From NCBI GenBank assembly GCA_000403255.2, contig KE159571.1:276250-340249 (forward strand): a stretch of DNA of 64,000 nt, written 5' to 3'. The stretch is from Lachnospiraceae bacterium 3-1 (GTDB taxonomy: Bacteria; Bacillota; Clostridia; Lachnospirales; Lachnospiraceae). Shown here one piece after another: positions 1 to 64,000 of the stretch; positions within the stretch are counted from its first letter, which is position 1; the number at the start of each line of letters is the position of its first letter. The notes under the pieces were generated by a model. That model ran no database searches. It saw only the letters and a list, made by a program, of their open reading frames with translations, and was not told where the DNA came from. The position numbers and the translations under genes were made by a program.

Positions 1-71
1 CCAAAAAAACTTACTATCACAGCGGCCCAAAAACCTTTGTCTTTCCATAACTCTCTCATGCTTTCTATCAT
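1..71 (-). CDS. ABC-2 type membrane protein, N-terminal fragment (runs off window)
   Basis: A reading frame starts with ATG at 71 on the minus strand and continues past the window edge. An AAGGAAAGG ribosome binding site sits just upstream. The visible residues begin MIESMRELWKDKGFWA and then turn hydrophobic, which matches the start of an ABC-2 permease subunit. It lies 9 bases after the stop of the preceding permease-like gene, so it is probably a second permease of the same operon. Only about 23 residues are visible. Confidence 0.6.
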   Translation of the reverse strand, partial: MIESMRELWKDKGFWAAVIVSFF

Positions 72-80
72 TCCTTTCCT

Positions 81-977
81 TCACATTTCTCCAGTAAAAG
101 AATTAAAATTATATTTTTTCAAGGTATAAAAAGAAAGAAATGCCAAAATCAGTAATATGATAAGAAAAACCATACAGGACTGCCCAATGGAAGGCAGTAC
201 ATCATATCCAAAATCATGCATTCCATAGGTGGCATGGTTGAGAGGGCTGATCCATCCCGTAATTCTCCGCATCAAGAACATTTCATATTCATCTTTATGG
301 AGTATTTTTGCTAAAATTTCCGGGTTTAACAAAAATCCAAATAAACTGTAAAACAATCCTGCACCGATGCCTGCTTTCTTTCCTGATTTCATTTGAAAAA
401 GTAACATGAGAAAACTTAAAGTTAATGCATAACATACAAGAAGCATCATAATCTGTAAGCTGCAGGAAAAGGGACTGGCGCTTTCCATTACTTTCACTGT
501 AGATGGAATAGAAAGATCTTTTCCCATTTTAGAATAGGCTAAAAGAGCCGCTGTTTTGCTCCAAATATTTCCAGGGTAAGTCTTTTTCATACAAAGCAGG
601 CTGGTTACCAGAATCACATACACCATATAGAGAATTGTTACCAAAAAAATATAGAAAAACTGTGCCAGCAGCCACCTGCTTTTTTTCATGCGCAGCAGCA
701 TGTAGGGAGTAAAAGGACTGAATTTTGGCAAGTCAAGGAACAGCAAAATCAAAAGCAAGGAGCATAGCAAAATAGATGTGGCATCTCCAAACGTCCAGAT
801 AAAAGGCTCCAATGCCTGCATGGAAGAATCATAATAATCTGCTACCATCATTGCCCGGTCACTTAAAAAAAAGCAAAGGATAAACGAAAATAAAAAAGTA
901 ATGATTACCCTGGAATTTTTAAAAAAACCAAGGAAGTTCCATCGAACTGCAGTGGCTGTCTGCTTCATTGCTTCCAT
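81..977 (-). CDS. Multi-pass membrane protein, probable ABC-2 type permease
   Basis: The 298-residue protein has a cytoplasmic-looking N terminus and about six hydrophobic segments, at roughly residues 24-42, 68-82, 107-130, 173-195, 203-220 and 265-285. The layout suits an ABC-2 exporter permease of the kind found in peptide or antibiotic efflux and immunity systems. It starts 2 bases after the stop of the upstream lipoprotein gene and is followed closely by another membrane protein gene, so the three are co-transcribed. No ATPase is visible; it would lie beyond the window. Substrate unknown. Confidence 0.65.
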   Translation of the reverse strand: MEAMKQTATAVRWNFLGFFKNSRVIITFLFSFILCFFLSDRAMMVADYYDSSMQALEPFIWTFGDATSILLCSLLLILLFLDLPKFSPFTPYMLLRMKKSRWLLAQFFYIFLVTILYMVYVILVTSLLCMKKTYPGNIWSKTAALLAYSKMGKDLSIPSTVKVMESASPFSCSLQIMMLLVCYALTLSFLMLLFQMKSGKKAGIGAGLFYSLFGFLLNPEILAKILHKDEYEMFLMRRITGWISPLNHATYGMHDFGYDVLPSIGQSCMVFLIILLILAFLSFYTLKKYNFNSFTGEM

Positions 978-979
978 AA

Positions 980-2473
980 CTAGTAACCCAGTTCCCGGTC
1001 AATCACGGTACCATCGATAGCGTTAATGGTCATAAAACTTTGTTGTGAATGTTCTCCTGAATTCTTTTCACTATATTCATTATTCTCTACATCGAATCCT
1101 CCAAAAAAATCCCAGACTGGAACTAAGATTCCAGATGTATTATCCACAGTGGGATCATAAATTCTGCTATAACCCAAGGTAATTTTCTTAATATGATAAG
1201 TTCTGCTTTTTTCAAATTCTGAAATATCTGCATTGGATATTTCCATCATCTGTTCATATATTTCTATGATACTTTCAAAATCCATCAGCTCTACATTTTC
1301 TGTCTGAATTTCTTCTATTTTGTAAGGATTATAAAGTTCCACCTTCTCAATCCCATCATCTCCCACAATCACTTCACATCTTTCATAACTCCAGGGAATC
1401 AGCGTGCTGTCCATATCCTCCAAACCTCCCCCGTAAGAATCTGTATACGTAATAGGCGCTCCATCTACCATTCTAGTAAAATAAAAGATGTATCCTGCAT
1501 CCAAAATATTACTTTCCTTCGCCCCTTCTTCCCCATGATAGAAAACGGAATAATCCCAAGCATTTACTTCCCAATCCCAACCTAATTGTTCTATTTTTTC
1601 CCTGGCGATTTTTTCTGCATCTTCATAAGAAATGCCGATTAAACTTTTTAATGTATCTTCTGACATCGCATGATAGCCTTCTCCTTCTCGATCCAAGAGA
1701 TATCTGCCCTCATGCCAAGTTGTAAATTCCTGGGGGTCTGGAATATCATCCCTTATCTTTTCAATATTAAATCTCAAATCTGCCGAAATATCTTCACTAT
1801 GGATTTGATAATCATAATTTCCCTGATCTGTTTCCACTACACCAAAGAAAGCATTTTCATCTACCCATATCTCAGCATCCTCTCCTTTACCACTCACCGA
1901 TTGTAACCCAAAAACTGGCTTTTCTAATTCTTCTTTTTTTACTTCGTCTGGTGCATTTTCCATCTTCTCTTCATCTCTTGCAATTACTTCGTCAATGTTA
2001 TAATATAATTCACCATTTTCATCTGTTCCATGGTTATATGGATCGAGATTTCCTTCAGCCTTATATTTTTTTAGTCTGGTAATTTCTTCTTGATACTGGT
2101 CTTTTGTCCATTCATAATAAGTATAAGAATGATAAAATTTTCCCTCCGGGAAAAAAATCTCAGTAACTTTATCAATCATTTCCTGACTTACTTCCTCCGC
2201 AGATACCTTGTATGTATTCATAGAATCCACCTTTGGAAGAATAATCGGAGCATCTGTATCAACCGTAAGAATTCCATTTTGATAAGAAACCTGATTCTGA
2301 TATGTTTCCGGCGCCTTTACCATTTCCTGAATGGAACTTAAAGCGCTCTCATATTCCTTTCCATTGTCTCCACCTTTTTGCTTTACAATAGAATTTTCCG
2401 GCGTATTCTGACACCCAGCCAGAATACCAATGGTAAGCCCTGCAACAATCACTGACATATATTTTTTCTTCAT
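980..2473 (-). CDS. Secreted lipoprotein, possibly DUF6034-like, in ABC transporter operon
   Basis: The 497-residue protein has a lipoprotein signal peptide ending in LAGC (Cys21), so it should be anchored to the outer face of the membrane. The rest is hydrophilic and acidic. A segment near residues 283-360 (SYEDAEKIAREKIEQLGW onward) resembles the repeats of clostridial lipoproteins annotated as DUF6034; I recall that family but could not search for it. An AGGAGG site precedes the ATG. Downstream are two membrane proteins and upstream is a two-component system, the usual arrangement of an envelope-stress or peptide-sensing module. Function unknown. Confidence 0.7.
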   Translation of the reverse strand: MKKKYMSVIVAGLTIGILAGCQNTPENSIVKQKGGDNGKEYESALSSIQEMVKAPETYQNQVSYQNGILTVDTDAPIILPKVDSMNTYKVSAEEVSQEMIDKVTEIFFPEGKFYHSYTYYEWTKDQYQEEITRLKKYKAEGNLDPYNHGTDENGELYYNIDEVIARDEEKMENAPDEVKKEELEKPVFGLQSVSGKGEDAEIWVDENAFFGVVETDQGNYDYQIHSEDISADLRFNIEKIRDDIPDPQEFTTWHEGRYLLDREGEGYHAMSEDTLKSLIGISYEDAEKIAREKIEQLGWDWEVNAWDYSVFYHGEEGAKESNILDAGYIFYFTRMVDGAPITYTDSYGGGLEDMDSTLIPWSYERCEVIVGDDGIEKVELYNPYKIEEIQTENVELMDFESIIEIYEQMMEISNADISEFEKSRTYHIKKITLGYSRIYDPTVDNTSGILVPVWDFFGGFDVENNEYSEKNSGEHSQQSFMTINAIDGTVIDRELGY

Positions 2474-2540
2474 AAGTTCCTCCTGTATTTCTATCTTATG
2501 ATTCCATGGTAACAGGTTCTTTTTTGGAAATATTCTTTCA

Positions 2541-2560
2541 CTTGTAAAGGATTGGTAAAG
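2541..2560 (-). promoter_or_regulatory. Candidate response-regulator site, tandem TTTAC repeats at 11-bp spacing
   Basis: On the minus strand TTTACCAA and TTTACAAG lie 11 bp apart, one helical turn, about 70 bp upstream of the lipoprotein start. The same spacing and core occur upstream of the response regulator gene at 4564-4583. OmpR-family regulators usually bind direct repeats of this spacing. The assignment is inferred. Confidence 0.45.
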
Positions 2561-2604
2561 AAATTTCAGATACTAATTTTGCAATGCACCTTTTCAAATA
2601 CTCT

Positions 2605-3852
2605 CTAGAATACAAGGGATATTTTCGTTCCCTTTCCCACCTTACTTTGAATTTCCATCCTACCATGGTGCACTACTGCAATCTGCTCACAGATTGCAAG
2701 TCCAAGTCCCATATTCCCACTTTTCCTGGAACGGGATTTATCCACCCGATAAAAAGCTTTCCGTATCTTATCCACTTCTTCAGCTAAAATTCCACATCCT
2801 TCATCCCGTACCCACAGAGATTTTTCATCTCCACCCAAATAAATATGGCTGCCAGGTTCAGAAGCCATAATACTGTTATTGATGAGATTGATTAAAAAAC
2901 TTGTCATCAAATCAGAATCCATTTTTTTAATTTTTCCTTGATAATTTCCTTCTTTTACTAATTTCATTTCTGCTACCTGTAGATTATATGCTACATTTTT
3001 TTCCACTGCTTCAAACAAAATCTCTACGGAAACTTCTTGTAACATAATCTTATATTCTGGTTCCGACAGCCTGGTTAGCTCCATCATTTTTTCTGACAGG
3101 CGGGAAAGTCTTCCACTTTCCTCAAAAATATAATTCAAAGATTTTTCTTGCTGTTCTTTGGATAATTTTACCCGCAAAAGGGTTTCCGAATATCCTTTTA
3201 TTGCAGTCAGAGGAGTTTTTAATTCATGAGACATACTTCCAATTAACTGCCTTTGGGTTTCATTGATTGCCTGTAAAGGCTTTGTTATTTTTTTAATCAA
3301 AAAAACCAAAAGCAAAGCCATTCCAAGTGAAGCAATAAAAGCAATCAACAATTCCTGTACAACCAAATTCCAACTTTCCTCATAAATATATGTAACGTCT
3401 ACAACGTAAAAAGGAATATACTTATCCTCATTACGTCCAAGATACCCATTCCAATACTTTTCATAGAAAACTAACAAATATTTTCCATCATATTTTTCTA
3501 CCTTATATTCCTGGAGTTCTTCTCCTCTTCTATCAACCATATGACTTATTTCAAATTCATAGGGACTACTGTTATAAAGTTCTTTTTCTCCCTTATACAA
3601 TGCAGTATTTTCTGGCATAGTTTCACGGAAGTAATAGATCATTACATGATCCTTGAGATCTGCACGATAAAAACTCTTAGATATTTTTTTGTTCAATTCT
3701 GAAACAGCGCTTTGAAAAATATTATTTTCTTTTTCTTTCAATAAATTAATTTTTTCCTTATGACTGGTAAAAATCACATAAAAAGAAAAAATCTGCGCCA
3801 ACACAAAGAGCATAGTTGACGCAGTAAAAGCAATTTTTTTAATCATATCCAT
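2605..3852 (-). CDS. Sensor histidine kinase, two transmembrane helices
   Basis: Membrane-bound histidine kinase. Helices at about residues 6-28 and 165-187 flank a 135-residue extracytoplasmic sensor domain. The HisKA box SMSHELKTPL gives the phosphorylated His (near residue 209). The HATPase domain follows, with N box NLINNS, G1 DEGCG and G2 GLGLA. I chose the ATG at 3852 over the TTG one codon upstream because GGAGGTG lies at normal distance; the start overlaps the TGA of the response regulator gene, so the two are translationally coupled. The partner is the adjacent OmpR-type regulator and the likely target the lipoprotein/ABC operon downstream. Signal unknown. Confidence 0.93.
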   Translation of the reverse strand: MDMIKKIAFTASTMLFVLAQIFSFYVIFTSHKEKINLLKEKENNIFQSAVSELNKKISKSFYRADLKDHVMIYYFRETMPENTALYKGEKELYNSSPYEFEISHMVDRRGEELQEYKVEKYDGKYLLVFYEKYWNGYLGRNEDKYIPFYVVDVTYIYEESWNLVVQELLIAFIASLGMALLLVFLIKKITKPLQAINETQRQLIGSMSHELKTPLTAIKGYSETLLRVKLSKEQQEKSLNYIFEESGRLSRLSEKMMELTRLSEPEYKIMLQEVSVEILFEAVEKNVAYNLQVAEMKLVKEGNYQGKIKKMDSDLMTSFLINLINNSIMASEPGSHIYLGGDEKSLWVRDEGCGILAEEVDKIRKAFYRVDKSRSRKSGNMGLGLAICEQIAVVHHGRMEIQSKVGKGTKISLVF

Positions 3853-4514
3853 CAAGACACCTCCATTCGGTATCCTACTCTGGGCACCGTAATAATCACA
3901 TCAGAAAAATCCAATTTTTTTCGGATATTTCCCACATGCACATCTACCGTTCTGCTTTCTCCCTGAAAATCCACCCCCCAAAGGATATTCAAAATCTGAT
4001 CCCTTGTAATGACTCGGTTTCGGTATTTCCAGAATACCAAAAGACAGTCAAATTCCATGGGCTGCATAGATATTTCCACCCCATTTTTATGTACCGTTCT
4101 TTTTTTCTCATTGATTACCACATCCCGGATGCATATTTCTTCTGCTTCTTGCTTTTTAAAACGTTTTAAAACATTATCTATACGCACCAGAAGTTCTAAC
4201 ATTTCAAAAGGCTTAACAATATAATCTTCTGCCCCGCTTCTTAAGCCCTTTACCTTGCTGGGTAAATCACCTTTGGCTGTTAGGTAAATGACGGGAATAA
4301 GGTGTTCTTTTAGTTCTTCTAAAAGTTCAAATCCATCTTTTCCAGGAAGCATAATATCCAACAACGCCAAATCATAATTATCCTGTTCCCTTAAATGGCG
4401 GCTAAATTCATTTCCATCAAAAAATGGAATAGGCTGATAACCTGCAATTTCAAGATTCATACATATTAAATCATTTATCGCAGTTTCATCTTCAATTACT
4501 AATATTTTTTTCAT
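3852..4514 (-). CDS. OmpR/PhoB-family response regulator
   Basis: The 220-residue protein has a receiver domain (about 1-115) with acidic pocket near residues 8-9, phosphorylated Asp53 in LLDIMLPG, a conserved Thr in YLTAKG and Lys in VKPFE. A winged-helix DNA-binding domain follows (about 125-220; RTVDVHVGNIRKKL is the recognition region). It is first in an operon with the kinase. A TATAAT -10 element lies about 20 bp upstream, and a tandem TTTACAAAA repeat further upstream suggests autoregulation. Confidence 0.96.
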   Translation of the reverse strand: MKKILVIEDETAINDLICMNLEIAGYQPIPFFDGNEFSRHLREQDNYDLALLDIMLPGKDGFELLEELKEHLIPVIYLTAKGDLPSKVKGLRSGAEDYIVKPFEMLELLVRIDNVLKRFKKQEAEEICIRDVVINEKKRTVHKNGVEISMQPMEFDCLLVFWKYRNRVITRDQILNILWGVDFQGESRTVDVHVGNIRKKLDFSDVIITVPRVGYRMEVS

Positions 4515-4583
4515 ACAATCACCAATTCTATTATAATGTAAATAGAAAAAGAAAGCGACAAAATTTTGTAAATGTTTTGTAAA
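4515..4583 (-). promoter_or_regulatory. Promoter of the two-component operon with tandem operator
   Basis: Minus strand: TATAAT lies about 20 bp upstream of the ATG. Upstream of it are two exact copies of TTTACAAAA (complements at 4564-4572 and 4575-4583), 11 bp apart. The -35 is poor (TTGTCG at a 20-bp spacer), as is common for activated promoters. Confidence 0.5.
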
Positions 4584-4585
4584 AT

Positions 4586-4621
4586 AAAAACCGCCTCTTT
4601 CATATGATATGAGACGGTTTT
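4586..4621 (-). terminator. Rho-independent terminator after the lipoprotein gene
   Basis: On the minus strand the stem AAAACCGTCTC/GAGGCGGTTTT, with one G-U pair, closes a loop of about 13 bases and runs into T-rich sequence. It lies 20-50 bases beyond the stop of the 4640-5611 gene and separates it from the two-component operon. Confidence 0.8.
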
Positions 4622-4639
4622 AATGAATTTTATTTTATT

Positions 4640-5611
4640 TTAATTTATTTCTCCGCTTGTCCAAAGAATGCTCCATAGTCCATAAGTTTTTCCCATATAA
4701 ACTGCTGATGTCTGTATACCCGTATCAGTATCATGAGAATAAGTTACATATTTTACTTCTTCCAATGGACAGTCACTATAAAAATCCCAAACAACATCCT
4801 CTATAGAGACATCCACAATATTTTCTATGGATAAATTTTCATAGTCTACTCTGCTGAAATCCAACTCAGCCTCCTCAATTTCCTGCTGTACCGTAATAAT
4901 ATCACCATCATATATCCCGTAGACTTGTTCTAAAAAACCGATAGAAAGAGCGCCTACCCAATTTGCATAATAATTACACAAACAATCTTCTATGGTTTCA
5001 GCTCCAAGAGCTAAGGACATGCTTTTCACATTTGGAAATTCTGCTTTTCTACATAATACCCCATCCAGCGTATAATATTTGCCATTTCTTTCTAAAAGAA
5101 GCACACTATTTGGAAAATTTGGATTTTCATACTCAAGATAGGTATTTACGCCTTCTGGAACAAAATACTCGGAATATAGAAACATGATATCATCATAAAC
5201 GGGAGCATATGACTGTACCACTTCTTCTGTTTCTTCAAATATTTTACTGTAGTCAAAGGTTAAAATTTGATTTTCTTCATCGTATTCATATGCAATTTCC
5301 TCATTGTATTCATTTATCCCTTCTCCATAACAAATATTATTTTTAAATGTAATCTTTTTAATATCATCTCCATTTCTTTTCACAGAATCAAATACATACC
5401 AATCCCCTTCTATGGTAGATTTCATATCTGTATCTAAATCTGCAATTTCTACATCTGTTTCAATTTCTCTATCATCCGTCCAGTAATCTTCTTTCTTATT
5501 ATATTTCATTTGCCCATTGCCAGAAGAAGCACATCCTGCTGTTTGGCATATTATAATCAGAAGTAATAGGAAAATTCCTACTTTTTTGTTTTTCATAATA
5601 TTTATCTCCAC
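4640..5611 (-). CDS. Lipoprotein of unknown function
   Basis: The frame encodes up to 323 residues. The start is probably the internal Met at 5596 (MKNKKVGIF), which gives a normal lipoprotein signal with lipobox TAGC. The remainder is acidic and soluble, with no domain I recognise; a stretch at about 65-110 (GDWYVFDSVKRNGDDIKKITF) looks like the beta-rich lipocalin-like folds of secreted clostridial proteins. It starts 13 bases after the stop of the CHAP-protein gene and ends in a terminator, so the two probably form an operon. Function not assigned. Confidence 0.7.
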   Translation of the reverse strand: MEINIMKNKKVGIFLLLLIIICQTAGCASSGNGQMKYNKKEDYWTDDREIETDVEIADLDTDMKSTIEGDWYVFDSVKRNGDDIKKITFKNNICYGEGINEYNEEIAYEYDEENQILTFDYSKIFEETEEVVQSYAPVYDDIMFLYSEYFVPEGVNTYLEYENPNFPNSVLLLERNGKYYTLDGVLCRKAEFPNVKSMSLALGAETIEDCLCNYYANWVGALSIGFLEQVYGIYDGDIITVQQEIEEAELDFSRVDYENLSIENIVDVSIEDVVWDFYSDCPLEEVKYVTYSHDTDTGIQTSAVYMGKTYGLWSILWTSGEIN

Positions 5612-5624
5612 ACACTATCTGGTC

Positions 5625-7523
5625 TTATACCTTTACTTTCTTTACCTTACTGTAACTTCCATATATCTTTCTTCCAGTAGAATCTATCTGGTATCCCCGT
5701 ACACGCACATAATAAGTTTTATTTTTTCTCAAACCCTTTACCGTCTTTGAGAGGGATGAAGTATAAACTTTTTTTGTGGAAGATTTGAATCTTCTATTTG
5801 TAGAATAACAAATCTCATATCCTTTTACTTTGCTGATTTTACTATACTGTACCTTAAATTTACCTTTTCCTTGCTTTTTAAGAGAGATAATTGTTTGTTT
5901 TTTTGGTTTTACAACTTTTTCCCATTGGGCGTAAACCGTCTTGGAACCGGAACCTGATACTCTTGTGTAAGAAACTATTTTTTTGCCTCCAACCTTTTGT
6001 ATATACCATCCCCGGAACAAATAGCCTTTTCTTTGTGCTGTAGGCAATTTTCCCAATTGCTGATTATCCTTTCTTACAATTGATTTCTCTCCTATCACTG
6101 TACCGCCATTCCCATCAAAGAATACAGTAAACGTATCCTGTGCCGAAGTAGGTGTATCCTGTGGTTTTGCTGGTGTGGCTGGATTTGTTGGTGTGGCTGG
6201 ATTTGTTGGTGTGGCTGGATTTGTTGGTTTTATCGGGTTCGTTGTATTTTCTGGTTTCGTTGGTATGGTTGGATTCGTCGTATTTTCCGGATTCTTTGGC
6301 GGTTCCGGTTTTTTTTGATTTTCCATCACAATTTGAACAGGCACGATACTGTTTGAAACATTTCCTGCTGGATCATAAGCATAAATATGTGTAAGATATT
6401 CGCCCATCTCGTAATTATGGTCTGAAATATTTACTCGGTATGTATAAATATTTCCGTTTGCCGTTCCACTGCACTGACTATTGGTAGCCCAATCGGGAAC
6501 AATATCATCTTGTTCATTGTATAAAGTCCAGGTTGGAAACTGTACCCGGTCTACCCGAAAATTATCTGTTACAGTACAATGTACCGTATAGCCTGTTTCT
6601 GACAAATCAGTAACAGATATCTCTGTGATAACCGGAGCTTGATCATCCTTGATTGTAAAACTACCTGTCCCACTTTCATAAGTGGTTCCATTGGCGCTTG
6701 CCCACATACGAAAAGTATATGTTTCTCCCTGCCGCAGACCTGTAGGAAGAGCTTCTCCAACAATATTCAACTGCTGATTCACCGTAGAAGTACTCAAACC
6801 ACAAGCTTCACTATGATTTACTGTCAGAATTCCAGCAGAATCCCAAACCTTCACTCCCACATTTGACACAGTAAGACCATTTGGATTGCTGATAGTTCCT
6901 TTTAACAGCGCATTCCAAGTATCTGTCCATTCCACATTGATTGAAGAATAAGATAAACTTCCTGAAGGAGTTCCTCCCCCGGCCCCTAAATATACATATC
7001 CCAAAAATGCTCCATTCCTAGGCCCTTCCAATGCAGATTTTGTTATCGTATGAATGGCACAATATCCCGTATTAGCGTTTGAATTAGATGCTTCATATCC
7101 ACCTTCACTAATGATTACGGTATTTCCATTTACACTTTCTACTACTGAAACATGATTTTCGTAACAAGCCAATGCCTTTGCCTGTAAACTTGCTCCCCTG
7201 GAAAATCCAAAATTTTTATAAGCAGAATTATACCAGCTTTTTCCAGAATATATGGTACAATTTGCTCCTGTCAATTGATTTACTCTTGCTGATGCAAACC
7301 ATGCACATCCTGAACGTCCATAAGCATATTGACCCCAAGTTGGAATATTAGCATAATTTGTATAAGGAGCAGCATTGATATCAATATAGATTCCGCCTGT
7401 TCCATTTCCTCCAATTCCACTGGGCGCCCCAGCATTTACAACGCTTGGTGTAAGATAAAATATAAATAGTGCGAAAAAAAATACAAGCTTCTTTTTCATT
7501 TTCATTGAAAACAATACTTCCAA
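5625..7523 (-). CDS. Secreted CHAP-like amidase/peptidase with proline linker and InlB-type repeat
   Basis: The 632-residue secreted protein has a signal peptide at about 10-31, then a CHAP-like domain with candidate catalytic Cys73 (SGCAWFAS) and His124 (ENHVSVVE). A beta-sandwich region (about 190-400) and a Pro/Thr/Asn-rich linker (about 405-460) follow. Next come an InlB B-type repeat (about 465-535, FRGWYI and VYAQW) and a Lys-rich fibronectin-III-like end. CHAP enzymes cut peptidoglycan peptides or amide bonds, so a wall-remodelling role is inferred. The start is TTG: AAAGGAGG lies 8 bases before it and no ATG sits better. It is divergent from the XRE gene. Confidence 0.8.
   Translation of the reverse strand: MEVLFSMKMKKKLVFFFALFIFYLTPSVVNAGAPSGIGGNGTGGIYIDINAAPYTNYANIPTWGQYAYGRSGCAWFASARVNQLTGANCTIYSGKSWYNSAYKNFGFSRGASLQAKALACYENHVSVVESVNGNTVIISEGGYEASNSNANTGYCAIHTITKSALEGPRNGAFLGYVYLGAGGGTPSGSLSYSSINVEWTDTWNALLKGTISNPNGLTVSNVGVKVWDSAGILTVNHSEACGLSTSTVNQQLNIVGEALPTGLRQGETYTFRMWASANGTTYESGTGSFTIKDDQAPVITEISVTDLSETGYTVHCTVTDNFRVDRVQFPTWTLYNEQDDIVPDWATNSQCSGTANGNIYTYRVNISDHNYEMGEYLTHIYAYDPAGNVSNSIVPVQIVMENQKKPEPPKNPENTTNPTIPTKPENTTNPIKPTNPATPTNPATPTNPATPAKPQDTPTSAQDTFTVFFDGNGGTVIGEKSIVRKDNQQLGKLPTAQRKGYLFRGWYIQKVGGKKIVSYTRVSGSGSKTVYAQWEKVVKPKKQTIISLKKQGKGKFKVQYSKISKVKGYEICYSTNRRFKSSTKKVYTSSLSKTVKGLRKNKTYYVRVRGYQIDSTGRKIYGSYSKVKKVKV
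6172..6225. repeat. Three perfect 18-bp tandem repeats in the linker of the CHAP protein
   Basis: The unit GGTGTGGCTGGATTTGTT (plus strand) occurs three times without change at 6172, 6190 and 6208. On the coding strand each unit encodes a six-residue PTNPAT-type motif. The 18-bp period keeps frame, so copy changes would only lengthen or shorten the linker. Confidence 0.95.
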
Positions 7524-7559
7524 ATCAAAAACCTCCTTTTCATTTTTTTAATTTATAAC

Positions 7560-7608
7560 AATATATTTTATAGTTATAAATTATTATATTATAACTATAA
7601 AATATATT
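7560..7608. promoter_or_regulatory. 19-bp perfect inverted repeat between divergent genes, probable XRE operator
   Basis: Arms 7560-7578 and 7590-7608 are exact inverse complements around an 11-base AT-only centre. The dyad lies midway between the CHAP-protein start and the XRE regulator start. Divergent placement and symmetry suggest a binding site for the adjacent HTH protein, but the sequence is AT-only, so a structural or promoter role is also possible. Confidence 0.6.
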
Positions 7609-7682
7609 AAAGTTAAGATATACTTTTTTATAATCTGCAGATACTATCACATAAAATTAGATATTAAACTTCGAGGTATAGG

Positions 7683-8000
7683 ATGGAAGATTTAGATTTT
7701 GCTTTTATTGAACAAAGAATCCGGGAAATTCGAAATGAAAAAAAAATGACACAAGAATATATCGCGAATGCTGTAAACGTAAATGTTTCCCACATCAGCA
7801 ATATTGAAACAAATAAAGTAAAAGTATCACTTACTCTTTTGGTTCATATTTGCAATGTGCTAGATACTACCATAGATTATATTTTAGAAAATGAATACTT
7901 CTCTTTTGATTCTGTCATTGAACATGAACTTATTCATATTTTTAAAGATATGGAAAAAGAGAAACAAGAAATGCTGCTTCGAATTGCAAAAATATTATAA
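7683..8000 (+). CDS. XRE-family HTH transcriptional regulator
   Basis: The 105-residue protein has an N-terminal helix-turn-helix of Cro/CI type (about 10-65: RIREIRNEKKMTQEYIANAVNV, SHISNIETNK). A short helical tail may serve dimerisation. It starts at ATG after a weak GAGGTA site. It is divergent from the CHAP protein/lipoprotein operon, with a 19-bp dyad between them, so it probably represses itself or its neighbour. Confidence 0.9.
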   Translation: MEDLDFAFIEQRIREIRNEKKMTQEYIANAVNVNVSHISNIETNKVKVSLTLLVHICNVLDTTIDYILENEYFSFDSVIEHELIHIFKDMEKEKQEMLLRIAKIL

Positions 8001-8183
8001 TTTCATTGAGCAATTGAAAGAAGATAATAAAAACATATTTAATGGTTTCCGTAAAACAGGAAAAATAATTAGGTAATTGTAAAACTCATAAGCTACACTT
8101 ACAATTAACACAACTTAGAAGTCTCTCAATTACCTAACAATATACTATTTTTTCTGCCTCTTATTATAATTGCAAATATACTC

Positions 8184-9317
8184 TTATCCCTGAATCTGAA
8201 GAAGCTTTTCTTTTAATTCCCCTTCTAAACGATGCATCTCTTTTTCTGCTTCCCTGCGCTTTTCTTTTCCTTCTTTCTGAATACGCATTACTTCATCCAA
8301 CGTAGAAATCAAAGATTCATTAGTCTTACGCAAAGTTTCCATATCAATAATTCCACGTTCGGATTCTTTCGCTGTCTCAATGGTAGCCATCTTTAACCGT
8401 TCTGCATTTTTCTTTAATAGTTCATTGGTCAAATCTGTCACTTCCCGCTGAGCTTTTGCCGCTTGCGCAGAATGCTCCACACCCATTGCAAGGACCATTT
8501 GACTTTTCCATAATGGAATCGTATTTACAATGGTAGACTGAATTTTTTCCACCATAATCGTATCATTATTTTGTACCAAACGAATCTGAGGCGCCGTTTG
8601 TATTGAAATCATTCTAGTCAATTCCAAATCATGAATTTTCTTTTCAAAACGGATACACAAACTTTCTAAGTCTTTCGCTTCCTGTGCATCCTCTGGCAAT
8701 CCAGAACGGTTGGCCTTTTCGATAAGAGCCGTAAGCTCTTCTTTTCGAACCTCCTCTAGCTTTTTCTTTCCTGCTAGAATATACATGGAAAGCTCTTTAA
8801 AATACACTTTATTCTGCTCATACATTTTATCCAAAATTGCAGCATCCTTCATTAACTGTACCTGGTGGCCTTCTAGAATTTTGCAAATTTTATTAACGTT
8901 CACTTCAGCTTTATCATATTTTGCCTTCAGAACCGTCAACTTATTGGAAGATTTTTTAAAAATTCCTAAAAATCCTCTTTCCTCCTCTGCGTCAAAACCT
9001 TTTAATTCTGTTACCACGCCAGTAAGCAAATCTCCAATTTCCCCCAAATCCTTAGTCTGCACATTTTCCAGGGCCTTTTCTGAAAAATCAGCCATCTTCT
9101 TCTGAGTTCCTGCCCCATACTGTAAAATAATATTGGAATTGTGCAAATCAATCTGACTGGTAAACTGATCCACCATGCGCCGCTCTTCCTCTGTTAAAAT
9201 CGTATCGTCCCAAGCAGGCTCCTGCTCTTCTTCCTGTATTTTTGTAACCTCTTCTTTTTCTGAAAAAGGATCTAAAGTCAATACTGGTGTTTTTTCAAAA
9301 TCAAACTCTTCACTCAT
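8184..9317 (-). CDS. TelA/KlaA-family (toxic anion resistance) protein
   Basis: The protein of about 377 residues is soluble and largely alpha-helical, with long coiled-coil stretches (about 60-370), matching the TelA family (PF05816). The family is named after tellurite resistance plasmid genes, but most chromosomal members have no proven function. I start it at the ATG at 9317 (MSEEFDFEK), because GGAGG lies 6 bases before it; an upstream in-frame ATG at 9332 has no such site. It follows the XpaC-like gene, a pairing common in Firmicutes. Confidence 0.9.
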   Translation of the reverse strand: MSEEFDFEKTPVLTLDPFSEKEEVTKIQEEEQEPAWDDTILTEEERRMVDQFTSQIDLHNSNIILQYGAGTQKKMADFSEKALENVQTKDLGEIGDLLTGVVTELKGFDAEEERGFLGIFKKSSNKLTVLKAKYDKAEVNVNKICKILEGHQVQLMKDAAILDKMYEQNKVYFKELSMYILAGKKKLEEVRKEELTALIEKANRSGLPEDAQEAKDLESLCIRFEKKIHDLELTRMISIQTAPQIRLVQNNDTIMVEKIQSTIVNTIPLWKSQMVLAMGVEHSAQAAKAQREVTDLTNELLKKNAERLKMATIETAKESERGIIDMETLRKTNESLISTLDEVMRIQKEGKEKRREAEKEMHRLEGELKEKLLQIQG

Positions 9318-9375
9318 ATTTTTCCTCCGCATTTATCGATTCACTTTTTAATTATCTTATTATCAAAACTAACTC

Positions 9376-10512
9376 TTACCTTTTAAAATCATCCTTTGTC
9401 AGCCCTTCCTGAGCAAGCATTGTATGAAGGACAGAAATATCAGAGGACACATCCCATGCCACATCTTCAAACAGGCTGTCCAATAATTTTTCAAATGCCA
9501 CATTTAACGTATCAAGGGTCTGTTCAATTTCTTTCCTGGAATTTCTTATATTTTCACCTTGAATTGGCTGACTTTCCAACTGTTGATAAGCATCCAAAAG
9601 TTTTACTGTGGTGGGAAGGTAGTATTCCATTAGCTTCTGAATATCTTCCAGGGAATCTGGATCTTCTTTTACCCGGTCAAATATTTTTTGTATCAGCATT
9701 TCCATATGAGAAATCTTACGAGAAATTTCTTTTTCTGAAATGGCTTGGTTACATTTTTGTATTTTTCTTATGTATTCCTTTCCTTCTAAAACAACCTTTT
9801 GAACTTCAGAATTCATGGAAGCATCCTTCCTATCTGAACGCTCTGGCTGCTTCTGCTGTTCTCTCTGTTCAATCCTTTGCTTCCTGATATTTTCATATTC
9901 TTGGTAAGTATCGTGACTAACAATCAAACATGTATTGTCATAATCTAAATGTCCCTGAAGGAACCACCCTTTTTCAATCATCCTTTTTACGTCTTTTAAC
10001 ACAAAATGAAAAGATTTTCCATTTTTATCCGCCAACTCTTTGATGTTACAATAAGTCCTTCCATGGAGATTTGTAATATAACCCTGATATCTTTTTAAGG
10101 CAGATAACATACTGTTCCCCTTCCACGCCATGATACTGCTTCCAACAAGTAAAGGAAGCAAAATGGAAAGAGCTATTTTCACTCCGATGTGAAAACTTCC
10201 TAAAAACATTCCCACAAGCATCAGTACCACCACAGCAATCCCCATTCCAACACTGAAGGTCCAGCCGCAAACACTTAATACCATACCTCCAGCCTTTACC
10301 GATGTATTTTTCTTAAAAAGCTCAGGCTTTGTATTTTGCTGCTTCTTTACCTCATGATATTGATTCTTCTTTAGTTCGTCTTGAATGTTATTTACAGTTT
10401 CATTTATTGTATTCGTAATTGTTTGATTTAATTGATAAAAATTCTGGGCATTGATGGAGTCCTCAATAATATTTCGAACATTCTTCCCAATTTTTTCCCA
10501 TTCCTTATTCAT
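9376..10512 (-). CDS. XpaC-like protein (5-bromo-4-chloroindolyl phosphate hydrolysis family)
   Basis: The protein of about 378 residues has two adjacent transmembrane segments (about 73-95 and 103-122), a Gln/Lys/Arg-rich middle (about 195-215) and a helical C terminus. This matches the membrane-bound XpaC family (PF10112), which is named after weak activity on an indoxyl phosphate and usually lies next to TelA. The start is the ATG at 10512 (MNKEWEKIG), because TTGGAGG lies 5 bases upstream; the more distal ATG at 10548 lacks a site. Role unknown; envelope stress is a guess from the neighbour. Confidence 0.85.
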   Translation of the reverse strand: MNKEWEKIGKNVRNIIEDSINAQNFYQLNQTITNTINETVNNIQDELKKNQYHEVKKQQNTKPELFKKNTSVKAGGMVLSVCGWTFSVGMGIAVVVLMLVGMFLGSFHIGVKIALSILLPLLVGSSIMAWKGNSMLSALKRYQGYITNLHGRTYCNIKELADKNGKSFHFVLKDVKRMIEKGWFLQGHLDYDNTCLIVSHDTYQEYENIRKQRIEQREQQKQPERSDRKDASMNSEVQKVVLEGKEYIRKIQKCNQAISEKEISRKISHMEMLIQKIFDRVKEDPDSLEDIQKLMEYYLPTTVKLLDAYQQLESQPIQGENIRNSRKEIEQTLDTLNVAFEKLLDSLFEDVAWDVSSDISVLHTMLAQEGLTKDDFKR

Positions 10513-10697
10513 AGATTCCTCCAAGAGTATTCTACCACCCTGCACCATCTATCCCATCACAAGATGCATGGTTATTTTTATAGGGTAAATACCGTTCCAT
10601 TCATTTTTCCATCTTTTATTATGTACCATCGCTCTTCTAAAATCAACACTTTAATTTCTATTGTATTATTTTTTGTAAGATGATAAAATATTTCTGC

Positions 10698-10726
10698 TTG
10701 TGTAGGAAAATTTATTTCCTGCACAA
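10698..10726. promoter_or_regulatory. 12-bp inverted repeat upstream of the ABC-class ATPase gene
   Basis: TTGTGTAGGAAA and TTTCCTGCACAA face each other across 5 bases with one mismatch, about 50 bp before the ATPase start. It could be an operator or a small RNA hairpin. The rest of 10513-10775 is AT-rich and shows no gene. Confidence 0.4.
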
Positions 10727-10775
10727 AATAATTTTAATTGTATGAATCCAACCATTTTCGAAAGCGAGGAACAAT

Positions 10776-12476
10776 ATGAAAACACACAATGATTTACGAG
10801 AACTGTTAAACCGCATTGATCACAAAGGTTATCCGGCCTATAAAGATACAAGGGGAAGCTATCAATTTGACACATATATGTTATCCATTGACCATGTACA
10901 AGGGGACCCCTTTGCTTCACCTTCCAAAGTAAGTGTTCATGTTTCAGGAAAAACCGCAGGATTTCCAACGGATTTATTTCAGGAAAAACACAAGCGAATT
11001 GCATTGCAGGATTTTCTTCTTCGAAAATTCTCAAAAGAAGCAGAATCCTTTACCTTTAAGGCAAAAGGGTCTGGAAAAAGCGGCTTAATGTCCGTCAGCA
11101 GATGCGGACAGGAGATTTTAGAACGTACCGCTTGTGAAATTCAGCAAAACGGAACGGTCATTATCCGTATGGAAATTGGATTCCCGGCCAATGGCAGAAC
11201 CATCAACAGCAGAGAATTAATAAAAATACTTTTTGAATTTCTTCCCGGCTGTATAAAAAAATCCCTGCTTTATGCAGCTTTAGACCATCAAGCTGTAAAG
11301 AAAACCGTCGATCTTGCACAAGACCAACAGTTTATCCGAGAACAACTTCCAAAACTGGGCCTTGCCGCTTTTGTAGCCAACGGCTCTATTCTCCCGAGAG
11401 AATCTGGGGTATCTGACCGTCCCATGAAACAGGCTGTTCCTTTTCATTCCCCAAAATCCATGGAAGTCTCCCTTTTGCTTCCCAATTATGGAACAATCAC
11501 CGGCATGGGTATCAAACAAGGCATTACCCTAGTGGTAGGCGGCGGCTATCATGGAAAATCCACTTTGCTGAAAGCATTAGAGCTTGGTGTATATAACCAC
11601 ATTTCTGGCGATGGAAGAGAATATGTTATTACCGACGACACTGCCATGAAAATCCGCGCAGAAGATGGAAGAAGCATCAAGCAGGTAGACATTTCTATGT
11701 TTATCAACAATCTGCCCAATAAAAAAGATACTATCCACTTTTGCACAGAAGATGCCAGCGGAAGCACTTCTCAGGCAGCGAATGTAGTTGAAGCTATGGA
11801 AGCTGGAACAAAGGTAATGCTGATTGATGAAGATACAAGCGCCACCAATTTTATGATTCGGGATGAACTGATGCAGCGTGTAGTAAACCGGAACTGCGAG
11901 CCTATCACTCCCTTTATCGACCGGGTCCAGGAGATTTCCCAGCAATATCATATTTCTACAATCCTGGTTGCAGGAAGCTCTGGTTCTTATTTTCACAAAG
12001 CAGACTGCATCATTCAAATGGACCATTATTTACCGAAAGATATTACTGAATTTGCAAAAAAAGAATCAGATGCATTTCCTATTCCAAATGAACCTGCACC
12101 CTTAGCATCTGCACCTTCCTTAGACAGAATGGTAAAACCGGACTATGGTTTCAAAAAAAATGACAGGATAAAATTGAAAACCCAAGGAAAAGATTCCGTT
12201 CTGATCAACCGAGATATCATAGATTTGAGGTATGTAGAGCAATTATCAGATACAGAACAATTGGTTTCTTTGGGATACCTGGTAAAATATGCGCAGCTTC
12301 ATATGTTTGATGGAAAGAAAACCATTTCTGAAACAGTAAAAGAGCTTTGCCGCCTGTTAGACAAAAAAGGTCTTGCCGGTGTCTGTGAAGGCAGCTATGT
12401 TCCTGGCGGACTTGCCATGGTAAGAAAACAGGAGATTTTTGCCTGCTTAAACCGATATCGCTCTTTAAAACTATGA
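10776..12476 (+). CDS. Predicted ATPase of the ABC class
   Basis: The 566-residue soluble protein matches the ABC_ATPase family (PF09818). After an N-terminal domain of about 240 residues come a Walker A variant GGGYHGKST (about 252-260) and a Walker B-like VMLIDEDTSATNFM (about 347-360). It has no membrane segment and no transporter partner nearby. The family is widespread in Firmicutes and its role is unknown to me. It stands alone on the plus strand between two minus-strand operons. Confidence 0.9.
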   Translation: MKTHNDLRELLNRIDHKGYPAYKDTRGSYQFDTYMLSIDHVQGDPFASPSKVSVHVSGKTAGFPTDLFQEKHKRIALQDFLLRKFSKEAESFTFKAKGSGKSGLMSVSRCGQEILERTACEIQQNGTVIIRMEIGFPANGRTINSRELIKILFEFLPGCIKKSLLYAALDHQAVKKTVDLAQDQQFIREQLPKLGLAAFVANGSILPRESGVSDRPMKQAVPFHSPKSMEVSLLLPNYGTITGMGIKQGITLVVGGGYHGKSTLLKALELGVYNHISGDGREYVITDDTAMKIRAEDGRSIKQVDISMFINNLPNKKDTIHFCTEDASGSTSQAANVVEAMEAGTKVMLIDEDTSATNFMIRDELMQRVVNRNCEPITPFIDRVQEISQQYHISTILVAGSSGSYFHKADCIIQMDHYLPKDITEFAKKESDAFPIPNEPAPLASAPSLDRMVKPDYGFKKNDRIKLKTQGKDSVLINRDIIDLRYVEQLSDTEQLVSLGYLVKYAQLHMFDGKKTISETVKELCRLLDKKGLAGVCEGSYVPGGLAMVRKQEIFACLNRYRSLKL

Positions 12477-12486
12477 TCATTGTTTC

Positions 12487-12548
12487 TCTCTTATAGGAAA
12501 TCCATATACTTTAATACTTCACAGTAACACGGTATTTCCTATAAGAGA
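12487..12548. repeat. 15-bp perfect inverted repeat between convergent genes
   Basis: TCTCTTATAGGAAAT (12487-12501) and its exact complement (12534-12548) enclose 32 bases. It lies between the 3' ends of two convergent genes and may stop transcripts from both sides. There is no clear T-tract, and the long loop is unusual for a terminator. Confidence 0.6.
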
Positions 12549-12601
12549 ACAAAAGCAGTATATCATCATGCAAATTAGGTTAATGAATGGTCTTAAAAAT
12601 T

Positions 12602-13117
12602 CTAACGCTTATCTTTACATTTTCTAAATAAACAGACAGCGCTAATTACATCTGCGACAAAAATGATATGGCATAAAAGATAAAGGCAGCCTGACTTTTT
12701 TGAAATATCATGATCTCTTAATAATCGTATCACCCCGCTGATTCCATACATAGATGAAGTCAGCATAAGAAAAAAATCAACAACAAAAAGAATACATATC
12801 AGAATCGGCGAGAGAAATAAAAAAGCAGGCACAACCATTGCCAAAAATGATACTCCCCCTACCGCAAACACTCCAAGATAAAAAGGAATATGTACAAACT
12901 TAACCACCATATCAAAATAAGCCAATTGCCTTTTGGAACCTTGAAAAGAAAAGGCATTCCAAATATTCAAGCAATATAAAATAACGGTAAGTACAGAATA
13001 CAGGACAAGAAATAACCTATGAACTTTTCCCGATTCATCCGGCAAAACCGCAAACAACAAAAATAAATATGGCCATATCATCAAAAGGACAGGAAAAATA
13101 TTATTTAATTTTTTCAT
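12602..13117 (-). CDS. Small multi-pass membrane protein of unknown function
   Basis: The protein of 171 residues starts at ATG 13117 (MKKLNNIFP), with AAAGGAG upstream. It has about five hydrophobic helices (near 7-25, 32-50, 70-85, 90-125, 145-160) and no soluble domain. It begins 10 bases after the sortase stop, so it is third in a surface protein-sortase operon. I do not recognise the family; a role in surface-protein display is only suggested by position. Confidence 0.7.
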   Translation of the reverse strand: MKKLNNIFPVLLMIWPYLFLLFAVLPDESGKVHRLFLVLYSVLTVILYCLNIWNAFSFQGSKRQLAYFDMVVKFVHIPFYLGVFAVGGVSFLAMVVPAFLFLSPILICILFVVDFFLMLTSSMYGISGVIRLLRDHDISKKSGCLYLLCHIIFVADVISAVCLFRKCKDKR

Positions 13118-13127
13118 GGTTTCTCCT

Positions 13128-13904
13128 TTATTTTTCACTTTTTCTTCTCTTAGCTACTACCACAAATCTTCCATCCTCCGTATCATTGGAACATGTGGAA
13201 AGTGTCAGAAACGTATCGCCGAATTCTGCGGTAATCTCTGTATCATAGAGAGATATTTTTTTTATATTATTATAAAAATACTGAAATTCTTCTTGTGTAT
13301 CAGCCTGATAAAATTGGTAATATGGAAAAGCATTCTCGTCTTGTATTTGAGATGAAAACACCGACAAAATCTCATAGGTCCGTTCCTCATAAAGAGTAGA
13401 AAAGGAAATTAGAGTATGCTCCTTGTAAAAGGACTCGCTTCTATAATCATCCAAAGTTCCAAACATAGATCCATCCCGCATATTGTGTCCGTAAATAATG
13501 AAATTTGTTCCAGGAGTATTGGTATCCGCCATGCTTCTCACATATAGACAGCCATATTTATCCTTTTCTTTATAAAAACTATGATGGAGATAATATTCAT
13601 CATCTTCACACTGCATCACTGGGTAATCTATTTTAGTTCCCGTAATTGTAAGCCATCCGATCAAATCATTATTTTCTTTGTATAGATTTTCTAGTTTTTC
13701 TGATATCTTTGAATCTTTTAAACTTTCTTTTTCTGGATCTTTTATCTCTGTACTTTTTGCAACACGATTCCTTAATTTTTCCTGCTGCTTTTCATGCTGA
13801 AAAGATAAATAGTATGCCTGACCCACTGGAATCAGACATACTATCATAATCAAAAGCAGTAGAATTCTTAAAAACCGGAATTTTTTCTTACTCCTTCTGT
13901 GCAT
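13128..13904 (-). CDS. srtB: Class B sortase
   Basis: The 258-residue transpeptidase has an N-terminal membrane anchor (about 11-32) and an extracytoplasmic catalytic domain. Visible signatures are TGTKIDYPVMQ, catalytic His in IIYGHNM, catalytic Cys in LTLSTC and the Arg in RFVVVAKR. I prefer the ATG at 13904 because GGAGAG lies just upstream; an in-frame ATG also exists at 13916. The start lies inside the end of the large surface-protein gene, a strong hint that the surface protein is its substrate. It would link proteins to the peptidoglycan cross-bridge. Confidence 0.93.
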   Translation of the reverse strand: MHRRSKKKFRFLRILLLLIMIVCLIPVGQAYYLSFQHEKQQEKLRNRVAKSTEIKDPEKESLKDSKISEKLENLYKENNDLIGWLTITGTKIDYPVMQCEDDEYYLHHSFYKEKDKYGCLYVRSMADTNTPGTNFIIYGHNMRDGSMFGTLDDYRSESFYKEHTLISFSTLYEERTYEILSVFSSQIQDENAFPYYQFYQADTQEEFQYFYNNIKKISLYDTEITAEFGDTFLTLSTCSNDTEDGRFVVVAKRRKSEK

Positions 13905-16900
13905 ACTTCTCTCCATTCTACTGTTACGCTCTTTCCTATGCTATGATAATAAGCTAAGAATAAGAATATAATTGCCAGACCTATCATTCTCCGAAATTTC
14001 CCGCCTTGTTTCGCCCATTTCACCAAACGGTACACAATCTCTTCTTTCTTCTGTTCTGTAATTCCATTCTCCTCATGAAAGTACAAAAGCAAATAACCAA
14101 ACCCAGCAATCATTGCAACCGTAGCGCATACCTCCACATAGTAACCAGAAAAGTTATCCCCGGTTTTTGGTTCACTCCCTTTGGGATATCCAGAATCTCC
14201 TGAATTTCCCGGATTTCCAAAATTTGTTGGCGTTTCCGGATCTTTTGGCTGATTTGGCGTTTCTATTGGAGTTTCTTGTTTTTGATTAATTTTTAAGGTA
14301 ACCTTTGCTTCGCTTTTATTTCCTGCATGATCCATAGCGCCCACCCAAAGAGTATGTTTGCCTTCCCCGGATATCTTTACTTTAAAATCATAAGATTCCA
14401 CAATCGCCTGGCTAAACTCTTCTTCTGGAATGGCAGCTTTCTCTTCCTTATCTATCTGATAGCTTATCTCTGAAATTCCTCCGGAAATATTACCATTCTT
14501 ATGATCTTCTACCAATACTGTTACTGTTACAGGCTTTGCTGTTTTTTCTTCTGTATCAGAAAAACTAATTTCTGGCGCGTTATCCTCGATAATCACCCCG
14601 CCGCCTGCCGCTGTAAGAATCTTCTGGGCAGATACGTTTCCTGCAAGATCCGTACAGGTCAAATATACTTTTCCTTTAAATTCTTCTTCAATTGGGATTC
14701 TAACTTCATACTTTCCCTGCTCTGCCTTATCCTGCATCGCACGAAGGACAGACGCGCCGGTTCCATATGCAAGCATACGATTTGAAAGCGTATGTTTCTC
14801 TATAATTTCAGCAAGCCCATCTTTCTCTGTCCCATCTTCTGCTACGAATAAATATTCTGCTTTGGAAAGACCGCTTCCCTCTTCTATAACCGGAACTGTA
14901 ATCGTAAGACTTTTTTTCTGCAACGCCCAATTTAAAAAACTTTTGTAACCTGTCTGAAAGGATGCCTCTTCCATCACAGGCGCTAATTCATCCTGCCATT
15001 TGGCAAAAAGGGAAGTATGCAAAGTCTCGGTATTATTTTCTACCGGCTCTTCAAAATCCCATAAACCGTCTTCCTGTTCCTCCTTATCCAAATACCAGCC
15101 TTTGAAATGATATCCAGCTCTAACTGGATGTTCCACGGACTTTAGAAGGCCTCCGTATCGAACTTTTTGGGTATCTGGAACTTTCCCGTAACCGCCGTTT
15201 AAGTTAAAATCCACTTCGTAAATATTTCTGTCATAATATAATTTTAACACCAGACTTCCATCTTTCTTGACTATCCCTTTAGAAATTCCTAATGGATGAG
15301 AATGATTTAAGGTAAATCCCTGGTATTCCTTTCCTTTTGCCTCTACTTCTGTCCCTTCTATTTCCATCAAAGTTTCCGTATCAGTATCTGCTTTTGTATA
15401 ACCGTCTCCTTCCACATCCTGTTTATAATGTTCTACCTGATAAACCACAGCATCAGGATTCTCTTCCCAAACTGCATAGAGAATTACATCATGATCAAAT
15501 TTCTCAATGCTCCCTGCCTCATATTCTTCGCCCGTTCCATCTGCCTTTGTATTCCAGCCAACAAACACATAACCCTCCTGATTCTCAATGGATGCTATGG
15601 TAAATTCAGGTATCTTATAGGTGGTCTCTTCATGAACATTTGCATAACTAAACTTTATATCTTTTTCCAGTTTGTTACTGCCATGATTGGTATCATAAGA
15701 AAGCATAACCTCCTTCTGATAAATTCCATAATATTTTGTCGCAGGTTCCTTCAGTATTATTTCTGAACCTGGCATTATCCTTTGTTCAAAATCTTCTATG
15801 TCTGTACTCCATCCTACTGCAGTCCATCCTGGCATTTCCTCCAAATCCGGCGCAATTAATGTTGCACTGACAGCTGATTGCTCTTTATTCACTGTTTCTA
15901 TTTTATTTTTTCCCGCTGTCCCGGAATAAAAATAAGCGGTAAATGTTTTTTCTCCCTGTTCCTCCTGCTCTTCCTCCGGTTCAATATCTGTTACAAATAT
16001 CTGATTCGTTTGTGTTTCCAATCTGTTATACCATTTTTTTTGAGGGTTTGCCACATCAAAAATATGTATATTTTTCAAATCTCCTTTTTGAATCACATAT
16101 CCTTCCGTGCCTTCAACAACCGGATTTGACCCATTCAATGGAAGATAAATATTCACAGGATGAAGGATTGGCCCCTTACTATTCATTTTCTCCAAAAATT
16201 TTAAATATACGCTGTCGGTATAGGAATCCGAACCATTTTCAGTGCCAAAAAACACCGCCTCGCCAGATAAAGAAAAATCTTCTTCATAAAAACCCGTATA
16301 ATAAATTGCACCCCCCTCTCTTTCGGGAAAATTGCGATTGTTCTTAAAATATCCCCCATCTACAATTAAAGTACCATATGAATCAACTGCTCCGCCATAC
16401 TTAGATTCATTTTCAATAAAACTTCCTCCATGTATTTCTAAGTTGGTATTTGAAACTGAACTGATGCAGCCGCCATTTGATCCAGACTTATTTCTAAGAA
16501 AAGTTCCTCCATTTATGATAAGATTTGCCTTACCTTTATTTGCTTTGGAAAAATTTGAAATAACTCCTCCATTGGTTTCTGCATAATTATCACTGAAGGT
16601 TCCTCCATTTATGGTTAATTGACTAGAATTATAAATACAGCCGCCAGAATTTTTTGATCTATTATTAATATAATTTCCCCCGTTTATGGTTACTTGACCA
16701 AAATTTATCATTCCTGTCCCAACTGCTTCTCCATAGCAATTCTGAATTGTGATATCTCCCAGCACTCCTGTAGAATGAGAAGAAATATACACTGCTGAGA
16801 CAGCCCCATATGTATCTAGTCCGCTTTTTACCTTTTCAATGACACATCCCTGATCCAATACAAGGCTTCCAGCTTTTACGCCAATAAAGTTATAAGTACT

Positions 16901-17926
16901 AGAAACGGAATTTCCGTCCAGTGTAACGCCATGAATCACCAGCGTAGGTCGAAAATCTATGTCGTCGTCATAATAATCCCCACCAACCTGAAACGAAGCT
17001 TCTGGATTTTCCCGGACAATTTTTCCTCCCCCTTCTATCGTAACATTCTCGCCGATAACAACTTTTTTGTTTAAAGTTAATGTAACGCCTTCTTTAATAA
17101 CAATTGTTACATTCAGGTAGCCTTCTTCCCAAATATCTTCCCATGCAGCATCCTGTGTAACCTCGATTGTTTTCGGTTCTGTTTCCAGATCCCAATCATC
17201 CTCTGCAGTCATGATTATTTCATCTTCTTCTCCTTCTATTACGTCTTCTGAAAATCTTTTTTCTTCTACATCTTCTGAAAGTCTTTTCTTTTCGCTTTCA
17301 TCCTCTAAAGATTTATTTTTTTCTATTTCATCTTCCAAAGACCTTTCTTCTCTGCCCTCATCTTCCAGAAAAATTTTATCTTCTCTCTCACTCTCTGTCT
17401 GAAGTTCTTGCTGGTCCTGATGTTTCGTATCAACAGTTTTCATATCTATTACTGTTACCTGAATAACAGGAAGTTCTATCTGTTCTGCCATACTATAATT
17501 TTCCGGAAATACAGGCTGAAATGTATAAATACCTTCTGTACTACTGTCATAAACAGATCCGCATGTCCATGTCACATTTTCAATTTCTGTTACTTCTTCT
17601 TTCAGTGATTCATCTTCTTGTTCTAAAAATTCTACATTCCCGCCAATAGAAAAAGTACTCATTACGGTCAAATTATTTGGAAGCTCTAAATCCTTCCATT
17701 CTGTTCCAACACTCACTATCTGCTGCCTGATTTCTTCAGATAAAGGTAAAAAATAAGTAATTTGCCGCTGAATATCCTCTGCCAATACTTGAAAACCGAA
17801 AAGCTCCATTGGCAGCGACGCCACAGACAGGCAAAGACATAGAAAAATTGTAATAAACTTCTGCCTGACGGGATGCTTTTTTGATTGCAGTAATTTTTCT
17901 AACAAATTTCCTTCTTTTTTTTTCAT
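13868..17926 (-). CDS. Large cell-surface protein (beta-helix, InlB-type repeats, PKTGD sorting motif)
   Basis: The 1352-residue protein has a signal peptide (about 24-51) and a Glu/Lys-rich stretch with SLEDE-type repeats (about 185-245). A parallel beta-helix region (about 265-560) carries the repeated TINGG(T/N)(F/Y) motif. InlB/Flg_new-like repeats follow (about 650-960; AVGWST, FVGWNT, FKGWYL), then Ig-like domains. PKTGD at about 1253-1257 is followed by a membrane helix. The chain then continues about 60 residues with a second hydrophobic helix, which is unusual for a sorting signal. The gene overlaps the sortase start. Probably an adhesin; ligand unknown. Confidence 0.88.
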   Translation of the reverse strand: MKKKEGNLLEKLLQSKKHPVRQKFITIFLCLCLSVASLPMELFGFQVLAEDIQRQITYFLPLSEEIRQQIVSVGTEWKDLELPNNLTVMSTFSIGGNVEFLEQEDESLKEEVTEIENVTWTCGSVYDSSTEGIYTFQPVFPENYSMAEQIELPVIQVTVIDMKTVDTKHQDQQELQTESEREDKIFLEDEGREERSLEDEIEKNKSLEDESEKKRLSEDVEEKRFSEDVIEGEEDEIIMTAEDDWDLETEPKTIEVTQDAAWEDIWEEGYLNVTIVIKEGVTLTLNKKVVIGENVTIEGGGKIVRENPEASFQVGGDYYDDDIDFRPTLVIHGVTLDGNSVSSTYNFIGVKAGSLVLDQGCVIEKVKSGLDTYGAVSAVYISSHSTGVLGDITIQNCYGEAVGTGMINFGQVTINGGNYINNRSKNSGGCIYNSSQLTINGGTFSDNYAETNGGVISNFSKANKGKANLIINGGTFLRNKSGSNGGCISSVSNTNLEIHGGSFIENESKYGGAVDSYGTLIVDGGYFKNNRNFPEREGGAIYYTGFYEEDFSLSGEAVFFGTENGSDSYTDSVYLKFLEKMNSKGPILHPVNIYLPLNGSNPVVEGTEGYVIQKGDLKNIHIFDVANPQKKWYNRLETQTNQIFVTDIEPEEEQEEQGEKTFTAYFYSGTAGKNKIETVNKEQSAVSATLIAPDLEEMPGWTAVGWSTDIEDFEQRIMPGSEIILKEPATKYYGIYQKEVMLSYDTNHGSNKLEKDIKFSYANVHEETTYKIPEFTIASIENQEGYVFVGWNTKADGTGEEYEAGSIEKFDHDVILYAVWEENPDAVVYQVEHYKQDVEGDGYTKADTDTETLMEIEGTEVEAKGKEYQGFTLNHSHPLGISKGIVKKDGSLVLKLYYDRNIYEVDFNLNGGYGKVPDTQKVRYGGLLKSVEHPVRAGYHFKGWYLDKEEQEDGLWDFEEPVENNTETLHTSLFAKWQDELAPVMEEASFQTGYKSFLNWALQKKSLTITVPVIEEGSGLSKAEYLFVAEDGTEKDGLAEIIEKHTLSNRMLAYGTGASVLRAMQDKAEQGKYEVRIPIEEEFKGKVYLTCTDLAGNVSAQKILTAAGGGVIIEDNAPEISFSDTEEKTAKPVTVTVLVEDHKNGNISGGISEISYQIDKEEKAAIPEEEFSQAIVESYDFKVKISGEGKHTLWVGAMDHAGNKSEAKVTLKINQKQETPIETPNQPKDPETPTNFGNPGNSGDSGYPKGSEPKTGDNFSGYYVEVCATVAMIAGFGYLLLYFHEENGITEQKKEEIVYRLVKWAKQGGKFRRMIGLAIIFLFLAYYHSIGKSVTVEWREVCTEGVRKNSGF

Positions 17927-17972
17927 CTCAATGATACGCCCCTTTCTTTCAAAAATCTTGCAATTAAAATAC

Positions 17973-18000
17973 CTGAGTTATTCTAATAACAATAACTCAG
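17973..18000 (-). terminator. Rho-independent terminator after gyrA
   Basis: On the minus strand CTGAGTTATT/AATAACTCAG form a 10-bp perfect stem with an 8-base loop, followed by GGTATTTTAATT. It sits 14 bases beyond the gyrA stop. Confidence 0.85.
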
Positions 18001-18013
18001 ATATTTTTGTCTC

Positions 18014-20650
18014 TTATTGTTCCGGCTCCTCTTCGTTCTCTCCGTCAGCCTTGGCCCGCTCCAACAATTCCTTCAGAAGTTCTTCATCTGTCTCTATATT
18101 TTCCATTGGAGTATTCCGCTTTCTAGCAGCTTCCTCTGCTTTTGCAGCACTGAGCTTTTCTTCCTCTTCTGTTAAAAGCTCATCTTTATTCGTTTCTTCC
18201 ATCAAAGATTGGTCTTCTCTTACCTTTGCAATACTTGCAACGGTAATATCCTCATCCAGATTCATCAGCTTCACACCAGAAGTTACACGACCAAGAACAG
18301 AAATTCCTTCCACCTTCATGCGGATGATAATACCCTCTGTGGTAATCATCATAATTTCATTTTCTTGATTCACCGCTTTTACTCCCACAATATTTCCAGT
18401 CTTTTCTGTAATTTTATAACATTTCACACCTTTACCACCACGGTTTTGGGGTGTAAACTCATCCATTCTGGTAAGTTTTCCTAGTCCTTTTTCTGAAGCA
18501 ATCAAAAGATATTCTCCCTGAGTATTCATCTGCATTCCCACGACTTCATCCCGATCAGACAGATTCATACCAATAACACCCATAGAAGTTCTTCCTGTGC
18601 TCCTTACATCTGTTTCATGGAAACGAATACATTGACCATACCTGGTAACCAATATCATATCCTTATGATTATCCGTCATTTTTACCTCAATCAACTCATC
18701 CTCTTCCCGCAAATTGATGGCAGCCAATCCTTTTTTTCTTACATTTGCATAATCAGTCACAGGTGTTTTCTTCACAATACCATTCTTCGTAGCCATAAAC
18801 AAATAATGATCATCCTTATATTCCTTAATAGGAATCACCGCCGTAATTTTCTCTCCAGGCTGAAGCTGAAGAAGATTGATAATTGCAGTTCCCCTGGCAG
18901 TCCTGCCTGCCTCCGGTATCTCATAGGCTTTCATTCGGTATACTTTTCCCGTACTGGTAAAAAACATCAAATAATGATGGGTGGTAGTCATCAAAAGCTC
19001 CTCTATGTAATCATCCTCAATGGTTTCCATTCCCTTGATTCCCTTTCCACCACGGTTCTGGCTGCGGAAATTATCTACACTCATACGCTTAATATAGCCA
19101 AGCTTTGTCATAGTAATCACTGTATTTGACACTGGAATCAAATCTTCCATAGAGATATCATACTCATCAAATCCAATGGAAGTCCTTCTGTCATCCCCGA
19201 ATTTATCAGAAATCACCATAATTTCTTCCCTGATTACTCCTAAAAGTTTTTTCTCATCTGCAAGAATTGATTTCAATTCCTGAATCAATTCCATCAACTG
19301 ACTATATTCCCCTTCTAGTTTCCCCCGTTCCAAGCCAGTCAACGCACGCAGACGCATATCTACGATCGCTTGGGCCTGGGCGTCTGAAAATGCAAACCGC
19401 TCCATCAATCTGGCCTTTGCAAGCTGTACATTTTCACTTCCTCTTATGATACTGATCACTTCATCAATATGATCAAGTGCAACCAACAATCCCTGTAAAA
19501 TATGTGCACGCTCCTGCGCCTTATTCAGCTCATACTTGGTTCTTCTGGTTACAACCTCTTCCTGATGCTTCAGATAAAATCCCAGCATCTCATTTAAATT
19601 CAGAACCTTCGGTTCATTATTTACCAGTGCAAGCATAATCACACCAAAGGTATCCTGAAGCTGGGTATGCTTATAGAGCTGATTTAAAATCACATTTGGA
19701 TTGACGTCACGACGCAATTCAATACAGATGCGCATTCCCTCACGGTTGGACTCATCCCTCAAATCTGTGATGCCATCTACTTTTTTATCTCTTACCAAAT
19801 CAGCAATTTTTTCAATTAGTCTTGCTTTATTTACCATATAGGGAAGCTCTGTGACTACGATACGATTTTTTCCATTAGGCATGGTTTCAATATCAGAAAT
19901 GGCACGAACTTTTATTTTTCCCCTGCCAGTCCGGTATGCCTGGTCAATTCCAGAAGTTCCAAGAATCATACCGCCCGTAGGAAAATCAGGACCCTTCACA
20001 ATCTTTAAAATTTCTTCTATTTCTGTATTTCTATCTTCCTCAATCCGGTTATCTATAATCTTCACAACTGCCCCAATCACCTCTCTAAGATTATGAGGGG
20101 GAATATTGGTAGCCATACCTACAGCAATTCCTGTGGTTCCATTTACCAAAAGATTGGGATAGCGGGAAGGAAGCACCAAAGGCTCCTTCTCTGTCTCATC
20201 AAAGTTAGGTCCAAAATCAACAGTATCCTTATTGATATCAGCCAGCATTTCCATAGAAATTTTGCTAAGCCGTGCTTCTGTATAACGCATAGCAGCCGCC
20301 CCGTCGCCATCCACAGAGCCAAAATTTCCATGTCCATCCACCAGCATATAACGGGTGGACCATTCCTGTGCCATATTTACCAATGCACCATAAATAGAAC
20401 TGTCACCATGGGGATGATACTTACCCATGGTATCCCCTACAATACGGGCACACTTTCTATGAGGTTTATCGGGTCCATTATTCAATTCAATCATGGCATA
20501 GAGAATACGCCGTTGTACCGGCTTCAATCCATCCCTGACATCTGGAAGCGCACGAGATGCAATTACGCTCATGGCATAATCTATATAAGACTTTTCCATA
20601 GTCTTTTTCAAATCAACATCGTCTATCCGGTCGAATATTTTGTCATCCAT
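18014..20650 (-). CDS. gyrA: DNA gyrase subunit A
   Basis: The 878-residue subunit cuts and rejoins DNA during negative supercoiling, in an A2B2 complex with GyrB. Catalytic Tyr123 lies in [11 protein letters not shown]. The quinolone region reads HGDSSIYG (81-88): Ser84 corresponds to E. coli Ser83 and Gly88 to Asp87. The C-terminal beta-pinwheel has the GyrA box [10 protein letters not shown]. The end is acidic (NEEEPEQ), typical of the subunit. TGGAGG precedes the ATG. It is downstream of gyrB and ends in a terminator. Confidence 0.99.
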
Positions 20651-20725
20651 CTATTTTCCTCCATTACACCATATTCTGAAGAAACTTTTACCTTCAGAAT
20701 TTTAAGGGTTCCTTCTCAGAGCATA

Positions 20726-22660
<1,935 letters not shown>

Positions 22661-22676
22661 CTAATTCCTCCAATTC

Positions 22677-23768
22677 CTAACAACTGTTCTCAGCTTTTAC
22701 AGTCCCACTTACTACCTTAAAAACTTTATTAATTTCAAATCTGTTTTTCACAAACTCATCAAGCCCCGTACATGTAATGATTGTCTGAATATCATGAATG
22801 CTATTCAACAGAAAATTCTGGCGGTTACTGTCTAGCTCCGACAACACATCATCCAAAATTAAAACAGGTGTTTCTTTTATCGATGATTTTACCAGCTCTA
22901 TTTCTGAAAGTTTTAAAGAAAGCGCACAGCTCCGCTGCTGTCCTTGAGAACCAAACCTGCGGATGTCAATATCATGGATCAGAAAACACATATCATCTCT
23001 GTGAGGACCCACAGAAGTCATACCAAATTTCAAATCCCTTTCCCGGCTCTTTATTAACTCTTCTTCAAACCTTTCCTCTAATACATCTGGTTCATAGTTC
23101 AAAAAAAGTTCTTCTCTTTCGCCGGAAATCTTCTTATGTATCTCATAGCTGATTTCATTCAACTGCTTCACAAAGTTTTTCCGCGAAGCTATGATTTTTT
23201 TTCCATAATTAATTAATTGCATATCCCAAACAGAAAGCGTATCCTTAAGCTCTGGTTTGAAATTAATATCTTTTAAAAGTTTATTTCTTTGATTTAATAT
23301 TTTATTATAATTTGTCAAATGGAATAAATAAATCCGATCAAGCTGACATAATTCAAAATCCAGAAACCTTCTCCGTTCCGAAGGGCCATTTTTTATAATA
23401 TTCAAATCCTCTGGAGAAAAAAACACAATATTTAGAATACCAAATAATTCTGCTGCCTTTTTGATTGGGATTTTATTGATTGCTATCCCTTTGGAACGAT
23501 TTTTCTTGATGTGCATATCAATTTGAAAATCTTTTTCTTTTTTTTCTACAATGGTCTGAATATGCGCTTCCTCTTCCCCAAACTGTATCAGCTCCCGATC
23601 CTTGCTGCCTTTGTGGGACTTAGTAGTTCCACTGACATATACAGATTCTAAAATATTTGTTTTTCCCTGGGCATTATCCCCATACAAAATATTTGTTCCT
23701 TGGTCAAATTCCATATATAAATCACTGTAATTACGGAAATGGCTTAAGGCAACGGATTTTAAAATCAT
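22677..23768 (-). CDS. recF: DNA repair/recombination protein RecF
   Basis: The 363-residue SMC-like ATPase loads RecA at gaps with RecO and RecR. Walker A is GDNAQGKTN (about 31-39), the ABC signature lies in GSQGQQRSCALSLKLSE, and Walker B is PVLILDDVLSELD. It overlaps the yaaA stop by 4 bases (ATGA), showing coupled translation. Confidence 0.98.
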   Translation of the reverse strand: MILKSVALSHFRNYSDLYMEFDQGTNILYGDNAQGKTNILESVYVSGTTKSHKGSKDRELIQFGEEEAHIQTIVEKKEKDFQIDMHIKKNRSKGIAINKIPIKKAAELFGILNIVFFSPEDLNIIKNGPSERRRFLDFELCQLDRIYLFHLTNYNKILNQRNKLLKDINFKPELKDTLSVWDMQLINYGKKIIASRKNFVKQLNEISYEIHKKISGEREELFLNYEPDVLEERFEEELIKSRERDLKFGMTSVGPHRDDMCFLIHDIDIRRFGSQGQQRSCALSLKLSEIELVKSSIKETPVLILDDVLSELDSNRQNFLLNSIHDIQTIITCTGLDEFVKNRFEINKVFKVVSGTVKAENSC

Positions 23769-23974
23769 CTTACAATTTTGATTGTCTCCCCCTCAAAGGA
23801 AACAACATCTCCATCTACCAATTTTTTTCCTCTCCGGCATTCCACTTCTCCATTTACAGTTACAAGTCCATCTTGAATAACAATTTTTGCCATTACTCCA
23901 GATTCAACCAAATTTCCAGCTTTCAAAGCCTGGCCTAATTTAATAAATTCACTTTTTAATTTAATTTCTTCCAT
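23765..23974 (-). CDS. yaaA: S4-domain RNA-binding protein YaaA
   Basis: The protein of 69 residues is a lone S4 RNA-binding domain (LKSEFIKLGQALKAGNLVESG, VEVNGEVECRRGKKL-like core). Such proteins sit between dnaN and recF in most Firmicutes and have a proposed role in ribosome assembly. I start it at ATG 23974 (MEEIKLKSE) with GAGAGGA upstream; a TTG at 23989 overlapping the dnaN stop is an alternative. Confidence 0.93.
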   Translation of the reverse strand: MEEIKLKSEFIKLGQALKAGNLVESGVMAKIVIQDGLVTVNGEVECRRGKKLVDGDVVSFEGETIKIVR

Positions 23975-23985
23975 ATCTGTTCCTC

Positions 23986-25098
23986 TCAATTAGATGCCGC
24001 ATTAAAATTAACCGGTAAAATCAAATAAATAAATGTCTCATTATCGTCCTTTATAAAACATGGCGCTTTGGGATTAACCATATAAAGATTAATCTCTTCT
24101 TCGTCAATTACACGCAATGCATCAATAAAAAATTTGGGATTAAATCCAATCATAATATCCTTACCATCTTTTTTAATTGAAATATTTTCTTTCATTGTAC
24201 CAACAAAGGATTTAATCCGAAGCTCCATATTATCATCTGTAATATTCATAATAATTGGCTTCTTATCTCCTTCTTTTACCAGAGGCATTGTACGGTCAAT
24301 ACAATCCAAAAGACCTCGCTTATTGATTCTTATTTTTGTCTCATAATCTGAAGAAAGCATTTGTTCAATTCTGAAATATTCACCTTCAATCAAACGTGAT
24401 ACTACAGTGGTATTATCAAATTCAAAAATAACATAATTATCTGTAAAATAAGTATTTACATAATCATCTGCATTTCCAGATAGAATTTTACTGACTTCCT
24501 GAAGAGTTTTACCAGGAACAATTGCTTTACAATCGTCATAAGCTTCTTTTAATACAATATTTCGAATGGAGATACGATGACCATCCAAAGAAACTACTTT
24601 TAATTGATTTTCCTTCAGATCAAATAATTCTCCTGTCATCAGCTTATTATTATCATTATCTGAAATAGAAAAAATAGTCTGTCTAATTACATCTTTTAAT
24701 GTAAATTGTGAAATCACAATAGGTTTGTTCTTCTCTATATACGGTATATAGAAGAAATCTTCTCCAGATTTACCAATAATATCATATTTAGCATTTCCAC
24801 AAGTTATTAATGTTTTAAAAGAAGAGTCTGCTTCAATGGTTATATCATCATCTGAAAATCTTCTTACAATTTCAAAAAACATTTTTGCATCCAATGCAAT
24901 GACGCCATGCTCTTTAATTTCGCCTTCGATGATAGTTTCAATTCCTAGTTCTGTATCATTTGCCATTAATTTTATTTCATTTGTAGACGCATCAATTAAT
25001 ATACATTCTAATATTGCCATAGTGGTTTTAGAAGGTACTGCTTTTGATACAATATTAACGCCATGTAACAGATTTGATTTGGAACAGATAATTTTCAT
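23986..25098 (-). CDS. dnaN: DNA polymerase III beta subunit (sliding clamp)
   Basis: The 370-residue protein has the three-domain clamp fold and ends in FIYLILPVNFNAASN, close to the usual MPMR-type C-terminal end. It tethers polymerase to DNA. GGAAGGAG precedes the ATG. It is separated from dnaA by a 370-bp gap with DnaA boxes. Confidence 0.98.
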   Translation of the reverse strand: MKIICSKSNLLHGVNIVSKAVPSKTTMAILECILIDASTNEIKLMANDTELGIETIIEGEIKEHGVIALDAKMFFEIVRRFSDDDITIEADSSFKTLITCGNAKYDIIGKSGEDFFYIPYIEKNKPIVISQFTLKDVIRQTIFSISDNDNNKLMTGELFDLKENQLKVVSLDGHRISIRNIVLKEAYDDCKAIVPGKTLQEVSKILSGNADDYVNTYFTDNYVIFEFDNTTVVSRLIEGEYFRIEQMLSSDYETKIRINKRGLLDCIDRTMPLVKEGDKKPIIMNITDDNMELRIKSFVGTMKENISIKKDGKDIMIGFNPKFFIDALRVIDEEEINLYMVNPKAPCFIKDDNETFIYLILPVNFNAASN

Positions 25099-25468
25099 AT
25101 TGTGAATAACTCCTTCCTGAGCTTAAAGATAAAATTATATTTAGAAAATTCATCTTAATAGTCATAGGGCTTGTTTATAAGTGCATAAATCTCCAAGGCT
25201 TGAAGTTCAGGTGGGTGAAGGCTTTTTTGTTACTGTATAACCCTGTGAATTTTACCTTGAAGGGATATGGACATGCTGTGAATAAAAAGTAGTGGATCAA
25301 ACAGGTGTATTTTCTAAAAATTTCCACATGTGGATGAATAGGCATGTTATCATGCACTGTCCACAGATTTTAAAGGAAGTTATCCACATAACCTTCAGAG
25401 AGTGCATGATAGAAAAAAACGTATTTTTTATAAAATTAATAATAATGATAAAGTTTATGTTGTGGTGT
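25099..25468. other. dnaA-dnaN intergenic part of the origin, DnaA boxes and AT-rich unwinding candidate
   Basis: No gene. A perfect DnaA box TTATCCACA lies at 25380-25388. Degenerate copies lie at 25320-25328, 25329-25337 (reverse) and 25357-25365. Next to the boxes is AT-rich DNA (25411-25460) with a TAA-TAA-TAA-TGA-TAA run at 25437-25451, which resembles the DnaA-trio element beside the Bacillus unwinding site. The part nearest dnaN shows nothing I can name beyond its ribosome binding site. Confidence 0.75.
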
Positions 25469-26818
25469 TTAGTTTGGATTAATTTTCTTTTTAATGGTTT
25501 CGATTAAATGATGGAAATTCTCGTTGTTTTGATATTCTTCTGTTATTTTTTTAATTCCATGGATGATGGTGGAATGATCTCTTCCTCCAAGGAGTGCGCC
25601 GATGGTTTCTAATTGAGCAGACGTCATATTTTTACATAGATACATGGCAATTTGCCTTGGTTTTGCAATTTCACTGCTTCGATTTTTGGAAATCATTTGG
25701 TCTGTGGAAATGTTAAAGTGTTCTGCAACAATTTCAATGACAAGCTGTGGGGTAATTTCTTTTGGCTTGTCCGGAGAGATAATATTCTGCAGCTCATGAA
25801 CTGCAATATCCATGGTAATTTCTGTATGCTCCAGGTTGGAAAATGCAATTAGTTTGTTCAATGCGCCTTCCAATTCCCGAATATTTGATTTGATGTTAAT
25901 AGCGATATAGTCAAGAACCTCATCGCTTAAGTGGAATCCATCTACTTCTTCTTTCCTTCTTAAAATTGCCATTCTTGTTTCATAATCTGGATATCCAATA
26001 TCAGCCAGCAATCCCCATTCAAATCGGGAGCGAATTCTTTCTTCTAAAGTTTCCATTTCTTTTGGGGGCTTATCTGAAGATAAAATAATCTGTTTTCCGG
26101 CTGAATGAAGTACATTAAAGGTATGGAAAAATTCTTCCTGAGTACTTTCTTTTCCTATAATAAACTGGACGTCGTCAATCATAAGTACGTCTACGGTACG
26201 ATATTTGTCACGTAATTTTGTCATTGCTGAAGCATTACCATTACGGATTGAGTCAATAACTTCATTGGTAAATTCTTCAGATGTAACGTAAATAACTTTT
26301 TTTTCTGGCTGCTGCTGTAAAATAAAGTGGCCAATGGACTGCATAAGGTGAGTTTTCCCAAGTCCTGGACCTCCGTAAATGTAGAGAGGATTATAGACTT
26401 CACCGGGAGATTCTGCCACAGCAAGGCTTGCAGCATGTGCAAATTTATTATTTTTTCCGACTACGAAACTTTCAAAAGTATAATTAGGATTCAGATTGCT
26501 TTTTTCCGTACCTTGGGCAAATTCTGTATTCCTGCTTTTTTGGGTTTTTAATTTATCTGCCTGCTCAGGTAAGATAAACTTTATGTCGTATTCAATTCCT
26601 GTAATTTCCGCAATCGCTACTTGAATGAGATATCCATATTTTTTGGCAATATAGGTAACTCCCATTTGTTCGGATGGAACCAAAATATAAAGTATTTTGC
26701 CCTCGATGCTGCATACGCTTAATGGTTTCAGCCAGGCATTAAAGGAAACATCTGTAAGTTCATGTTCTTCTTTGACTGTTTGTAGTATTTCTTCCCATTT
26801 TTTTAAAATAAGTTCCAT
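25469..26818 (-). CDS. dnaA: Chromosomal replication initiator DnaA
   Basis: The protein of 449 residues starts at ATG 26818 (MELILKKWEEI), with GGAGAA 4 bases upstream; a TTG at 26830 is in frame but less well placed. Domain I (about 1-85) and a short linker precede the AAA+ domain (Walker A GGPGLGKTH, Walker B VLMIDDVQF). The C-terminal DNA-binding domain carries the signature LGGRDHSTIIHG. It binds the 9-bp boxes on both sides of its own gene. Confidence 0.99.
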   Translation of the reverse strand: MELILKKWEEILQTVKEEHELTDVSFNAWLKPLSVCSIEGKILYILVPSEQMGVTYIAKKYGYLIQVAIAEITGIEYDIKFILPEQADKLKTQKSRNTEFAQGTEKSNLNPNYTFESFVVGKNNKFAHAASLAVAESPGEVYNPLYIYGGPGLGKTHLMQSIGHFILQQQPEKKVIYVTSEEFTNEVIDSIRNGNASAMTKLRDKYRTVDVLMIDDVQFIIGKESTQEEFFHTFNVLHSAGKQIILSSDKPPKEMETLEERIRSRFEWGLLADIGYPDYETRMAILRRKEEVDGFHLSDEVLDYIAINIKSNIRELEGALNKLIAFSNLEHTEITMDIAVHELQNIISPDKPKEITPQLVIEIVAEHFNISTDQMISKNRSSEIAKPRQIAMYLCKNMTSAQLETIGALLGGRDHSTIIHGIKKITEEYQNNENFHHLIETIKKKINPN

Positions 26819-26867
26819 AGTCTTCTCCAAAATCTCTTTTTTCTAAATTCATAGTCTTCCATACTCT

Positions 26868-26896
26868 ATAATAACGCAAATCGCCTAAATAATCAA
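26868..26896 (-). promoter_or_regulatory. dnaA promoter
   Basis: Minus strand: TTGATT (26891-26896) and TATTAT (26868-26873) with a 17-bp spacer, about 50 bp before the dnaA start. Confidence 0.7.
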
Positions 26897-26987
26897 TTAA
26901 AATTTTATACAGGTACAGGGGATAATAAAGGAGTAATAAAGCCGCTATTTCACAATTTTCGGTCTTTTTTTCGCTTTAAGGTGATAT

Positions 26988-27203
26988 TGTGGATAATATG
27001 TTTCTTTTATGTTAAAATATACGAAAGAATTTTTATCTACATAGCGCTTGTAAACATATCTACATAGAAAAAATCCTGGATTTAAAGGAAATTTGTGAGA
27101 AAACAGGAAGGTATTCACAATCTTTCAAATAGTTTTCCACAAGTTATCCACAAAATATGGATAACTTTTTCAAATGTGGAAAATGTGGATAACTTGTGGA
27201 TAA
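26988..27203. other. Replication origin, dnaA-rpmH DnaA-box cluster
   Basis: Seven DnaA boxes lie in 215 bp. Perfect TTATCCACA boxes occur at 26988-26996 (-), 27144-27152 (+), 27184-27192 (-) and 27195-27203 (-). One-mismatch copies occur at 27133-27141 (+), 27156-27164 (-) and 27175-27183 (-). The six right-hand boxes are packed in 71 bp. An AT-rich stretch follows (27205-27300). Genes diverge from this gap in both directions, and no protein gene lies in 26819-27389. Confidence 0.9.
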
Positions 27204-27321
27204 AAAGTGTTTCTTCCTTATTATAATATGTGATGTGTATATTGTTGAAAAAAAATTAAAAAAAATTTTTAGAAAAGTTTTATCAACAATTGGTTTTTTC
27301 CAATAAATATCCCAAAATAGC

Positions 27322-27349
27322 TTGACTTAAGGAGAAATTTTGTTATAAT
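27322..27349 (+). promoter_or_regulatory. rpmH promoter
   Basis: TTGACT (27322-27327) and TATAAT (27344-27349) with a 16-bp spacer, about 40 bases before the rpmH start codon. Confidence 0.85.
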
Positions 27350-27389
27350 GGAACATGATGTTTTCTAACACAGAGGAGGTGGATGACCC

Positions 27390-27524
27390 GTGAAAATGAC
27401 ATTTCAACCGAAAAAAAGATCCAGAAAAAAAGTTCATGGATTCAGAAAAAGAATGAGTACAAAAGGCGGCAGAAAAGTTTTAGCTGCAAGAAGATTAAAA
27501 GGAAGAAAGAGATTGTCAGCTTAG
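27390..27524 (+). CDS. rpmH: 50S ribosomal protein L34
   Basis: The 44-residue, very basic protein reads [18 protein letters not shown] at the start and ends LKGRKRLSA, the standard L34 sequence. The start is GTG at 27390 with GAGGAGG 10 bases upstream; the ATG two codons later is less well spaced. It opens the conserved rpmH-rnpA-yidD-yidC-jag run. Confidence 0.98.
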
Positions 27525-27547
27525 GCCACATCATTTGTGGTCTTTCT
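27525..27547 (+). terminator. Hairpin after rpmH, probable partial terminator
   Basis: GGCCACA/TGTGGTC closes a 4-base loop directly after the rpmH stop and is followed by TTTCTTCTT. It is probably leaky, lowering expression of rnpA relative to rpmH. Confidence 0.65.
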
Positions 27548-27598
27548 TCTTAGATTTAATAAGAAGATTCCATATGGAAAGTCAATAAATTTATTATT

Positions 27599-27952
27599 AT
27601 GAAATTTTCAGAATCCTTAAAAAAGAACAAATATTTTCAGAATGTATATAAGTATGGAAAATCTTATGCGAATCATTTTTTTGTTATGTATATTTTGGAA
27701 AACAATTTACAAAAAAATAGATTTGGAATATCAGTTAGTAAAAAAGTAGGAAATAGTGTTATAAGACATCACATTACAAGATTGGTACGGGAAGCCTACA
27801 GATTACAGGAAGAAACGTTCAAGATGGGTTTGGATATTGTAGTTATCGCAAGGGTAGCGGCGAAAAATGTAACTTACCATGAGACAGAAAAATCATTGCG
27901 TTATCTTGGAGGTCTTCATAAAATTTTAAGAAAAGAAGATGGAATATTTTGA
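27599..27952 (+). CDS. rnpA: Ribonuclease P protein component
   Basis: The 117-residue basic protein assists the RNase P RNA in cutting 5' leaders from tRNA precursors. The family motif appears as [28 protein letters not shown] (shown in parts: [13 protein letters not shown] at about 41-53, [15 protein letters not shown] after it). It overlaps the yidD start by 4 bases. Confidence 0.97.
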
Positions 27953-28158
27953 AAAGAATATTAATTGCCTTAATCAAGCTATATAGATTATATTTGTCAC
28001 CCTTAAAAACCACAAAATGTCCGTATTGTCCTACTTGTTCTACTTATGGACTGGAGGCAATTCAAAAATATGGTGCGTTAAAAGGGTCATTGTTAGCCGG
28101 ATGGAGGATATTAAGATGTAATCCTTTTTCAAAAGGCGGATACGATCCGGTTCCATAA
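27949..28158 (+). CDS. yidD: Membrane protein insertion efficiency factor YidD
   Basis: The 69-residue protein has the Cys pattern [14 protein letters not shown] and ends GGYDPVP, diagnostic of YidD. It starts at TTG overlapping the rnpA stop. It helps YidC-dependent insertion at the membrane, and yidC is next. Confidence 0.95.
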
Positions 28159-28175
28159 TTTAGGAGGTTTGTGTA

Positions 28176-29441
28176 TTGACAGAAATTATTTTGACTCAAT
28201 ATTCTGGTAGAATATTAGGTCCGATTGCAAAGTTAATCGGTTACATTATGAACGGCCTATATATGTTTTTAAACGATGTATTTGGCATTCAAAACATTGC
28301 ATTATGTATTATTTTATTTACCTTTATCATTTATATTTTGATGCTTCCGTTGACCTATAAGCAACAGAAGTTTTCTAGGCTTTCCCAGGAAATGCAGCCT
28401 GAAGTAAATGCGATTCGAGAGAAATATAAGAATAAAAAGGATCAAGTATCCATACAGAAGATGAATGAAGAGACCCAGATGGTATATCAGAAATATGGGG
28501 TATCTACCATGGGAAGCTGTGTTCAGCTTTTGATTAACTTTCCGATTATGCTTGCGATGTATCAGGTAATTCGGAATATTCCTGCTTATGTAAGCAGTGT
28601 GAAGGATGTATACACTCCTCTGGTAGAAAAGATTATGGATGTAAGCGGCTATCAGGATATTATGACATCCTTTTTGAAGGAATCAGGGGTAGCAGCGGTA
28701 AGACTTAATTTTGAAACCTCTACAACAACTGCAAATTCTATTATTGATGTACTTTATGCATTGCCTGGTCAGGGATGGGAGGTATTGAAGGATAGTTTTG
28801 CTGGATTGACAGATATTATAGGTTCTACAGAAGCTGCTGTTATGCATCTAAATAATTTTTTTGGCATCAACATTGCGAATTCTCCTATGAATTTGATTGG
28901 TACTGGTTGGGGAAATAAAAATTTTCTTTTAATTTTTGGAGCGCTTTTAATTCCTTTGATTTCCTATGGATCTCAGGTGTTGAATTTGAAATTGATGCCT
29001 AATGCTGCCAATGCTGCAGGTGGGGAAAACGATGCAATGGCAAAGCAGATGAAAACAATGAATACAATGATGCCATTATTCTCTCTGTTTATGGTATTCT
29101 CTGTTCCGGTTGGTCTTGGAATTTATTGGATTGCAGGATCTGTAATTCGTTGTATTCAGCAGGTTGCTTTGAATAGGTACATGAAGAACCTTGATTTGGA
29201 AGTTATTATTGAAAAAAATAAAGAGAAGGCAAAAAAGAAGAAGGAAAAACAGGGTATTTACCAGAACCAGATAGCGAACGCTGCCAGAATTAATACGAAA
29301 AAGATAGCAGAACCTGTCAGCAATATGGAAAAGGAAGAAAGAATTCGTAAAACTGAAGAATATGCGAAACAAGCGAAAAAAGGCAGTCTTTTAGAAAAGG
29401 CTAATATGGTAAAAGAATTTAACGAACGCAACAATAAGTGA
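28176..29441 (+). CDS. yidC: Membrane protein insertase YidC/Oxa1
   Basis: The 421-residue insertase has the Gram-positive short form with an N-terminal hydrophobic region, a cytoplasmic helical hairpin (about 67-110) and helices near 37-60, 115-135, 245-270 and 292-325. A long Lys-rich tail follows. It starts at TTG with AGGAGG 8 bases upstream. The N terminus lacks an obvious lipobox Cys. Confidence 0.96.
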   Translation: MTEIILTQYSGRILGPIAKLIGYIMNGLYMFLNDVFGIQNIALCIILFTFIIYILMLPLTYKQQKFSRLSQEMQPEVNAIREKYKNKKDQVSIQKMNEETQMVYQKYGVSTMGSCVQLLINFPIMLAMYQVIRNIPAYVSSVKDVYTPLVEKIMDVSGYQDIMTSFLKESGVAAVRLNFETSTTTANSIIDVLYALPGQGWEVLKDSFAGLTDIIGSTEAAVMHLNNFFGINIANSPMNLIGTGWGNKNFLLIFGALLIPLISYGSQVLNLKLMPNAANAAGGENDAMAKQMKTMNTMMPLFSLFMVFSVPVGLGIYWIAGSVIRCIQQVALNRYMKNLDLEVIIEKNKEKAKKKKEKQGIYQNQIANAARINTKKIAEPVSNMEKEERIRKTEEYAKQAKKGSLLEKANMVKEFNERNNK

Positions 29442-29460
29442 CGTAACAGGGGGAATTTGA

Positions 29461-30102
29461 ATGGATTTTATTGAAGTATCAGCAAAAACTGTAGATGACG
29501 CTATCACAGAAAGTCTTGTAAAGCTTGGTACGACTAGTGATAAGATTGAATATGAGATAATTGAAAAAGGTAGTTCAGGTTTTCTTGGAATCGGGAGCAA
29601 GCCCGCGATCATTAAAGTCCGTAAGAAATCTGAAATAGAAGATTACGTATATGATTTTCTTCATAATGTATTTCAGGCGATGGATATGGATGTAGAGATT
29701 CTTATTGATAAGAGTGAAGATGGTAAAATTGTTGATGTGGAATTAAAAGGTGAAGAAATGGGCGTTTTAATAGGAAAACGCGGACAAACTTTAGATTCTC
29801 TTCAATATTTGACAAATCTTGCAGTAGGGAAACAGGTAGAAGAATACGTAAAGGTAAAGATTGATACCGAGGATTATAGAAAGAGGAGAAGGGATACTCT
29901 GGAAAATTTGGCAAAAAATATTGCCTACAAAGTGAAGAGAACAAAACGTTCTGTTTCCTTGGAGCCTATGAATCCATTTGAGAGACGTGTGATTCATTCT
30001 GCGTTACAAAATGATCGTTATGTAAATACTCACAGTGAGGGTGAAGAACCTTACAGACATGTAGTAGTTACGCTAAAAAGAAATAATAATATGAAGGCAT
30101 AG
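29461..30102 (+). CDS. khpB: RNA-binding protein KhpB (Jag)
   Basis: The 213-residue protein has a Jag-N domain (about 1-50, FIEVSAKTVDDAI), a KH domain (GVLIGKRGQTLDSLQYL) and an R3H domain ending RHVVVTLKR. It binds RNA and is linked to cell elongation in other Firmicutes. It lies 19 bases after yidC. Confidence 0.96.
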   Translation: MDFIEVSAKTVDDAITESLVKLGTTSDKIEYEIIEKGSSGFLGIGSKPAIIKVRKKSEIEDYVYDFLHNVFQAMDMDVEILIDKSEDGKIVDVELKGEEMGVLIGKRGQTLDSLQYLTNLAVGKQVEEYVKVKIDTEDYRKRRRDTLENLAKNIAYKVKRTKRSVSLEPMNPFERRVIHSALQNDRYVNTHSEGEEPYRHVVVTLKRNNNMKA

Positions 30103-30132
30103 ATTTTTTTAGAAGAAATGATATGCAAAAGG

Positions 30133-30178
30133 AAGGGCTTTCTCAACATACACTTGTGTTACCTTGAGAAAGCCTTTA
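30133..30178 (+). terminator. Rho-independent terminator after jag
   Basis: AAGGGCTTTCTCAA/TTGAGAAAGCCTTT is a 14-bp stem with one wobble pair and a 17-base loop, ending in a short T-run. Confidence 0.85.
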
Positions 30179-30277
30179 TATGCCAATAAACCTGATTTAT
30201 CATCGAATTAAGGTTAGGAAAATAGTAAATTATTTGGTAAATCAGTACACTCTGAAGTATTGTATGAGGAAATAGAG

Positions 30278-31669
30278 ATGAAAACAAATACAATTGCAGC
30301 TATTGCCACTGCTATGTCAAATTCTGGAATTGGAATTATTCGAATGAGTGGAGAGGAATCTTTTGAAATTATAGATAAAATATATCGCGGAAAAAAGGGA
30401 GAGAAAAAGTTATCTGAAGTACCTAGCCATACCATCCATTATGGATATATCTGTGATGGGGAAAAGGTAATAGATGAAGTAATGGTTTTAGTTTTAAAAT
30501 CACCAAATACTTATACCAGAGAGGATACTGTGGAAATCGATTGTCATGGTGGAGTTTTGGTGATGAAGCGTATTTTGGAAACGGTGATAAAGTATGGCGC
30601 AAGACCGGCAGAGCCAGGGGAATTTACAAAGCGTGCTTTTTTGAATGGTAGGATTGACTTATCTCAAGCGGAATCTGTTATTGATGTGATTAATGCGAAA
30701 AATGATTTTTCTCTGGAATCCTCTCTTCATCAACTTCAGGGAAATCTAAAAAATAAAATAAAGGAAGTGCGAAGAAAAATTATTCATGAAATTGCCTTTA
30801 TAGAGTCGGCTTTGGATGATCCAGAACATATATCTATGGAGGGTTATAGTGAAAAATTAAAAGAAATTATATCAGAATTAAGTTTAGAATTAAAAGATTT
30901 GCTTTTATCCTCCGAAAATGGAGAGCTTTTAAAAGAGGGAATTAATACAGTAATTATTGGAAAGCCGAACGCAGGAAAATCTTCTTTTATGAACGTTTTG
31001 TCAGGGAAAGAACGCGCCATTGTTACAAATATTGCGGGAACCACCCGTGATATTTTAGAAGAGCAGGTTAATTTGGATGGAATTACTCTTAATGTGATGG
31101 ATACTGCTGGAATTCACGATACCTGGGATACAGTAGAAAAAATTGGTGTGGATAAGGCAAAAGAATCTTTGAGTAGGGCAGACTTGGTTATTTATATGGT
31201 AGATGCTTCGACTGTTTTGGATGAAAATGATGAGGAAATTTTAGGATTGCTATCTGATAAGAAGACGATTGTACTTTTGAATAAATCGGATTTGGAGAAA
31301 TCTACTACCGAAAATATGGTATTTTCTCATTTAGAGGAAAGAGGTATGAATCATCCGGTTTTGTCTGTTTCTATGAAAGAAGAGATAGGAGTAAAAGAAA
31401 TAAAAAATAAAATAAAAGAAATGTTTTTTGCAGGAGAGATTTCTTTTAATGATGAGATATTAATCACAAATGTTCGTCAGAAATCTTTTCTTCAGTCTGC
31501 GTTGGACAGTTTAAACATGGTAAGGCAAAGTATTGAAGATGAAATGCCTGAAGATTTTTATTCTATTGATCTGGTAAGCGCTTCTGAAGAATTAGGAAAT
31601 ATTACAGGAGAGTGCGCCAGTGAAGATTTGGTGAATGAAATTTTTTCTAAATTCTGTATGGGAAAATAG
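30278..31669 (+). CDS. mnmE: tRNA modification GTPase MnmE
   Basis: The protein of 463 residues acts with MnmG to modify the wobble uridine of certain tRNAs. It has an N-terminal folate-binding domain, a G domain ([21 protein letters not shown]) and the C-terminal FCMGK with the conserved Cys. The start is ATG 30278 (MKTNTIAAI) with GAGGAA upstream; the frame opens earlier at a TTG without support. Confidence 0.97.
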
Positions 31670-31685
31670 TGTTTTTATTCCCGCG

Positions 31686-31723
31686 AGCAATGAGCCAAGC
31701 AGCCGCGCTTGCGCGGATATTTG
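31686..31723. repeat. Dispersed GC-rich repeat, copy 1
   Basis: This 38-bp sequence starts AGCAATGAGCCAAGCAGCCG, has a GCGC(T)TGCGC hairpin core and ends GGATATTTG. It matches 34582-34619 at 36 of 38 positions. It sits in the 109-bp gap between mnmE and mnmG. Its GC content stands out from the AT-rich flanks. Confidence 0.85.
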
Positions 31724-31778
31724 CGAATGCCGCGAGGGTAAGTGCCCTGCGGGGTATTTGACTGGAAAGGAGAATGTT

Positions 31779-33662
31779 ATGCCTTATCTTTCAGAAGAAT
31801 ATGATATATGTGTGGCAGGAGCAGGACATGCTGGATGTGAAGCGGCTCTGGCCTGTGCAAAACTTGGTTTGGAAACAATTGTTTTTACCGTTAGTGTGGA
31901 AAGTATTGCATTGATGCCTTGTAATCCTAATATTGGAGGAAGTTCTAAGGGCCATCTTGTAAGAGAGATTGATGCCCTTGGAGGACAGATGGGAATTAAT
32001 ATTGATCACACATTTATTCAATCTAAAATGTTAAATGTTTCTAAGGGTCCAGCCGTACATTCCCTTCGAGCGCAGGCAGATAAATCAGGATATAGTCAGG
32101 AAATGAGACGGACTTTGGAAAGTACAGATCATTTGACCATCCGACAGGCTGAAGTGACAGAATTGATTGTAGAAGATGGAATTGTCAAAGGTGTAAAGAC
32201 CTTTTCTGGAGCTTTATACCATAGTAAGGCAGTGGTTCTTTGTACTGGTACATACTTAAAGTCAAGATGTCTTTATGGAGATGTGATAAATTTTACTGGA
32301 CCAAATGGTCTGCAGGCTGCAAATCATTTATCAGAATCTTTAAAAGAAAATGGAATTGAATTGTTTCGGTTTAAGACAGGAACGCCTGCAAGAATTGATA
32401 GGCGTTCGGTAGACTTTAGTAAAATGGAAGAGCAGAAGGGGGATGAAAGGGTAGTTCCCTTTTCTTTTTCTACAGATCCCGAAGAAGTACAAATTGATCA
32501 GGTTTCTTGTTGGCTGACTTATACAAATAAAGATACCCATGAGATTATTCGAGAAAATCTCGATCGCTCTCCATTATATTCTGGAATGATTGAAGGAACT
32601 GGACCTAGGTATTGTCCTTCCATTGAAGATAAAGTAGTAAAATTTTCTGATAAAGAACGTCATCAAGTATTTATTGAGCCAGAAGGATTGTATACCAATG
32701 AAATGTACATTGGTGGTATGTCAAGCTCTCTTCCAGAGGATGTGCAATATAAAATGTACAAAAGCGTAGCAGGTCTGGAACATGTAAAAATTGTTCGAAA
32801 TGCTTATGCCATTGAATATGATTGTATTGATCCAAGGCAGCTTTATCCTACTTTGGAATTTAAAGGGATTCGAGGTCTTTTTTCTGGAGGTCAGTTTAAC
32901 GGAAGTTCTGGTTATGAGGAAGCCGCAGCCCAGGGTCTTGTGGCAGGAATTAATGCAGCAATGTTTTGCAAAGGAAAAGAACCTTTGGTTTTGGATCGCT
33001 CTACCTCTTATATTGGAGTATTGATTGATGATTTGGTAACAAAAGAAAACCGTGAGCCTTACCGAATGATGACTTCAAGAGCAGAATACCGTCTACTTTT
33101 ACGGCAGGATAATGCAGATTTGCGTCTTTCGAAAATAGGGTATGAAGTTGGATTGATTGATGAAGAGCGGTATCATTGGGTTGTGGAAAAAGAAGGCTTG
33201 ATCGAAAAAGAAGTGGATAGAATTCAGCATGTTAAGATCGGCGCAAATGCTGTAGTTCAAAAAATTTTAGAAGAGCATGGAAGTGCTCCCTTAAAGACAG
33301 GAACAACCCTTGCTGAGTTAATCCGAAGACCAGAACTTTCTTATGATGATTTGGCAGAGATTGATAAAGATCGCCCGAACCTTCCTTATGATGTAGTAGA
33401 ACAGGTGAACATAAATATTAAATATGATGGATATATCAAGCGGCAGTTAAAGCAAGTAAAAGAATTTAAAAAGCTGGAGAATAAGAAGCTTCCTGAAAAT
33501 TTTGATTATAATCAGGTGAAAAGCTTAAGAATTGAAGCAAAGCAGAAATTAAATTTGTATCAACCAGTAAATGTGGGACAAGCATCTAGGATTTCTGGGG
33601 TATCCCCGGCTGATATTTCAGTATTGTTAGTTTATCTAGAGCAGATGTATCGAAAAAAATAG
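31779..33662 (+). CDS. mnmG: tRNA uridine 5-carboxymethylaminomethyl modification enzyme MnmG (GidA)
   Basis: The protein of 627 residues has an N-terminal FAD-binding Rossmann motif ([10 protein letters not shown]) and the GidA signatures [13 protein letters not shown] and [17 protein letters not shown]. It forms a complex with MnmE. I start it at ATG 31779 (MPYLSEEYD) with GGAAAGGAG upstream. The open frame extends further left through the GC-rich repeat, but that part has no protein character. Confidence 0.97.
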
Positions 33663-33720
33663 AAACCACTGCAAATCATCTGAAGTAGGAAATTAAAAAT
33701 AAAGATCAGGCAGGAATAGT

Positions 33721-34470
33721 ATGGAAGTAAACGAAAAAATTCAATTGGAATCTTATGAATGGGATAAATTTTATGCAGGTTTAAGAAGCCTTGGGATTGA
33801 ATGTTCTCAGGAGAAAATCAATCAATTTCTTAAATTCTATCAAATGTTGATAGAAAAAAATAAAGTGATGAACTTAACTGCAATTACAGAATTTGAAGAT
33901 GTGGTTGAAAAGCATTTTTTGGATTCTTTGAGTTTAGTCAAGTGTATCAATTTGAATCAGAATCTTCGGGTATTGGACTTGGGAACAGGTGCAGGCTTTC
34001 CCGGAATTCCTCTTAAGATTGTATTTCCTCAATTAGAAATTGTATTGATGGATTCTTTGAATAAGCGTGTTTTATTTTTAAAAGAAGTAATAGAAGAATT
34101 GAATCTTTCAGATATTTTGGCTGTTCACGGAAGAGCAGAAGAAATGGCTGGAAAAAAAGAATATCGGGAACAATTTGATTTATGTATTTCCAGGGCGGTA
34201 GCAAATTTATCTTCTTTAAGCGAGTATTGTATTCCTTTTGTAAAAATAGGCGGAAATTTTATTTCTTATAAATCAGGGGAAATTGAAGAGGAGACAGCGC
34301 AGGCCAAAAAAGCAATCTCTGTTTTGGGAGGAAGTATTACAAAAGTAGAAAAATTCATTTTGACTGGAACAGAAGTTTCCAGGTCTTTTATTCAAATTGA
34401 AAAAAAGAAAAAAACACCAAAGAGTTATCCAAGGAAAGCTGGTACACCATCAAAGAATCCAATTCATTAA
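33721..34470 (+). CDS. rsmG: 16S rRNA (guanine527-N7)-methyltransferase RsmG
   Basis: The 249-residue S-adenosylmethionine-dependent methyltransferase has the SAM motif LDLGTGAGFPGIPL and VAHGRAEE-like motif II (AVHGRAEEM). The C-terminal end is rich in Lys. It is last in the mnmE-mnmG-rsmG run and is followed by a 32-bp hairpin. Confidence 0.97.
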   Translation: MEVNEKIQLESYEWDKFYAGLRSLGIECSQEKINQFLKFYQMLIEKNKVMNLTAITEFEDVVEKHFLDSLSLVKCINLNQNLRVLDLGTGAGFPGIPLKIVFPQLEIVLMDSLNKRVLFLKEVIEELNLSDILAVHGRAEEMAGKKEYREQFDLCISRAVANLSSLSEYCIPFVKIGGNFISYKSGEIEEETAQAKKAISVLGGSITKVEKFILTGTEVSRSFIQIEKKKKTPKSYPRKAGTPSKNPIH

Positions 34471-34495
34471 ATTTTGTGTATATACCCAATTATAA

Positions 34496-34572
34496 AAACA
34501 GGGCTGTTGGAAAAAGGAAGATTTTCACAGCTACATCCTATGAAAATCTTCCTTTTTCCAACAGCCCTGTTT
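34496..34572. terminator. Very long perfect hairpin between convergent genes
   Basis: Arms 34496-34527 and 34541-34572 are exact inverse complements over 32 bp, with a 13-base loop. The AAACAGGGCTGTTGG arm and its A/T-tracts allow termination in both directions, for rsmG from the left and the hydrolase gene from the right. Confidence 0.85.
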
Positions 34573-34581
34573 ATTCTTGCC

Positions 34582-34619
34582 AGCAATGAGTCAAGCAGCC
34601 GCGCTTACGCGGATATTTG
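34582..34619. repeat. Dispersed GC-rich repeat, copy 2
   Basis: The second copy of the 38-bp repeat (36 of 38 identical to 31686-31723) lies between the long hairpin and the hydrolase gene end. A weaker relative, AGTAGTGAGCGAAGCAGACGC, lies near 35616, upstream of the same hydrolase gene. Confidence 0.85.
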
Positions 34620-34628
34620 ACTTAAGTT

Positions 34629-35585
34629 TTATTTTATAGGCTCTAAGTATAAATTCAAAATGTCTAAAAGTTTTTCAGGCACTTCCAGTTGCGGAAGATA
34701 ATTTGATTCTGTAAGATAAGAAACCTCAATGGAAGGATTGTAGGAAAGATAGGAATTGATAATCTGTTCACTTTCCTCATTTTCTCTACTTCCAATTAAG
34801 TAAATGCTGTTGTTAATTTTTTTTAATGCATGGATAATATTAATATTGGCATAATTTGATATGATACTTGATAATAAATATTTTCCATGGCTGTTGTCTG
34901 TGTGTGCCGCTTCATAATAAATATTGATTATTTTGCTTGGAATCATGTGGTTTTTATAGTAATAATTTTTATGAAATGTTCGGCTTATGTTCTTTTCTGT
35001 AAATATAAGATTGTAAATCAAAGTACCGAAAATAGGAAGATCTATTAAAAATTTTAATGTATTTTTTCGTTTCGTTGGTGTTTTGATTAAGCTCTCTAAA
35101 GAAACAGGACTAATAATTATGATTTTACGAAAATGTTCTGGTTCCATGTTACATGCCATAACTGCAAAGGAAGCAGAATCACCGGTGGCAATGAGATCAG
35201 GTTTTGATCCAATTATGTTTTTGGTAAAATCAGTAATTAATTGCACAAAGAGATAATTGCTGTAAGTCATATTTGGTTTATCACTTCTGCCACATCCTAA
35301 TAAATCCAGACGGTAAACCGTATGATGTTTTGCAAGCTGTTTTTCAATTTTCTCCCATTCATAGGAAGAGGAGGCAGGGTTCAAATCATGGATTAGAAGT
35401 ACTGGACTTCCTTTTCCTTGTTTGGTATAAAAAATATTTCCATATCTCCAATTAAAAAAATTCCCTTTCTCTGTTTTTAAAAGATTTTTTAAGGTAGATG
35501 AAACATGGATGGCTTTATTGATACCATAGATACTAATGGTTGTTAGAGTGCTTAAAAATAGAAAATTACGAACTTGCTTTTTCAT
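34629..35585 (-). CDS. Alpha/beta-hydrolase, membrane-anchored
   Basis: The 318-residue protein has an N-terminal hydrophobic anchor (about 8-25) and an alpha/beta-hydrolase fold. The oxyanion-side motif is LLIHDLNP, followed by LLGCGRSDKP and the nucleophile elbow ATGDSAS (Ser). A candidate acid Asp/Glu and the final His are unclear: the usual terminal His region reads LTESNYLPQLEVPEKL and lacks an obvious His, so the triad may be altered. Substrate unknown. Confidence 0.85.
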   Translation of the reverse strand: MKKQVRNFLFLSTLTTISIYGINKAIHVSSTLKNLLKTEKGNFFNWRYGNIFYTKQGKGSPVLLIHDLNPASSSYEWEKIEKQLAKHHTVYRLDLLGCGRSDKPNMTYSNYLFVQLITDFTKNIIGSKPDLIATGDSASFAVMACNMEPEHFRKIIIISPVSLESLIKTPTKRKNTLKFLIDLPIFGTLIYNLIFTEKNISRTFHKNYYYKNHMIPSKIINIYYEAAHTDNSHGKYLLSSIISNYANINIIHALKKINNSIYLIGSRENEESEQIINSYLSYNPSIEVSYLTESNYLPQLEVPEKLLDILNLYLEPIK

Positions 35586-35882
35586 TAAATAGCTTCCCCT
35601 TTCTTTTTATGTCTAGAAGTAGTGAGCGAAGCAGACGCCCATAAAAATTTGTTTTAAGAAAAATAGCAAATTATAAAAAAATAAGTATACTTTTTTGCGT
35701 TACTTATTTTTTCTATTATTATTATAGACGATATGGCTTGGATATACAAACAAAATATATTTTAAAAGTAAAAAAATCAAAATATATCTTTTCATATTTT
35801 AGATTTTATTATACAATAAATATGATTACCATTCTTTTATATAGAATAGTGATATAAAACATACGTTCTTAAAGGTAGAATT
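35586..35882. other. AT-rich intergenic region between divergent genes
   Basis: These 297 bases hold the ribosome binding sites and promoters of the hydrolase gene (left) and the kinase gene (right). Near 35616 there is a weak relative of the 38-bp dispersed repeat. The rest is AT-rich and I see no gene or clear dyad. Confidence 0.5.
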
Positions 35883-36905
35883 ATGATTGTAAATTATTTA
35901 GAAAAAATACATCAGGAGATGTATGAAAGAAAATTAAATTTGGAAAGAGAATGTCAGAAAAAAGAGATTCTCCGAAAAGATAATATTAAGTTTATACAAG
36001 CATTGGAAAGTTCCTTAGATGAAAATTTTGAATCTTTTTCTCCACGGTATATTGACCAGGAAAGTCATTTGAAAATCGAATCTTTATTAGAGGAACAAAA
36101 GCAGATAGAATTAGAAATAAGTGAATTGGAAATAAAAATTGCAAAGCTGAATACAGATCTTATTGAATTGGAAAATGTACTTAAAGTTGCACGTGAGAAC
36201 GAAAAATCTTCGATTGAAAAAGAAAGTTTAAAAGAAAAAGCAGAAATAATGCAACATAAATTATTAGAAATACAGGAGATGGAACGTCAACGTATCGCTA
36301 AGACAATGCATGATTTGGCAATTCAAAATCTTACAAATATGATTCATAAAACTGAAATATGCATAAAGTTAATGGATGTAGATCCAGTTCGTTGTCGTTT
36401 AGAACTTCATGCTGCTTCAAAACAAATTCAGGATATTATTCAAGAAATGAGAAATATTATTTTAGATTTATGTCCTATTTATCTGAATAATGTGAGTTTG
36501 AATGGTATGATAGAAAGAGAAATCTCCAAGCTTCGAAAAAGTGAAATTTTGAATGTTTCATATGAAACATTGGGTGAATCCATAAATCTTCCGTTTATTG
36601 TATCCTTACATATTTTACATATTATGAAAGAGGCATGTAATAATATTTTGAAACATGCAAAAGCAAAAAATGTGTATGTGAAAGTAAAATATGAATTAAA
36701 AAATATTGAACTAAGGATTGAGGATGATGGGATTGGATTTACCATAAATGATATTCAAAATTTAAAAAGAAAGGATGGTTCAGGGTTTGGTATATTTTTG
36801 ATGCGAGAGCATGTCAATCTTTTCTCTGGGAGATTAGATATTGATTCTGAGCCAGGAAAGGGAACAAGGGTTTATGTAACAATACCAATGGATGAAGGAG
36901 GATGA
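35883..36905 (+). CDS. Cytoplasmic sensor histidine kinase of the DegS/NarX class
   Basis: The 340-residue kinase has no membrane segment. An N-terminal coiled-coil region (about 10-135) is followed by a HisKA_3 domain with phosphorylated His in IAKTMHDLAIQ. The HATPase domain has N box ACNNILKHA and G motifs DDGIGF and GSGFGIFLMREH. Its partner is the LuxR-type regulator 3 bases downstream. Signal unknown; the organisation is DegS-like. Confidence 0.93.
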   Translation: MIVNYLEKIHQEMYERKLNLERECQKKEILRKDNIKFIQALESSLDENFESFSPRYIDQESHLKIESLLEEQKQIELEISELEIKIAKLNTDLIELENVLKVARENEKSSIEKESLKEKAEIMQHKLLEIQEMERQRIAKTMHDLAIQNLTNMIHKTEICIKLMDVDPVRCRLELHAASKQIQDIIQEMRNIILDLCPIYLNNVSLNGMIEREISKLRKSEILNVSYETLGESINLPFIVSLHILHIMKEACNNILKHAKAKNVYVKVKYELKNIELRIEDDGIGFTINDIQNLKRKDGSGFGIFLMREHVNLFSGRLDIDSEPGKGTRVYVTIPMDEGG

Positions 36906-36908
36906 ATA

Positions 36909-37553
36909 ATGTCAGCGAAAGTTGTAATTGTAGATGATCATTCTATAGTTAGAGAAGGTTTGAAACAATTGCTGGAACTGGATGGAGACGTGGAAGTAAT
37001 TGGAGAAGCCGGTGACGGAGTCGAGTGTTTAATACTTTTGGAGAAGGTTCTTCCCCAGGTATTATTGTTAGATATCAATATGCCTAATATGAATGGATTG
37101 GAGGTATTAGAAAAATTAAAACAAAATAAGGTAGATGTAAAGGTAATTATCCTAACGGTGCATAATGAAATTGAATTTTTGTTGAAAGCTGTAGACATTG
37201 GAATTGATGGTTATTTACTGAAAGAATCAAATTCTTCTGAATTGAAGAAAGCAATCTTTCATGTGATAGAAGGGGAAACATATATACAGCCAAGTATGAT
37301 TCCTCTTTTAAATTCAAAGATGGTTGAAAGGGATATAGAAAAAGAAAAAATTAGTTTGTTGACAAGACGGGAATTAGAAGTTTTAAAATTATTATCGATA
37401 GGATTATATAATAAGGAGATTGGTAAAAAGTTAGAAATTAGTGAACGTACCGTAAAAAATCATATTTCCAGTATTTTTAAAAAAATAGATGTGACAGATA
37501 GAACGCAGGCAGCAGTATTTTCAATTAGAAATAAATTGATTGATGTATTTTAA
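36909..37553 (+). CDS. NarL/DegU-family response regulator
   Basis: The 214-residue protein has a receiver domain (acidic pocket DDHS, phosphorylated Asp in LLLDINMPN) and a LuxR-type HTH (LTRRELEVLKLLSIG, ISERTVKNHISSIFKKI). It is co-transcribed with the kinase. Its gene ends just before a terminator that contains a parS site. Confidence 0.96.
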   Translation: MSAKVVIVDDHSIVREGLKQLLELDGDVEVIGEAGDGVECLILLEKVLPQVLLLDINMPNMNGLEVLEKLKQNKVDVKVIILTVHNEIEFLLKAVDIGIDGYLLKESNSSELKKAIFHVIEGETYIQPSMIPLLNSKMVERDIEKEKISLLTRRELEVLKLLSIGLYNKEIGKKLEISERTVKNHISSIFKKIDVTDRTQAAVFSIRNKLIDVF

Positions 37554-37563
37554 AATAATGTAG

Positions 37564-37605
37564 AAAGAGATGGAAATGTTTCACGTGAAACATTTCCATC
37601 TCTTT
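37564..37605 (+). terminator. Perfect 42-bp palindrome and T-tract after the response regulator, containing parS
   Basis: The sequence is a 21-bp perfect inverted repeat with no spacer, followed by a T-tract to 37609, so it should fold as a terminator. Its centre is the parS site at 37577-37592. Confidence 0.85.
37577..37592. promoter_or_regulatory. parS site 1
   Basis: TGTTTCACGTGAAACA is a perfect 16-bp palindrome matching the Firmicute parS consensus bound by ParB. It lies about 130 bp before parA. Confidence 0.97.
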
Positions 37606-37623
37606 TTTTCTAAACAAAAAAAA

Positions 37624-37639
37624 TGTTTCACGTGAAACA
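37624..37639. promoter_or_regulatory. parS site 2
   Basis: A second TGTTTCACGTGAAACA, identical to site 1, lies 47 bp to the right (centre to centre). Confidence 0.97.
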
Positions 37640-37718
37640 TTTTTAGATAGAATTAACTATAGTAATAAGAGAAAAAAGGTGCTATAATGAATTTAACATA
37701 AGAAGAAAGGACAAAGAT

Positions 37719-38486
37719 ATGGGAAGAATCATAGCAATAGCCAATCAAAAAGGTGGAGTAGGTAAAACTACTACAGCAATTAATTTATCGGCTTGTCTTG
37801 TGGAAGAGGGAAAAAAAGTATTAACCATTGACATGGATCCTCAGGGAAATACAACGAGTGGATTTGGATTAGAAAAGACAGAGCTTAAAAATACAGTGTA
37901 TGAGCTTATGCTTGGCGAATGTACGATCCGGGAAAGTATGATCCAGACAGAAATAGATAATCTTTTATTAATACCATCTAATGTAAATCTTGCAGGAGCA
38001 GAAATAGAATTACTAGATATTGACGACAAGGAATACATATTAAAAAATGAAGTGGATTATATTAAGGAAGATTTTGAATTTATAATTATTGATTGTCCTC
38101 CTTCCCTAAATATGCTTACTATTAATGCAATGACAACTGCTGATACAATTCTTGTCCCGATTCAATGTGAATATTATGCATTAGAAGGACTGAGCCAATT
38201 AATACATACGATTAATTTGGTTCAGACAAGATTAAATCCAAACCTTCAGATGGAAGGGGTAGTATTTACAATGTATGATGCAAGAACTAATTTATCTTTA
38301 CAGGTTGTGGAAGATGTAAAAAACAATTTAAGTACGAATATATATAAGACAATTATTCCAAGAAATATTCGATTAGCAGAAGCTCCCAGCCATGGACTGC
38401 CAATTAATTTATATGATGCAAAATCTGCCGGTGCAGAAAGCTATCGTTTGTTAGCAAAAGAAGTTATAGAAAGAGAGGAAAAATAA
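37719..38486 (+). CDS. parA: Chromosome partitioning ATPase ParA (Soj)
   Basis: The 255-residue ParA-type ATPase has a deviant Walker A KGGVGKTTTAINLS and Walker B DCPPSLN. It forms DNA-bound dimers that guide ParB-parS complexes and in Bacillus also controls DnaA. It is preceded by two parS sites and a TATAAT element near 37683. Confidence 0.98.
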   Translation: MGRIIAIANQKGGVGKTTTAINLSACLVEEGKKVLTIDMDPQGNTTSGFGLEKTELKNTVYELMLGECTIRESMIQTEIDNLLLIPSNVNLAGAEIELLDIDDKEYILKNEVDYIKEDFEFIIIDCPPSLNMLTINAMTTADTILVPIQCEYYALEGLSQLIHTINLVQTRLNPNLQMEGVVFTMYDARTNLSLQVVEDVKNNLSTNIYKTIIPRNIRLAEAPSHGLPINLYDAKSAGAESYRLLAKEVIEREEK

Positions 38487-38487
38487 A

Positions 38488-39390
38488 ATGGCATCAGCAA
38501 AAAAGGGTGGATTAGGGAAAGGTTTAGACAGCCTTATTGCAAATAAGGTAGGAACCCCAGAAACCGTAGAAGCGGTAAGAATGCCGGAGTTAGATAAAGA
38601 TGTAACCTTTGTGAAAATTACGAAAGTGGAGCCTAACAGAGAACAACCGAGAAAAAATTTTGACGAAGATTCATTATTAGAATTATCGGAATCATTAAAG
38701 CAATACGGAATTTTACAACCATTGTTGGTGCAAGATAAAAAAGATTATTTTGAAATTATTGCAGGTGAAAGAAGATGGAGAGCTGCAAAAATGGCAGGAT
38801 TAAAAGAAATTCCTGTTATTATAAAAAAATTGACTGATCAAGAAATGGTGGAAGTTTCTCTTATTGAAAATATTCAGAGAGAAAATTTGAATCCCATTGA
38901 AGAGGCCCTAGCTTTTAAGAGATTGTTAAATGAATTTCATTTAAAACAAGATGAGGTAGCAGAGCGTGTATCGAAATCCAGAACAGCAGTTACTAATTCA
39001 ATGAGGCTTTTGAAATTAGATGAAAGAGTACAGCAGATGGTTATAGATGATTTGATTACCACTGGTCATGCTCGTGCACTTTTGGCAATTGCAGATAGTG
39101 AAAAACAATATAATCTTGCGCAGCAGATTTTTGATGAAAAATTAAGCGTAAGAGAAACAGAAAAGCTTGTTAAGAAAATTCAAAATCAAAAACCAGAGGT
39201 GCCAAAGAAGCAGCAAGAGGATAATAATATGTCAATTTTTTATGAAGATATGGAACAAAAATTAAAGGCTATTATGGGTACGAAGGTTGCCATTCATTAT
39301 AAAGGAAAAGAAAAGGGGAAAATTGAAATAGAATATTATTCGAATAATGAGTTGGAAAGGATTATAGATCTATTTCAATCAATCCATTAA
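38488..39390 (+). CDS. parB: Chromosome partitioning protein ParB (Spo0J)
   Basis: The 300-residue CTP-dependent clamp has an N-terminal ParB domain (GERRWRAAKMAGL box, ENIQRENLNP), an HTH (KSRTAVTNSMRLLKL) and a C-terminal dimerisation region. It starts 1 base after the parA stop and binds the parS sites upstream. Confidence 0.98.
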   Translation: MASAKKGGLGKGLDSLIANKVGTPETVEAVRMPELDKDVTFVKITKVEPNREQPRKNFDEDSLLELSESLKQYGILQPLLVQDKKDYFEIIAGERRWRAAKMAGLKEIPVIIKKLTDQEMVEVSLIENIQRENLNPIEEALAFKRLLNEFHLKQDEVAERVSKSRTAVTNSMRLLKLDERVQQMVIDDLITTGHARALLAIADSEKQYNLAQQIFDEKLSVRETEKLVKKIQNQKPEVPKKQQEDNNMSIFYEDMEQKLKAIMGTKVAIHYKGKEKGKIEIEYYSNNELERIIDLFQSIH

Positions 39391-39440
39391 ATTTGTTTAA
39401 AACATATGTTCCGTTATAAAATAGAAACATGGAGGAAATC

Positions 39441-39974
39441 ATGAAGTCAGACTTTATAGGATTATATTTTACAGTAGATGATTTTTTACTAACTTTTACC
39501 ATTATGGCGGCAATCATGTTCATATTGTTTATTTTGCTAATTGTAAATGTAGTAAAAACAGGAAAAATAAAAAAGAAATACGAAGCATTTATGATGGGAA
39601 AAAATGCTGAGTCATTGGAAGACACCTTAATTAAGCGTATTCAACAGGTGGATGAACTGTTGGTTTTTGAAGCCGAAAACAGAGAGAATATTCAAAAGAT
39701 TTTTGACAGTTTAAAATATACGTTTCAGAAAGTTGGAATGGTAAAATATGATGCTTTTCACGAAATGGGTGGAAAATTAAGTTTCTCTTTGGCATTGCTG
39801 GATCAGAAAAATGATGGATTTATTATTAATGCAATGCACAGCAGAGAGGGATGTTATACTTATATCAAAGAGATTTTAAGTGGTAATTCCATTATTGTAC
39901 TTGCGGATGAGGAAAAAGAAGCATTAGACATTGCAATGGGTGTTAAGAAGTCAACGAAGTCGACAGAAGATTAG
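39441..39974 (+). CDS. DUF4446-like single-pass membrane protein
   Basis: The protein of 177 residues has one membrane helix (about 16-37) and a cytoplasmic domain with a conserved-looking core KVGMVKYDAFHEMGGKLSF, characteristic of the DUF4446 proteins found beside parB in Clostridia. The start is ATG 39441 (MKSDFIGLY) with GGAGG upstream. Function unknown. Confidence 0.85.
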   Translation: MKSDFIGLYFTVDDFLLTFTIMAAIMFILFILLIVNVVKTGKIKKKYEAFMMGKNAESLEDTLIKRIQQVDELLVFEAENRENIQKIFDSLKYTFQKVGMVKYDAFHEMGGKLSFSLALLDQKNDGFIINAMHSREGCYTYIKEILSGNSIIVLADEEKEALDIAMGVKKSTKSTED

Positions 39975-40037
39975 GGAACCTGTTCCTCAATTAATGTCAT
40001 TGTTCTGTAAAGGAACGGAAATGCAGAGGTACAATAT

Positions 40038-41069
40038 ATGAGAGAATATCTAGTATCAGAATTAAAAGGAAATGAAGTTTTGGCAAAGCCAGTGTGTTTG
40101 GAAAATGGAAGTGTTGTTCTGGAGATAGGAACAGTTTTAAAAGTGAGTTATAAAGAATCATTGGCTGCGTTAAATGTCCAGAAAATTTTTATTGAGGATC
40201 CTTTTGAAAAATATGAAAAAGCAAATTTTTATTTTGAGGAAGGCGTGTTTCTGAAATTCGAGAATGATTTAAAAGAGATATTGTCTCATCATGTTTATAA
40301 AGAAAAAAATAGTTTAAGAAAATTAGAAAGTCTTGTGAAAGAGCTAGTAACTGTATTTGAAGAAACAAAAGAAAACAGGGCTTTGGATTTTAGAAATCGA
40401 AGTTCTGATATGTATGAGCATACAATTTTTATTACCATATTGGTAATGATGTTAGGAAAGGAGTATGGTTTTTCCAGAAAAAGAATGGAACATGCCGTTT
40501 TGGGATGTTTGCTTCATGATTTGGGGTATCGGTATATAGATATTGATTACCGAAATTTTTCCTATAACAAATTAACTTCTTTGGAAGAATATGAGTTGAA
40601 GAATCATACAATTTTAGGATACACTGCTTTAGAAAAAGAAGAATGGGTACCGGAGATTTCAAAATTGATGGTACTTTCCCATCATGAAAGAATGGATGGA
40701 AGTGGTTATCCATTACGGCAAAGGAATAGCCAAAAAGAATGTCATATGATACAGATTTGTGATGCTTTTGATTGTGCGATTTCAGGGATGGAATGTCCGA
40801 AAAAATCAATTTTTCAAGCCTTTGATTTAATTTCGGATAAAGAAAAATTTGAAAATCGCATGGAAAAAATATTGGAGAAAAAAGTAGGGATTTATCCGGC
40901 AGGTACATATGTAAAAACAGAAAATGGTAAAAATGCAGTCGTGATTTCTCAAACGGAAAATTCACATGCTCCAATTATTCTGTATGTCAATGAGAAGGAT
41001 AAAAATAAGATTAAGACGGAAAATTTGAACCGTAGAGAAGCGCCTAAAATAACAGGAATTATTTGTTAA
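40038..41069 (+). CDS. HD-GYP domain protein
   Basis: The 343-residue protein has an N-terminal region (about 1-110) of unknown fold and a C-terminal HD-GYP domain. That domain shows HD in LLHDLGY, a conserved His in LKNHTILGY, HHERMDGSGYP and a Asp in QICDAFD. HD-GYP enzymes hydrolyse cyclic di-GMP or related dinucleotides. The usual HDxGK is HDLGY here, so the Lys is replaced by Tyr. No other cyclic di-GMP gene is visible. Confidence 0.88.
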   Translation: MREYLVSELKGNEVLAKPVCLENGSVVLEIGTVLKVSYKESLAALNVQKIFIEDPFEKYEKANFYFEEGVFLKFENDLKEILSHHVYKEKNSLRKLESLVKELVTVFEETKENRALDFRNRSSDMYEHTIFITILVMMLGKEYGFSRKRMEHAVLGCLLHDLGYRYIDIDYRNFSYNKLTSLEEYELKNHTILGYTALEKEEWVPEISKLMVLSHHERMDGSGYPLRQRNSQKECHMIQICDAFDCAISGMECPKKSIFQAFDLISDKEKFENRMEKILEKKVGIYPAGTYVKTENGKNAVVISQTENSHAPIILYVNEKDKNKIKTENLNRREAPKITGIIC

Positions 41070-41141
41070 AAAAAATTGCAAAACATTATTTTATATTATA
41101 TAATAATCAAAGAACGGTGTTATTTGGAAGGAGGGTGAAAA

Positions 41142-42023
41142 TTGCATAATTATTTGCGAAGTATTGGATTTGGAAATTTAAGAAATAAGAATGAAGTTAA
41201 TTTGTTGATAAAAGATATTATTGAACACCCAGACAAAAAGATAATAACCGAAGATGATTATGGGAATGTATTTGCAGAATTGAGTAAAGAATTTGGAGAA
41301 TATATAGGAATTTCAGTTCGAGGATTTTATATAAGAGATAATGAATTTCATATGGAATATTACTATCCTTATTTTCTGGGCAGTGGCGTTACTACAGAGG
41401 AAAAAGTAGAGGTTGAAAAGCGTTTTGATCGGGAATCTTATGCAGGTGTCTGTGATGAGATGAGAATAGGAGTAACATTAATTTTTTATTTACAGAATGT
41501 AATTGAGTATCTTCAGGAGTTCCGTACAAAGAATGGAAAAAGAATGCCAGTAAATACTACAATATCTGCCTTGGCTACAGATGGGAAGATTATTCTTCCT
41601 GTTTATAAAAATGAAAATCAGATTAAAAGCGGTGAGAAATATACAAATAACCGTAATCATTTAATGGCTGCTGCCAGAGATGGTGATGAAGAAGCAATGG
41701 AAAGTCTCACATTGGAGGATATTGATACATATTCTATGATTTCAAGGAGAATTATGACAGAAGATATTCTTTCAATTGTAGATACTTATTTTATGCCCAG
41801 TGGAATTGAAAGTGACCAGTATAACATTATGGGTGAGATTCTTGATTTTTATACAATTGATAATAAGAGGACAAAGGAAAAATTATATGTGTTGACTTTG
41901 AATAGTAATCATTTAATTTTTGATGTTTGTATTAATCAGGAAGATTTATTGGGAGAGCCTGTAATTGGGCGTAGATTTAAGGGTGTTATTTGGATGCAGG
42001 GACGTATTCATTATCAAATGTAA
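41142..42023 (+). CDS. DUF3881-like protein
   Basis: The 293-residue soluble, acidic protein starts MHNYLRSIGFGNLRNKNEV, which I associate with DUF3881 of Lachnospiraceae; this is from memory. The start is TTG with GGAAGGAGGG upstream. It lies 72 bases after the HD-GYP gene. Function unknown. Confidence 0.75.
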   Translation: MHNYLRSIGFGNLRNKNEVNLLIKDIIEHPDKKIITEDDYGNVFAELSKEFGEYIGISVRGFYIRDNEFHMEYYYPYFLGSGVTTEEKVEVEKRFDRESYAGVCDEMRIGVTLIFYLQNVIEYLQEFRTKNGKRMPVNTTISALATDGKIILPVYKNENQIKSGEKYTNNRNHLMAAARDGDEEAMESLTLEDIDTYSMISRRIMTEDILSIVDTYFMPSGIESDQYNIMGEILDFYTIDNKRTKEKLYVLTLNSNHLIFDVCINQEDLLGEPVIGRRFKGVIWMQGRIHYQM

Positions 42024-42031
42024 AAAAAGGA

Positions 42032-42060
42032 TTGACAAAATCCTTAGAAACAATTAAAAT
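42032..42060 (+). promoter_or_regulatory. tRNA-Arg promoter
   Basis: TTGACA (42032-42037) and TAAAAT (42055-42060) with a 17-bp spacer, 17 bases before the tRNA. Confidence 0.8.
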
Positions 42061-42077
42061 AAAATAGATTTTTAAAT

Positions 42078-42151
42078 GTCGCTATAGCTCAGCAGGATAG
42101 AGCGACCGCCTCCTAAGCGGTAGGCCGGAGGTTCGAATCCTCTTAGCGACG
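42078..42151 (+). tRNA. tRNA-Arg, anticodon CCT
   Basis: The 74-base cloverleaf is complete: acceptor GTCGCTA/TAGCGAC, D stem GCTC/GAGC, anticodon stem ACCGC/GCGGT with loop CTCCTAA (anticodon CCT at 42112-42114), and T arm with TTCGAAT. CCA is not encoded. It reads AGG codons. Confidence 0.97.
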
Positions 42152-42158
42152 TCTTGAG

Positions 42159-42200
42159 AAATACCGAGAATACTGGGGTTCCAGAGTTCTCGGTATTTTA
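42159..42200 (+). terminator. Terminator after tRNA-Arg
   Basis: AAATACCGAGAA/TTCTCGGTATTT is a 12-bp perfect stem, with a further CTGG/CCAG pairing in the loop, and ends in T-rich sequence. Confidence 0.85.
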
Positions 42201-42323
42201 CTATATCTGAGTTTGCTGATCAAAATAGCGTTTCTGCTAATTATCCGAAAAATTTTGTTGAAAATCTTGCTAATTGAAAAGGTGAGAGTTTCAGGTTCAA
42301 AGTTATTAACTTTGTCACAAGTT

Positions 42324-42370
42324 GGGACGAAGTTAAAATTGAATTAACGAATTATTTTGTCCCTTTTTTT
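42324..42370 (+). terminator. Orphan terminator-like hairpin
   Basis: GGGACGAA pairs with TTTTGTCCC, GTTAA/TTAAC forms an inner stem, and seven T follow. No gene upstream needs it, because the tRNA already has one. It may belong to a lost gene. Apart from it, 42201-42584 holds only the ORF6N fragment at 42500-42538. Confidence 0.6.
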
Positions 42371-42499
42371 GTGGAGGGAGATGGAAAGATTATAGATATC
42401 CTCATAGAAATATGTGTGATATACTGTAAAAGCAAACAATAAGCGTACATAAAACTTGGTATTCTGATTTGGAATTTCAAGTTTAATGCAAAGAAGCAG

Positions 42500-42538
42500 A
42501 GCTTGAAGTCGCAAATTGTGATTTCAAGTTATTCATAG
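42500..42538 (+). pseudogene. Fragment of an ORF6N-type coding sequence
   Basis: Twelve codons read [12 protein letters not shown] then a stop, and match [11 protein letters not shown] inside the ORF6N gene 300 bp downstream. No start codon or further homology is visible, so this is a short remnant of a related gene. Confidence 0.5.
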
Positions 42539-42584
42539 TTTTGAGGTTTCAATCTGGCATTTTAAAATAGAAAGGGCGATAAAG

Positions 42585-43010
42585 ATGGCTGATACAGAAC
42601 AAACAGCTCTGACAAAGGCAAATAATGATACCCAAGAAATAAGCATTGAATCAGCAGAGTCCGATATAAAAAGCATGATATATGTTATCCGTAACCAGCA
42701 GGTTATGATAGACAGCGATTTAGCGATGCTGTATCAAGTAGAAACGAGAGTATTAAATCAGGCAGTAAAGCGTAACATTTCAAGATTTCCAGAAAGATTT
42801 CGATTTCAACTGACGAAAGAGGAATATGAAAACTTGAAATCACAATTTGTGATTTCAAGTTTGGAGGATGATAATGGATATGGCGGGCGTAGGAAACTGC
42901 CATTTGTTTTTACAGAACAAGGAATTGCAATGCTTTCTGCTGTTTTGCGTAGTGATGTTGCTATCCGAGTCAGCATTAGGATTATGGACACAAAAGTGGG
43001 TGATTTTTGA
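42585..43010 (+). CDS. ORF6N domain protein, C-terminally truncated
   Basis: The 141-residue protein carries an ORF6N domain (about 30-125: [53 protein letters not shown]). This is a DNA-binding module common in prophages and mobile elements. Family members usually continue after RVSIRIMD with a C-terminal region; here the chain ends after IMDTKVGDF, so it is probably cut short. AGAAAGGGCG is the only ribosome binding site. Its location after a tRNA suits a former insertion. Confidence 0.75.
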
Positions 43011-43087
43011 AAAATAGGTTCTGAAAGCCCCATGAAATAAGGGCTGAAGATTTCGAGAAGTTATTAGAATAGATAAGGAGGAAAGAT

Positions 43088-45000
43088 ATGAAAAAGAAAG
43101 TGCATTAAATATTATCTATGGTATTGGTTTTTATTATGATACTGTCCGTTGTGGAAACATCTGTTCCTGCCAATGTCCAAGCTAAGTCAAAGACTACGAC
43201 AGTAAATAAAACTATAACCCTTACTACATCAAAGACCATAAGTACAAAGTATACGATCAAGTCCGTGAAATCCAGTAACTCTTCCATACTATCGGTAAAA
43301 AAGGTATCGTCTAAAAAATTCAAAGTGACGTCCAAGTACAAATATGGTTCTGCTGTCATAACAGTAAGGTTTAAAAACGGAAAGACAACGAAATATAAAT
43401 ATGACGTGGGAAAATACTCTTTGAAAAAGGGAAAAGGAAAGACTGTTTCCACAAAATATACGATTAAATCTGTGAAATCTGACAAGACAAAAATTGCTTC
43501 TGTCAAAAAACTTCTTCAAAAAGGTTTAAAGTTACTGCAAAAAAAGCTGGGGCAGCAAGAATCACAGTAACATTTAAAAATAGAAAGAAAGCAAACTATT
43601 ATTTCAAGGTAACCGGAAGTTCCAGCAGCGGAAATAATAATAATGATAATAATAATAACAATAACAGTAACAATAACAACGAAAAAGTTTCCCTGAGCAA
43701 GACTTCATTAACCATGAATGAGGGAGATACCACTACGCTTACGGTTTCCATTTCGTCACTATATGACAATCAGGCGTTGGTATATTGGGAGTCTAGTAAT
43801 ACATCTGTCGCTACTGTTTCCTCTTCATTTACGGATCTAAAAGAAATGAAAAAGGGAACCATCAAAGCAGTGGGAGGAGGAACTGCCACCATTACGGCAG
43901 TATGCATGCTCAACACAGAAGACATTCTAATTTCTTGTACGATAAAGGTAAATGAATCAAAGAAAAGCGCTTCGGTATATGGTTTTACAATAATAGCGTA
44001 CTCAAATAAGAGTACTTTTAAAGTGAAAGAATGCGACAGCCGTAATACAGATGGAACGAATACTTACGACGTTGATTTTTTCTGTAATGGAAGCGAATAT
44101 TGGATTAATAAAAATGTGACTTTTGAAGTTGAAGATGTAACGCCGAAAGCTTATGCTAAGATGTACTTAGATATGGGAATTAAATATCAAGCTCCTAGCC
44201 TAAAAAAAGAGTCCTCTGCTTCCGCTTTGAGGGAATGGAATGCAAAGGAAGGCCAGGTTAATTGGAGTCCTATCAAAATTCAAGAACCATTTACCAATGC
44301 GGGCCCAGGGCAAGACAAGATCAGAGCCACAGCCGGAAAACGATTGGTTATAGATACTGGAATGAGCACAAGAGCTTTAAAAGTAGTGGCAAAACAGGGG
44401 GATAAAGTATTAGATTATGTTTATTTGACAAGCAACTCCCGCAATAAGAACGATTCTTCTTCCTATTCCAAGTACGATCTAGATTTATATCGTGCAGTTC
44501 TCAATAAAGTGGAAGAAGCTCTATGGAAACCAGGAATGACAAATTCTGAAAAGTTGATCGCTCTGAATAACTATATCAATAGTACAAATCACTATCCAGG
44601 CCGTGATCTTACTTTAAAAGAGTATAATGCAACCTTTTGGGAAAACTGGTCTGTGGATGATACCTATATCATGAAAACTGATTCAATATTAGATAATATT
44701 ATGATGTTTCAAGGAGGTATCTGCGATTGTTGGGCAGCCCAAGTTCTTATGAAAATAGCAATGGAAGATCTTGGAATTCCTAAAATTAAAGATATGACAG
44801 AAGACGGTGAGGGCGTGTGGCTTGGTATGGGATCCAACAGCTCAAACCCAACGGCTCCAACCCATGTGACTATGTTTTACAAAGATTCAGAAGGAACCTG
44901 TTACGGATTCGACGTCAATGGAATGACCTATAATCATTCAGAGAAAGAGGTTACCTGCGAAGTACATCAATGCAGAGAAAAATTGATTCCTTTGAAATAA
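43088..45000 (+). pseudogene. Secreted Ig-like/transglutaminase-like protein, broken by stop and frameshift
   Basis: TAAGGAGG precedes ATG 43088, but codon 7 is TAA (43106-43108), inside what would be the signal peptide (ending NVQA). Translation then stays in frame to about 43506. There a 6-A run, where 7 A would keep frame, shifts the sequence; the other frame continues as TSSKRFKVTAKKAGAARITV. The restored protein would have about 637 codons. It has two tandem copies of a 60-residue Ig-like unit, an Asn-rich linker, a BIG2-like domain and a transglutaminase-like domain. Its catalytic triad candidates are Cys in GICDCWAAQ, His in PTHVTMF and Asp in GFDVNG. Confidence 0.85.
43633..43682 (+). 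repeat. AAT/AAC-rich microsatellite coding for an Asn linker
   Basis: About 16 mostly AAT or AAC codons in a row, with single GAT and AGT codons, encode an Asn-rich linker in the broken secreted protein. Period 3 keeps frame. Confidence 0.9.
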
Positions 45001-45033
45001 CGGTATTTGACTAGACATTTCTGAATTTTTCAG

Positions 45034-45065
45034 GAGTCGTCGCAAAATGCGGCGGCTCTTTTTCT
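45034..45065 (+). terminator. Terminator after the broken secreted protein
   Basis: GAGTCGTCGC/GCGGCGGCTC, with G-U pairs, closes a 5-base loop and is followed by TTTTTCTTTTG. Confidence 0.85.
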
Positions 45066-45186
45066 TTTGTGTGCTGAGCATGGTACGAATCACGCAAGTC
45101 CAGCCACGGGTTTTTTACCGCCAAGTGTGGTGAACCACAAGTCAGTATCAGTAATTAAGGTGATTAACAAATGCTTTTTTTGGGTA

Positions 45187-45771
45187 TTATGAATAAGACT
45201 TAATGATTTCTTCAGCAATTGTTTGTTTTGTAATGCAGCGGTCCATTGCCTGTTTTTCAATATAACGGTGGGCATCGGGTTCGTTCATTTTTAATTCGCT
45301 GATTAAAATCCATTTCGCTTTGTTAACAAGACGGATCTCTGCCATTTTTTCTTTGATAGACAGGGATTTTTTTTCAAATTGTCTCAGCCGCTCCCTGGCG
45401 CTTTCCATCCAGCTAAGAGCATGTATCATGGTTGGCTTTGATGTTGGTTTTGACAGCGTGAACACACCGTATTCAGCAACCTTGTCGTGAATTCCGGCAT
45501 GTATATCACTTTTTACCAAAAGCAGAACAGCAGATTGTTTACTGGTACAGGTGTCAATTGCAAAGCGAGTACCCATATCGTCAGGCAAAGGCGCGTTGAT
45601 AATGACAAAATCAAACGTTTTTTCAGCGAGTATCCGTTCGGCGGCGTTGACACTGGCAACAGTATGGATCGGGGAATATCTTGTTTCGGGGAGCAGGTCG
45701 GCAAAGGCAGAGGTGAATTTATCTGTTGCAGACACAATGAGTATACTGTAAACCCGTTCTCTTAAACTCAT
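45187..45771 (-). CDS. ANTAR-domain RNA-binding regulator, NitR-like
   Basis: The 194-residue protein has an N-terminal receiver-like domain (about 8-125) and a C-terminal ANTAR domain (about 135-190: AKWILISELKMNEPDAHRYIEKQAMD). The receiver lacks the usual LLDIMMP phosphorylation motif (it reads VIINAPLPDD), so it may not be phosphorylated. ANTAR proteins bind paired hairpins in nascent RNA and block terminators. It follows glnA by 31 bases, as nitR does in solvent-producing clostridia. Predicted targets are the glnA and glnN leaders. Confidence 0.92.
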   Translation of the reverse strand: MSLRERVYSILIVSATDKFTSAFADLLPETRYSPIHTVASVNAAERILAEKTFDFVIINAPLPDDMGTRFAIDTCTSKQSAVLLLVKSDIHAGIHDKVAEYGVFTLSKPTSKPTMIHALSWMESARERLRQFEKKSLSIKEKMAEIRLVNKAKWILISELKMNEPDAHRYIEKQAMDRCITKQTIAEEIIKSYS

Positions 45772-45802
45772 TTTGCACCTCCTTCTTTTTCTTTGGATTA
45801 AA

Positions 45803-47014
45803 TTATTTATTACAGTAGATGTCTAATATAGCGTCTGGTATGTTTTTTTTGATAAAATTGCTGTTTGCAGCTACTGCACAGGCGGATTTAAGATTGCTAG
45901 GCAGTTGTTTAAAATTGGCAAGGGTATTCGCATTTGCTTTATACAGATTGATATCCGCAGGGGTCGGCAGCTCTAGTTTATTCTCAATTCCATCAAGAAT
46001 GGCATAAATTATCAGGGCAAATATCAGATAAGTATTAGCAGCCGGATCAGGAGAACGAAGTTCAACACGACGGTATTCGCCGACAGCGGCTGGGATTCTT
46101 AAAAGCTGTGAACGGTTCTCGCTGGACCAGGAAATATATTTTGGAGCTTTGTTGCTGCCAAAACGATGATAGGAGCTTTCCGTTGAATTTAAAAATACCG
46201 TCATATCAGCAACTTTATCCAAAATCCCTGCAATCAGGTATTTCATATTGTCTGTATCATAAGATGATTTGACTGATATATTGATATGGAAGCCGTTCCC
46301 TGGTTTGTTTTCCAATGGTTTCGGACTGAAATCAGCGTAAAGGCCATTCCGCTGGGCGATTGTTTTTACAACCGTCTGAAACGTCATGGCGTTGTCTGCG
46401 GCGGTCAGAGGATCGGAATAGCGAAGGTCAATTTCGTTTTGTCCCGGTCCTTCTTCATGATGTGAGCGTTCCGGTTGTATTCCCATCTGTTCTAGCGTCA
46501 GGCATACTTCGCGGCGGATATTTTCACCTTTGTCTTCCGGAGCGATATCCATATAAGTTGCGTTATCATAAGGTTTTTTGGTTGGATTTCCATTGTCATC
46601 CAACATGAACAGGTAAAACTCCTGCTCTGCGCCAAAGAAAAACTGATGTCCGGAAAGTTTTGCTTTTTGAATCGCGTTTTTTAAAATAGAACGGGTATCA
46701 CATTCAAATATTTTTCCATTGGGATAAGTAATGTGACAGAACATTCTTACTACACTTCCATGCTCCGGTCTCCATGGCAGAGGCGTCAATGTGTCTGCTT
46801 CAGGATACAGGAACAGATCAGAATGGTTTTCATCACCAAAACCAGCGATGGCGGATGCGTCAATGGCGATGCCATATTCAAAAGCACGGGAAAGCTCCTG
46901 TGGCATAATGGATATGTTTTTCTGCTTGCCGAATACATCACAAAAGGCGAGGCGGATGAATTTGACGTCTTCTTCACGCACATATTGGATGACCTCTTCT
47001 TTTGAATATTTCAT
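45803..47014 (-). CDS. glnA: Glutamine synthetase, class I-like short form
   Basis: The 403-residue protein makes glutamine from glutamate, ammonia and ATP. Visible signatures are VRFIRLAFCDVFG-like start, FFFGAEQEFYLF, the PGNGFHINIS ATP-binding loop and RRVELRSPDPAANTYL. At 403 residues it is shorter than the usual 440-470 class I enzymes. The ribosome site is weak (GTAGG). Transcription begins at a consensus promoter at 47247-47275 and passes a leader of about 225 bases with two terminator-like hairpins. Confidence 0.92.
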   Translation of the reverse strand: MKYSKEEVIQYVREEDVKFIRLAFCDVFGKQKNISIMPQELSRAFEYGIAIDASAIAGFGDENHSDLFLYPEADTLTPLPWRPEHGSVVRMFCHITYPNGKIFECDTRSILKNAIQKAKLSGHQFFFGAEQEFYLFMLDDNGNPTKKPYDNATYMDIAPEDKGENIRREVCLTLEQMGIQPERSHHEEGPGQNEIDLRYSDPLTAADNAMTFQTVVKTIAQRNGLYADFSPKPLENKPGNGFHINISVKSSYDTDNMKYLIAGILDKVADMTVFLNSTESSYHRFGSNKAPKYISWSSENRSQLLRIPAAVGEYRRVELRSPDPAANTYLIFALIIYAILDGIENKLELPTPADINLYKANANTLANFKQLPSNLKSACAVAANSNFIKKNIPDAILDIYCNK

Positions 47015-47075
47015 AAGCCTACCTACTTTCTTTTTTCTTTTAATTTGTTACATATCTTTCAGAATAAACAAGAAA

Positions 47076-47096
47076 GAATCCTGCTTTGCAGGATTC
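47076..47096 (-). terminator. Second hairpin in the glnA leader
   Basis: GAATCCTGC-AAA-GCAGGATTC is a 9-bp perfect stem, followed on the minus strand by TTTCTTGTTT. It lies among other GC-rich palindromes (47097-47150, for example GTCGC-TTT-GCGAC). Confidence 0.65.
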
Positions 47097-47170
47097 TCCG
47101 CCTGCGGCGGGTCGCTTTGCGACAGATTTCATACCCGTCGCAGTGCGATAAAAGCTTTCCTATAGAATAA

Positions 47171-47234
47171 AAAAAGCAAAATTATCCGCTTTCAGGGCAG
47201 GTGATTTCTGCTCTGAAAATGAACGCCTTTGCTC
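47171..47234 (-). promoter_or_regulatory. Candidate ANTAR-responsive leader of glnA
   Basis: On the minus strand GCAAAGGCGTTC is followed by a hairpin (TTTCAGAGCAG/CTGCCCTGAAA, loop of 7). The 3' arm of this hairpin overlaps a terminator stem, AAAGC/GCTTT with a TTTTTTT tract. Overlap of an upstream hairpin and a terminator is the layout of ANTAR antitermination. The GCAAAGGCG motif also occurs in the glnN leader. Confidence 0.6.
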
Positions 47235-47246
47235 ACACTCTTTATA

Positions 47247-47275
47247 TTTATACAGCAGATGAAGCGCTTTGTCAA
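47247..47275 (-). promoter_or_regulatory. glnA promoter
   Basis: Minus strand TTGACA (47270-47275) and TATAAA (47247-47252) with a 17-bp spacer. It is back to back with the glnN promoter, the two -35 boxes being 36 bp apart. Confidence 0.85.
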
Positions 47276-47311
47276 TATTTTTTAAAACGATAGAAAAAAA
47301 TAAGAAAAGGA

Positions 47312-47340
47312 TTGACAAATGATTTTTAAGGGTGTATTAT
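47312..47340 (+). promoter_or_regulatory. glnN promoter
   Basis: TTGACA (47312-47317) and TATTAT (47335-47340) with a 17-bp spacer. The predicted start of transcription is near 47347, leaving about 170 bases of leader. Confidence 0.85.
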
Positions 47341-47349
47341 CCAACACGT

Positions 47350-47490
47350 AAAGGCAAGGGCGTCTTTGAGAGAAAGTTCTCAGAGACGCTTTTTACTTTT
47401 GTAAATGAAAATACATAAAATTTGGGATAAAAGGCAAGGGAGTCTTTTGCGGCGCAGGGAAACGCGCCATGAAAGCCATCCTTGTCTTTT
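47350..47490 (+). promoter_or_regulatory. Candidate ANTAR-responsive leader of glnN with two repeated modules
   Basis: The motif AAGGCAAGGG(C/A)GTCTTT occurs twice, at 47351 and 47431. The first runs into a 12-bp stem (47360-47371/47378-47389) with a 6-base loop GAAAGT and a TTTTT tract. The second opens an 11-bp stem (47429-47439/47480-47490) enclosing a GGCGC/GCGCC hairpin. Two modules, a 6-base loop and a terminator fit control by an ANTAR protein, although the loop does not follow the A1/G4 consensus of known sites. Confidence 0.6.
47360..47394 (+). terminator. Terminator in the glnN leader
   Basis: GCGTCTTTGAGA/TCTCAGAGACGC, 12 bp with one wobble pair, is followed by five T. It lies about 15 bases after the predicted transcription start, so it acts on the leader itself. 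Confidence 0.85.
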
Positions 47491-47517
47491 CATTTTCAAA
47501 TTGGAAGGAGTGAGATT

Positions 47518-49614
47518 ATGAAGAATGTATCTGATTTTTTTGGATGTAAAGTATTTGATGACAGAGTGATGAAAGCAAATTTATCGGCGAAGGTTTATCA
47601 GTCTTTGAGGAAAACGATTGATGAAGGCGCAAAGCTGGATATTGGCGTAGCAAATGCAGTAGCGGCAGCTATGAAAGACTGGGCGGTAGATCATGGCGCT
47701 ACCCACTATACGCATTGGTTTCAGCCTCTTACCGGAGTTACAGCAGAAAAGCACGACAGTTTTATTTCTCCATCTCCCGACGGCGGTGTGATTATGGAGT
47801 TTTCCGGAAAGGAGCTGATCAAAGGAGAACCGGACGCCTCATCCTTTCCCTCTGGCGGACTCCGTGCTACTTTTGAAGCGCGAGGATACACAGCATGGGA
47901 TCCTACGTCTTATGCATTCATAAAGGGCAATACATTGTGTATTCCTACTGCATTCTGCTCTTATGGCGGAGAGGCGCTGGATAAAAAAACGCCGCTGCTC
48001 CGTTCTATGGAAGCATTAAATAAGCAGGCAATCCGTATTCTTCATCTGTTTGGAAACAACGACGTAAAATGTGTCCGCACATCTGTAGGACCGGAACAGG
48101 AATATTTCCTTATTACAAAAGAAATGTATGAACAGAGGAGGGATCTTCGATTTACAGGACGTACGCTTTTTGGCGCAAAGCCGCCAAAAGGACAGGAGAT
48201 GGACGATCATTATTTTGGAGTGATCAAGCCGAGGGTTGCAGCCTATATGGAAGAATTGAATGAGGAACTCTGGAAGCTGGGTATTCTGGCAAAGACAGAG
48301 CATAACGAAGTTGCCCCGGCACAACATGAACTTGCCCCTGTCTATACGACAACAAACATTGCAACAGACCATAACCAACTGACCATGGAAATTATGCAGA
48401 AGGTTGCTGCAAAGCATGGGCTTGTGTGCCTGCTTCATGAAAAACCATTTGCCGGAGTAAATGGAAGCGGAAAGCATAACAACTGGTCCTTAGCTACGGA
48501 TGAAGGCGTGAATCTGTTGTCGCCGGGCGAAACACCGTACGAAAACGCACAGTTTTTATTATTTCTTTGTGCAGTTATTAAGGCGGTGGACGATTATCAG
48601 GATCTGCTTCGCCTTTCTGTCGCAACGGCAGGCAATGATCACAGACTTGGGGCAAACGAAGCGCCTCCGGCAGTCATTTCTATTTTCCTTGGAGAAGAAT
48701 TGAATGCAGTACTGGAAGCGATTGAAATCGGCACTCCATATGAGGGCACTGAAAAAACACAGATGAGGCTGGGCGTGAACGTACTTCCAAAGTTTAACCG
48801 CGATACCACAGACCGCAACCGTACATCGCCGTTCGCGTTTACTGGAAATAAATTTGAATTCCGTATGCTTGGTTCCTCCAACAGCATTGCCTGCGCAAAT
48901 ATGATGCTGAACAGCGCGGTGGCAGAAAGTTTGAAAATCTATGCGGACAGACTGGAAAAAGCGGAGAATTTTGAAGACGTACTGCATGAAATGATCCGCA
49001 AGACCATCAAAGACCATAAACGTGTTATTTTCAACGGGAATGGTTATGACGACACATGGATTAAGGAAGCTGTAGAAAAGAGAGGGCTTCTTAATTATCG
49101 TACAACACCGGATTGTATGCCGCATTTGCTGGATGAAAAAAATGTACGGATGCTGACGTCTCACAAAGTATTTTCAGAAGCAGAGCTGAAGTCCAGATGT
49201 GAAATTATGCTGGAAAATTATTGTAAGACAGTTCTGATTGAAGCAAATACCATGGTTGATATGGCAAAGACAGAGATTGCTTCTGCAGTAAGCGCATATG
49301 TATTGGAACTTGCAAATACAGCGGTGGCAAAAAAGGCGGTCGATGATTCAATTTCACGCAGTTATGAAACGGAGCTTATGAAAAAACTTGTAAGACTGGA
49401 AGATCAGATTGCAGTTAAGACAGATGAATTAGAAGAAGCTGTGATGAAACTCCAGGATGCAGAAGATGTGGAAGCAGAATCTTATATGATTCGGGATGCT
49501 GTTTTAGGAAAAATGGGAGAATTAAGAGTTGCCTGTGATGAGGCAGAAACGATAACGGCAAAGAAATACTGGCCATTTCCAACTTATGGCGATTTACTGT
49601 TTGGCGTAAAATAA
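47518..49614 (+). CDS. glnN: Glutamine synthetase class III
   Basis: The protein of 698 residues matches GSIII, the dodecameric type common in Bacteroides and Clostridia. Visible motifs include [33 protein letters not shown] and [16 protein letters not shown]. The start is ATG 47518 (MKNVSDFFG) after TTGGAAGGAG. It faces glnA and heads a run with amt and a purF-like gene. It has visibly more G/C-ending codons than the parAB region. Confidence 0.97.
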
Positions 49615-49650
49615 GTTGATAAATTTAACGTCTGATTGGAGGAAGAAGAT

Positions 49651-51408
49651 ATGGATGAAGCTATGAAAGCGCTTGTGCAGGAAACAGTATCCGGCGAAGT
49701 GTTCGGAGTCTGGTTTTTAATTGGCGCCGCATTGGTGTTCTGGATGCAGGCAGGTTTTGCAATGGTAGAGGCGGGTTTTACCAGGGCAAAAAATACAGGA
49801 AATATCATTATGAAGAATTTGATGGATTTTTGTATTGGAACCGTAGTATTTATACTGATTGGTTTTGGTTTACTGATGGGAGAAGACCTGTCTGGATTTA
49901 TCGGGAGACCGGGATTTGATTTGTTTACTGCATATGCGGAGTTTGATTTTTCAAGTTTTGTATTTAACCTTGTATTCTGTGCTACAACGGCAACCATCGT
50001 ATCCGGTGCAATGGCGGAACGTACAAAATTTCTTTCCTATTGTATTTATTCCGGTATAATTTCTGCCTTGATTTATCCGATTGAAGCACACTGGATATGG
50101 GGAGGAGGATGGCTTTCCCAGCTTGGATTCCATGATTTTGCCGGTTCCTGTGCGATCCATATGGTAGGCGGTATTTCTGCATTAATTGGTGCAAAAATTC
50201 TTGGTCCCCGTATCGGAAAGTTTACCAGAGATACGAGTGGAAAAGTTGTGAAAGTAAATGCATTTCCGGGACATAGCATTGCGTTCGGAGCGCTTGGGGT
50301 ATTTATTCTTTGGCTCGGATGGTATGGATTTAATGGTGCGGCTGCAACTTCTATTGCACAGCTTGGTTCTATTTTCCTGACAACAACAGTCGCACCTGCG
50401 GCTGCAACTGTTGTATGTATGCTCTTTACATGGATCAAATATGGAAAGCCAGATGTTTCCATGTGCCTAAACGCATCGTTGGCAGGGCTTGTTGCAATCA
50501 CGGCGCCTTGTGATGTGACAGATGCATTCGGTGCAATTGCGATTGGAGCAGTTGCGGGCCTTTTGGTTGTGTTTGGCGTGTGGCTTCTTGACCATATACT
50601 TCGCATTGATGATCCGGTCGGGGCAGTTGCCGTGCATTGCATGAATGGGATCTGGGGTACACTTGCAGTTGGATTATTTGCTACAGATAAGGCTCCCGGG
50701 TACAGTATTGCAAATGCTTCGGGAGAAACTTTAACTGGTCTGCTTTATGGCGGCGGGTTTGGCTTGTTGAAACTTCAGTTTATCGGCTTTGCCAGTGTAG
50801 CAGTATGGACAGCAGTTACTATAACTATTACATTCCTTGTAATCAAAGCAATTGCAGGCCTTCGTGTAGACAGGGAAGAAGAAATGGCTGGCCTTGATGC
50901 GGCAGAACATGGCCTTCCTTCTGCGTATGCAGGTTTTGCAATGCTTCCGGAGTATATTGAAGAAGGAAATGATTTTGTGGCGGTATCCGGTGATACCCCG
51001 GTTGCAGAAGCGATTCCGGTTAAGAAAGTTCCTGCATTTGAAGAAGGAACTCCAAAGCTTACAAAGATTGAGATTGTCTGCAGGGAATCCAAATTCGAAG
51101 CTTTAAAAAATGCAATGATGAAGCTGGGAATTACTGGTATGACAGTATCCCATGTCCTGGGATGCGGGATTCAGAAAGGCAAACCGGAGTACTATCGCGG
51201 CGTACAGGTAGAGGCGAATCTTCTTCCCAAAGTACAGGTGAATCTTGTAGTCAGCGCAGTTCCGATCCGTAAAGTGATTGAAACAGCGAAGAAAGTACTT
51301 TACACAGGGCATATTGGAGATGGAAAAATTTTTGTCTATGATGTAGAAAATGTAGTGAAAGTAAGAACCGGAGAAGAAGGATTTGACGCACTTCAGGATG
51401 TGGAATAA
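49651..51408 (+). CDS. amt: Ammonium transporter Amt fused to a PII domain
   Basis: The protein of 585 residues has an 11-helix Amt part (about 1-425) with the twin channel histidines in CAIHMVGG and AVHCMNGIWG. A linker follows, and then a full PII signalling domain (about 469-585: KLTKIEIVCRESKFEAL, YRGVQVEANLLPKVQVNLVVS, GHIGDGKIFVYDV). PII normally is a separate GlnK trimer that plugs Amt. The start is ATG 49651 (MDEAMKAL) with GGAGG upstream. Confidence 0.95.
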   Translation: MDEAMKALVQETVSGEVFGVWFLIGAALVFWMQAGFAMVEAGFTRAKNTGNIIMKNLMDFCIGTVVFILIGFGLLMGEDLSGFIGRPGFDLFTAYAEFDFSSFVFNLVFCATTATIVSGAMAERTKFLSYCIYSGIISALIYPIEAHWIWGGGWLSQLGFHDFAGSCAIHMVGGISALIGAKILGPRIGKFTRDTSGKVVKVNAFPGHSIAFGALGVFILWLGWYGFNGAAATSIAQLGSIFLTTTVAPAAATVVCMLFTWIKYGKPDVSMCLNASLAGLVAITAPCDVTDAFGAIAIGAVAGLLVVFGVWLLDHILRIDDPVGAVAVHCMNGIWGTLAVGLFATDKAPGYSIANASGETLTGLLYGGGFGLLKLQFIGFASVAVWTAVTITITFLVIKAIAGLRVDREEEMAGLDAAEHGLPSAYAGFAMLPEYIEEGNDFVAVSGDTPVAEAIPVKKVPAFEEGTPKLTKIEIVCRESKFEALKNAMMKLGITGMTVSHVLGCGIQKGKPEYYRGVQVEANLLPKVQVNLVVSAVPIRKVIETAKKVLYTGHIGDGKIFVYDVENVVKVRTGEEGFDALQDVE

Positions 51409-51455
51409 AAACCAGGACAGATAGAAACCTGTATATAACTGGAGGAAATAAAGTT

Positions 51456-52880
51456 ATGGCTATTCATGAAGAATGCGGCGTATTTGGAGTGATAGGTACA
51501 AAAAAGGAAAATGCTGCAGGCATTGCTTATTATGGGCTATATGCCCTGCAGCACAGAGGGCAAGAGAGCTGTGGAATTGTTGTGAATGATGACGGCGCAT
51601 TTTCTTCCTACAAAGATCTTGGGCTTGTCAGTGAAGTATTTTCTAAAGATACATTATCTCATTTCCCGATGGGGAATATGGCGGTGGGACATGTAAGGTA
51701 TGGAACGACCGGAGGAAACACAAGAAATAACTGCCAGCCTATTGAAGTCAATCACCAGAAAGGCAAGATGGCGCTGGCGCATAATGGAAATCTGAGCAAT
51801 TCTTTGGAACTTCGCGACAATCTGGAATTATCGGGAGCAATTTTCCATACAACCAGCGATACGGAAACCATCGCTTATGTAATCACAAGAGAAAGGCTTA
51901 GGACGCCAAGCATAGAGGAAGCAGTCAGCAATACCATGAATTTACTGGAAGGCGCTTATTCTCTGGTGTTGATTTCTTCTACAAAAATGATTGCTGCAAG
52001 AGATCCATATGGGTTCCGGCCCCTTTGCTATGGAAAAATGGCGGACGGGGCGTATGTGGCTGCATCCGAAAGCTGTGCATTGTCAGCGGTAGGAGCAGAA
52101 TTTATCCGTGATGTGCTGCCGGGAGAGATTCTGGTGTTTACAAAAAATGGTGTGGAATCAAGGAGAGAACACTGTGAAAAACAAAGCCAAAGAACCTGTA
52201 TTTTTGAATACATCTATTTTGCAAGGCCGGATTCTGTTATAGATGGCATATCCGTACATGAATCCCGTATGAAAGCCGGAGAATTACTGGCAGAGAGTTA
52301 TCCCAAATGCGCGGATATTGTGATTGGAGTTCCCGACAGCGGATTGGATGCGGCATTGGGGTATGCGAAAAAATCAGGAATTCCTTATGGGATTGGGCTG
52401 ATAAAAAATAAATATATTGGAAGGACATTTATTTCTCCAGGACAAGATGAACGTTTGGACAAGGTCAGGATTAAGATGAGCCCTGTCAAGAATGTAATCA
52501 ATGGAAAAAGAGTTGTACTGATCGATGATTCCATTGTCAGAGGGACAACCAGCAAATGTATTGTAAAGCTTTTGCGTGATGCCGGAGCGAAAGAGATCCA
52601 TATGAGAATTTCCGCGCCTCCATTTTTATATCCCTGTTATTATGGAACGGATATTGATTCGGAAGAAAACCTGATTGCATGCCATCATAGCGTGGACGAG
52701 ATTGCAAGAATGATTGGGGTAGATTCTTTGGGATATTTACCAATAGAGAAGCTGAATAAACTGATAGGCAGTGAGGATTATTGCGCTGCCTGCTTTCAGG
52801 GGAAATATCCCACGAAAATCCCGGCAGATTTACGTAAGGACCGTTTTGAAAGGAAATTGTCTGAACGGATGTGTTTGTAG
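51456..52880 (+). CDS. purF: Amidophosphoribosyltransferase (PurF-like)
   Basis: The 474-residue enzyme starts purine synthesis from PRPP and glutamine. Cys7 in MAIHEECGVFG is the nucleophile revealed after propeptide removal, as in class II glutamine amidotransferases. The PRPP loop is VVLIDDSIVRGTTSK. Conserved Cys residues at the C terminus (DYCAACFQGKYP) fit the iron-sulfur form. It lies 47 bases after amt in a nitrogen block, not in a purine operon. Confidence 0.93.
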   Translation: MAIHEECGVFGVIGTKKENAAGIAYYGLYALQHRGQESCGIVVNDDGAFSSYKDLGLVSEVFSKDTLSHFPMGNMAVGHVRYGTTGGNTRNNCQPIEVNHQKGKMALAHNGNLSNSLELRDNLELSGAIFHTTSDTETIAYVITRERLRTPSIEEAVSNTMNLLEGAYSLVLISSTKMIAARDPYGFRPLCYGKMADGAYVAASESCALSAVGAEFIRDVLPGEILVFTKNGVESRREHCEKQSQRTCIFEYIYFARPDSVIDGISVHESRMKAGELLAESYPKCADIVIGVPDSGLDAALGYAKKSGIPYGIGLIKNKYIGRTFISPGQDERLDKVRIKMSPVKNVINGKRVVLIDDSIVRGTTSKCIVKLLRDAGAKEIHMRISAPPFLYPCYYGTDIDSEENLIACHHSVDEIARMIGVDSLGYLPIEKLNKLIGSEDYCAACFQGKYPTKIPADLRKDRFERKLSERMCL

Positions 52881-52993
52881 TGTGTTTATATATTTTCTTG
52901 TTTTAAGGAACATATTCTTGTTTTCATCAAAAATCTATTGTATTTCTGATATCAACAATGTTACAATCCAAAAAAATATGTGGAGGACAAGTG

Positions 52994-54284
52994 ATGATAC
53001 AGAAACAACAATATCGTTCCATTGAACAAATACTAAAGACCGTAAAAGAACAATTAAAAGATGAACCAAAGCTTTTTGAAATGTTTCAAAAATGTTATAC
53101 AAATACATTAGACACTACATTAAAAAAATGCAAGACGGAACAACATATGCAGTAACAGGGGATATTCCTGCAATGTGGCTTCGGGATTCATCAGCACAGC
53201 TACGGCCATATCTAATAGCTGCCAGGGATGAGCCTGAAATTGCAAAGCTCTTGATAGGCTTGTCAAAACGCCAGTTTAAGTATCTTCAGATAGATCCCTA
53301 TGCCAATGCGTTCAATGAAGAAGACAATGGAAATTGCTGGGAGAAAGACGATACCAAAAAGAATGGATGGGTATGGGAGCGAAAATATGAGGTAGATTCC
53401 CTTTGTTATCCCCTTCAGTTTGCATATTTAATCTGGAAAAATACTGGACATACCCAGCAGTTTGACAAGGCGTTTCATGAAGGTGCAAAAAAAATTATAA
53501 AAGTATTTTCTACAGAACAATATCATGAAGAGAAATCCCCTTATCATTTTGTAAGAAAAAATACATATTTCACAGATACCCTTTCCAGGAATGGAAAAGG
53601 AGCTCTGGTAAAATCAGGAATTGGAATGACCTGGTCAGGATTTCGGCCCAGTGATGATGCTTGCGCCTATGGATATCTTGTGCCCTCAAATATGTTTGCA
53701 GTTGTGGTACTTAGATATTTGGAGGAGATTGCAGGGGATATTCTTCATGATTTTAAACTTAAGAAGGATGCAGAGACATTAAGAAAGCAAATTTACGAAG
53801 GTATAGAATCCTATGGGATTACAAAAACAGAGGAATTTGGAGATGTATATGCATACGAAACAGATGGGTATGGTCAGTATCATTTGATGGATGATGCAAA
53901 TGTGCCAAGTTTGCTTTCCATGACATATCTTGGATATCAAGGAAAGAATAAAGAGGTAGCAGAACATACAAGAAGATTTATTTTAAGTGAAGGAAATCCA
54001 TATTATTATGAAGGAAGAAAAGCAGCGGGAATTGGAAGTTCTCATACGCCCACAAAGTATATTTGGCATATCGCTTTGGCTATGGAGGTTTGACAGTAAA
54101 GTCAAAAGAAAGAAAATTAGAAACCCTTCATATGCTTGCAGCTGCAGATGGGGGAACAGGACTGATGCATGAGGGCTTTCATGTAGATGACGATACGAAA
54201 TATACAAGAGAATGGTTCTCCTGGGCAAATGCCATGTTCAGCGAATTAGTGTTGGACTATTGTGGATATTTTATTGAACGGTAA
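52994..54284 (+). pseudogene. GH125 exo-alpha-1,6-mannosidase, two frameshifts
   Basis: TGGAGG precedes ATG 52994. The frame is lost in a 7-A run at 53132-53138 (8 A would continue LKKMQDGTTYAVTGDIPAMWLRD) and again at 54085-54091, where GAGGTTTG needs one more G to continue AMEGLTVKSKERK. Restored, it is about 430 residues, the normal GH125 length, with MWLRDSSAQLRPYL and HEGFHVDDDTKYTREWFSW. GH125 removes alpha-1,6-mannose from N-glycans. The three pieces are otherwise well conserved, so the damage is recent or a sequencing effect. Confidence 0.9.
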
Positions 54285-54412
54285 GCATATGAAGAATGTT
54301 CATAAAAACTAGAATTCTTTGAATTGAAATATGCTAGGAAGCATAATACAATGATCATGTAAAATGAATAAATCCCCATATCCAGGGAGGGCAAGGAATT
54401 CAGGAGGGCATT

Positions 54413-57400
54413 ATGTTTTTGACAGACAGAAAATTAGAAAGACGTATTAGCGAAATAGAAAAATACAGGTACAGAGATATCATTGAATTTCATAATTTTG
54501 ACGCAGTAGAAGATAACCAGGGGGTAGTGAATCCACAAATTCCGAATTTCCATGGATGTGAGATGATAGAGACAGGAGAGACCTGGAAAGGCCGTGACAG
54601 ATTTTTGTGGTTACATAAAAATATCCAGATTCCTTCTGAATGGAAAGGAAGAAAAATTGTCGGTATTTTTGATTTTGGAAATACTGGCGGAGGAAATAAT
54701 TCTGGTTTCGAATCTATGGCCTATATAAATGGAGAAATGTATCAAGGAGTAGACGTCAACCATAAAGAGTTATTTTTTGATCAGGCCCTTTGTGGGACCA
54801 AGGTAGATGTCACATTCCGTCTGTGGTCTGGCTTAGAAGGCGGCGGAGTGCCCAAGGAACAGGAGCACCGGATTGCAAGAGCTGATCTTGCATGGCTGGA
54901 TGAGAAAACAGATGATTTTTACTATATGGCGTCTATGGTATGGCAGACCATAGAGGAATTGGATGACCTTAATCCCGTGCAGCATGAACTTCGTAAAGCA
55001 TTGGACCATGCATGTCATTGTATTGACTGGTCGTATCCAGGCAGCGAAGGATTTTATGAGTCTGTACATCAGGCAGATGATGAATTGAATAAAAGCATTG
55101 ATTCCATGGATAAGAATTCGATGATTAATGTGTACTGTGTAGGACATACCCATATTGATGTGGCATGGCTTTGGAGGTTAAAGCATACAAGAGAAAAATG
55201 CTCTCGTTCTTTTTCCACTGTATTCCGGTTGATGGAACTGTACCCAGAATATATTTTCCTTCAGACACAGCCGCAGTTATATGAAGGAAGAATTTCCTGA
55301 TATTTATGAGAAGATTAAAAATAAAGTAGCAGAAGGCCGCTGGGAAGCGGATGGCGGTATGTGGGTAGAAGCTGATTGTAACCTTACAAGCGGAGAATCT
55401 CTCACAAGACAGATTTTGATTGGAAGCAAATTTATAAAAGACGAGTTTGGCAAAGAGGTAGAATATCTATGGCTGCCAGATGTATTTGGCTATTCCTGGG
55501 CGCTTCCACAGATTTTGAAAAAAGCTGGAATTGATACATTTATGACTACAAAAATCAGTTGGAATCAGTATAACCGTATGCCTCACGATACATTTATGTG
55601 GAAGGGAATTGATGGCAGTGAAATTTTGACCCATTTTATTACAACACCAGAGCCTTGGAATGGAAAAGATTCCTGGTTTTATATGTACAACGGAAAATTA
55701 TTTCCAAAAACAGTAAAAGGTGTTTGGGATTCCTACAGTGAAAAACAAATGAATAAGGATTTATTGATATCATTTGGTTTTGGCGACGGGGGCGGCGGCG
55801 TCAATCGTGATATGCTGGAATATCGCAGAAGAATGGATAAAATTCCAGGACTTCCCAATGTAAAGATGTCTACAGCAGGAGAATATTTTATAAAGCTCCA
55901 TGAAACAGTGGAAAATACCAATCAGTATGTACATACCTGGGATGGAGAATTGTATCTGGAATATCATCGGGGTACCTATACAAGCCAGGGTTATAACAAG
56001 CGTATGAACCGCAAAATGGAATTGCTTTACCGGAGAGCAGAATGGCTGACGGTAATGGACGCCCTCCATGGAGGAAAGATAGAACAAGCACAGCAGGAAA
56101 AATTGACAAAGGGCTGGAAGCATATTTTAACAGAACAGTTCCATGATATTATTCCAGGTTCCTCTATTCATGAAGTATATGAGGATTCCAAGGAGGATTA
56201 TGCATATATTGAAGAAATTGCCAAGGGAGTAGAGCAAGAGGCATATCAACATGTGCTGGAGCAAAAGGAAAATACGTATACAGTATTTAATGCTTCTGGA
56301 TGGAGCATGGATGAAATCGTCACTGTTCCAAATAATAGAAAAGGTATCTACAAAGATGAAGAAGGAAATGAAATGATTTCACAGAAGGGACACGGGGTTA
56401 CTTATGTGGAGGTAAAGAATGTTCCTGCAATGGGAACGAAAACCATTCTATTTGAAGAAACAGAGCAGGATATACCAACAGCAGTATTTACCGTTAATGG
56501 AAGAGAAATTGAAACCCCCTATTATCAGATTTCTTTAAATCAATATGGGCAGATTACAAAATTGTTTGATAAGACGTATGACTGTGATGTGCTACCAGAG
56601 GGACAGCGAGGAAATGTACTTCAGGTATTTGAAGATAAGCCTTTGGACAATGACGCATGGGACATTGATATTTTTTACCAGGAAAAAATGCGTGAGGTTA
56701 CAGAACTTTTGGTGTTTGAGATTACAGAGATGGGACCTCTCAGCATGAATATTCATATGGAATGGAAGTATATGAATTCCAATATCAAACAGGATATGAT
56801 TCTTTACAGCAGCGACCGGAGAATTGATTTTAAAACAGATGTGGACTTCCATGAGCAGCATCAGCTTTTGAAAGCAGCATTTCCAGTAGACATTCGTTCC
56901 ACCTATGGAACCTATGATGTACAGTATGGAAATGTAAGACGGCCAAATCACTGGAATACAAGCTGGGATATGGCAAAATTTGAAACAGTAGCTCATCGGT
57001 GGGCAGATTTGTCAGAGCGTAATTATGGTGTAAGTATCTTAAACGACTGCAAATACGGTCATGATATCAAGGATAATGTACTGCGTATTTCACTGTTAAG
57101 AGCAGGAACAAATCCCGATCATCTTCAGGATCAGGGAGAGCATACCTTTACCTATGCATTGCTTCCCCACAAGGGAGATTTTGTAGAAGGTCAGGTTGTA
57201 AAAGAAGCTTTTGCATTGAATGATCCCATGCAGGTTTTGAGTGGCAAGAGCGTCCTTGCATATGACAGCTTTGTATCCTTCGATCAGGCACAAATAGAAA
57301 TAGATGCAGTTAAGAAATCTGAAGATGGAAAATACATTGTCATTCGCTTCCATGAATTTGCAGGGTCAAAGCAGAAGGTTACAGTAAGGCCTGGATTTAG

Positions 57401-57518
57401 CTGGAAAGCCTGGGCAGAATGTGATTTAAGCGAACGCCCAATTAATGAATTTGCACAAGGGGAGATTTGTATGGAGCTTCATGCATATGAAATCAAAACC
57501 ATTTTACTAGAAGCGTAA
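54413..57518 (+). pseudogene. GH38 alpha-mannosidase, split by an 8-bp deletion
   Basis: The first part (to 55300) holds the N-terminal domain and the catalytic motif GHTHIDVAWLW, and ends QTQPQLYEGRIS. The second (from 55281) resumes MKEEFPDIYEKIKNKV and carries the nucleophile region WLPDVFGYSWALP, then beta domains. Adding back 8 bases (TATATGAA repeated once) gives the family sequence LYEYMKEEFP. The restored protein is about 1037 residues, normal for bacterial GH38. AGGAGG precedes ATG 54413. It would trim alpha-mannose, next to GH125. Confidence 0.9.
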
Positions 57519-57551
57519 CCATTATAATTGTTTTAGGAAGGAGTTCCCCAG

Positions 57552-57965
57552 ATGGAAGAATTATTTCATATTGAAAAAATATTAGGATTTTGTGAGAGAG
57601 TGTGCTATTTTTTCATTGTAAATCTGTTGTTTGTAATTTCCAATATTCCAATACTGTTGTTCCTGCTGTTTGTTGGTGCAAGCCAGATTCTGGAATGCCT
57701 TCCGCTGTTTCTTTTGTGCCTGGTTCCCATGGCGCCTGCCTTATCAGCAGTGATGTATTCCATGAATCATTTGATTCATGGAACAGAGCGAAAAGCCTTT
57801 CGGGATTATAAAAAAGGATATTGTTCTGATTTTATGCAAAAAATATGCCTTGGGGCAGGGCAAATGTTTGTGATTTTAATATGCTGGACGAATATCGAAT
57901 TTTTTTCCATACAGTTAAAGATTCTTCCACTTACAATTCATAGAAATTATCGATTGTATGCATGA
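57552..57965 (+). pseudogene. YesL/DUF624-like protein, 3' end lost in a deletion
   Basis: The first 120 or so residues look like the DUF624 membrane protein (YesL), with helices near 17-45, 50-65 and 100-120. Normal members have about 200 residues. After TNIEFFSIQLKILPL the sequence passes, near 57915, into the C terminus of a YesN-type regulator. AGGAAGGAG precedes the ATG. Confidence 0.75.
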
Positions 57966-58302
57966 GGAGGATTCCCAGTATACTCCTGTGGTGCGTCAGA
58001 TTATGGCAGAAGTACAGCAAAATTACAAAGAAGATATGAATTTGAAAACGCTAGCTTACAAGTATCATATGAATGCCTCTTATTTGGGACAGATTTTTCA
58101 AAAGGAGGTAGGATGTTCTTTTGCACAATATTTAAGCAATACGAAAAATGGGATAGCAAAAGAGCTGATTTTAAATACCAATATGAAAATAAATGATATT
58201 GCAAAGCAGGTAGGGTATCCAGACACCAGTTATTTTTACCGGAAATTTAAACAATGTTATGGGCTTTCACCTGCTTCCTTACGTGATATGAAAAAATATT
58301 AA
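57919..58302 (+). pseudogene. YesN-type AraC response regulator, only the C-terminal part
   Basis: The remaining open frame (FFHLQFIEIIDCMHEEDSQY onward) holds the two AraC-type HTH motifs (NLKTLAYKYHMNASYLGQIF, INDIAKQVGYPDTSYFYRKFKQ). The receiver domain and the preceding kinase gene are absent, although this order normally is yesL-yesM-yesN. A free ATG at 57958 could still give a 114-residue HTH protein. Confidence 0.8.
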
Positions 58303-58309
58303 AGTGGAC

Positions 58310-58350
58310 AAAATCGTGAAATAATGGATAAATTATTTCACGATTTTTTT
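58310..58350 (+). terminator. Strong terminator after the yesN remnant
   Basis: AAAATCGTGAAATAAT and its exact complement form a 16-bp stem with a 6-base loop GGATAA, followed by seven or more T. It separates the regulatory remnant from the transporter genes. Confidence 0.92.
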
Positions 58351-58511
58351 CTATAAAAAAATTATATAAAAATTCTAGAATTTGTGCAATGAACCTAAAG
58401 ATTTTCAACTATCCACAAAAAGTGCACAATGATATAGTGATTTTGGAAGAAAAAGCACTGCATATTGACGAACCGCTAAGTTAAGGTGCAGGGGAAAAAG
58501 GAGGGTTAAAG

Positions 58512-59408
58512 GTGAGAGTAAACGCAAAACAAATGGAAAAACGGAAAGGGAATTTTCTGAGACGGCTGAAAGCGAACAAGGAGCTTCTTGTATTAAGTAT
58601 GCCTGGTGCAATCTGGTTTTTGTTTTTTGCATACCTGCCATTGTTTGGTATCCTGGTAGCATTCAAAAAATTCCGGTTGTCTGGAGATGGATTTTTCTAC
58701 AACTTATTTACAAGTGAAACAGTCTGGTTTGACAATTTCAAGTTTTTGTTCAGCAGCGGTGATGCATGGATTATTGTAAGAAATACCGTTCTTTACAATT
58801 TAACGTTTATCATCCTGGGAGTAGCGGTTCCGGTGGTATTGGCATTACTGTTAAATGAACTGAAAAACAAGAGAATGATGAAGATTTACCAGAGTTCTAT
58901 GTTTTTGCCGTACTTCTTATCATGGGTAGTTGTCAGCTATTGTGTATTTGCATTCCTGAATCCAGAAAAGGGTTATTTCAATGCAATTATCCAAAGGTTC
59001 GGAGGAGAACCGATTTCTTGGTATACTGAGACCAGGTTCTGGCCCTTTATTATTATTTTTATGAGCCAGTGGAAAGGAATGGGATATAACACAGTAGTTT
59101 ATCTTGCATCTATCTGCGGTATTGATAAGAGCTATTACGAAGCAGCAGTTCTGGATGGAGCAACGAAATGGCAGCAAATCAAGTATATTACACTGCCGCT
59201 TCTAAAACCGGTAATCACAATTCTTTTGATTATGTCAGTAGGAGGAATTTTTAAAGCAGATTTCGGATCATTCTATCAATTACCGAAGAATTCCGGTCCA
59301 TTGTATCCGGTAACAAATGTACTTGATACATATATTTTCAGGGCGCTCAAAACAAGCGGTGAGATTGGAATGAGTTCCGCAGCGGCATTGTTCCAGAAGA
59401 GTGGCTGA
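58512..59408 (+). pseudogene. ABC sugar permease LplB-like, C terminus deleted
   Basis: The 298-residue product has five helices and the permease EAA loop YEAAVLDGATKWQQIKYITLP. It ends MSSAAALFQKSG, where family members continue for about 30 more residues (YQS.VGF...) through the last helix. The stop falls inside the next gene's start region. The likely event is a small deletion from this gene's tail through the intergenic space. It starts at GTG with AAAGGAGG. Function is doubtful. Confidence 0.75.
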
Positions 59409-60363
59409 TAAAGTAATGTCCAGAAGAAAAATAGAAAAAAGAATAAAAAAGCTGGAAGCGCAAGAATGTAAATATAATCAAATTAAGACGCCTACAAACA
59501 TTTTATTCAATATATTATTGGCTGTATTATCGCTGATTTGTATCATTCCCTTTATTTTTGTTATTATCATTTCATTTACAGATGAAAATTCACTGGCAAT
59601 GAACGGATATCGGTTTATTCCCGAAAAATTAAGCTTGTATGCCTATGAATATATTATAAGCGCTGGAGAAAATATCCTGAAAAGCTATGGAGTGACCATA
59701 TTTATCACTATTTTGGGAACGATTATCGGATTGCTGCTGACAGGTACGTATGCATATGCATTGTCCAGAAAGACATATGCGTATCGTAAATTTTTCACAA
59801 CTGTAATTACAATTCCAATGCTGTTTAGCGGTGGTATGATTGCAAATTATTTGATTGTAACAAAGGTACTTATGCTGAAAGATACCCTTTGGGCGTTGAT
59901 TTTACCTCTTTGTCTGAATTCCTTTAATATTATCGTGCTTCGGACATTTTTTAAAACAAGTATTCCTGATGCAGTCATAGAGTCAGCAAAAATTGAAGGT
60001 GCATCCGAATGGAGGCTTTTCTTCCAGATTGTAATTCCAATGGCTCTTCCAGGGCTGGCAACCATTGGTCTTTTCCTGACATTGGGTTACTGGAATGACT
60101 GGTTTAATGCTATGATGTATATGGATAACAAGGATTTGATTCCGCTCCAGTATCTGTTGATTCAGATTGAAAGCTCCATTGACTGGCTTGCAAATAACAA
60201 AGCTACCATGGGAGTGGACGGGATTGCAGCGGCAGCGAATATGCCAAAAGAAACAATTAAAATGGCAATCGTAGTTATTTTTACATTACCAATTATTTTT
60301 GCTTATCCTTTCTTCCAGAGGTATTTTGTAAATGGATTGACGGTAGGCGCAGTGAAAGAGTAA
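59401..60363 (+). CDS. ABC sugar permease, YtcP-like
   Basis: The 320-residue permease has six helices (near 33-55, 96-118, 131-160, 165-185, 210-235, 285-305) and the EAA loop ESAKIEGASEWRLFFQIVIPMALPG. It would import sugars or oligosaccharides with the neighbouring permease and binding protein. The frame opens at GTG 59401, and ATG 59416 (MSRRKIEKR) is an alternative. The usual ribosome site is missing, perhaps removed with the deletion that truncated the previous gene. Confidence 0.9.
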   Translation: MADKVMSRRKIEKRIKKLEAQECKYNQIKTPTNILFNILLAVLSLICIIPFIFVIIISFTDENSLAMNGYRFIPEKLSLYAYEYIISAGENILKSYGVTIFITILGTIIGLLLTGTYAYALSRKTYAYRKFFTTVITIPMLFSGGMIANYLIVTKVLMLKDTLWALILPLCLNSFNIIVLRTFFKTSIPDAVIESAKIEGASEWRLFFQIVIPMALPGLATIGLFLTLGYWNDWFNAMMYMDNKDLIPLQYLLIQIESSIDWLANNKATMGVDGIAAAANMPKETIKMAIVVIFTLPIIFAYPFFQRYFVNGLTVGAVKE

Positions 60364-60385
60364 AATAGATAGGAAGGATATTAGA

Positions 60386-61879
60386 ATGAAATTAAATATG
60401 TTGAAAAGATTTGCAGCGACAGGTCTTGTAGCAGTTCTTACCGCTGGACTTTTGACAGGCTGCGGTGAAAAAAAGGGAGAAACAAGTGCAGAGGGTAATG
60501 AGATTGTAGAGCTTACCTGGTGGCAGATTGGCGATGCACAAAAGGATCAGGACAGAGTAATTGAAAAAGCCAATGAATATATGGCAGATAAAATTGGAGT
60601 AAAATTAAAAGTAAATACAGCAGGCTGGGGAGATTATGACCAGAAAATGCAGGTTGTGATTAATACAGGTGATGATTGGGATTTGTGTTTCACCTGTTCT
60701 TGGGCAAATAATTATCTTCAGAATGCCAACAAGGGCGCATTCCTTCAGATTGATGATTATATCAAAGATACTGAAATGTATAAAAACATCGATGAACGTT
60801 TCTGGGAAGCTGCAAAGGTACAGGGAAAGACATACGGTGTCCCAAGTGAAAAAGAAATTGGAAGTATGCCCATGTGGGTATTTACAAAAGAATATGTAGA
60901 TAAATATAATGTTCCAGTGGATGAAATTCACAGCCTGGAAGATTTGGAACCATGGCTGAAGGTCATTAAAGAAAATGAACCCAATGTAGTTCCCATGTAT
61001 CTTACAAGTAGTTTTTCTGCACCAATTTATATGGACTTAATTCAAGATCCAGTAGGAATTGAATATGGTGATGATACATTGACGGTTAAGAACTTATTTG
61101 AGACAGATAAGATGAAGTCTACACTGGCAACTATGAGAAAATATTACTTGGAAGGTTATATTAACAAGGATGCTGCTACAGCTTCTGATGACAAATCAAT
61201 CAAACGGTTTGTAACAAAAGGCGACGGACAGCCGTATGCTGATCTGGTATGGGGTAAGGACCTTGGATATGAGGTGGTAGCAACTCCAATTATGGATACT
61301 TATGTAACAAATATTTCTGCACGTGGCGCTCTTACAGCAATCAATGCACAGACAAAGCATCCAGAAAAAGCCATTGAATTCCTGAATCTTATAAATACCG
61401 ACGAGTATTTGAGAAATCTTTTGAATTATGGAATTGAAGGAGAACACTGGGATAAGGTTGAGGTTGCAGAAGACGAGGCAGCAGCAGCGGAAGGAAAACC
61501 ATACGTATACGAAAATAAGATTAAGCTGAATGAAGAGACAAGGAAAAATTATTCTGTTTCCTACTGGGTACAGGGTGGATTATTCAACACCTATGTATTG
61601 GAAAATGAGCCGTTAGATAAATGGGCAACTTTCAAAGAATTTAATGATTCCTCTGTGGAAGCGCCCTCCTTTGGATTTGACTTTAACCTTGATCCAGTTA
61701 GCGCAGAAGTAGCAGGATTTGGAAATGTAATGGATGAATTTGGTAAATCACTGTATACAGGAAGTGTTGATCCAGAAGAATATCTGCCAAAGCTTCAAGA
61801 AAAATTAAAAGCAACAGGTATTGATAAAGTAATTGAAGAGATGCAGAAACAGATTGATGAGTGGAAGGCATCCAAATAA
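60386..61879 (+). CDS. ABC sugar-binding lipoprotein (LplA-like, DUF3502 type)
   Basis: The 497-residue protein has a lipoprotein signal ending LLTGC (Cys26) and an extracellular solute-binding fold. The C-terminal region matches the DUF3502 part of LplA-type proteins. ATAGGAAGGA precedes the ATG. A hairpin follows the stop, as is common for binding-protein genes that need high expression. Confidence 0.93.
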   Translation: MKLNMLKRFAATGLVAVLTAGLLTGCGEKKGETSAEGNEIVELTWWQIGDAQKDQDRVIEKANEYMADKIGVKLKVNTAGWGDYDQKMQVVINTGDDWDLCFTCSWANNYLQNANKGAFLQIDDYIKDTEMYKNIDERFWEAAKVQGKTYGVPSEKEIGSMPMWVFTKEYVDKYNVPVDEIHSLEDLEPWLKVIKENEPNVVPMYLTSSFSAPIYMDLIQDPVGIEYGDDTLTVKNLFETDKMKSTLATMRKYYLEGYINKDAATASDDKSIKRFVTKGDGQPYADLVWGKDLGYEVVATPIMDTYVTNISARGALTAINAQTKHPEKAIEFLNLINTDEYLRNLLNYGIEGEHWDKVEVAEDEAAAAEGKPYVYENKIKLNEETRKNYSVSYWVQGGLFNTYVLENEPLDKWATFKEFNDSSVEAPSFGFDFNLDPVSAEVAGFGNVMDEFGKSLYTGSVDPEEYLPKLQEKLKATGIDKVIEEMQKQIDEWKASK

Positions 61880-61894
61880 GGATTTGTTATGAAA

Positions 61895-61934
61895 AAGGGC
61901 GGCTCTTGAATTTGAATGGGACAGAGCTGCCCTT
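61895..61934 (+). terminator. Hairpin after the binding-protein gene
   Basis: AAGGGCGGCTCT/AGAGCTGCCCTT, 12 bp with one wobble pair and a 16-base loop, lies between the binding protein and the DUF4432 gene. There is no T-tract, so it more likely protects the upstream mRNA than stops transcription. Confidence 0.65.
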
Positions 61935-61976
61935 CCTTAAAAGAAGCTAGAAAAGAAGTGCAGGAAGGAGCCGTGA

Positions 61977-63011
61977 ATGGATAAAAAGAAAAGGTTACTC
62001 AGTTCAGTTGGAAGTATGCAGCAGCTCATGTATGTACGTCCCGTCACTTATGAGGAAGGAAGAGCCAGGGGAATGAAGGCATATGAGGTAAAAAACGGCC
62101 CTCTTGGATTTACGGTAATGGCAGACAAATGTTTGGATATCGCAGACCTGTCTTTTATGGGCTATAATATCAGTTTTTTATCGAAGCCTGGACTTATGGG
62201 TCGAAATCATTTTGATACCAATGGGGCTGAAGCACAGCGCAGCATTATGGGCGGAATGCTGTTTACCTGTGGTCTTGAAAATATCTGCGCACCGTGTAAT
62301 ATAGAAGGGAAGGACTATCCCATGCATGGCAGGATACGCACTACCCCTGCAGAGCATGTAAGTGCGGATGCTAGCTGGGAAGGAGAAAATTATAAGGTAA
62401 CACTGTCAGGTGAGATGCGTGAGGCAGAGCTTTTTGGGGAAAATTTGGCGCTCCGAAGGAAAATTACAACTCAGTATGGGGAAAACAAAATTTGTATTGA
62501 GGATGAGATTATAAATGAAGGATTTCGTAAGGAACCAATGATGCTGTTGTACCATATAAATGTGGGATATCCATTTTTGTGTGAGGATAGTGAAATTATT
62601 ATTCCCACCAGAAAAGTAATTCCAAGAGACGAAGCAGCGGCGTCAAATATGAATGATTGGAATCGGATGGAGTCTCCAAAGGATGGAGAACCGGAATATG
62701 TATTTCTTCATGAAATGGAAGCAGACCAGAAAGGAAATACATTTGCGGCAATCATCAATAAAAATCTTGGGATTGGTATAAAAATAGAATATAATGTTTT
62801 AGAGTTGCCGTATTTTATGCAGTGGAAATCCATTGCATCTGGAGATTATGTGGTTGGATTGGAGCCAGCCAACTCAAGCGTCTATGGAAAGCCGTATCAT
62901 ATCAAAGAAAACAGCCTTTATGAGATAGAGCCATTTGCTGTAGAAAAGAAAAAAATCACACTGACATTTCTTACAGGTGACAAACTAGATGAAATAATAA
63001 AAGAGAAGTAG
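61977..63011 (+). CDS. DUF4432 (aldose 1-epimerase-like) protein
   Basis: The 344-residue cytoplasmic protein has the DUF4432 features SVGSMQQLMYVRP, FTVMADKCLDIADLSFMG, GGMLFTCGLENIC and LYHINVGYPFL. The family has a galactose-mutarotase fold and appears in sugar catabolic operons. Substrate not known; in this context a mannose-type sugar. GGAAGGAG precedes the ATG. Confidence 0.9.
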   Translation: MDKKKRLLSSVGSMQQLMYVRPVTYEEGRARGMKAYEVKNGPLGFTVMADKCLDIADLSFMGYNISFLSKPGLMGRNHFDTNGAEAQRSIMGGMLFTCGLENICAPCNIEGKDYPMHGRIRTTPAEHVSADASWEGENYKVTLSGEMREAELFGENLALRRKITTQYGENKICIEDEIINEGFRKEPMMLLYHINVGYPFLCEDSEIIIPTRKVIPRDEAAASNMNDWNRMESPKDGEPEYVFLHEMEADQKGNTFAAIINKNLGIGIKIEYNVLELPYFMQWKSIASGDYVVGLEPANSSVYGKPYHIKENSLYEIEPFAVEKKKITLTFLTGDKLDEIIKEK

Positions 63012-63028
63012 GAAGGAGACAAATAACA

Positions 63029-63718
63029 ATGAAACGTTCAAAAATTAATGCAGAAATCAAACATATGGAAGAAATAATAAAGGCTCACGGATTTGAAATA
63101 CCGCCTTTTTGCAAATGGTCAGCAAAGGATTGGGAAGATAAGGGAGCAGAATACGACGAAATCAGGGATAATATGCTGGGATGGGATATTACAGATTATG
63201 GACTTGGAAAATTTGATGAGGTAGGATTCTCATTGATTACCATCCGCAACGGGAACCTGAAAATGGATAAATATAAAAAAACTTATGCAGAGAAGCTTCT
63301 TCTTGTAAAAGAGGGACAGATGGCGCCGATGCATTTCCATTGGAATAAAATGGAAGATATTATCAACAGAGGCGGCGGCAATGTGTTGATTACAGTCTAT
63401 AATTCCACAAAGGATGGTGAATTTGATGATACGGATGTTACAGTAAATTGTGATGGCCGAGAATTTAAGGTGCCTGCAGGGACAAAAGTAAAATTAATGC
63501 CAGGTGAGAGTATCACTATTCATCCGTATATGTACCATGATTTCCATGTAGAAGAGGGAAGCGGAGACGTACTTCTTGGAGAAGTATCCATGTGTAATGA
63601 CGATGAACATGATAACCGTTTTTATGAACCTATCGGCCGTTTTCCAGAGATTGAAGAGGATGAAGAGCCATATCGTTTATTATGTAACGAATATCCAACA
63701 GCAGAGGAAAACAAATGA
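63029..63718 (+). CDS. D-lyxose/D-mannose isomerase, cupin type
   Basis: The 229-residue cupin matches the D-lyxose ketol-isomerase family (PF07385). Metal ligands are visible in MHFHWNKMED and HPYMYHDFHVEEGSG. It converts lyxose to xylulose, and in some members mannose to fructose, which fits a mannoside operon. It overlaps the next gene by 4 bases (ATGA). Confidence 0.9.
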   Translation: MKRSKINAEIKHMEEIIKAHGFEIPPFCKWSAKDWEDKGAEYDEIRDNMLGWDITDYGLGKFDEVGFSLITIRNGNLKMDKYKKTYAEKLLLVKEGQMAPMHFHWNKMEDIINRGGGNVLITVYNSTKDGEFDDTDVTVNCDGREFKVPAGTKVKLMPGESITIHPYMYHDFHVEEGSGDVLLGEVSMCNDDEHDNRFYEPIGRFPEIEEDEEPYRLLCNEYPTAEENK

Positions 63719-64000
63719 TACAACAGATATTAAATGGAAACTGGAACATGCGGTGTGATTTCGAAGAATATCAGCCAGCAGTGGTGCCAGGAACAGTCTA
63801 TACAGATTTATTACGAAATGGGAATATGGAAGATCCCTTTTGGAAGGATAATGAGATTCATGCTCTTTCCTTGATGGAGAAGGATTATGAATATGAAACA
63901 AGCTTCGACTTGGAGGAAGACCTGAGGTCCCAGGATCAGATCTTACTGCATTTTGATGGATTGGATACAATTGCTGATATTTATCTGAATCAGGAGTATA
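63715..64000 (+). CDS. GH2 beta-mannosidase, N-terminal part (runs off window)
   Basis: The first 95 residues show the GH2 sugar-binding domain: ILNGNWNMRCDFEEYQPAVV, a PGTVYTDLL motif and DGLDTIADIYLNQ. These are typical of beta-mannosidases. The enzyme would cut the beta-1,4-mannose of N-glycan cores or mannan. It is translationally coupled to the isomerase. Confidence 0.85.
   Translation, partial: MIQQILNGNWNMRCDFEEYQPAVVPGTVYTDLLRNGNMEDPFWKDNEIHALSLMEKDYEYETSFDLEEDLRSQDQILLHFDGLDTIADIYLNQEY

Follow-up and report, generated by a model that had tools for sequence, protein, structure and literature searches.

Probable single-hexaloop ANTAR-type antitermination switches in the divergent glnN and glnA leaders of a Lachnospiraceae bacterium

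Background

Antitermination by the ANTAR protein EutV needs both hexaloops of its RNA target (PMC3369931, PMC8934654), and in the eut leaders of E. faecalis the linkers between the two hairpins are 5-12 nt long (PMC3369931). The search for such targets published in 2012 accepted stems of 3 bp (PMC3369931), and that year's predictions already included leaders adjoining glutamine synthetase genes (PMC3369936); ANTAR control of glutamine synthetase is therefore not new. Ammonia regulation has been proposed for two clostridial glutamine synthetase systems, i.e., glnA-nitR of Clostridium acetobutylicum and the GS-GOGAT cluster of C. thermocellum with its ANTAR gene (PMC4676874). AmiR of Pseudomonas has a receiver-like domain without the phosphorylation residues and is gated by AmiC (PMC8934654). 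With regard to single hexaloops, Walshe et al. (2022) expected them where no transcribing polymerase limits the time, and called for further bioinformatics and experiments (PMC8934654).

Here we describe the divergent glnN and glnA leaders of Lachnospiraceae bacterium 3-1, which lie in a 64,000-nt stretch of DNA (the window, to which all coordinates refer unless another contig is named). Judging from their sequence, the glnN leader very likely carries two ANTAR-type antitermination switches in a row and the glnA leader one, each with a single hexaloop.

Results

The locus comprises two divergent gene pairs, i.e., glnA and an ANTAR regulator gene on the minus strand and glnN and a gene in which an ammonium transporter is joined to a P-II domain on the plus strand (Table 1). 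The transporter gene begins 36 nt 3' of glnN, and the two presumably share one transcript. The start of glnN was placed at the ATG (47518) that follows GGAAGGAG, while the list of open reading frames begins this gene at an upstream TTG (47482). Among the matches listed, glnN shares 96% identity with a metagenome-assembled genome titled Clostridiaceae bacterium and 93% with Mediterraneibacter agrestimuris. A domain search of this genome (assembly 96.75% complete) gave one ANTAR match, i.e., the gene beside glnA.

Table 1. Genes and predicted leader elements at the glnA-glnN locus (positions in the window)
Feature	Position	Strand	Basis
ANTAR regulator gene, 194 aa, directly 3' of glnA	45187-45771	-	Pfam ANTAR, 53.8 bits (cut-off 27.3)
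glnA, glutamine synthetase	45803-47014	-	Pfam Gln-synt_C, 287 bits; Gln-synt_N, 79 bits
glnA leader terminator over the hexaloop hairpin, U-tract 47169-47175	47169-47234	-	47170-47235: -24.5 kcal/mol, z -4.7
glnA-side hexaloop hairpin GTGAGC-[AAAGGC]-GTTCAT, A1/G4	47219-47236	-	sequence; -4.7 kcal/mol
Predicted glnA promoter, TTGACA (47270-47275), 17 nt, TATAAA (47247-47252)	47247-47275	-	sequence
Predicted glnN promoter, TTGACA (47312-47317), 17 nt, TATTAT (47335-47340)	47312-47340	+	sequence
Module 1 hexaloop hairpin AAAGGC-[AAGGGC]-GTCTTT, A1/G4	47350-47367	+	sequence; R1 match, 60.2 bits, E 1.9e-8
Module 1 terminator, perfect 12-bp stem 47360-47389 around GAAAGT, U-tract 47390-47394	47360-47394	+	z -5.6
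Module 2 hexaloop hairpin AAAGGC-[AAGGGA]-GTCTTT, A1/G4	47430-47447	+	sequence; R1 match, 37.4 bits, E 8.6e-4
Module 2 terminator-like hairpin, stem 47431-47488, short U-tract UUUU 47487-47490	47431-47490	+	-28.3 kcal/mol, z -4.1
glnN, type III glutamine synthetase	47518-49614	+	Pfam GSIII_N, 270 bits
Ammonium transporter fused to P-II domain	49651-51408	+	Pfam Ammonium_transp, 398 bits; P-II, 83 bits

The initial annotation of this DNA had reported the motif AAAGGCAAGGG(C/A)GTCTTT twice in the glnN leader and GCAAAGGCG once on the glnA side, each at the base of a hairpin. Both motifs were recovered, the former as exact copies at 47350-47367 and 47430-47447 (plus strand; still the only two sites in the window with up to 3 mismatches) and the latter at 47224-47232 (minus strand). 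At this tolerance, shuffled sequences held a mean of 0.13 copies of the repeated motif (n = 100), with two or more copies in 1 shuffle. The repeat is thus confirmed, and either copy forms a hexaloop hairpin of its own that obeys the A1/G4 rule. The stems of the two glnN hexaloops have six pairs, one of them G-U.

The predicted glnN transcription start, at about 47346-47348, lies upstream of both hairpins, and the 6-bp hairpin of module 1 begins 9 nt past the -10 box (10 nt by our script, which counts a 5-bp stem). Upstream of module 2 the promoter-like score is only 9 of 12. On the glnA side, the promoter lies 10 nt ahead of the hairpin; it was missed by the promoter script, which demands T as the last base of the -10 box.

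Relatives were searched with R1, a model derived from 58 elements of glnN leaders, which was run on 299 genomes of the family and 341 of the class. Both glnN modules of the window belonged to its training set, and below an E-value of 0.9 they were its only matches in this genome; R1 gave no match to the glnA element of the window. A search of the genome for GGCAARGGMGTC found 5 sites, and the 3 located outside the glnN leader were rejected as further elements because they are not leader-like by eye. We also used a promoter-plus-loop pattern (TTGAC, GC[AANGGC]G and a T-run, with no further stem demanded). It found 6 sites in this genome versus 9 in the backward control and is thus uninformative here, apart from glnN and perhaps one locus (L254, contig C12, position 127921). 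At that locus, a GAAC-[AAAGGC]-GTTC hairpin follows a promoter-like stretch and overlaps a terminator-like hairpin. It precedes a circularly permuted ATP-grasp gene and is likely a further element, so that this genome would hold four, i.e., the two glnN modules, the glnA element and, probably, L254.

The initial annotation had also placed a terminator shortly past the predicted glnN start, and such a terminator is found there, about 13 nt after the start, with its stem (47360-47389) around GAAAGT followed by UUUUU; its minimum-energy fold narrows the tip to a 4-nt loop. By contrast, the claim that the loop departs from the A1/G4 rule fails, since GAAAGT is the tip of this terminator and the recognition loops keep A1 and G4. 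The apical loops of terminators in relatives range from 3 to 17 nt, and A1 and G4 occur together in 2 of 17 six-base tips. As these tips are conserved neither in size nor in letters, GAAAGT was rejected as a recognition loop. Further hairpins, with GCAAAGC tips, were seen by eye between the glnA terminator and glnA (47072-47140); one of them, at about 47072-47095, has a T-rich stretch behind it (minus strand) and is possibly a second attenuator.

Folding indicated that hexaloop hairpin and terminator are mutually exclusive in both glnN modules. Module 1 had an energy of -26.0 kcal/mol with the terminator as compared to -10.6 kcal/mol with the hexaloop enforced, and module 2 had -30.5 kcal/mol when free to fold as compared to -18.3 kcal/mol with the hexaloop enforced. 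An overlapping terminator was present in 80 of 83 glnN-leader elements and used the 3' arm of the hairpin in 78. Counted to the U-tract, the RNA of 52 elements has a predicted median length of 52 nt. Moreover, among 58 aligned elements both the hairpin and the terminator showed two-sided, pairing-preserving changes, where the percentage of pairing in the hairpin is inflated as the sites had been chosen for at least 5 bp.

Overlap with the 3' arm and two-sided changes in both structures together are the mark of a switch, and they argue against a role in which the hexaloops bind ANTAR protein but act as sponges, or on stability or translation, next to terminators that are constitutive attenuators. 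We regard such a role as decidedly unlikely, even though ANTAR protein could be titrated by short hexaloop-bearing leaders that are predicted to terminate at about 50 nt, a sponge role has been proposed for the EutX RNA, and single hexaloops are discussed in such roles by Walshe et al. (PMC8934654).

Conservation of the hairpin was assessed in 110 glnN leaders (this genome included), i.e., the best 80 of 589 contig loci and the best 30 from the family search, of which 108 were used after L088 and L102 (< 250 nt) had been dropped. A C-[AANGNN]-G hairpin with at least 5 bp occurred in 67 of the 108 leaders, as compared to a mean of 0.83 and a maximum of 4 in 100 dinucleotide shuffles; the motif thus recurs in orthologous leaders. 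Its frequency by glnN identity was 11/11 above 85%, 16/17 at 80-85%, 24/30 at 75-80%, 9/24 at 70-75% and 7/26 below 70%, and 34 of the 41 leaders in which the strict hairpin is absent have a glnN identity below 75%. When sites were selected by loop letters only, stems of at least 5 bp were found at 83 of 123 sites versus 3 of 96 with six control loops. Likewise, at least 4 bp of stem, including AGGAGC/GCTCCG and AGAAGC/GCTTCG, were present at 86 of 90 sites picked by the promoter-plus-loop pattern, which gave 80 sites versus 18 in the control in 11 relatives that had been picked for their R1 matches.

Two stem types, AAAGGC/GTCTTT and ATGAGC/GTTCAT, have the loop and the closing pair in common. 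The second was found at 26 sites, i.e., the glnA-side hairpin of the window and 25 hairpins in relatives. "glnA type" was discarded as a label for it, as glnA is the next gene in only 3 of the 26 (this genome, L024 and L089), where several loci end before the following gene can be told. At other sites of this type the next frame starts like a class-II glutamine amidotransferase in 17 of 20 (six confirmed by Pfam), with one pyrG and one gltB among the remainder; these amidotransferase genes are divergent from glnN.

The position of promoters bears on whether one hexaloop or two are transcribed. A strong promoter, defined as at least 10 of 12 consensus bases and reached by 2% of shuffled upstream stretches, was present upstream of 53 of 83 glnN-leader elements, and in 44 of these 53 the hairpin base lies 9-12 nt past the -10 box. 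Strict elements before other genes had a strong promoter in 24 of 31 cases, all 24 with a spacing of 8-12 nt; pooled with the glnN set, 68 of 77 strong promoters show this spacing, as do 19 of 24 for the ATGAGC type. Transcription usually starts about 7 nt past the -10 box. With such a start the hairpin would begin at approximately +3 to +7, and an upstream partner hairpin would lie outside the transcript. Two modules, 40-161 nt apart, occur in 16 glnN leaders, and in all 16 a strong promoter is lacking at the second module.

We also counted second A1/G4 hairpins (at least 3 bp) against the mean for other letter pairs at the same loop positions. For the 83 glnN elements, such hairpins were found downstream in 8 (mean 11.7) and upstream in 2 (mean 4.9). 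The corresponding numbers were 4 (mean 4.5) and 4 (mean 2.5, maximum 6) for 31 elements not linked to glnN, and 6 (mean 3.5, maximum 8) and 1 (mean 1.7) for 26 elements of the ATGAGC type. Summed over the three sets (n = 140), there was no enrichment either downstream (18 versus 19.7) or upstream (7 versus 9.1).

An ordinary dual-hexaloop ANTAR target, whose second hairpin has degenerated or lies concealed in the tip of the terminator, is in our judgment unlikely. Module 1 could fold a 3-bp second hairpin, GAG-[AAAGTT]-CTC, two bases past the first; this would satisfy the loosest published dual definition, as 3-bp stems were allowed in 2012 (PMC3369931), but it is not kept in the near relatives L008 and L009. 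The terminator tip of one relative, L029, reads GAG-[AACGGA]-CTC, and the 6 of 26 downstream loops in the ATGAGC type lie above their mean, if below their maximum. Against these stand the variable terminator tips described above and the largest set, in which second hairpins are not enriched (8 of 83). Furthermore, a finder of dual hexaloops, run on eut regions, detected none in three genomes of the family and one clear dual element (L249) in six such regions of class genomes; hence the finder can see dual elements, though as a control this is thin. The L249 element, at about position 7104, combines dual A1/G4 hexaloops with a terminator and is located approx. 1.7 kb upstream of a match to EutB.

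Elements outside glnN leaders were studied by reading 40 of the stronger R1 matches of the family search, taken from 40 regions apparently unlinked to glnN (of these, L196 was dropped at a contig end, and L194 holds two elements); these matches do not include the glnN matches of R1, which are not independent since the model was trained on glnN leaders. The next open frames were named with Pfam and with NCBIfam, the latter on their first 330 residues or fewer, so that several NCBIfam scores fall below the cut-offs for whole proteins. In 34 of the 40 cases, the element precedes genes for ammonium, glutamine, glutamate, amino-acid or glutamine-using synthesis functions, i.e., amt (7), gltB (5), pyrG (4), gdhA (3), asnB (3), glnA (2), and one each of P-II, guaA, purF, purC, glmS, dapL, dapF, ureA, an aminotransferase and an amino-acid ABC binding protein. 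The rest were two soxA-like genes, one PPDK_N, one weak match to GTP-diphosphokinase and two without assignment. By a 4-bp rule the A1/G4 hexaloop is present in 31 of the 40 and missing in 9, and a few false members may thus be listed. Two of the 9, L202 (before asnB) and L217 (before amt), have G at loop position 1.

The ANTAR domain was searched in the same family and class genomes; searches over more than 40 genomes ran with stricter filters, by which weak matches are lost. In the class sample, an ANTAR gene was found in 42 of 43 genomes bearing the element versus 172 of 341 overall (Fisher's test, 7e-13, with ancestry ignored). In the family sample, the element was present in 82 of 265 ANTAR-positive versus 2 of 34 ANTAR-negative genomes at an E-value of 1e-3, and in 56 of 265 versus 0 of 34 at 1e-4, where 14 of the ANTAR-negative genomes were deduced from their absence in the result tables. 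The two exceptions in the family (G186 and G202) have weaker matches. The exception in the class (G340; 97% complete, 6% contaminated) has a clear element (L248) with no ANTAR gene detected, which may reflect an assembly gap or another binder. The association is partly a matter of shared ancestry. Among 30 ANTAR loci of the family, 29 have a glnA match.

This distribution also bears on whether the leaders are protein-free metabolite riboswitches for glutamine or ammonium. Two exclusive hairpins ahead of glutamine synthetase genes would suit such a riboswitch, but conservation covers an 18-nt hairpin, which we judge to be small for an aptamer, plus a terminator, no Rfam family matches the element at the curated score (only sub-threshold matches occur in the region), and its presence tracks ANTAR genes. 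A riboswitch is thus highly improbable, and so the suggestion in the initial annotation of a separate ammonium- or glutamine-sensing RNA is not upheld. Its other suggestion, a variant class of ANTAR target, gains support, though on other grounds: A1 and G4 are kept, and the departure consists in one hexaloop instead of two.

The ANTAR regulator aligns with Rv1626 and EutV over most of its length, and its Response_reg match (Pfam, 27.9 bits) falls below the cut-off of 30.2. In an AlphaFold2 model (pLDDT 90) its six best PDB matches are the ANTAR proteins Rv1626, EutV and AmiR (1qo0 for AmiR), with a TM-score of 0.73 to RNA-bound EutV (6ww6). The phospho-acceptor position of the receiver-like domain is Asn59 in the window protein; across this protein and those of 30 family loci, the column holds Asp in 2 of 31 and is gapped in 4 of 31. 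At the position of EutV Tyr164, which stacks on G4, 13 of 14 closer proteins have His, and the equivalent of Met172, another residue by which EutV contacts RNA, is invariant in all 14. Many family ANTAR proteins beside glnA (L117-L146) carry a GIVxCGYRxxDM-like stretch at the phospho-site, unlike the type in the window. The sequences indicate at least two regulator subtypes.

Discussion

In each element, the loop and 3' arm of the hexaloop hairpin double as part of the 5' arm of an intrinsic terminator. Under the single-hexaloop antitermination reading, the hairpin, being weak (approx. -4 kcal/mol), would yield to the terminator as long as active ANTAR protein is absent, and transcription would end in the release of a leader of about 50 nt. 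Under a shortage of nitrogen or glutamine, ANTAR protein from the glnA operon would bind the emerging hexaloop and stabilize its hairpin, allowing the polymerase to read through, so that glnA-ANTAR and glnN-amt would be raised together. Default termination, binding of the nascent hexaloop and read-through are supported by the predicted anatomy and by co-occurrence with ANTAR genes, while we infer the direction (induction at low glutamine or ammonium) and the signal partner. The missing phospho-acceptor Asp points to gating by a partner, as of AmiR by AmiC, rather than by a kinase; in the most speculative part of the proposal, the regulator is probably gated in this way, with GlnA and P-II as candidates.

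We consider a more general hypothesis to be evenly balanced, namely that these elements form a distinct class of ANTAR control. In this class, one hexaloop at the start of the transcript would suffice for antitermination, with no need of the "recruitment" hairpin demanded by current models, while the RNA has grown to only about 50 nt. The class would serve a broad glutamine regulon of Clostridia (glnA, glnN, amt, glutamate synthase, gdhA and amidotransferases such as pyrG, guaA, purF, asnB and glmS), and its regulator, which could not be phosphorylated, would be gated by GlnA or by some other sensor of glutamine. As EutV needs both hexaloops, sufficiency of one would run against precedent. What may be new is that only one hexaloop is present, close to the 5' end, and that the regulon is so wide; neither a single-hexaloop ANTAR class in Clostridia nor a regulon of this width was found described in the literature searched (mostly open articles). 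With a natural, conserved set in which one hexaloop is fused to a terminator after a predicted start, the single-hexaloop question becomes directly testable. The same holds for a regulon, wider than classic nitrogen assimilation, by which Lachnospiraceae and related Clostridia may set the synthesis and use of glutamine.

Glutamine riboswitches, i.e., the glnA RNA and the Downstream-peptide RNA, resemble the present elements in that leaders control glutamine genes, and differ in that no Rfam match was found here. The clostridial glnA-nitR system, in which we take nitR to lie beside glnA in C. acetobutylicum, and the ANTAR gene in the GS-GOGAT cluster of C. thermocellum are similar in tying an antiterminator or ANTAR gene to glutamine synthetase; a single-hexaloop RNA element is, however, not described for them in the excerpts of PMC4676874. 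AmiR is likewise an ANTAR protein with a non-phosphorylatable receiver-like domain, and its structure is among the fold matches, whereas none of the scanned neighbors (glnA, glnN, amt-PII and purF) is AmiC-like and glnA adjoins the regulator. With the dual-hexaloop ANTAR RNAs (eutP/EutV, nasF and amiE; PMC3369931, PMC8934654), the elements share the A1/G4 hexaloop, the overlap with a terminator, an ANTAR gene in the genome and nitrogen genes, but they have one hexaloop, a few bases past the predicted start. Their tandem modules are 40-161 nt apart, whereas for EutV a linker of 14 nt already cut induction drastically (PMC3369931). Since the dual-hexaloop class is defined by two hairpins with a short linker, we file the elements described here as a variant of this class rather than as members of it.
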